Positions 1 through 21,937 of a stretch of DNA of 21,937 bases are shown one piece after another. The stretch's first letter is position 1; every line of letters begins with the position of its first letter. Source of the stretch: a virus. A program made the translations under genes and the position numbers. The notes below the pieces were generated by a model. It did no database searches. It was not told the DNA's origin and worked only from the letters and a program-made list of their open reading frames with translations. The DNA lies in the IMG/VR virus record IMGVR_UViG_3300047157_000037, positions 1-21,937 of that record; one strand, given 5' to 3'.

Positions 1-2
1 TC

Positions 3-1484
3 TCTGGCTTGGCTGAACAGGTCGGCGGTCTTGCGTATGAGATCGGTGCGGATATACAGGAGCGCAGAGGCTTACAAGCTGGTCTTGCGGCTGGGCAACA
101 AGCGGCAGAGAAAGGCGAGATCATCGAGACGCAGAAAGGCTTTTTGTCGCAGATCTCTATATTTGATCAGGCATACAACAATGCACTGTCAAAGGCTTAT
201 GTGGCTGGCGTTGATAACGATGCACGAGAGAACATTAACCGACTACTGACTGACAACCCAGATGACATCGAGTCATTTGATGAGGCAGCCAATGCGTATC
301 GCGCAGGCGTCACACAGAACATAGCCGATGAGTTTAGACCACTGATCGACCAGTCAATGGATCAGATGATCTCTAGCGCCCGGTCACAGGTGCATCAAGC
401 GCAGACTGCCAAGAACCTCAAGAACGCAGACGACACACTGATTCGCTCCGGTCAAACAGCAACCGATGCGGCATTGAAAGCGGCGCGTATTGGTGACGAT
501 GAGTCGGCAATGATTGGGCGTATGAATGCGTTTTCAGCTTTTGATGCGCGTGTTGAAGCCGGGACAATGACCCCAGCGGCGGCTGAGACTGCAAAACAGA
601 ATCTTATTGTAGCTACCGAAGGTGAGAAGGCCAGAGGCGGACTGCAAGCTATTATCAAGAATCGTGGTGCGTATGCGGCGGTTGAGTTTATCAACGCGGT
701 AGCTGAGACGCCTGTTAGTAACTTCACGCTTGAACAGCAGGAAAATCTTGCGGATGTCCTACGTGCTGATCTAAACGAATACATATCACTGACCAACATC
801 CAAGAGAAGCAGGCTGAGGAAGCGCTGAAGGCCCGCCAAGGCGAGAACTTCACTGCCCTGTACGTTGGCATTATTAATGGCGAAACGGATATGGGTGACA
901 TTACCCGCACAGCCATGTCGGGAGGGTTAAGCAAAGAGGATTTAAGATCCCTCACTAACGTAATGAATACTCGTGGACAAGGTATAGATAACTATGAATT
1001 TATCTATGGCGTACAAACGCAAATGTATGAAAACCCTGAGTATGCGCGAAAGCTATTAATTGATAATACTGGCGGCCTTGTAACAAGTAAAACCGCTTTA
1101 GATTTACTTAATGCACTCGATCAAGAGCCTATCCTGAACACGGCAACAGCCAAGCGCTATAGAAATTTCTTAAAAAACAATGTGGCTACTACCGACTTGC
1201 TTGGAAACATTACTGGCGAGAACAAAGAGCGGGCAACATTCTTGATGTTTGAGTTTGATAATCGAGTCTTGGCAGGTGAGGCACCGGAGGCAGTGGCATT
1301 GGATCTAGTGTCTGTCGATGACATTCTCAGAAAGAACTTTGATAGAGAGTTTGAAAAACTTGAGGCTGAAATAGAAACCCTAACTGAGGCCGAATACAAC
1401 GAAAGATTCCAATTGTTGACGACACAGCAACAACGTATGGAAAACTTTGAGAACATGATGGCTGATATTAAGAGAGGACAATAA
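3..1484 (+). CDS. Internal virion (ejection) protein, 5'-truncated by window edge
   Basis: The frame is open to the window edge; the TTG at 9 is only the first possible in-frame start, so the true start is probably upstream and the gene is partial. The visible 490 or so residues are rich in Ala, Glu, Gln and Asn, have no signal peptide or clear membrane segment, and look almost wholly alpha-helical with coiled-coil stretches (for example the Glu-rich C-terminal 60 residues). I do not recognise a catalytic motif. Its position directly before a giant polyvalent virion protein and the tail spike matches that of the middle internal-core/ejection proteins of T7-like phages, so a structural DNA-ejection role is inferred from context and composition, not from sequence identity. 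The stop codon overlaps the next start by one base (TAATG), indicating translational coupling. Confidence 0.6.
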   Translation, partial: SGLAEQVGGLAYEIGADIQERRGLQAGLAAGQQAAEKGEIIETQKGFLSQISIFDQAYNNALSKAYVAGVDNDARENINRLLTDNPDDIESFDEAANAYRAGVTQNIADEFRPLIDQSMDQMISSARSQVHQAQTAKNLKNADDTLIRSGQTATDAALKAARIGDDESAMIGRMNAFSAFDARVEAGTMTPAAAETAKQNLIVATEGEKARGGLQAIIKNRGAYAAVEFINAVAETPVSNFTLEQQENLADVLRADLNEYISLTNIQEKQAEEALKARQGENFTALYVGIINGETDMGDITRTAMSGGLSKEDLRSLTNVMNTRGQGIDNYEFIYGVQTQMYENPEYARKLLIDNTGGLVTSKTALDLLNALDQEPILNTATAKRYRNFLKNNVATTDLLGNITGENKERATFLMFEFDNRVLAGEAPEAVALDLVSVDDILRKNFDREFEKLEAEIETLTEAEYNERFQLLTTQQQRMENFENMMADIKRGQ

Positions 1485-4400
1485 TGTCTAGAGCAAAACT
1501 AATTGAACTCTCTCGACGTGCATTAGATGGCGATGAAGCCGCTGTTGCTTCACTACGCACCGAAGATGTAGATGTACCAGATCAAGACTTGCTGAGACGC
1601 GCAAAGAACCGTATCAACAGGATTGAGCAAGAGGCCATGCGTGTACCTTTCGAGAAGCCAAAGACAGGCTTTAAGGCTTATCACGGAACGCCCTATAGGT
1701 TTGATGAGTTTGATATTGAACGCGTTGGTCGAGGTGAAGGCGCTCAGGCCTATGGCTATGGTATGTATTTTGCAGATGAAGCTGATACGGCTAGAGGCTA
1801 TAGAAGGAATATCAACGCAGATAAGCTCGATGCGATGAATGACCGCATGAGCGAGATTGCTAAAGAGCTGCCTAAATACGACATCGTTGGTCAATATAGA
1901 CAGTATAACGATCCAAAAGGTTATGAGCTTGCCGCTGAATATGACCGGCTTATGGAAGATAGGTCTGCCCTCAGAGAATTTAATATCACTGTTGGCGGTC
2001 GAGATATCAATGATGTTTATAGCGACTTAACTGGTGCTCGAGCCACTGATCTTGACTATCAAAAGGCTGAAATCATTGAGCAGATAATGATTGATGGCGA
2101 TACGTTGGGAGTTGTACAGCGTCAAGAAGAATACGACGCATACCCAGAGGGCGTATATAATTGGTTTAAGGAAACTGTACAGCCAAACTTCGATGCTCCC
2201 GGCGCTGTTTATGAGGTGGGCATAAGAGCCGACAAGTCAGAGCTGTTAGATTGGAATAAGCCTGTTTCTGAGCAACCCCCTGCTATCCGCGATGCGCTAC
2301 TTGCTAAAGGCATAAAGGAAACAACCGCGGGGCAAAACGCTTATTACGAACTAGCTAAGGATGCCAAAGGCCGAGACGCTCAAAAGAAAGCAAGCGAAGC
2401 CGCTGAAAAGCTAGGCATTAAAGGCATTCGGTACGAAGATCCTCATGCTCGTGCTGGCTCAAAAAATTACGTCATCTTTGACCCGCGAACAGTAGATATT
2501 GCTACACGCTATGGAATAGCGCTTCCGATGGCTGGCCTCATGCTGGCTAACCAAGACGCGCAAGCCGCTGAGTCTATGGCTCTAACTACTGAGCCGCGTC
2601 CACCAATGCGTGTACCGACGTTTGAAAACGACGACGCCACCGGCAAAGTGCTTGATGCGCGACAAGGCGCAGACCTATCGCCATACGACCGGGCCATGAT
2701 GAAGGCTCAGGCACAGCAAGAGCCAATGACACCCTTCGAGGCCATACCTGCCAGAGCGGAACGCTTTGCTCGTGAAGTCACGATACCCGCATTTAAAGAC
2801 ATCTTTGGCGGAGCAATCGAGGCACCACGTCAGGCCGTAGCTGGCTTCCTTGATGCGACTGCTGAAGCGGCTAGCATGATGGAGTCAATCATCCCACTAG
2901 GCACTATTAGCGGTGCTGAACCCGAATATATTGAGATTGAAGCCGATCCTCGTACCGTAACGGGCGCGGGTGTACGTGCTATCAGCCAGTTTCTTACAGG
3001 CTTTGTCCCTGCATTACGTGGTGTCAAGGCGCTTGGTGTCACAGGGTTTGCGGCTCCGGCGGCGGCAGGTGCTATCGCAGACGCTACAGTCTTTGACCCA
3101 CAGGAAGAGCGATTGTCTAACCTCATTCAAGAGGTGCCAGAACTACAGAACCCAATCACTGAATACCTTGCGGCTAGCCCAGAAGATACGGATGCTGAAG
3201 GGCGGCTTAAAGGCGCTCTAGAGGGCTTGCTCGCTGGTGGTATAGCTGACGGCCTTATCCAAGGCATTCGCCTTGTGAAGAGCCGCAGGGCGCTTGTGGA
3301 GGTAGCTGAGGCCGAAGGCAAGCCAGTTGAACAGATGATTGATGAGGCGATGGCTACCATGAAGGGCGGAATGCCGACCCCTCGTGAGATGCCGCCCGGT
3401 CAAGAGTACATTCCGTTTGATGAGGCGGCTGAAGCTGTACAGCCTACAATCCGCGTACCTGAGTTTAAGATGGGCGCTACAGATGCGGAGCCAGAAGCCG
3501 CACGTAACATTAATCTGGCTAACCTCAACACGACTGAGGACGTATCAACACTCATTGATGAAGTAGCTAGGGCAGACGCACCGAACATTAACGATGCACG
3601 TCGCCAAAAGATTACCAATCAAGATCTTCCAAAGTTAGCCGATGATCTTGGCATGACTGTCGATGACCTATTGGCACGTCGGCAAGGTGAGGCGTTTAAC
3701 GCAGAGCAGATCTTAGCGGCTCGTAAAGTCCTAGTAGCTTCTGGTGAGAACCTAGTCAAGCTGGCTGGTGCGGCTAAGAACGGTAGCGAGATGGATCTTG
3801 CACTATTCCGCAGAGCTATGTCACAGCACCGAGCTATTCAGGCGCAGGTATCAGGCATGACGGCTGAAGCTGGTCGTGCATTGCAGTCATTCCGAGTTGT
3901 GGCGGCAAGCTCAAGAGAGCAAGAGCGCCTAATCAAAGAGGCGCTTGAGACTACAGGCGGCGAAGCTGTATCGCGTGACATGGCGGCTATGCTGTCAGAG
4001 TTGGATGATCCCGCACAGATCGGACGTTTTGTTAAGGATGCGAACAAGGCAACTACTAAAGACCAGCTTTACGAAGCTTGGATCAATGGCTTGCTGTCGT
4101 CACCTACAACCCACATGGTGAACATTCTGTCGAACACAATAGTCGCGGCCTTGACTGTTGGCGAGCGTAAGATTGCAAGTGCTATCGGTCCCAACATCCC
4201 GCCGGGTGAAACATCCGCACAGCTCAAGGGCTTGGTAGATGGTGCGCGTGACGGCTTCCGATTGGCATGGAATGTGCTAAAAACCGGAGAACCTACCGAT
4301 CCGCTCCAGAAAGTAGAGGCAGAGAAGTTTCGCGCAATAACGTCTGAGAACCTCAACATTGCTGGCCCTGCTGGTCGCTTCGCTGACTTCATGGGTGAAG

Positions 4401-5782
4401 CGATACGTGTACCCGGTCGTCTGCTAACGGCGGGAGATGAATACTTTAAGTCTGTTGGCTACCGCATGGAGCTGTACGCACAAGCATATCGTCAGGCATT
4501 CAACGAAGGCTTACGTGATGAAGCGGCGGCAAAGCGTGTTGTTGAGATTATTGAGAACCCGCCTGAGAACATTAAGCAGTCGGCTATTGATGCGTCACGC
4601 TACCAGACCTTTACCAACCAGCTAGGCAAGACAGGCAAGGCGGTTGAGCAAGTACGGAATAACATCCCATACGCTCGCGTCGTCATGCCGTTTGTCCGTA
4701 CACCCGTGAACATCATGTCGTATACCTTCGAGCGTACGCCATTAGCTCCGCTGTCTAGCGCATTCCGCGAAGAGATTGCGGCAGGTGGCGCACGTCGTGA
4801 CCTAGCAATGGGTAAGTTGATTTCTGGCTCGATGTTAATGGCTGTATCTGCTGATCTTGTATTGAGCGGATCAATCACAGGTGCTGGGCCAACCGATCCC
4901 AAGATGCGAAACATTATGCGGGCTACTGGCTGGCAACCATACTCGATCAAGATTGGTGACAAGTATTACGCATACAACCGACTTGACCCTGTTGGCGCAT
5001 TGTTAGGCTTGTCGGCTGACGTGACTGAGATTATTGGGCAAACAACCGAGGCTGAAGCGTCACAGCTTGCTACTGCGGCGGCACTGTCGGTTGCACAGAA
5101 CATGGCAAGTAAGACGTATATGTCTGGCGTGACTGACTTCTTCGATGCTTTCTTTGGCGCAAGCACAGACCCCGAGGCTAAGAACTACAAGCTGGATCGC
5201 TATCTACAGCGCATGGCTAGCTCTGCTGTTCCTTCATTTGTTGCAAACATTGAGCGCAATTTAAGCCCGGAGATGAGTGCTACATACGGTTACATTGATC
5301 GTATTAAGTCACGATTGCCGGGGTACTCCGACGACTTGCCACCACGTCGCAACATCTTTGGCGAACCCATCGTATTAGAGGGCGGTATTGGCCCCGATAT
5401 CATGTCGCCCATCTACACGTCTACAGCAAAGGATGACCCTATTGCAGATGAGATGGTGCGCCAGCAAGTAGCGGTTGGTATGCCGCGCAGACAGATCCAA
5501 GGCATTGAGTTAGATGCCCAGCAGTATGATCGCTACATTCTTTTGTATAGCGGTATTGAGGCGCAGACTTCTCTAAAGGATCAGCTTCGCACCATGTTCA
5601 ATGCAAGAGAATACAAAAATGCTTCAGATGGGCCTGAAGGCGGGAAGGCTTTGATGATAAAATCAGTTTTCACGGCATACAGAGACATGGCGCAAGCGCA
5701 GATGTTGGCGGAAGATGATCAATTGACCAATCAAATTACTTTAGCTCAAGAGCAAAAAGTAGAGAAATTACTGGGACGCTAA
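1484..5782 (+). CDS. Giant polyvalent internal virion protein with N-terminal ADP-ribosyltransferase-like domain
   Basis: A 1432-residue protein starting at ATG 1484 behind AGAGAGGA. Residues about 64-341 look like the ADP-ribosyltransferase domain seen in phage and plasmid polyvalent proteins: a YHGTP motif at 66-70 (His67 is the likely NAD-binding His), YGYGMYFAD at 90-98, a VYEVGI strand near 242-247, and a closing NYVIFDP strand at 328-334. After this come a short hydrophobic stretch (345-356), Ala/Glu-rich helical regions and glycine-rich hydrophobic segments typical of proteins ejected into the host envelope, and a long C-terminal region of the kind found in large phage internal-core proteins. 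Established knowledge: such proteins are carried in the capsid and delivered with the DNA, and phage ARTs (T4 Alt type) modify host proteins. Inference: this ART is injected and acts early. It could be inactive, because I cannot place the third catalytic residue with certainty. Confidence 0.75.
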   Translation: MSRAKLIELSRRALDGDEAAVASLRTEDVDVPDQDLLRRAKNRINRIEQEAMRVPFEKPKTGFKAYHGTPYRFDEFDIERVGRGEGAQAYGYGMYFADEADTARGYRRNINADKLDAMNDRMSEIAKELPKYDIVGQYRQYNDPKGYELAAEYDRLMEDRSALREFNITVGGRDINDVYSDLTGARATDLDYQKAEIIEQIMIDGDTLGVVQRQEEYDAYPEGVYNWFKETVQPNFDAPGAVYEVGIRADKSELLDWNKPVSEQPPAIRDALLAKGIKETTAGQNAYYELAKDAKGRDAQKKASEAAEKLGIKGIRYEDPHARAGSKNYVIFDPRTVDIATRYGIALPMAGLMLANQDAQAAESMALTTEPRPPMRVPTFENDDATGKVLDARQGADLSPYDRAMMKAQAQQEPMTPFEAIPARAERFAREVTIPAFKDIFGGAIEAPRQAVAGFLDATAEAASMMESIIPLGTISGAEPEYIEIEADPRTVTGAGVRAISQFLTGFVPALRGVKALGVTGFAAPAAAGAIADATVFDPQEERLSNLIQEVPELQNPITEYLAASPEDTDAEGRLKGALEGLLAGGIADGLIQGIRLVKSRRALVEVAEAEGKPVEQMIDEAMATMKGGMPTPREMPPGQEYIPFDEAAEAVQPTIRVPEFKMGATDAEPEAARNINLANLNTTEDVSTLIDEVARADAPNINDARRQKITNQDLPKLADDLGMTVDDLLARRQGEAFNAEQILAARKVLVASGENLVKLAGAAKNGSEMDLALFRRAMSQHRAIQAQVSGMTAEAGRALQSFRVVAASSREQERLIKEALETTGGEAVSRDMAAMLSELDDPAQIGRFVKDANKATTKDQLYEAWINGLLSSPTTHMVNILSNTIVAALTVGERKIASAIGPNIPPGETSAQLKGLVDGARDGFRLAWNVLKTGEPTDPLQKVEAEKFRAITSENLNIAGPAGRFADFMGEAIRVPGRLLTAGDEYFKSVGYRMELYAQAYRQAFNEGLRDEAAAKRVVEIIENPPENIKQSAIDASRYQTFTNQLGKTGKAVEQVRNNIPYARVVMPFVRTPVNIMSYTFERTPLAPLSSAFREEIAAGGARRDLAMGKLISGSMLMAVSADLVLSGSITGAGPTDPKMRNIMRATGWQPYSIKIGDKYYAYNRLDPVGALLGLSADVTEIIGQTTEAEASQLATAAALSVAQNMASKTYMSGVTDFFDAFFGASTDPEAKNYKLDRYLQRMASSAVPSFVANIERNLSPEMSATYGYIDRIKSRLPGYSDDLPPRRNIFGEPIVLEGGIGPDIMSPIYTSTAKDDPIADEMVRQQVAVGMPRRQIQGIELDAQQYDRYILLYSGIEAQTSLKDQLRTMFNAREYKNASDGPEGGKALMIKSVFTAYRDMAQAQMLAEDDQLTNQITLAQEQKVEKLLGR

Positions 5783-5783
5783 T

Positions 5784-8219
5784 ATGACCGTAGCAGACAA
5801 CACAAGCCGTAACCAATATAGCGCGACTGCTGGCCAGACGATCTTCTCCTATACGTTTGAGATAGTAGACAAAGACGATCTCGTTGTACTGCAAAACGGC
5901 ATTACCCTCTCAGAAGGCACAGATTACTCTGTAGCGGGCGTTGGCGATGAGAACGGTGGGACTATCACTCTAACCGCAGGCGCTACCCTGAACGATATTA
6001 TGACCCTCTACAGGGACATGCCGTATGAGCGCAACCAAAACTACACCAACTCAGGTGACTTTTTAGCATCCGATGTTAACTCTGACTTTGATAATCTTTG
6101 GCTGGCAGGTGAGCAGACCAATCGGTCGTTTGATCAGTCTGTTCGTAGGCCCATTACAGACTCCACAACGATCTCAATGGAGCTGCCTGACGCTGCTACG
6201 AGAGCAAACAAGTACCTATCATTCAGCCCTACCGGCGCAGTAACAGCAACAACGACTGTACCTCCCGGCATTACAGATGCAGCTCTAGTTACCTATACGC
6301 CCGGCGGCACTGGCGCAATAGACACGACCGTAGAGGATAAGCTTCGCGAGACTATTAGCGCAGATGATTTTGGTGCGTTTGGCGACGGAAGCGCGGACGA
6401 CACTGCTGCTTTGCAAAAGGCCGTTAACTACGTCACGACTACAGGCGCATGGCTAGACGGTGGCAACAAGACTTACAAGATCACAACTACAATCAACGCG
6501 ACAGGCGCGTTTCTGCGTTTAAGAAATTTTAAGTTTGTACTTGGCACTTCATACGCTGATCAAGGCAGGTTTAATTGTGACGCTGGATCTGGCATTGCAG
6601 CGATGACAGTTGCCTTGGAGAACATTGTTGTTGACGGCGGGCGCGGCACATACAAAACTGGCAATGAAACATGGACAGTAAGCGTCTCAGACTTTTTTGG
6701 ATACGACACAATTCAACCAACGCTTAGTGCCTTTTTCAAAGTAAACGCTGTAAACGAAGATACAAACGTCCATATCACTAACAGCAGATTTGAAAACTAT
6801 CATGGCATAGCCGCAATACGAGTTAACTCTTACGGCACAACCATTATTCAAGGCTGCATATTTAAAAATATTTCACACCAAAGTTTTGTCGTGTATCAGA
6901 CATTAGATGGAGGTGTTACAGAAAAAGGTCGCACTCTAGCATCTGATGTTTATGCCGAAGATGTAGGGCTATTGCCAGACACGTTTGATGTTGATGGCTC
7001 ACCTATGAACTTTGCTACGACAACAGCAGCTCCGCAAGGATCATTTAACTTTTTAGTTATTGGCGCTGACTTTAGCATATCCAATGCAGTCGTTAAGAAT
7101 TACGGCTCATGCGGCGTAACAGCAGATAGAAATGTAAACTTCAACGCAACCAACATAACGATCACTAACGACTCCGATCGTTCATTCTCAAACAACCCTT
7201 CTGGCGCATTTTGGATAGAGGCTTGCGAGCGATCTAACGTAGATAATTTGACTGTAGAGATTAGCGCCCGAGCAACTATCGACACGACCGGCCTAGATAA
7301 CTCTCTCTTGCAGATATTTTTAACTGACGGCAACCGGGCTTACTTTAATAATGTAATCCTAAAAACAGATGAGTCTACTGCTTACGTTAATAAGCTGATC
7401 AGAGGAAGTCTCAAAGATAGCGTTCATGTCAGCATTGAAAATTTCTACGTGTCAGGAATTTGCAGAAACCTTGATGACGCTGTTAGCTTTTTGCTGTTGC
7501 CAAACTCATCTATTGACCACGATGTCAGACTATCTAGCGGCTACATTAAGCATGGTGATATTAAGATAGAAGGCCCATATAACGCCACCGTTGACGATGT
7601 ATACCTTGAAGGCGTCTCGGGCGACGGCTCTATTTTATTTCCCGTGCCTGCCAACCCTGGCGTTTCAGGAACCATTAAAGACGCTACTGTAACGGGGTGT
7701 CATGTTGCTGGCGCAATAACAAATGCGTCAAACATTACCGGCAGCCTTAATATCGTAAAAAACAAATACCTTGGATCTATTTCATCTACCGGCGCAGGCA
7801 ATACAGGCAAATATGTCATTAGTGACAATTCGCACATTGCTGGCGGAGTTGCCATTATATGCTCCGGCTCTACAAGCACGGCCTCCGTAGAGATGCGCGG
7901 CAATGCACTGATAGAGGGTGTAACGCGAGTAGATGGAGCTAACAACGCAATTATCAACGACAACAACACTGAGCGCCGTTTAACCGTTGAAGACGTGCAA
8001 AACTTTCAAGTTGTTGGAAACACAGCAAAAACTGACGCAAGCGAGCCGTGTATTTGGATAAACCCAACAACGACAAGCAATGTTTTCTCTGGCGTTGTAA
8101 CTGGTAACAACTGCCTAATAAAGACAGGAACTAGCGGTGCCGGTCATATATCTCTGGCAAGCGGCGTTACAAACGTAATAGAAGGCTTGAACAACAAGCT
8201 AACAGTAAATTGGTCATAA
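5784..8219 (+). CDS. Tail spike/fibre with T7-type N-terminal anchor and beta-helix body
   Basis: 811 residues, starting one base after the preceding stop. Residues 1-115 resemble the N-terminal virion-attachment domain of T7-type tail fibres (YSATAGQTIFSYTFEI near 12-27, LYRDMPYERNQNY near 75-87, then a DFDNLW segment). Residues 195-214, centred on DFGAFGDGSADDT, are the classic entry motif of pectate-lyase-like right-handed beta-helix spikes. The rest is Asn/Val/Ile/Thr-rich with frequent short strands and turns, consistent with stacked beta-helix coils. No catalytic residues of a known depolymerase are obvious, so it may be a glycan-degrading spike or only a binding spike. Context: it precedes a second, repeat-rich fibre that lacks such an anchor, so this protein may supply the attachment point for both. 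Confidence 0.85.
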   Translation: MTVADNTSRNQYSATAGQTIFSYTFEIVDKDDLVVLQNGITLSEGTDYSVAGVGDENGGTITLTAGATLNDIMTLYRDMPYERNQNYTNSGDFLASDVNSDFDNLWLAGEQTNRSFDQSVRRPITDSTTISMELPDAATRANKYLSFSPTGAVTATTTVPPGITDAALVTYTPGGTGAIDTTVEDKLRETISADDFGAFGDGSADDTAALQKAVNYVTTTGAWLDGGNKTYKITTTINATGAFLRLRNFKFVLGTSYADQGRFNCDAGSGIAAMTVALENIVVDGGRGTYKTGNETWTVSVSDFFGYDTIQPTLSAFFKVNAVNEDTNVHITNSRFENYHGIAAIRVNSYGTTIIQGCIFKNISHQSFVVYQTLDGGVTEKGRTLASDVYAEDVGLLPDTFDVDGSPMNFATTTAAPQGSFNFLVIGADFSISNAVVKNYGSCGVTADRNVNFNATNITITNDSDRSFSNNPSGAFWIEACERSNVDNLTVEISARATIDTTGLDNSLLQIFLTDGNRAYFNNVILKTDESTAYVNKLIRGSLKDSVHVSIENFYVSGICRNLDDAVSFLLLPNSSIDHDVRLSSGYIKHGDIKIEGPYNATVDDVYLEGVSGDGSILFPVPANPGVSGTIKDATVTGCHVAGAITNASNITGSLNIVKNKYLGSISSTGAGNTGKYVISDNSHIAGGVAIICSGSTSTASVEMRGNALIEGVTRVDGANNAIINDNNTERRLTVEDVQNFQVVGNTAKTDASEPCIWINPTTTSNVFSGVVTGNNCLIKTGTSGAGHISLASGVTNVIEGLNNKLTVNWS

Positions 8220-8228
8220 GGTAACGAC

Positions 8229-11200
8229 ATGGATTTTATTGATCACAGAAGTACGGCGCAGTTTACATTTTTAACCTCAGCTACAAATGAGAAAATCCGC
8301 ATCAATGCGGATGGAGATTTGCTGGTTGGGATCTCTACGCCATTTGATACTTCCGGGATTACGCTCGACGCTACTGGTGCGCTAGGTGTTGATGGGCACA
8401 TTAGGGTTGCTAGTGGCGCTACCTACGATATTGGCTCTGCTACTAACAAGTTCCGCAATCTTTATCTTTCTGGCGACATCAACGTTGCTGGCGCATCCAC
8501 TTCTGGTGACTTAACGGTTGGCGGCTCTCTAAGTGTTACGACGGATGCTACTGTTACCGGCAGTCTAACTGTCAGCACTGACGCGACTATAGCTGGCAAT
8601 CTCACGGTTAGCACCAACGCAGCTATTACTAACGACTTAACAGTAAGCAATGACGCCACGATTTCTGGTGATTTAACCGTTAGCACTAACGCAGTTATTG
8701 CAGGCGATCTGACTGTAAACGGCACGACTACCACGATCAACACTGAGACGCTTGATGTTAAAGACAAGAACATCACGCTGAACTATGGCGGCGATACAAC
8801 GTCAGCCAACGGTGCCGGGATCACAATTGAGGATGCTGTAAGCGCGGGTAACGACGCAACCATTTTATGGGACGGCGGCAACGACACGTTTGATTTCAGC
8901 CACGCCATAGACGTTACAGGCACGATCACGGCTAACAACAACCTAACCATCCAAAACTCTAATGCGTATGGTTCTATCGAGCTTGGCGGCGTATCTGGCG
9001 GCTTTATCGACATTAAGCGTCCATTCTCTGACGACTACGATCTACGTCTAATAGCAGAGGGTGACGGCGGTGTAATCAACGTCGCTTCTGGCGAGCTAAC
9101 GATACAGCGAGCAGGGTCGGCCAAGCTTGCTACCTCAAGCGCAGGCGTCGACGTAACAGGTGATATTGCTGTTAGCGGCACTGTAGATGGTCGAGATGTA
9201 GCAACTGACGGCCTCAAGCTAGATGGCATTGAAGCCTCAGCAGACGTAACAGACACAACTAATGTGACTGCTGCTGGTGCCTTGATGGACTCAGAGGTAA
9301 CTAACTTAGATCAAGTTAAGGCGTTTGATTCTTCTGATTACGCTACAGCCGCACAAGGCTCTACTGCTGACTCTGCATTGCAGAACGTAGTAGAAGACAC
9401 TACGCCACAACTGGGTGGTGATCTTGACCTTAACGGTAATGACATCACTGGCACAGGTAACATCGACGTAACTGGCACAGCCACGATGGATGGGCTTGAT
9501 GTACAAGGCAACGTCATTATTAATAATAGTTACGCATATCAAATTGGTGGAGACAGTGCCAGTACTAGCGTAATTGGTAAAATGCACAATTCTTCAGGTG
9601 TGTTTACTTTAGCGTCTCTAGACTCTAGGCATATGAAGTTAACTACAAGTAATGCTGACCGTCTAAAAGTAGATGCCAACGGCGACATCAGCTTCTACGA
9701 TTCGGCGGGGTCAAGCCAATCTCTGTTCTGGGACGCCAGCACAGAATTTTTAGGTCTGGGAAGCACGACGCCACAGGCCAAGCTAGATATCGTCGACACA
9801 GCCTCTGACGTACAGATGCGCGTCTACAAGTTTGACGGCACCAAGAACACACGGATTACGCTAACGGCTGACGACAGCGGCGCTAAGATCCACTACCGAG
9901 ATGCAGACAACGCAGGCGCACTAAGGTTTAACAACAACCTTGGCGAGGTCATGCGTATCCCTGCCAATACCACGCGGTTAGGAATTGGGACTAGCAACCC
10001 GACTACTGAGCTTGAGGTTGACGGTGTTATTACTACAGCAGGTCTAACGACTACAGCTAACATTAACTTTGGTGACAACGACAAGGCTATCTTCGGTGCT
10101 GGCTCTGACGTTTCTATCTATAGTGATGGCACGAATGGCCTCATTACATCTACCGCAAATTTTACTTTAGATGTTGCAGGAGATATCACCCTTGATGCAG
10201 ATGGTGCAGACATCAAACTTTTAAATGGCGGCACTCACTGGGGTTCTCTGTACACAAACTCTACGCCAAATAATTTGTATTTGCAGAACATGGTATCAGA
10301 CGGTGATATTTATTTATCTGGTTTTGACGGTGGCTCAAATATTAGTGCCCTCATACTTGATATGTCAGAGGCAGGTGCGGCTACGTTTAATGCAGGCGCT
10401 TCTTTTGGCGGCACAGTGACTGCTGATGGCTTAGAAGTAGAAGCCGCTACGCCAGTAATAGAAATTGACAGCACAACATCGGCTAATCTTGCCACGCTTC
10501 AGTTTGCTACTAGTGGCACGGTAGACAGCAAAATTACGCATCAAGCAAGTACTGGAGTCATGACTATTGACTCTGGAAGAAATGCTAGTTGGGGCGGCAA
10601 GATAGATTTTGTCACTGATACTGACACCAGAATGCGTATTAGCAACAACGGCGACATTAGCTTCTACGAAGACACTGGCACAACTGCGAAGTTCTTCTGG
10701 GATAGTTCTGCGGAGTCGTTGGGTATCGGCACTAGCAGTCCCAGTAAAACCTTAGATATTGAAGGCAACATAAGAGCAAAAAACACTGCGGGTAGTTCAG
10801 GAGCAGAAATAGACATAACCAGTGGCGGTACATGGCGTTTTCGTTCAAACCCTACAACTGGCACAAACAGTTATGGTTTGGACATTGTAAAAGGCTCTGC
10901 GGGTACTGACGTGAAAGTGTCTATAAACTCAGCAGGGAATGTTGGTATCGGCACTAGCAGTCCTACCTCAGTACAAGGTTTTGCCAAAGTATTAAAGTTA
11001 GAAGATTCAAGCAACGCCTCCATTGTTGTTAGTGGTGGTTCGCATGAAGCTGAATATGCTGTTTCTTCAAGTGGCGGTTGGTTTGGTACATCGACAAACA
11101 TTCCGCAACGGTTTGCAACCAACAACGCAGAACGCATGCGTATTGATGCTAGCGGCAATCTCCTCGTGGGGAAGACTGCGGTAACGCTAAACACTGAAGG

Positions 11201-12950
11201 TCATGCAATAACGCCTACTTACGCTAGATTTACGCGTGACTCTGCTAACCCTGTGCAGTTCAACAGAACAACTAATGACGGTGACATTGCGACCTTCCAC
11301 AAAGACGGCACCACAGTCGGTAGTATTGGTAGCAGCACTGGAAGGTTAGAAGTGTTGTCGGCAGGAAATAATCTTAGAATAGGCTCCGACAGCACTGTTA
11401 GATGGGCGCTAGATTCTACTCGTTTTTATCCTGTGGCAGATGCAACATACGATATCGGCCTTTCAGGGAATAGAGTAAGAAACCTTTACCTGTCAGGCAA
11501 TGTAACTTCAAGCGGAACTTTCAGAGGTGGCTCTGGTAGTGCATCAACTCCAACATTCCTTACTGACGGCTCTACAGGAATGTTTAGAGCGTCATCCAAT
11601 GACATTGGCTTTAGTTGTGCTGGAAGTGAGGTTGCTAGGTTTGATAGCTCTGGCAACTTGCTGGTTGGTAAGACTGACACTAGTATTGCAACGCAAGGTG
11701 TATTCTTCGGCCCTAATTATTCACACATTACATCAACCAATGATACTCCCTTAGCTTTGTCTCGTAAAAGCAGCGACGGCACTATCTTGGATATACGCAA
11801 AGACGGCACCACAGTCGGTAGTATTTTTAACTCTGGTACTACAATGGGCATTGGCTCATTAGATACTGGCGTACTACTTGCTAACAATATTGACGCAATA
11901 CTTCCGTGGAACGCTTCAACAAATGCAGAGCGAGATGCCGCAATTGATCTAGGTCGTTCTGCTGGACGCTTCAAAGACCTTTACCTGTCAGGCACTGCAT
12001 ACGTCGCAACGTCGATAGGTATCGGCACTAGCAGTCCAGAAACGAATCTACACATAGAAGACTCTTCTTCATTTTCTATTATTCGATTGGTTTCAAGCAC
12101 TACTGAAAACGCTGGTATAGACTTTGGCGACCCTGATGACAGAGATATTGGTCGTGTTCGTTATAACAACATCGATAACTCTATGGTGTTTCATACAAAC
12201 GCCGCAGAGCAAATGCGCATCGACTCGACGGGTCGTGTAGGTCTGGGAACAACCTCACCGGACGTTAAGCTCGATATAGTTGACACTGCCGCAGACGTTC
12301 AATTACGTGTCTATAAGTTTGACGGTACTAACAACACTCGTCTTACTCTGACTGCCGATGACAGTGGTGCCAAGATCCACTACAGAGACGCTACAAACGG
12401 CGGTGCCTTGCGCTTCAATAACAACGCAGGGGAGATGGCTAGGTTTGATTCGAGCAGCAATCTTCTGGTTGGTGATACTTCGGCCGCGTTCAATAACACA
12501 GCAAAAACTGTGATTCGTCCTTCTTCTGATAACTGGGTTATCAAGCCAACTGTTTGCACTAGCTTTAATCGCACAGCTTCTGATGGAGACATTTTAGAGT
12601 TTTATAGAGGATCTTCATCTAACGTAGGTAGCATTTCCGTTACATCATCAGCCACTGCTTACAACACCTCCTCAGACCAACGCCTTAAAGACAATATCGT
12701 AGACGCACCTTCTGCTTCTGACGACATTGACGCTATCCAAGTACGTTCGTTCGACTGGAAGGCTGACGGGTCACACCAGAAGTACGGCATGGTTGCACAA
12801 GAGCTACAGGGCGTTGCACCAGAAGCTGTCAGTGGAGACACTGACTCAGACGACATGATGGGCGTAGACTACTCAAAGCTAGTGCCTATGATGTTAAAAG
12901 AAATTCAATCACTACGTGCCAGAGTGGCACAACTCGAAGGAGAAAACTAA
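8229..12950 (+). CDS. Long repetitive tail fibre with C-terminal S74 self-cleaving chaperone
   Basis: 1573 residues, Gly/Ser/Thr/Asp-rich. It contains a 12-residue tandem repeat of LTVSTDATIAGN type (residues about 100-165), three DIG..NRxRNLYLSG-like modules, repeated IGTSSP motifs, and two copies of a 59-residue module (50 of 59 identical). The last 92 residues are an intramolecular chaperone/auto-processing domain (peptidase S74, endosialidase type): SDQRLKDNI at 1482-1490, a FDWK strand, KYGMVAQEL, and a terminal coiled coil (LKEIQSLRARVAQLEGE). By analogy with the family, cleavage is expected between Ser1482 and Asp1483 after trimerisation. The N-terminus has no T7-type anchor, so it probably attaches to another tail protein. 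It starts nine bases after the spike gene with a weak AAGGTAA Shine-Dalgarno. Confidence 0.88.
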   Translation: MDFIDHRSTAQFTFLTSATNEKIRINADGDLLVGISTPFDTSGITLDATGALGVDGHIRVASGATYDIGSATNKFRNLYLSGDINVAGASTSGDLTVGGSLSVTTDATVTGSLTVSTDATIAGNLTVSTNAAITNDLTVSNDATISGDLTVSTNAVIAGDLTVNGTTTTINTETLDVKDKNITLNYGGDTTSANGAGITIEDAVSAGNDATILWDGGNDTFDFSHAIDVTGTITANNNLTIQNSNAYGSIELGGVSGGFIDIKRPFSDDYDLRLIAEGDGGVINVASGELTIQRAGSAKLATSSAGVDVTGDIAVSGTVDGRDVATDGLKLDGIEASADVTDTTNVTAAGALMDSEVTNLDQVKAFDSSDYATAAQGSTADSALQNVVEDTTPQLGGDLDLNGNDITGTGNIDVTGTATMDGLDVQGNVIINNSYAYQIGGDSASTSVIGKMHNSSGVFTLASLDSRHMKLTTSNADRLKVDANGDISFYDSAGSSQSLFWDASTEFLGLGSTTPQAKLDIVDTASDVQMRVYKFDGTKNTRITLTADDSGAKIHYRDADNAGALRFNNNLGEVMRIPANTTRLGIGTSNPTTELEVDGVITTAGLTTTANINFGDNDKAIFGAGSDVSIYSDGTNGLITSTANFTLDVAGDITLDADGADIKLLNGGTHWGSLYTNSTPNNLYLQNMVSDGDIYLSGFDGGSNISALILDMSEAGAATFNAGASFGGTVTADGLEVEAATPVIEIDSTTSANLATLQFATSGTVDSKITHQASTGVMTIDSGRNASWGGKIDFVTDTDTRMRISNNGDISFYEDTGTTAKFFWDSSAESLGIGTSSPSKTLDIEGNIRAKNTAGSSGAEIDITSGGTWRFRSNPTTGTNSYGLDIVKGSAGTDVKVSINSAGNVGIGTSSPTSVQGFAKVLKLEDSSNASIVVSGGSHEAEYAVSSSGGWFGTSTNIPQRFATNNAERMRIDASGNLLVGKTAVTLNTEGHAITPTYARFTRDSANPVQFNRTTNDGDIATFHKDGTTVGSIGSSTGRLEVLSAGNNLRIGSDSTVRWALDSTRFYPVADATYDIGLSGNRVRNLYLSGNVTSSGTFRGGSGSASTPTFLTDGSTGMFRASSNDIGFSCAGSEVARFDSSGNLLVGKTDTSIATQGVFFGPNYSHITSTNDTPLALSRKSSDGTILDIRKDGTTVGSIFNSGTTMGIGSLDTGVLLANNIDAILPWNASTNAERDAAIDLGRSAGRFKDLYLSGTAYVATSIGIGTSSPETNLHIEDSSSFSIIRLVSSTTENAGIDFGDPDDRDIGRVRYNNIDNSMVFHTNAAEQMRIDSTGRVGLGTTSPDVKLDIVDTAADVQLRVYKFDGTNNTRLTLTADDSGAKIHYRDATNGGALRFNNNAGEMARFDSSSNLLVGDTSAAFNNTAKTVIRPSSDNWVIKPTVCTSFNRTASDGDILEFYRGSSSNVGSISVTSSATAYNTSSDQRLKDNIVDAPSASDDIDAIQVRSFDWKADGSHQKYGMVAQELQGVAPEAVSGDTDSDDMMGVDYSKLVPMMLKEIQSLRARVAQLEGEN
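8526..8723 (+). repeat. 36-bp (12-residue) tandem repeat in fibre gene, about 5.5 units
   Basis: Units begin at 8526, 8562, 8598, 8634, 8670 and 8706 (last one half length). The coded consensus is [SND]LTVS[TN][DN]A[TV]I[ATS]G. The units differ at many synonymous sites, so this is an old array kept in register by protein structure, probably a beta-prism or stacked strand shaft. Such arrays can change copy number and therefore fibre length. Confidence 0.85.
9780..9956 (+). repeat. 59-codon fibre module, copy 1
   Basis: Encodes a module beginning KLDIVDTASDVQ and ending NNNLGEVMR. It matches copy 2 at 12267-12443 in 50 of 59 residues but with many synonymous DNA differences, showing an internal duplication that has been maintained under protein selection. 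Confidence 0.85.
10722..12037 (+). repeat. Three exact 20-bp repeats (GGTATCGGCACTAGCAGTCC) in fibre gene
   Basis: Exact copies lie at 10722-10741, 10944-10963 and 12018-12037, each coding GIGTSSP in the same frame. Exact DNA identity, unlike the diverged 59-codon module, suggests recent gene conversion or module shuffling at these joints. Confidence 0.85.
11300..11825 (+). repeat. Pair of exact 28-bp repeats in fibre gene
   Basis: Copies at 11300-11327 and 11798-11825 are identical and code KDGTTVGSI in frame. They flank about 470 bp of fibre sequence that includes a LYLSG module. Recombination between them would delete or duplicate that segment in frame. Confidence 0.8.
12267..12443 (+). 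repeat. 59-codon fibre module, copy 2
   Basis: Begins KLDIVDTAADVQ and ends NNNAGEMAR. It is the second copy of the module at 9780-9956, about 2.5 kb downstream in the same fibre gene. The central segment (DDSGAKIHYRDA) is identical in protein but not in DNA. Confidence 0.85.
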
Positions 12951-13261
12951 TGGCTACATGGACTATTGCAACACTTGAGAGAGAGCTGTCTGACGGCGGC
13001 GTAATGATCGCTCATTGGCGTTGCGCAGAATCGCAGACCGTCGAAGAGGAAACGTACAGTGCATCATCGTATGGCACTTGCAGTTTCACTTACGACGCAT
13101 CTTCACCCGACTTCGTACCTTACGACCAACTCACAGAAAGCACAGTAATGGGCTGGGTGTGGGAACAAGTAAGTCAAGAAGAGACTGAGGCAGCATTAAC
13201 TGCTAATATTGAAGGCCAAATCAACCCAACAACTGCTGACGGAGTGCCTTGGGAATCTTAA
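12950..13261 (+). CDS. Small phage protein, DUF7936-like
   Basis: 103 residues; its ATG overlaps the fibre stop (TAATG), so it is translated with the fibre. It begins TWTIATLERELSDGGV, has a central SASSYGTCSFTYD segment, a LTESTVMGWVWEQV segment, and ends NPTTADGVPW. This order of motifs is what I remember for the DUF7936 family, common in marine phages next to tail fibre genes. The function is unknown; association with the tail or virion is inferred from position only. No membrane segment or signal peptide. Confidence 0.75.
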   Translation: MATWTIATLERELSDGGVMIAHWRCAESQTVEEETYSASSYGTCSFTYDASSPDFVPYDQLTESTVMGWVWEQVSQEETEAALTANIEGQINPTTADGVPWES

Positions 13262-13281
13262 ACCACAACTAGGAGACTGAC

Positions 13282-13494
13282 ATGGGAAAAAATGAACAGA
13301 CCCCCATCACAGTAAATGAAAAGGAATACATCCTTGAGGATATGACTGACCAACAGAAAGCCATGGTTAATCATATTAACGATCTTGATCGCAAGCTGGC
13401 TAGTGCCAGATTCAATGTAGATCAATTAGCGGTAGGACGTGACGCATTCGTAAGCATGTTGTCACAGTCTTTGGAGTCGGAAGACGAAGAATGA
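13282..13494 (+). CDS. Small phage protein, DUF6447-like
   Basis: 70 residues starting at ATG 13282 behind AGGAGACTGAC, a good Shine-Dalgarno. The layout is a short beta strand region (PITVNEKEYILEDM), then a helix-rich segment (DQQKAMVNHINDLDRKLAS) that could form a small coiled coil, then an acidic tail. This matches my memory of the DUF6447 family of marine phages. No function is known to me. It overlaps the next start by four bases (ATGA), so the two are coupled. Confidence 0.7.
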   Translation: MGKNEQTPITVNEKEYILEDMTDQQKAMVNHINDLDRKLASARFNVDQLAVGRDAFVSMLSQSLESEDEE

Positions 13495-13769
13495 GTCAGA
13501 GCCTTTTAGATCGCATTGGAGTTTCTGGGTACAACAAACCCAAGAGAACTCCTAAACATCCTAAGAAGTCGCACGTTGTTGTGGCTAAGGAAGGCGATCA
13601 GGTAAGGACTATTCGCTTTGGACAGCAGGGAGTCTCTGGCTCTCCTGCTAGTTCAGGTGAATCTGACTCAGCTCGTAATCGTAGGAAGTCATTCAAGGCG
13701 CGTCATGCGCGCAACATAGCTAAGGGCAAGATGTCTGCGGCTTTTTGGGCTAATAAGGTGAAATGGTAA
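13491..13769 (+). CDS. Small basic conserved phage protein
   Basis: 92 residues, strongly basic (many Lys, Arg and His). Visible motifs are KRTPKHPKKSHVV, a VRTIRFGQQGVSG strand/turn, and a C-terminal SFKARHARNIAKGKMSAAFW helix. I recognise the RFGQQGV ... KARHA motif combination from marine phage proteins of unknown function, some with head or packaging neighbours. The positive charge suggests nucleic-acid contact, perhaps a minor virion protein, but this is inference. It is coupled to its neighbours on both sides by ATGA and TAATG overlaps. Confidence 0.75.
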   Translation: MSQSLLDRIGVSGYNKPKRTPKHPKKSHVVVAKEGDQVRTIRFGQQGVSGSPASSGESDSARNRRKSFKARHARNIAKGKMSAAFWANKVKW

Positions 13770-13924
13770 TGAGGAAGCCAAAGAAAGGTTTGTATGCAAA
13801 CATAGCTGCAAAGCGTAAGCGCATTGCTGGAGGCTCTGGTGAGCGTATGCGTAAGCCCGGCACTGCCGGTGCGCCTACTTCTCAGGCATTTAAAGATGCA
13901 GCCAAGACGGCTAAGAAGAGATAA
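13769..13924 (+). CDS. 51-residue basic conserved protein
   Basis: A short gene starting with an ATG that overlaps the previous stop (TAATG) and ending TAA at 13922-13924. The product starts MRKPKKGLYANIAAKRKRI, continues through AGGSGERMRKPGTAG and ends DAAKTAKKR. Roughly a third of the residues are Lys or Arg. The motif set KKGLYANI ... KRKRIAGGSGE ... MRKPG is one I recognise from small marine phage proteins. It is easily missed because of its length. A nucleic-acid-binding or virion role is plausible from the charge, but not shown. Confidence 0.8.
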   Translation: MRKPKKGLYANIAAKRKRIAGGSGERMRKPGTAGAPTSQAFKDAAKTAKKR

Positions 13925-13926
13925 CC

Positions 13927-14259
13927 ATGAGCATAGAGCGGTCAGTAGCGAAGCTCGAAGCCCAGCAGGAAGCGATGGCGCAAGACGTTAGCGAGATGAA
14001 GTCCGCTCTCACAAGCATTGCCCAAACTCTTCAAGACTTATCAAGCATGGAGCAGAGGCAAGTCCACTTGACCGAGACTGTAACGCGCGCCCACAAGCGC
14101 ATTGATGAGATCCAAGCTATCGTGAAAGATGAAGTAAAGAACCACGAGAAGCGCATCCAAGCTATCGAGATTAGCATAGCCAAGAACCAATGGATTGAAC
14201 GCATCATTATGGCCGGTGTCATGGCTGTTATTGGCGTGTGGATCAAGGGCGGCATCTAA
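13927..14259 (+). CDS. Coiled-coil protein with C-terminal membrane segment (XhlA-like lysis accessory)
   Basis: 110 residues, starting two bases after the preceding stop. Residues 1-85 are a heptad-rich coiled coil (SIERSVAKLEAQQEAM, then repeated Ile/Leu/Val spacing), and residues about 90-108 form one membrane helix (RIIMAGVMAVIGVWIKGG). This layout matches XhlA/hemolysin-type small phage membrane proteins that sit beside holins, and also resembles an inner-membrane spanin subunit, although the topology (C-terminal anchor) is wrong for a classical i-spanin. It is directly coupled to the holin gene by a TAATG overlap, so a role in lysis is well supported by context. Confidence 0.7.
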   Translation: MSIERSVAKLEAQQEAMAQDVSEMKSALTSIAQTLQDLSSMEQRQVHLTETVTRAHKRIDEIQAIVKDEVKNHEKRIQAIEISIAKNQWIERIIMAGVMAVIGVWIKGGI

Positions 14260-14657
14260 TGGTGAAGCTATTGGTTGGCCCCATCTTCAAGCTATTAGAC
14301 AAGGTTATCCCGGACGCGGATGAGCGCAGCCGGTTAGCCCACGAGATCGCAACACTAGCGGAGAGACAGACCCATGAAATTGCAAAAGCTCAAATCAATG
14401 TCAACCAGAATGAGGCCAAGCACAAATCGGTTTTTGTCTCTGGCTGGCGACCGGCGTGTGGTTGGGTATGTGTTCTTGGTTTCAGCGTTAATTTTCTTAT
14501 TGTTCCAATTGTAAACATCTACCTAACTGCATGGACGCAGAACCCTCTATTAATCCCGTCACTGGACGTTAGCGAAATGATGCCTGTACTACTGGGTATG
14601 CTGGGATTGGGCGGTATGCGTACCGTAGAAAAGACCAAGAACGTAGCACGTCAATGA
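14259..14657 (+). CDS. Holin, 3-TM GTA-holin type
   Basis: 132 residues from the ATG at 14259; an upstream ATG at 14238 in the same frame would lie inside the preceding gene and has no good Shine-Dalgarno. An N-terminal amphipathic region (LLDKVIPDADERSRLAHEI) is followed by a charged helix and a SVFVSGWRPACGWVCVLGF segment, then hydrophobic helices near residues 70-90 and 108-120. KVIPD ... A(Q)INVNQNEAKH ... GWRP(A)CGW is the signature of the three-TM holin family named after gene transfer agents. It would permeabilise the inner membrane and release the M15 peptidase encoded next, with which it overlaps (ATGA). Confidence 0.82.
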   Translation: MVKLLVGPIFKLLDKVIPDADERSRLAHEIATLAERQTHEIAKAQINVNQNEAKHKSVFVSGWRPACGWVCVLGFSVNFLIVPIVNIYLTAWTQNPLLIPSLDVSEMMPVLLGMLGLGGMRTVEKTKNVARQ

Positions 14658-15001
14658 CCTACAAGTTCTTTAGACTCGAAGAGTTCAACTGCACCCACAC
14701 TAACAAGAACGAGATGGACCATGAGTTTCTCGTAAAGCTCGATGAGCTGCGCGAACGCGTGGGCTTTCCTTTCGTAATCACTTCGGGCTACAGGGATGCA
14801 ACCCATCCTGCCGAGGCTCGCAAAGAAACACCCGGTACACACAACCAAGGCATTGCGGCAGATATCAAAGTCTCCAATGGCTTCGAGCGTATGAACATCG
14901 TGCATGAAGCAATCAAGATGGGGTTCTCTATCGGTGTTGCTAGGACATTCGTACACGTTGACGACCGGAAGACCACCCCGGTTATGTGGACCTATTCTTA
15001 A
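14654..15001 (+). CDS. Endolysin, peptidase M15A (D-Ala-D-Ala carboxypeptidase-like)
   Basis: 115 residues, the usual size for a single-domain M15A phage peptidase. The visible zinc site is His63 and Asp70 in THNQGIAADI plus His101 in FVHVDD; the upstream TSGYRD (43-48) is the conserved substrate-side motif. The N-terminal FFRLEEFNCTHT is the family entry segment. It should cleave peptide cross-links of peptidoglycan once the holin opens the membrane. No signal peptide or cell-wall-binding domain. It is the last gene of the late block: after it comes the first sizeable intergenic region, with no T-tailed terminator visible. Confidence 0.88.
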   Translation: MTYKFFRLEEFNCTHTNKNEMDHEFLVKLDELRERVGFPFVITSGYRDATHPAEARKETPGTHNQGIAADIKVSNGFERMNIVHEAIKMGFSIGVARTFVHVDDRKTTPVMWTYS

Positions 15002-15014
15002 ATAACAAATAATG

Positions 15015-15043
15015 TTGCACTCCCCTCAAAGATAACGTAAAGT
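15015..15043 (+). promoter_or_regulatory. Predicted sigma70-type promoter for the recombination block
   Basis: TTGCAC (15015-15020), a 17-base spacer, then TAAAGT (15038-15043). The -10 box lies at the centre of the operator-like palindrome at 15030-15050. The predicted transcription start is near 15050, right at the stem-loop at 15051. It is the only obvious promoter between the lysis genes and the small gene at 15085. Confidence 0.55.
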
Positions 15044-15050
15044 GTTATCT
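15030..15050. promoter_or_regulatory. Operator-like palindrome, copy 1
   Basis: AGATAAC - GTAAAGT - GTTATCT is a perfect 7-bp inverted repeat with a 7-base centre. It covers the predicted -10 box, so binding of a dimeric repressor would block transcription. Bases 15031-15050 match 20426-20445 at 16 of 20 positions; that second copy lies in the divergent control region. The binding protein is unknown; the window's own small HTH proteins are candidates. Confidence 0.6.
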
Positions 15051-15077
15051 GTTCCATGTGGAACTAACCAAGGGAGA
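15051..15077 (+). promoter_or_regulatory. 5'-terminal stem-loop plus conserved leader/Shine-Dalgarno
   Basis: GTTCC-ATGT-GGAAC (15051-15064) forms a stem-loop that would sit at the very 5' end of the predicted transcript. It is followed by ACTAACCAAGGGAGA (15063-15077), which occurs exactly, in the opposite orientation, in front of the leftward operon (20362-20376). 5'-terminal stem-loops are known to protect bacterial mRNAs from RNase E entry. Confidence 0.55.
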
Positions 15078-15084
15078 AGGACAA

Positions 15085-15444
15085 ATGTCAGAATTTGATT
15101 TCTATGAAATCGCTACAAACTTCCCTAACTGGGAAGATAATGTTGACTACATTGAGGACATGGACATTCGCCGTGACTTAATGCGTCAAGTCGAACGCGA
15201 CTCATCTGAGCTTGCACCTACCGCCGCACATCAAACCGGATCTGAACTGGAATTCGTTGACATGATTTTCAACGACCAGATGGACCCTGCTGATGTCGTC
15301 AACAAACTCCGCACCATGCTTTGGAACTATGCCAAGCCAATGACTATCGAGGCCATTGCGGATGAGCAATCAAAGTATGCCTATGAAATGGATATCAAGC
15401 CTGAGACGGCACTTGACTTGGGGGTGCGTGACAGTGACTTTTGA
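15085..15444 (+). CDS. Acidic hypothetical protein, first gene of recombination block
   Basis: 119 residues starting at ATG 15085, chosen because AAGGGAGAAGGA lies just upstream; the longer in-frame start at 15058 falls inside the leader stem-loop and has no ribosome site. The product is acidic (many Asp and Glu; starts SEFDFYEIATNFPNWED) and helical, with no membrane segment or known motif. As the first product of a promoter that looks repressed, and small and acidic, it could be an early host-interaction protein, a DNA mimic or a regulator, but nothing in the sequence decides this. I do not recognise the family. Confidence 0.75.
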   Translation: MSEFDFYEIATNFPNWEDNVDYIEDMDIRRDLMRQVERDSSELAPTAAHQTGSELEFVDMIFNDQMDPADVVNKLRTMLWNYAKPMTIEAIADEQSKYAYEMDIKPETALDLGVRDSDF

Positions 15445-15646
15445 TGCTGAAGAGGTGTTGAGCAAAGGCTTACGAGAGCACATGGACCCTAAGATTAGGG
15501 CGTACAGGTGCGGCTTTGAAGATGGCATGGCCCACGATTGGGGTAAGCGCCATATACCAGATCAGAACTATCAGGCAGGTTTTGCCCGTGGTTATGAGTT
15601 AATTCAAATGATGGACGCGGCAAGTGTCGCAGGGAGTATTGCATGA
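15428..15646 (+). CDS. Small hypothetical protein
   Basis: About 72 residues if started at GTG 15428 (TVTFDAEEVLSKGLREHMD...), overlapping the previous gene by 17 bases; GTG 15434 or ATG 15482 are alternatives, and none has a strong Shine-Dalgarno, so the start is uncertain. The strongest part is IRAYRCGFEDGMAHDW followed by DQNYQAGFARGYELIQMM: two related [YR]xxGFxxG helices separated by about 25 residues, a pattern of small phage proteins with an internal repeat. Its stop overlaps the next start (ATGA). Function unknown. Confidence 0.65.
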   Translation: MTVTFDAEEVLSKGLREHMDPKIRAYRCGFEDGMAHDWGKRHIPDQNYQAGFARGYELIQMMDAASVAGSIA

Positions 15647-16233
15647 ATGGAATAGTTAAAATCCACGGGAAGGAATACAAGACCGTGGCACTCCGGGTCG
15701 CAGAGTTTAGAGCGGCTCATCCCGATTACACAATCTCAACCGAGCTGGTCGAAGCTAACGACGTGCTGGTGATTATGAAGGCCAGCATCTTAGATAACGA
15801 TGGTCGCCTGTTGGCTACTGGCTACTCAGAAGAGGTACGTGCGGCGAGCAAGATCAACGCCACTAGTGCACTCGAAAACGCCGAGACCTCAGCAATCGGT
15901 AGATGCTTGAGTGCCCTAGGCTTTGGCGGTACAGAGTACGCGTCTGCCGATGAGGTTGCGAACGCTATCCAACAGCAACAAGACACCGGGCCAATCATGG
16001 CTCACAACGAAGCACTACAGCGCAACTACGCGTCTGTGTACTTCATTAAAGAACACCTCGCATTGAAGGCATGGGAGGCCGTAGCAGAAGCATGGGGCGA
16101 GATCACCAACGACGACAAGAAAGCTTTGTGGGTTGCGCCTAGTAAGGGTGGCATCTTCACAACTGCCGAGCGTAGTGATCTGAAGTCCAACGAGTTTAAC
16201 GAAGCTAGAAAGCTAATCTTGGGAGAAGCATAA
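15643..16233 (+). CDS. Single-strand annealing protein, Rad52/ERF-like
   Basis: 196 residues. Visible features: KIHGKEYKTVALRVAEFR near the N-terminus, paired strands (ISTELVEANDVLVIMKASIL, then RLLATGYSEEV), and the signature NATSALENAETSAIGRCLSALGFGG at about 70-95 (quoted in parts here: ALENAETSAIGR). The strand-strand-helix order and the ETSAIGRxLxxLG helix are typical of phage annealing proteins of the Rad52/ERF type. The C-terminal half is more polar and may bind partner proteins. It would anneal complementary single strands during phage recombination. The SSB-like protein starts right at its stop codon, and NinB/NinG-like genes lie downstream, which supports the assignment. Whether it belongs to ERF, Sak or another named subfamily cannot be settled by eye. 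Confidence 0.7.
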   Translation: MNGIVKIHGKEYKTVALRVAEFRAAHPDYTISTELVEANDVLVIMKASILDNDGRLLATGYSEEVRAASKINATSALENAETSAIGRCLSALGFGGTEYASADEVANAIQQQQDTGPIMAHNEALQRNYASVYFIKEHLALKAWEAVAEAWGEITNDDKKALWVAPSKGGIFTTAERSDLKSNEFNEARKLILGEA

Positions 16234-16497
16234 ATGGAATACGACAACACCAACCGCGGCGTCCTGTTCAAGAACGACCGCAAAGAAAAGGAAACGCACC
16301 CGGACTACAAAGGGAGCTACACCGATGCCAGTGGGTCAGAGTTTTGGCTGTCTGCGTGGCTAAAGAAGGACAAGAACGGCAACACCTTCATGTCTCTCAG
16401 CACCACGGCCAAGGATGAGGCGCACAACAAGGGTATGCAACAAGCCCGTCAAGCCGTCCAGCCAAGCGATGACTTCTCTAATGACATTCCATTTTGA
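16234..16497 (+). CDS. Small single-stranded-DNA-binding-like protein with acidic C-terminal tip
   Basis: 87 residues, its ATG immediately following the annealing-protein stop. Residues 1-60 are strand-rich (RGVLFKNDRKEKETHPDYKG, then SEFWLSAWLKKDKNGNTFMSLS), fitting a compact OB-like fold, and the protein ends DDFSNDIPF. That ending closely mimics the acidic tip of bacterial SSB (DDDIPF), which recruits repair and replication partners. At 87 residues it is about half the length of a classical SSB. The proposed role is coating single-stranded DNA for the neighbouring annealing protein. The OB fold is inferred; the tip is directly visible. Confidence 0.7.
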   Translation: MEYDNTNRGVLFKNDRKEKETHPDYKGSYTDASGSEFWLSAWLKKDKNGNTFMSLSTTAKDEAHNKGMQQARQAVQPSDDFSNDIPF

Positions 16498-16702
16498 TAT
16501 TGGTCTGTCGCTGAGAACAGCGCAGAAAGAGTTTCGTGTCAGCAATAAACAACTGGCACGGGACTTTGATGTAACTGAAATGACAATCCACAGATGGCGC
16601 AAGAGCAAGGACGCAACCCTTAGCCGCACAGTGGATTTGGCAGAGCGATTTGATATGGACTTTGAATCGTTTCTTGATCTGCCATACAGGGAGGAAGCAT
16701 GA
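16481..16702 (+). CDS. Small Cro/CI-type HTH protein
   Basis: 73 residues from ATG 16481 (16469 is an alternative four residues earlier); the longer reading frame upstream is only overlap with the SSB-like gene. Residues about 13-55 form an XRE/Cro-type helix-turn-helix: RTAQKEFRVSNKQLARDFDVTEMTIHRWRKSKD-type layout with the turn at FDVTEMTI and recognition helix TIHRWRKS, followed by a LAERFDMD helix. It overlaps the SSB-like gene by 17 bases and the next gene by four. It could be the repressor or Cro-like factor acting on the two operator-like palindromes at 15030 and 20426, but that link is only by proximity. Confidence 0.75.
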   Translation: MTFHFDIGLSLRTAQKEFRVSNKQLARDFDVTEMTIHRWRKSKDATLSRTVDLAERFDMDFESFLDLPYREEA

Positions 16703-16902
16703 GTCAGAAAGATCGGGTACTTCAGTACCTCAAGCAAGGCAAGGTGTTGACCAGACTAAACGCATGGGATGAGCTGGGTGTGATCGAAGCCCCGGCTCGT
16801 ATCTCAGAGCTGCGGCATGAAGGTCACGACATTCAGACAGCCATGAAGCTAGTGTTCAACCGTTATGGTGATCAGGTGCGGATTGCTGAGTGGTTTATTT
16901 AA
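16699..16902 (+). CDS. Small winged-helix/HTH phage protein
   Basis: 67 residues, coupled to the previous gene by ATGA. It matches a common phage family: SQKDRVLQYLKQGKVLT, then NAWDELGVIEAPARISELR, then HEGHDIQT, and a short C-terminal strand pair (the wing) ending VRIAEWFI. The ARISELRxxGHxI motif is diagnostic. These proteins are presumed to bind DNA, often beside replication or Nin-region genes. The stop TAA runs into the A-tract in front of the hairpin at 16908. Confidence 0.8.
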   Translation: MSQKDRVLQYLKQGKVLTRLNAWDELGVIEAPARISELRHEGHDIQTAMKLVFNRYGDQVRIAEWFI

Positions 16903-16907
16903 AAAAA

Positions 16908-16925
16908 GGCCCCATCGCTGGGGCC
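16908..16925 (-). terminator. Strong hairpin; T-tailed terminator only for leftward transcription
   Basis: GGCCCCA-TCGC-TGGGGCC: a perfect 7-bp GC-rich stem with a four-base loop. The flanking A7 at 16901-16907 becomes a T7 tract immediately 3' of the hairpin on the minus strand, so it is a textbook intrinsic terminator for leftward transcripts. On the plus strand no T-tract follows. It also stands about 14 bases before the Shine-Dalgarno of the gene at 16953, like other hairpins in this region. Confidence 0.6.
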
Positions 16926-16952
16926 ATGCCACTTGTCCAAGGGAGGGACTAC

Positions 16953-17133
16953 GTGATATCTTCGAAGGGTCAGTTAAGAAGATGTATGGATTATACACTA
17001 CAAAACCATTCCGTATCCTCCCTCATCTACTTTTTTGTCAGAGATTACTGGGCGTTAGGCCGACGAACCTAAGAACGTCGGAGACAGAGTTGACCCTCTC
17101 TATGATGCGCCTCCCTGTGCCGAGAGCTGGTAA
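16953..17133 (+). CDS. Small hypothetical gene read across a possible +1 frameshift
   Basis: GTG at 16953 follows CCAAGGGAGGG with ideal spacing and opens 39 codons (MISSKGQLRRCMDYTLQ..., then FFVRDYWALGRRT) ending at TAA 17070-17072. The +1 frame, closed by TAG at 17056, then encodes DEPKNVGDRVDPLYDAPPCAESW up to TAA 17131-17133 with no start codon of its own. The two parts read like one 59-residue protein. The shift must fall between 17059 and about 17072, at GGC CGA CGA ACC TAA G: rare CGA codons or a stop-induced slip at ACC TAA could do it. A 6-bp stem (17060-17065 with 17076-17081) overlaps the site. It could equally be a pseudogene, a base-calling error, or a genuine 39-residue protein with chance sequence after it. 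Confidence 0.5.
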
Positions 17134-17142
17134 AGGGAATAG

Positions 17143-17184
17143 ATGTCAAGATTCGATACAGTAATCAAAGCTCGTCATTACTAA
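17143..17184 (+). CDS. 13-residue ORF (possible leader peptide)
   Basis: ATG 17143 sits five bases after AAAGGG, a good Shine-Dalgarno, and encodes MSRFDTVIKARHY before TAA. The following stem-loop at 17196 lies 12 bases after the stop. It may be a leader peptide controlling the gene at 17232, or a remnant. No T-tract follows the hairpin, so classical attenuation is not evident. Confidence 0.35.
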   Translation: MSRFDTVIKARHY

Positions 17185-17195
17185 TTAACTGATTT

Positions 17196-17213
17196 GTCGG
17201 AGCTTGCTCCGGC
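17196..17213 (+). promoter_or_regulatory. Stem-loop before Shine-Dalgarno of gene 17232
   Basis: GTCGGAG-CTTG-CTCCGGC: a 7-bp stem with one T-G pair and a C(TTG)G-type tetraloop, followed by ATCAAAAGGGAAG and ATG 17232. No T-tract follows, so it is not a plus-strand terminator. It fits the hairpin-then-Shine-Dalgarno arrangement seen at 15051, 16908, 20721 and on the minus strand at 20376. Confidence 0.5.
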
Positions 17214-17231
17214 ATCAAAAGGGAAGTGTGG

Positions 17232-17609
17232 ATGATTATTTTAAACGATGGTACTTACTACGAGCCAGACGATGAACAGATTATCTACTGGCAGAATGCT
17301 TTCCCGAAGGTAGATATCTTTGCCGAGCTAAGTGCTATGGCAGCATGGTGTGACGCCAATCCAAAGAAGCGTAAGAAGGATGGCAAGCGATTTGCACAGT
17401 CGTGGTTAAGCCGGGCATCCCAGCAAGAACGAGGCGTGTCCCCATTTGCCGAGAAAATGCAGTCAACTTCTGGTAAAATCGGCTTGAAGAGTTGGAGCTT
17501 CCTAGACGATTGCACCCATGATTACCTTAAGTCGGAAAAGTTTCGAGCATACTGTCTCGAGAAGTATGGGCAGTACGTTACCTTTGAAGGCGAAAGGGTA
17601 ACCGCATGA
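17232..17609 (+). CDS. Replication-type phage protein (short, C-terminal-domain-like)
   Basis: 125 residues from ATG 17232, preceded by AAAAGGGAAG; a GTG two codons upstream (17226) overlaps the Shine-Dalgarno and is less likely. The motif NAFPKVDIFAELSAMAAW followed by CDANPKKRKKDGKRFAQSWLSR is one I know from the C-terminal part of phage replication initiator/organiser proteins (FP.VD...EL..M..W...NP.KRK....RF...WL.R). Here it stands near the N-terminus of a short protein, without the winged-helix DNA-binding domain such proteins often carry. A role in loading or organising the replisome is possible; a free-standing partner domain is the cautious reading. It overlaps the next gene by ATGA. 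Confidence 0.65.
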   Translation: MIILNDGTYYEPDDEQIIYWQNAFPKVDIFAELSAMAAWCDANPKKRKKDGKRFAQSWLSRASQQERGVSPFAEKMQSTSGKIGLKSWSFLDDCTHDYLKSEKFRAYCLEKYGQYVTFEGERVTA

Positions 17610-18001
17610 GCGAGCGGTGGTTTGTAAACAACAAATTCCAAGCCGATCAGTTTTGTGAATACATCCGGGCTAACCAAGACAAGGGGAATATCTACGAGAT
17701 CATTCCTCTCACCCGAACCGGAAAACAAAACGATGCGATCCATGCTTATTGCCGAGAAGTCGCTAGTGTTATGGCGGCGCATGGTATGGACATGAAGACC
17801 GTTATCAAGGAAGGCGTCCCCATTGATCCCACTATGTACCTGATTAAGGATTATATGTGGCGTCCAATTCAAAAGGCTGTAACAGGCGTTGAGTCCACCA
17901 GAAAGATTAATCCCGTGGAGGTCAACGAAATTTACGAGGTATTGAGTAGGCTGCTAGTCGAAAAATGGTCGATCAACGTGCCATTCGGGAGGCGCACTTA
18001 A
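17606..18001 (+). CDS. NinB-like recombination protein
   Basis: 131 residues. Motifs: RTGKQNDAIHAYCREVASVM (40-59 region), DMKTVIKEGVPIDPT, then LIKDYMWRPIQKAVTGVEST, and EVNEIYEVLSRLL. The [KQ]QNxxxHxYxxxxA start and the WRP(I/V)Q.A.TG..ST block are typical of a widespread phage family related to lambda NinB/Orf recombination mediators, which help load annealing proteins at SSB-coated DNA. The presence of an annealing protein, an SSB-like protein and a NinG-like protein nearby supports this. The relationship to NinB is by pattern recognition, not alignment. Confidence 0.65.
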   Translation: MSERWFVNNKFQADQFCEYIRANQDKGNIYEIIPLTRTGKQNDAIHAYCREVASVMAAHGMDMKTVIKEGVPIDPTMYLIKDYMWRPIQKAVTGVESTRKINPVEVNEIYEVLSRLLVEKWSINVPFGRRT

Positions 18002-18021
18002 CATCTATCCGGGGGGAGATG

Positions 18022-19185
18022 ATGTCATTACTTGAGTATTGCAATACCGACAGACAGCGACAAATTGTAGAGCTTCACGAACAGGGCTTGGGCTACACCA
18101 AGATCAGCCAACAGATAGGCATTACCCGATTTTCTGTTAGAGATTCTCTTCAAGCCATAAAATCTAGGGCCGCTGCCCAAGGCTATTCACCCGAGCATGA
18201 TATGACTCGCACTGTTCCGGATGTCTTCAAGGTCCGAGGCGTCTCTACGTACTACAATGAAGATGGCAAGCCGGTCGGCCAGTGGGTTAAATCCATGGCA
18301 GACAAAGAGGCAATGCTTGAGGCGATGCTTGAGTCATTCAAGGCTGGATTCCTCGAAGAGATAGATGGCCTCTACAGGCCCGTAAAGGCTCCAGAATCAA
18401 CGAAGAATGAAGATAGGCTATCGGCCTACCTCATAGGAGATCATCACCTCAACGCCCTCTGCTGGTCTCCTGAGACGGGTGGCGATGATTGGGATACAAA
18501 CATTGCCCAAGACGTACTGATCAGGGCGGTCGATAAGCTGGTATCTGCGGCAGGTGACTCGGAAGTCGGCGCACTGATTAACTTGGGTGACTTCCTTCAC
18601 GCTAACTCAGGTGACAACAAGACAGCCAAAGGAACCCCGGTCGATGTCGATGGAAGGCTGGGCCGGGTCATTCGTATTGTCGGCAACCTCTTCAAAGTCC
18701 TAATTACCCGGATGCTGGAGACGCACAAGGAAGTTTGGTTGATCAACGTAAGGGGTAACCATGATCCCGATGCGAGCCTCTGGCTAAATGAAATGATGCG
18801 CCTGTACTTCCATAATGAACCACGGGTGAAAGTGTTCGACAACTTCTCCAAGTGGATACATTTTGAGTGGGGCAAGACTCTTGTGGTTATGCACCACGGG
18901 GACCGGGTAAAGACTCAGGCGCTTTATGAAGCTGTTACAAGAGACTACGCAGAGGAATGGGGTCGAACGACTCACCGATATCTTTACCACGGGCATATCC
19001 ATCACCGGACTGTGACGGAGCTGGGCGGGTTGCACCTCGAATCGTTTGGCGTGTTATGTCCGCCGGATGCATACCATTCAGCCTCTGGCTATGGCTCTGC
19101 AAGGTCCATGTCCTGCGTTATACTCGACAAGAGCTATGGCGAGCACAGTCGATTTAAAGTTGGCATTGATGAGGTTAAAGCATGA
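18022..19185 (+). CDS. HTH-containing metallophosphoesterase
   Basis: 387 residues from ATG 18022 (ATG 18019 or 17965 are possible; GGGGGGAG at 18011-18018 favours this start, which also avoids overlap with the preceding gene). Residues 15-51 form a helix-turn-helix (RQIVELHEQGLGYTKISQQI, then GITRFSVRDSL). The calcineurin-like phosphoesterase core follows: GDHH (139-142, giving D-x-H), GDFLH (189-193), RGNHD (about 244-248), HHGD (291-294) and HGHIHH (323-328). All metal-binding motifs are present, so it should be an active phosphodiesterase or nuclease. In this DNA recombination cassette, action on DNA ends (SbcD/Mre11-like) is likely, with the HTH directing it to DNA. It overlaps the next gene by ATGA. 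Confidence 0.85.
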   Translation: MSLLEYCNTDRQRQIVELHEQGLGYTKISQQIGITRFSVRDSLQAIKSRAAAQGYSPEHDMTRTVPDVFKVRGVSTYYNEDGKPVGQWVKSMADKEAMLEAMLESFKAGFLEEIDGLYRPVKAPESTKNEDRLSAYLIGDHHLNALCWSPETGGDDWDTNIAQDVLIRAVDKLVSAAGDSEVGALINLGDFLHANSGDNKTAKGTPVDVDGRLGRVIRIVGNLFKVLITRMLETHKEVWLINVRGNHDPDASLWLNEMMRLYFHNEPRVKVFDNFSKWIHFEWGKTLVVMHHGDRVKTQALYEAVTRDYAEEWGRTTHRYLYHGHIHHRTVTELGGLHLESFGVLCPPDAYHSASGYGSARSMSCVILDKSYGEHSRFKVGIDEVKA

Positions 19186-19427
19186 TCCCAATAATTAGCT
19201 GTCCGTTACCGGGTGGCGGTCAAGCGCTTATCAAGACACAAGACATCGGCGGCGCAACCAGTGGCAAGAATCCAAAAGAGTGTGATGTTTATATCCTAGG
19301 CTGGGCAGCTAACGGGATCACAGTCGATTTAAGTTTGGATGACTTCGCAGAGATATGGGTATCAGCATTGATAGACGATGGAGCGCCGGAGTATGAAATC
19401 GTATTTACCCCAGATGAAGTGCACTGA
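19182..19427 (+). CDS. Hypothetical protein
   Basis: 81 residues, coupled to the metallophosphoesterase by ATGA. The layout is strand-rich: IISCPLPGGGQALIKTQDIG, then CDVYILGWAANGITVDLSL, then a DDFAEIWVSALI helix and an acidic C-terminus. No known motif and no membrane segment. I do not recognise the family; the tight operon position suggests a part in the same DNA-processing module. Confidence 0.65.
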   Translation: MIPIISCPLPGGGQALIKTQDIGGATSGKNPKECDVYILGWAANGITVDLSLDDFAEIWVSALIDDGAPEYEIVFTPDEVH

Positions 19428-19581
19428 ATGCTTCAAGATCATGGTCCCCCAGTTTAAGAGCGAATACCCTCACAAGCTGGAAGGCTGGTCATGTGACTGC
19501 GGGAACAGCGAGAAGGCCATACTTCGAGAGCGTCAATACACGAGGGCAGATGATGGCAAAGATCAACAACGGGCCAGCTGA
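19393..19581 (+). CDS. Small zinc-ribbon-like protein
   Basis: 62 residues from ATG 19393; ATG 19378 and 19414 are also possible. GGAG sits nine bases upstream of 19393. It overlaps the previous gene by 35 bases and the next by 32. KCTECFKIMVPQ and later GWSCDCGNSEKA give C-x2-C and C-x-C pairs about 25 residues apart, which suggests one bound zinc. The C-terminus is basic and polar. A DNA- or protein-binding zinc ribbon is the simplest reading. The heavy overlap and short length lower confidence. Confidence 0.55.
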   Translation: MKSYLPQMKCTECFKIMVPQFKSEYPHKLEGWSCDCGNSEKAILRERQYTRADDGKDQQRAS

Positions 19582-19939
19582 CAAAGAATTTAGCAAAGCT
19601 GTAAGACTGCGCGACGGCGAATGCTTGCACTGCCACAAGCAAGGACGGCTTGAGTGCTGTCACGTGTTTGGCCGCAGAAATAAGCGGTTGCGCTGGGCAA
19701 TGTCAAACGCAGTTTCCATGTGCCACTATTGCCACCGGCATATGACCGAACAGCCAATAATTTTTCACGAGTGGTTGAGAGAGCTGTACGGGGATGAGCG
19801 CATGGATAAGTTGCGCCTGACCAGCAATGAGATTTACAAGACGACTGAGGCAGTAAGGAAGGAAATCGCGGCACATTACCGCGATGAAGTCAGGCGTAAG
19901 GAACTTGATCCTGATTACGAGATTCAGAGCTGGAACTAA
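19550..19939 (+). CDS. NinG-like HNH-type recombination protein
   Basis: 129 residues from ATG 19550 (19553 is equally possible; the longer frame to 19493 overlaps the zinc-ribbon gene and lacks a ribosome site). RDGECLHCHKQGRLECCHVF and MCHYCHRHM give two C-x2-C pairs (Cys25/28 and Cys58/61), with His38, Asn53 and His62 placed as in HNH/NinG (Rap)-type proteins. The FGRRNKRLRWAMSNAVSMC stretch and the C-terminal FHEWLRELYG match phage NinG relatives, which bind or cut branched recombination intermediates. Its 3' end overlaps by 50 bases the 3' end of the leftward sigma-like gene, with no terminator between. Confidence 0.78.
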   Translation: MMAKINNGPADKEFSKAVRLRDGECLHCHKQGRLECCHVFGRRNKRLRWAMSNAVSMCHYCHRHMTEQPIIFHEWLRELYGDERMDKLRLTSNEIYKTTEAVRKEIAAHYRDEVRRKELDPDYEIQSWN

Positions 19940-20093
19940 CATAGTCCAGATAATACTGCCGAAGAATGAAACGATCCCGGAGCTTAGTTAGGGCGCTCTT
20001 TTCTAACTGAGCCACCCTACTCCGGGTAATACCTAACTCATCGGCAATCTCTTGATGAGTCATTAGGTAGTCGTCGTTGATTGCTCTTGTCAT
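19890..20093 (-). CDS. Stand-alone sigma region 4-like HTH protein
   Basis: 67 residues from the ATG at 20093, which overlaps the upstream gene's stop (ATGA) and so decides the start over the longer frame to 20129. Residues 11-39, MTHQEIADELGITRSRVAQLEKSALTKLR in outline, closely resemble sigma70 region 4.2 (EIA..LG.TR.RV.Q.E..AL.KLR), the part that reads the -35 box. Regions 2 and 3 are absent. The C-terminal tail is Ser/Glu/Asp/Gln-rich and disordered. It may redirect or inhibit host RNA polymerase, or act as a simple DNA-binding regulator. It is the second gene of the only leftward operon in the window, opposite in direction to all others, fitting a regulatory switch. Confidence 0.72.
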   Translation of the reverse strand: MTRAINDDYLMTHQEIADELGITRSRVAQLEKSALTKLRDRFILRQYYLDYVSSSSESRNQDQVPYA

Positions 20094-20356
20094 TGTTCTA
20101 CCAAAACCCAAAAGCTGCGAGCAAACCATTTGCTTGGGAAAAAATTCGATTGAAGCAACGCATCTTGCGCGTTCCAGTAGTTAACCATCACTGGCTGATC
20201 TTGCTCGTAAGTGATTGCGTCGGTTGCGCTTGCTATCTGAAACGCAAGCTGTGCTTTTAGGAAAGAACAAACCAACTTCATTTGATCTTGAGGGATGGGC
20301 AAGCACTGACCTTCTGCCTCTCCATCTACGCACTTAAGAATATAACCTGTGTCCAT
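20090..20356 (-). CDS. Hypothetical protein, first gene of leftward operon
   Basis: 88 residues starting at CAT 20354-20356, five bases after AAGGGAGAT on the minus strand. It begins MDTGYILKCVDGEAEGQCLP, continues with a helix (DQMKLVCSFLKAQLAFQIA) and ends in an aromatic, Asn/Ser/Phe-rich region (FFPSKWFARSFWVLVEQ). No known motif; four aromatic residues cluster near the C-terminus. Its leader shares ACTAACCAAGGGAGA with the rightward gene at 15085. It is coupled to the sigma-like gene by ATGA, so the two probably act together, for example as a regulator and its partner. Confidence 0.72.
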   Translation of the reverse strand: MDTGYILKCVDGEAEGQCLPIPQDQMKLVCSFLKAQLAFQIASATDAITYEQDQPVMVNYWNAQDALLQSNFFPSKWFARSFWVLVEQ

Positions 20357-20361
20357 GTCTA

Positions 20362-20393
20362 TCTCCCTTGGTTAGTGGCTGTGTCTCCAGCCA
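20362..20393 (-). promoter_or_regulatory. Stem-loop plus conserved leader/Shine-Dalgarno of leftward operon
   Basis: On the minus strand, TGGCTG-GAGACA-CAGCCA (20393 to 20376) is a 6-bp stem with a six-base loop, followed directly by ACTAACCAAGGGAGA (20376 to 20362). The 15-base leader is identical to 15063-15077, while the stem sequence differs from the stem at 15051, so a structure rather than a sequence seems conserved. Confidence 0.55.
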
Positions 20394-20425
20394 ATGAGCA
20401 CATGAAAACATATCTAAAAATAAAA

Positions 20426-20445
20426 AACAACATAAAATGTTATCT
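20426..20445. promoter_or_regulatory. Operator-like site, copy 2, in divergent control region
   Basis: AACAACATAAAATGTTATCT matches 15031-15050 at 16 of 20 positions and has its own inner inverted repeat AACAT-AAA-ATGTT. It overlaps the predicted -10 box of the leftward promoter. Left of it lies a run of A-tracts (20404-20427), which may bend DNA or serve as an UP-type element. Confidence 0.55.
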
Positions 20446-20467
20446 TTTTTAAAGGGGGTGGTTGCAA
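20439..20467 (-). promoter_or_regulatory. Predicted leftward promoter
   Basis: On the minus strand, TTGCAA (20467-20462), a 17-base spacer, then GATAAC (20444-20439). The -10 box is the conserved half of the operator-like site. It would drive the two-gene leftward operon with a leader of about 75 bases. Confidence 0.45.
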
Positions 20468-20488
20468 ATCCACAAAATATGTTACACT
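20462..20488 (+). promoter_or_regulatory. Predicted rightward extended -10 promoter
   Basis: TTGCAA (20462-20467), 15 bases, then TG-T-TACACT (20480-20488), an extended -10 element that can tolerate a short spacer. The predicted start is near 20495, at the first ATG of the next gene, so its message would have little or no leader. The same self-complementary TTGCAA hexamer would serve as the -35 for the leftward promoter. Confidence 0.4.
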
Positions 20489-20518
20489 TACCGGATGTGT
20501 ACTACAGTGAAGCGAGCC

Positions 20519-20689
20519 ATGTTTTGCACTCGTAACGGCGAAAAGCACATTGAGAACCTCGATAAGGTATGTGTACTCATCGGGCGTTTGAAAGGACTTA
20601 CAGAGTCCGAGTATCTCGATCTTTGTGCTGTCAGTAAGCTAGAGAATGCACGAGCGCTAGGTATGGCGAAATACTACCCGACTCACTGA
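20519..20689 (+). CDS. Small hypothetical protein
   Basis: 56 residues from ATG 20519, preceded by GTGAAGCGAG; ATG 20495 would add eight residues and could be read from a nearly leaderless message. The product has a basic, Cys-containing N-terminus (MFCTRNGEKHIENL) and a helical body (VLIGRLKGLTESEYLDLC, then KLENARALGMAKYY). No known domain. It is the first gene to the right of the divergent control region, where phages often keep Cro-like or other early regulators, but there is no clear HTH. Confidence 0.6.
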   Translation: MFCTRNGEKHIENLDKVCVLIGRLKGLTESEYLDLCAVSKLENARALGMAKYYPTH

Positions 20690-20720
20690 GTTAAGGGTAA
20701 CAACAGGCCGGAAAGGTCAC

Positions 20721-20735
20721 GGGGCTTCTTGCCCC
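20721..20735 (+). promoter_or_regulatory. Stem-loop before Shine-Dalgarno of gene 20755
   Basis: GGGGC-TTCTT-GCCCC, followed by TCAAAAAAGGGAATGGGTC and ATG 20755. No T-tract follows on either strand, so it is not an intrinsic terminator. The following TCAAAA..GGGAA closely resembles the leader after the hairpin at 17196. Confidence 0.5.
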
Positions 20736-20754
20736 TCAAAAAAGGGAATGGGTC

Positions 20755-20967
20755 ATGTACGAGCAAGAAATGTTTAACAAAAATCCGGGCTTTGTAATAG
20801 GCGCGGTTATTTTATTTATCACTGTGTTGGGCATCGTAGGTAATGCCGACATGGAAGAAGAGATTAGCCAGTACGAGTTCTACTGTGAGAACGTCGCCAT
20901 GTGGATAGATTCCAATGGTGAGAACGGGCATCCAAACTTCCGAGGTGTCGATTGTGAAAGTTCTTGA
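20755..20967 (+). CDS. Small single-pass membrane protein
   Basis: 70 residues starting at ATG 20755 behind AAAGGGAATGGG. Residues 12-30 (GFVIGAVILFITVLGIVGN) are one membrane helix; the acidic remainder (ADMEEEISQYEFYCENVAMW) carries two Cys (YCEN and the near-terminal DCESS) that could form a disulphide if exported. The topology cannot be decided from the charges alone. The function is unknown; the size and layout resemble small phage membrane proteins that act on the host envelope. Its end overlaps the methyltransferase start by 14 bases. Confidence 0.7.
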   Translation: MYEQEMFNKNPGFVIGAVILFITVLGIVGNADMEEEISQYEFYCENVAMWIDSNGENGHPNFRGVDCESS

Positions 20968-21775
20968 TCTATTCGCTGGGATCGGTGGCTTTACCATCGG
21001 TCTTGAGCGAGCAGGATTCGAGACAGCGGCTTTCTGTGAGATAGATCCTTATGCTCAGAAAGTCTTACGCAAGAACTGGCCCGGAGTACCGATCTATGAC
21101 GATGTTAGAACAATCACAGCAGAGCGACTGGCTTCAGACGGAATTGGAGTCGATGTCATTACAGGCGGATTCCCCTGCCAAGACATCTCAGTCTCAGGAA
21201 ATCAGGCAGGAATACAAGACGGAACCCGAAGCGGGCTATGGTCAGAGTGCGCCCGTCTTATTGGGGAGCTTCGACCTAGATACGCCATCTTTGAAAACGT
21301 CACAAACTTGCTTAATGGAGAGCGGGGAGCTTGGTTTAAGCGAGTTCTTTGGGACATTTCCGCGCTCGGGTATGATGCGGAGTGGCACTGTATACCAGCT
21401 TCCGAACTTGGCGCGCACCATCACAGAGATCGGATCTGGATTATTGCCTACCCCGGCGGCGAGCACGGGAGGAACAACACCCAACTGGCAACCGATCAGG
21501 CCGAGCGGTCACAGAGCGCAATTAACCTTGCAACAATATGTGCGGATGTGGCCGACACCAACAGCGCACAACGCAAAAGAGGGAGCCTATCCTTCGGAAT
21601 ACAATCGCAATACACCAACATTGTCGGCGCAAGCGGGTGGGGCGCTGAACCCGACGTGGGTCGAGTGGCTAATGGGATTCCCGCTAGGTCACACAGACTT
21701 AAATGCTTAGGCAATGCAGTCGTTCCGCCAATACCTGAGTTGATAGGGAGGGCAATAAATGAAGCTGACCTATAA
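20954..21775 (+). CDS. C5-cytosine DNA methyltransferase
   Basis: 273 residues from GTG 20954 (KVLDLFAGIGG), chosen because GAGGTG lies six bases upstream and motif I then starts at residue 5 as in the family. Motif I DLFAGIGG (5-12), motif IV GGFPCQ with catalytic Cys75, motif VI ENV (114-116), motif VIII-like HRDRIWI (157-163) and motif X GNAVVP (253-258) are all present, so the enzyme looks complete. The target-recognition region between VIII and X is only about 90 residues. It would methylate cytosine in phage DNA, most likely to escape host restriction. No restriction endonuclease is seen beside it. A second long frame runs inside it (21153-21710). Confidence 0.9.
   Translation: MKVLDLFAGIGGFTIGLERAGFETAAFCEIDPYAQKVLRKNWPGVPIYDDVRTITAERLASDGIGVDVITGGFPCQDISVSGNQAGIQDGTRSGLWSECARLIGELRPRYAIFENVTNLLNGERGAWFKRVLWDISALGYDAEWHCIPASELGAHHHRDRIWIIAYPGGEHGRNNTQLATDQAERSQSAINLATICADVADTNSAQRKRGSLSFGIQSQYTNIVGASGWGAEPDVGRVANGIPARSHRLKCLGNAVVPPIPELIGRAINEADL
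21153..21710 (+). CDS. Overprinted +1-frame protein inside the methyltransferase gene
   Basis: 185 residues from ATG 21153 (preceded by GGAG, three bases away), wholly inside the methyltransferase in the +1 frame. An earlier in-frame ATG at 21051 also exists. The product reads like a real protein: SPAKTSQSQ near the start, DTPSLKTSQTCL, FPRSGMMRSGTVYQLPNL, LLPTPAA, MWPTPTAHNAKEGAYP, and GGALNPTWVEWLMGFPLGHT near the end. I recognise these motifs from a phage protein family, in some phages joined to methyltransferase N-termini. The methyltransferase frame over the same DNA also keeps recognisable motifs (ENV, HRDRIW, VADTNS, GNAVVP). Thus both frames look conserved. Translation of this frame is not shown; it could be a conserved but unexpressed frame. 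Confidence 0.6.
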   Translation: MSLQADSPAKTSQSQEIRQEYKTEPEAGYGQSAPVLLGSFDLDTPSLKTSQTCLMESGELGLSEFFGTFPRSGMMRSGTVYQLPNLARTITEIGSGLLPTPAASTGGTTPNWQPIRPSGHRAQLTLQQYVRMWPTPTAHNAKEGAYPSEYNRNTPTLSAQAGGALNPTWVEWLMGFPLGHTDLNA

Positions 21776-21937
21776 GGATGTGCAGGAAGCCTCAAAGCTG
21801 AATCACAGTGGCGTTACGTTCGACAGCCTAGCCACCATCTTTGATGTAAGCCCAACAACTATTCGCCGGTATATCCGGGCGTTTGAGCGTTACGGGAAAT
21901 CATTTTGGGGACCATTTCCAACTGAGGTAAATGATGG
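21759..21937 (+). CDS. HTH protein, 3'-truncated by window edge
   Basis: ATG 21759 follows GGGAGGGCAATAA and overlaps the methyltransferase end by 17 bases. The 59 visible residues have no stop. VTFDSLATIFDVSPTTIRRYIRAF is a helix-turn-helix (turn around DVSP, recognition helix TTIRRYIRAF), followed by ERYGKSFWGPFPTEV. It is probably another small phage DNA-binding protein; the full length is unknown because the window ends. Confidence 0.7.
   Translation, partial: MKLTYKDVQEASKLNHSGVTFDSLATIFDVSPTTIRRYIRAFERYGKSFWGPFPTEVND

What the first reader, a model, noticed from the sequence alone, without database searches (positions are those of the whole stretch)
1484..2510. ADP-ribosyltransferase-like domain at the front of an injected virion protein
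The YHGTP ... YGYGMYFAD ... NYVIFDP pattern at residues 66-334 of a 1432-residue internal virion protein suggests an effector enzyme delivered with the DNA. ADP-ribosylation by virion-borne enzymes is known from T4 Alt; in a podovirus-like internal core protein it would be an early takeover or anti-defence tool whose target is unknown.
Basis: partly seen in the sequence, partly recalled or inferred. Interest (0 to 1): 0.52.

Follow-up and report, generated by a model that had tools for sequence, protein, structure and literature searches.

The report
Swappable enzyme on phage injection protein
A protein that a virus of bacteria carries inside its particle to help inject its DNA has, at its front end, a domain built like enzymes that attach ADP-ribose to other molecules, and close relatives of the virus have exchanged that domain for other versions or for a different domain, which suggests an exchangeable tool delivered at the start of infection.

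Summary
Confirmed. Window 1484-5782 encodes a 1432-aa internal virion protein D (T7 gp16 type: PHROG match, C-D-fibre gene order). Residues about 57-345 are an ADP-ribosyltransferase-fold domain of the ART-PolyVal family (Pfam PF18760, 32.7 bits, cut-off 31.2; 79 of 86 relatives match). An AlphaFold model aligns with diphtheria toxin, PARPs and, best, the ejection core of cyanophage A4. The His/Tyr pair asked for is conserved (84/86, 86/86), but where PARPs carry Glu there is an invariant Asn (86/86), so chemistry is unproven.

Among phages whose protein D core is at least 92% identical, the ART can be only 41-52% identical, or replaced by another domain (L025); elsewhere ARTs are 94-97% identical on cores of 73-84%. 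Synonymous divergence supports exchange in both directions. T7-like protein D relatives compared here lack the domain.

The kind is known (polyvalent ARTs, Iyer 2017). The T7-type carrier, cassette exchange and invariant Asn are the new parts. In T7 the gp16 N-terminus stays in the periplasm, so delivery to the cytoplasm, where NAD is, is the weakest step. Verdict: new variant of a known kind.

The parts
1484..5782 (+). internal virion protein D (T7 gp16 type), 1432 aa, with N-terminal ART cassette
   Evidence: ORF; PHROG 6651 internal virion protein, E 1.2e-58, residues 977-1431; tblastn to protein D genes of podoviruses, 80 phage records
1484..1651 (+). residues 1-56, helical N-terminal piece; itself variable among relatives
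   Evidence: helices 3-14, 18-25, 33-51 in the model; identity 11-100% among relatives
1652..2518 (+). ART-fold domain, residues 57-345 (the exchanged cassette)
   Evidence: PF18760; model aligned to ART structures over residues 56-345; exchange
1682..1684 (+). His67, motif I, strand 1
   Evidence: H in 84 of 86 rows; strand 63-69
1766..1768 (+). Tyr95, motif II, strand 2
   Evidence: Y in 86 of 86 rows; strand 94-97
1781..2188 (+). helical insert, residues 100-235, between strand 2 and strand 3 of the ART core
   Evidence: helices 100-131 to 222-235 in the model; length differs between relatives
2438..2440 (+). Asp319, after strand 314-318; candidate carboxylate near N328
   Evidence: D in 85 of 86 rows; position in the hairpin; role inferred
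2465..2467 (+). Asn328, motif III position (where PARP1 has Glu)
   Evidence: N in 86 of 86 rows; strand 327-331; correspondence with the PARP Glu is by sequence pattern, not by superposition
2510..2581 (+). seam, residues 343-366 (RYGIALPMAGLMLANQDAQAAESM), 3' border of the exchanged region
   Evidence: DNA identity recovers at codons about 330-390; similar seam GLPLPALMLLDPQQAQA in the non-ART cassette of L025
2804..5779 (+). conserved protein D part, residues 441-1432
   Evidence: 88-99% identical in 8 of the 12 protein D relatives aligned, 84-98% in L003; aligns with protein D of CRP-114, ProddE and S28-C10
3..1484 (+). internal virion protein C position (cut by the window start); its last ~200 codons occur in two allele types in relatives
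   Evidence: position directly upstream, overlap of one base; full-length copies in relatives; allele types
5784..8219 (+). tail fibre / spike gene following protein D
   Evidence: PHROG 1640 tail protein, E 3.4e-24 on residues 1-124

Best explanation
The gene encodes a T7-type ejection (internal virion) protein D that carries an ADP-ribosyltransferase-fold effector as an exchangeable N-terminal cassette. The protein is packaged in the head core, leaves the virion ahead of or with the DNA, and the ART domain then uses host NAD to modify a host (or incoming phage) molecule in the first minutes of infection. The cassette is replaced by recombination between the last part of the protein C gene and codon about 345-390 of the protein D gene, as expected if hosts evolve resistance or differ in the target. 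Shown by computation: fold family, His/Tyr pair, fusion to protein D, exchange between relatives, purifying selection. Inferred: packaging, delivery into the cytoplasm, catalysis with Asn328 (perhaps with Asp319), any host target.
For: Pfam ART-PolyVal above its cut-off for residues 1-375 and in 79 of 86 relatives. Model aligned over residues 56-345 to cyanophage A4 ejection core 9k3a_B (Z 9.9, rmsd 4.9, 142 aligned), MbcT (Z 8.0), diphtheria toxin (Z 7.8), NatT (7.6), PARP5A (7.5), PARP10 (7.2); by my count 41 of the 50 rows are diphtheria toxin, PARP/tankyrase or RES-type toxins, plus A4. Viral structure library: best matches include proteins named ART-PolyVal-like, E down to 3.3e-15 for the best row. 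H67 84/86, Y95 86/86. Protein D identity by PHROG, by relatives and by gene order portal-scaffold-capsid-tail tube A-B-protein B-C-D-fibre read in L019. Exchange: window against L005, ART 52% and core 94%; L019 against L020, residues 1-56 100%, core 96%, ART 41%; L018 against L022, ART 94% and core 73%; window against L003, ART 97% and core 84%; synonymous divergence window-L003 0.107 in ART and 0.926 in core, window-L005 2.68 (saturated) in ART and 0.16 in core; conflicting well-supported groups in ART and core trees. dN/dS of the ART 0.04-0.32 in the ten pairs tried.
Against: The third active-site residue of the H-Y type is Glu/Asp/Gln elsewhere and Asn here, in all 86 rows. One relative, L019, has Thr for the His and intact protein D, so the protein works in the virion without an active ART. 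In T7 the gp16 N-terminus is assigned to the periplasm (PMC8954989, passages), where NAD is scarce (general knowledge). Foldseek alone gave no PDB match at E <= 0.001. Z values of 7-8 are near what unrelated models reach (note). None of 20 protein D loci in bacterial genomes or MAGs carries an ART. No virion proteomics for this phage.
Confidence: 0.6

Rival explanations
1. Retired enzyme kept as a structural or binding part: the ART fold, with Asn at the catalytic position, is a pseudoenzyme that helps to pack protein D in the core or binds a nucleotide or a host factor.
For: Invariant Asn328 (86/86); L019 with Thr for His67; an ART-fold domain is resolved as part of a solved podovirus ejection core, 9k3a_B, whose gene in Anabaena phage A-4L shows YHGT and GTYFS but TTLVIN at motif III.
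Against: His and Tyr are conserved in 84 and 86 of 86, which a mere scaffold would not need; the same place is filled by an unrelated domain in L025 and relatives and is short in 42 of 79 sampled loci, so the core does not need it; the same family occurs as separate genes and in other carriers.
Confidence: 0.2
2. It acts in the periplasm or on the virion itself: by T7 topology the N-terminal domain stays outside the inner membrane and takes the place of the T7 transglycosylase, acting on envelope or phage components.
For: T7 gp16 residues 1-156 (transglycosylase) are placed in the periplasm (PMC8954989, passages); the window protein gave no lysozyme or transglycosylase hit in Pfam and the ART sits at the equivalent end.
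Against: ART enzymes need NAD, which is cytoplasmic; additional gp16 copies may enter the cell fully (same review); polyvalent ARTs are otherwise carried by proteins thought to enter the cytoplasm, such as N4 vRNAP (PMC5512222, passages).
Confidence: 0.12
3. It acts in the producing cell: the protein is made late and the ART modifies late host or phage proteins (assembly, superinfection exclusion) before packaging.
For: The gene lies in the structural cluster, expected to be expressed late.
Against: A late-only enzyme need not be fused to the ejection protein; separate ART genes exist in related phages.
Confidence: 0.08

Closest known systems
ART-PolyVal ARTs of polyvalent proteins (Pfam PF18760; prototype Roseovarius Plymouth podovirus 1 vRNAP)
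   Same: Pfam match above cut-off; His motif, Tyr motif; carried by a large virion protein delivered at infection; proposed role against the host (PMC5512222, passages).
   Different: Carrier is T7-type protein D and not N4 vRNAP; third residue Asn (prototype region reads GEIMVVK); long helical insert after strand 2; prototype scores only 13 bits with the profile of this subfamily.
ART-like domain in the ejection core of cyanophage A4 (PDB 9k3a; Anabaena phage A-4L A4L_27)
   Same: ART fold inside a podovirus internal core protein; best structural match, Z 9.9; YHGT and GTYFS motifs.
   Different: Lies near the C-terminus (about 1418-1603 of 1717 aa) and not at the front; no significant sequence match. 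The paper (Hou et al. 2025) was not held, only its title was seen in a reference list.
T4 Alt
   Same: Function proposed: virion-borne ART injected with the DNA.
   Different: R-S-E active site, another clade (PMC5512222, passages); separate protein, not an ejection protein.
T7 gp16 / internal virion protein D
   Same: Conserved C-terminal two thirds, gene order, packaged core protein by homology.
   Different: The N-terminal peptidoglycan hydrolase of T7 is absent; an ART or another domain stands there.
Sulfitobacter phage phiGT1 gp5 (phiGT1_5)
   Same: Same ART subfamily (53% identity over residues 60-112), in the head gene cluster.
   Different: Separate 387-aa protein between portal-region and scaffold genes.

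Membership tests
ART-PolyVal (PF18760), ARTs of polyvalent proteins | profile match above the curated cut-off | tested here: met
   32.7 bits against 31.2 for residues 1-375; 27.7 bits, below, with the whole protein; 79 of 86 relatives match at E <= 0.001
ART-PolyVal (PF18760), ARTs of polyvalent proteins | His in strand 1 and Tyr in strand 2 | tested here: met
   H67 84/86 on strand 63-69, Y95 86/86 on strand 94-97
ART-PolyVal (PF18760), ARTs of polyvalent proteins | Asp in strand 5 (Tox-ART-HYD2, PMC5512222) | tested here: inconclusive
   The strand that matches motif III (327-331) begins with K327-N328; Asp333 follows it (74/86) and Asp319 precedes it (85/86); model coordinates could not be superposed
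H-Y-[EDQ] clade of ARTs (PARP, diphtheria toxin) | ART fold | tested here: met
   VIA alignment of the model over 56-345 to diphtheria toxin Z 7.8, PARP5A 7.5, PARP10 7.2, MbcT 8.0; moderate Z, Foldseek alone not significant
H-Y-[EDQ] clade of ARTs (PARP, diphtheria toxin) | Glu, Asp or Gln at motif III | tested here: inconclusive
   By sequence pattern the position is Asn328, 86 of 86; not superposed
Alt/VIP2 (R-S-E) ARTs | Arg, Ser, Glu active site | tested here: not met
   His67 and Tyr95 stand at motifs I and II
T7 gp16 / internal virion protein D | homologous conserved part and gene order before the tail fibre | tested here: met
   PHROG 6651 E 1.2e-58; 80 phage records; alignment with three annotated protein Ds; order in L019
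T7 gp16 / internal virion protein D | N-terminal peptidoglycan hydrolase (phage-specific in the family) | tested here: not met
   no such Pfam hit at E <= 1 in the 1432 aa; the feature is not universal, PMC8954989
virion-delivered ADP-ribosyltransferase (functional class) | present in virions, enters the host, NAD-dependent transfer | not testable with these tools
   needs proteomics and enzyme assays

The most novel reading that the evidence does not exclude
The N-terminus of T7-type internal virion protein D is a dedicated effector slot: phages exchange whole enzymes there by recombination (ART alleles, a second domain whose predicted fold resembles YTH base readers, and in a more distant relative another ART subfamily), and the ART of this subfamily works with a non-acidic His-Tyr-Asn site that has no described counterpart, so it performs an altered NAD chemistry or hits a non-protein target.
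Probability: 0.25. Interest if true: 0.7.

Novelty: new variant of a known kind. Interest (0 to 1): 0.5.

Why it matters
Podovirus ejection proteins are usually seen as DNA-delivery machinery. If the front of protein D is a place where enzymes are exchanged, then T7-like phages deliver effectors with their DNA as T4 does with Alt, and the alleles offer a direct way to find the host targets: the same phage backbone occurs with different cassettes. The invariant Asn at the third active-site position makes a clear test of what ART-PolyVal enzymes can do.

Tried and rejected
Chance motif: rejected by profile, conservation and fold. T4 Alt relative: rejected by active-site type. Two separate proteins (ART and protein D with an internal start): not favoured, because the reading frame runs through in all complete relatives with an ART, but cleavage cannot be excluded. 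Strict pairing of the protein C C-terminal alleles with ART types: rejected; L019 and L020 share protein C type B and differ in ART. A transmembrane helix or signal-peptide-like seam after the ART: not supported, the strongest hydrophobic windows are 514-532 and 1113-1131. Sequence profile of the ART against the PDB found no ART entry; single-sequence search gave only an unrelated weak hit; Foldseek alone listed 14-3-3 and tankyrase without significance because of the helical insert. The first profile of the ART did not align with the A4 domain beyond the GxGTYFS stretch. Tree conflict was judged by support values and synonymous divergence; no AU test was run. L025 was dropped from the trees because it has no ART. 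PBECR3 in L073 was first taken for a cassette in the same slot; it lies further in (residues 373-491), after the part that matches the conserved middle, so it is not counted as an N-terminal cassette.

Sampling: for the 86-row alignment, 100 ORFs matched; 8 duplicates and 3 partial rows were dropped (89 left) and 3 rows from annotated phage records (L009-L011) were left out because the folding tool does not accept them. The 79-locus tally comes from a search whose first row is the window protein, so ART-bearing loci are over-represented. The absence of this architecture in print was looked for; only open-licence papers are held, so it is not proven.
Full report
What is there. The window is a 21,937-base IMG/VR record (G000) with no near match among 50,697 phage records. 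ORF 1484-5782 (+) encodes 1432 aa. Its C-terminal part matches PHROG 6651, internal virion protein (residues 977-1431, E 1.2e-58), and the gene stands after a protein C-like gene and before a tail fibre gene, as in T7. In the longer relative L019 the ORFs read in an order that fits portal, scaffold, capsid, tail tube A, tail tube B, protein B, protein C, protein D, fibre (the names of these ORFs are my reading of order and sequence, not a profile search, except as cited). tblastn with the whole protein found 80 phage records (Pelagibacter, Synechococcus, Roseobacter phages and others), many annotated as internal virion protein D, all matched through the conserved part; with residues 1-359 only 4 records matched.

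The front domain. PF18760 ART-PolyVal matches residues 65-110 (27.7 bits with the full protein; 32.7 bits against a cut-off of 31.2 with residues 1-375). I collected relatives of the domain from IMG/VR and aligned 86 (A3; drops listed under Tried and rejected). Conservation: His67 84/86 (Thr in L019, gap in L137), Tyr95 86/86, Gly82, Gly84, Glu85, Gly86, Gln88, Gly91 and Gly93 86/86, Asp319 85/86, Arg323 83/86, Asn328 86/86, Asp333 74/86. 79 of the 86 match PF18760 at E <= 0.001.

Structure. AlphaFold2 on A3 gave mean pLDDT 80.1, with strands 63-69 (His67), 94-97 (Tyr95), 241-247, 254-256, 314-318, 327-331 (Asn328) and 337-342, and a helical insert at 100-235. Foldseek alone found nothing significant in the PDB. 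VIA-align of Foldseek's 827 best chains ranks first chain B of 9k3a, the cyanophage A4 pre-ejectosome (Z 9.9, rmsd 4.9, 142 aligned, chain residues 1418-1603), then MbcT 8.0, diphtheria toxin 7.8, NatT 7.6, PARP5A 7.5, PARP10 7.2. By my count of the 50 rows, 14 are diphtheria toxin, 24 PARP or tankyrase, 3 RES-type toxins; 7 are unrelated helical proteins; the rest are A4 and SAIP. Z of 7-8 alone would be weak; the agreement of families and the two motifs make the ART fold convincing. In the viral library the best rows include proteins named ART-PolyVal-like. The A4 match led to Anabaena phage A-4L: A4L_27 has YHGT, GSGTYFS and TTLVINPD at the place aligned, so an ART-like domain has been resolved inside a podovirus core. 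The sequences are too far apart for a profile match, and the paper could not be read.

The third residue. Iyer et al. 2017 (PMC5512222, passages) describe polyvalent ARTs as His-Tyr-Asp, and the clade is H-Y-[EDQ] (PMC7955679, passages, which lists motif III of PARP1 as YNE). By pattern, the residue before the V-I-F-D strand here is Asn328, invariant. The prototype reads GEIMVVK and another protein D-borne ART (L075) SQDTVAVF, which would put Glu and Asp there. Asp319, just across the hairpin, is nearly invariant and could supply a carboxylate (inference). Coordinates could not be superposed, so this is a strong hint, not a proof.

An exchangeable cassette. Protein D of CRP-114, ProddE and S28-C10 begins near residue 440-480 of the window protein apart from a short divergent leader and lacks the ART. 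In IMG/VR relatives (79 loci) the N-terminal part is ART in 12, a second domain (X) in 7, cut by the contig end in 6, otherwise long in 12 and short in 42. Among close relatives the border is sharp. Identities in ART / residues 701-1432: window-L005 52/94; L019-L020 41/96 with residues 1-56 100; window-L017 41/93; the opposite: L018-L022 94/73; window-L003 97/84. In 90-base bins the identity recovers at codons about 330-390, and on the 5' side the variable stretch in several pairs reaches into the last ~200 codons of the protein C gene, which occurs in two types not tied to the ART type. Synonymous divergence excludes mere fast evolution: window-L003 0.107 in ART and 0.926 in core, window-L005 2.68 (saturated) and 0.16. 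The trees disagree with good support: ART groups L020 with L017, L018, L022 (100/100), core groups L019 with L020 (100/100), L017 and L018 with L016 (100/99) and puts L022 outside (97/98). dN/dS of the ART is 0.04-0.32 in ten pairs, so alleles are under constraint, with L019 (His to Thr) as a possible inactive one.

The second domain. In L025, with core 92% identical to the window, the ART is replaced by a ~460-aa N-terminal part without Pfam or PHROG hits. It is a family of its own (223 IMG/VR stretches confirmed). AlphaFold2 on 68 sequences gave pLDDT 95.6. VIA-align rows are nearly all YTH domains (best Z 7.3, 140 aligned), but Foldseek's best E was 0.3 and no sequence search supported it, so YTH-like is a lead only. 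ART and X are fused in 8 ORFs, ART first in all 8, and lie next to each other in 4 further loci, which ties the two functionally. The seams after ART and after X look alike.

How it most likely works. The protein is built into the head core and ejected. In T7 the C-terminal part reaches the cytoplasm and the N-terminal hydrolase stays in the periplasm (PMC8954989, passages). Either this protein D has another topology, or some copies enter whole, or the cassette is released; otherwise an NAD-using enzyme at this end makes little sense. I hold early modification of a host or phage molecule as most likely (0.6), a pseudoenzyme as the main rival (0.2).

Comparison and novelty. Carriers known for such ARTs are N4 vRNAP, MuF and other head proteins and polyvalent proteins (PMC5512222 and PMC9503650, passages). 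I found no paper that places one on a T7-type protein D or reports cassette exchange there (open-licence papers only). It is a new variant of a known kind.

Noticed in passing
L025:8633-10003 and relatives L027, L029-L031, L033, L034, L173-L192: A ~300-aa phage domain without Pfam or PHROG family takes the place of the ART; its AlphaFold model (pLDDT 95.6) aligns mostly with YTH m6A-reader domains (Z up to 7.3), with a conserved W-A-S motif; fused behind the ART in 8 ORFs.
   Followed up: partly
window 3-1484 (protein C gene) and the same gene in L003-L005, L016-L020, L022, L025: The last ~200 codons of protein C occur in two allele types among otherwise near-identical genes, next to the exchanged ART; not tied to the ART type.
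   Followed up: partly
L019:9998-10912: ART allele with Thr in place of the His of motif I in an otherwise intact protein D.
   Followed up: no
L073:8123-10003: PBECR3 nuclease domain (PF18812, E 1e-21) inside a protein D, behind the conserved middle part.
   Followed up: no
L075:4546-5538: A different ART-PolyVal subfamily (E 1.8e-11) at the N-terminus of a distant protein D.
   Followed up: partly
L170:20116-25269 (-): Anabaena phage A-4L protein A4L_27, annotated 'tail protein', has an ART-like domain near its C-terminus that matches the region resolved in PDB 9k3a chain B.
   Followed up: partly
window 20915-21775, 17606-18001, 19493-19939, 14238-14657, 14654-15001: C5-cytosine methyltransferase without a restriction enzyme nearby, NinB-like and NinG-like genes, gene-transfer-agent type holin and an M15 peptidase (endolysin).
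   Followed up: no
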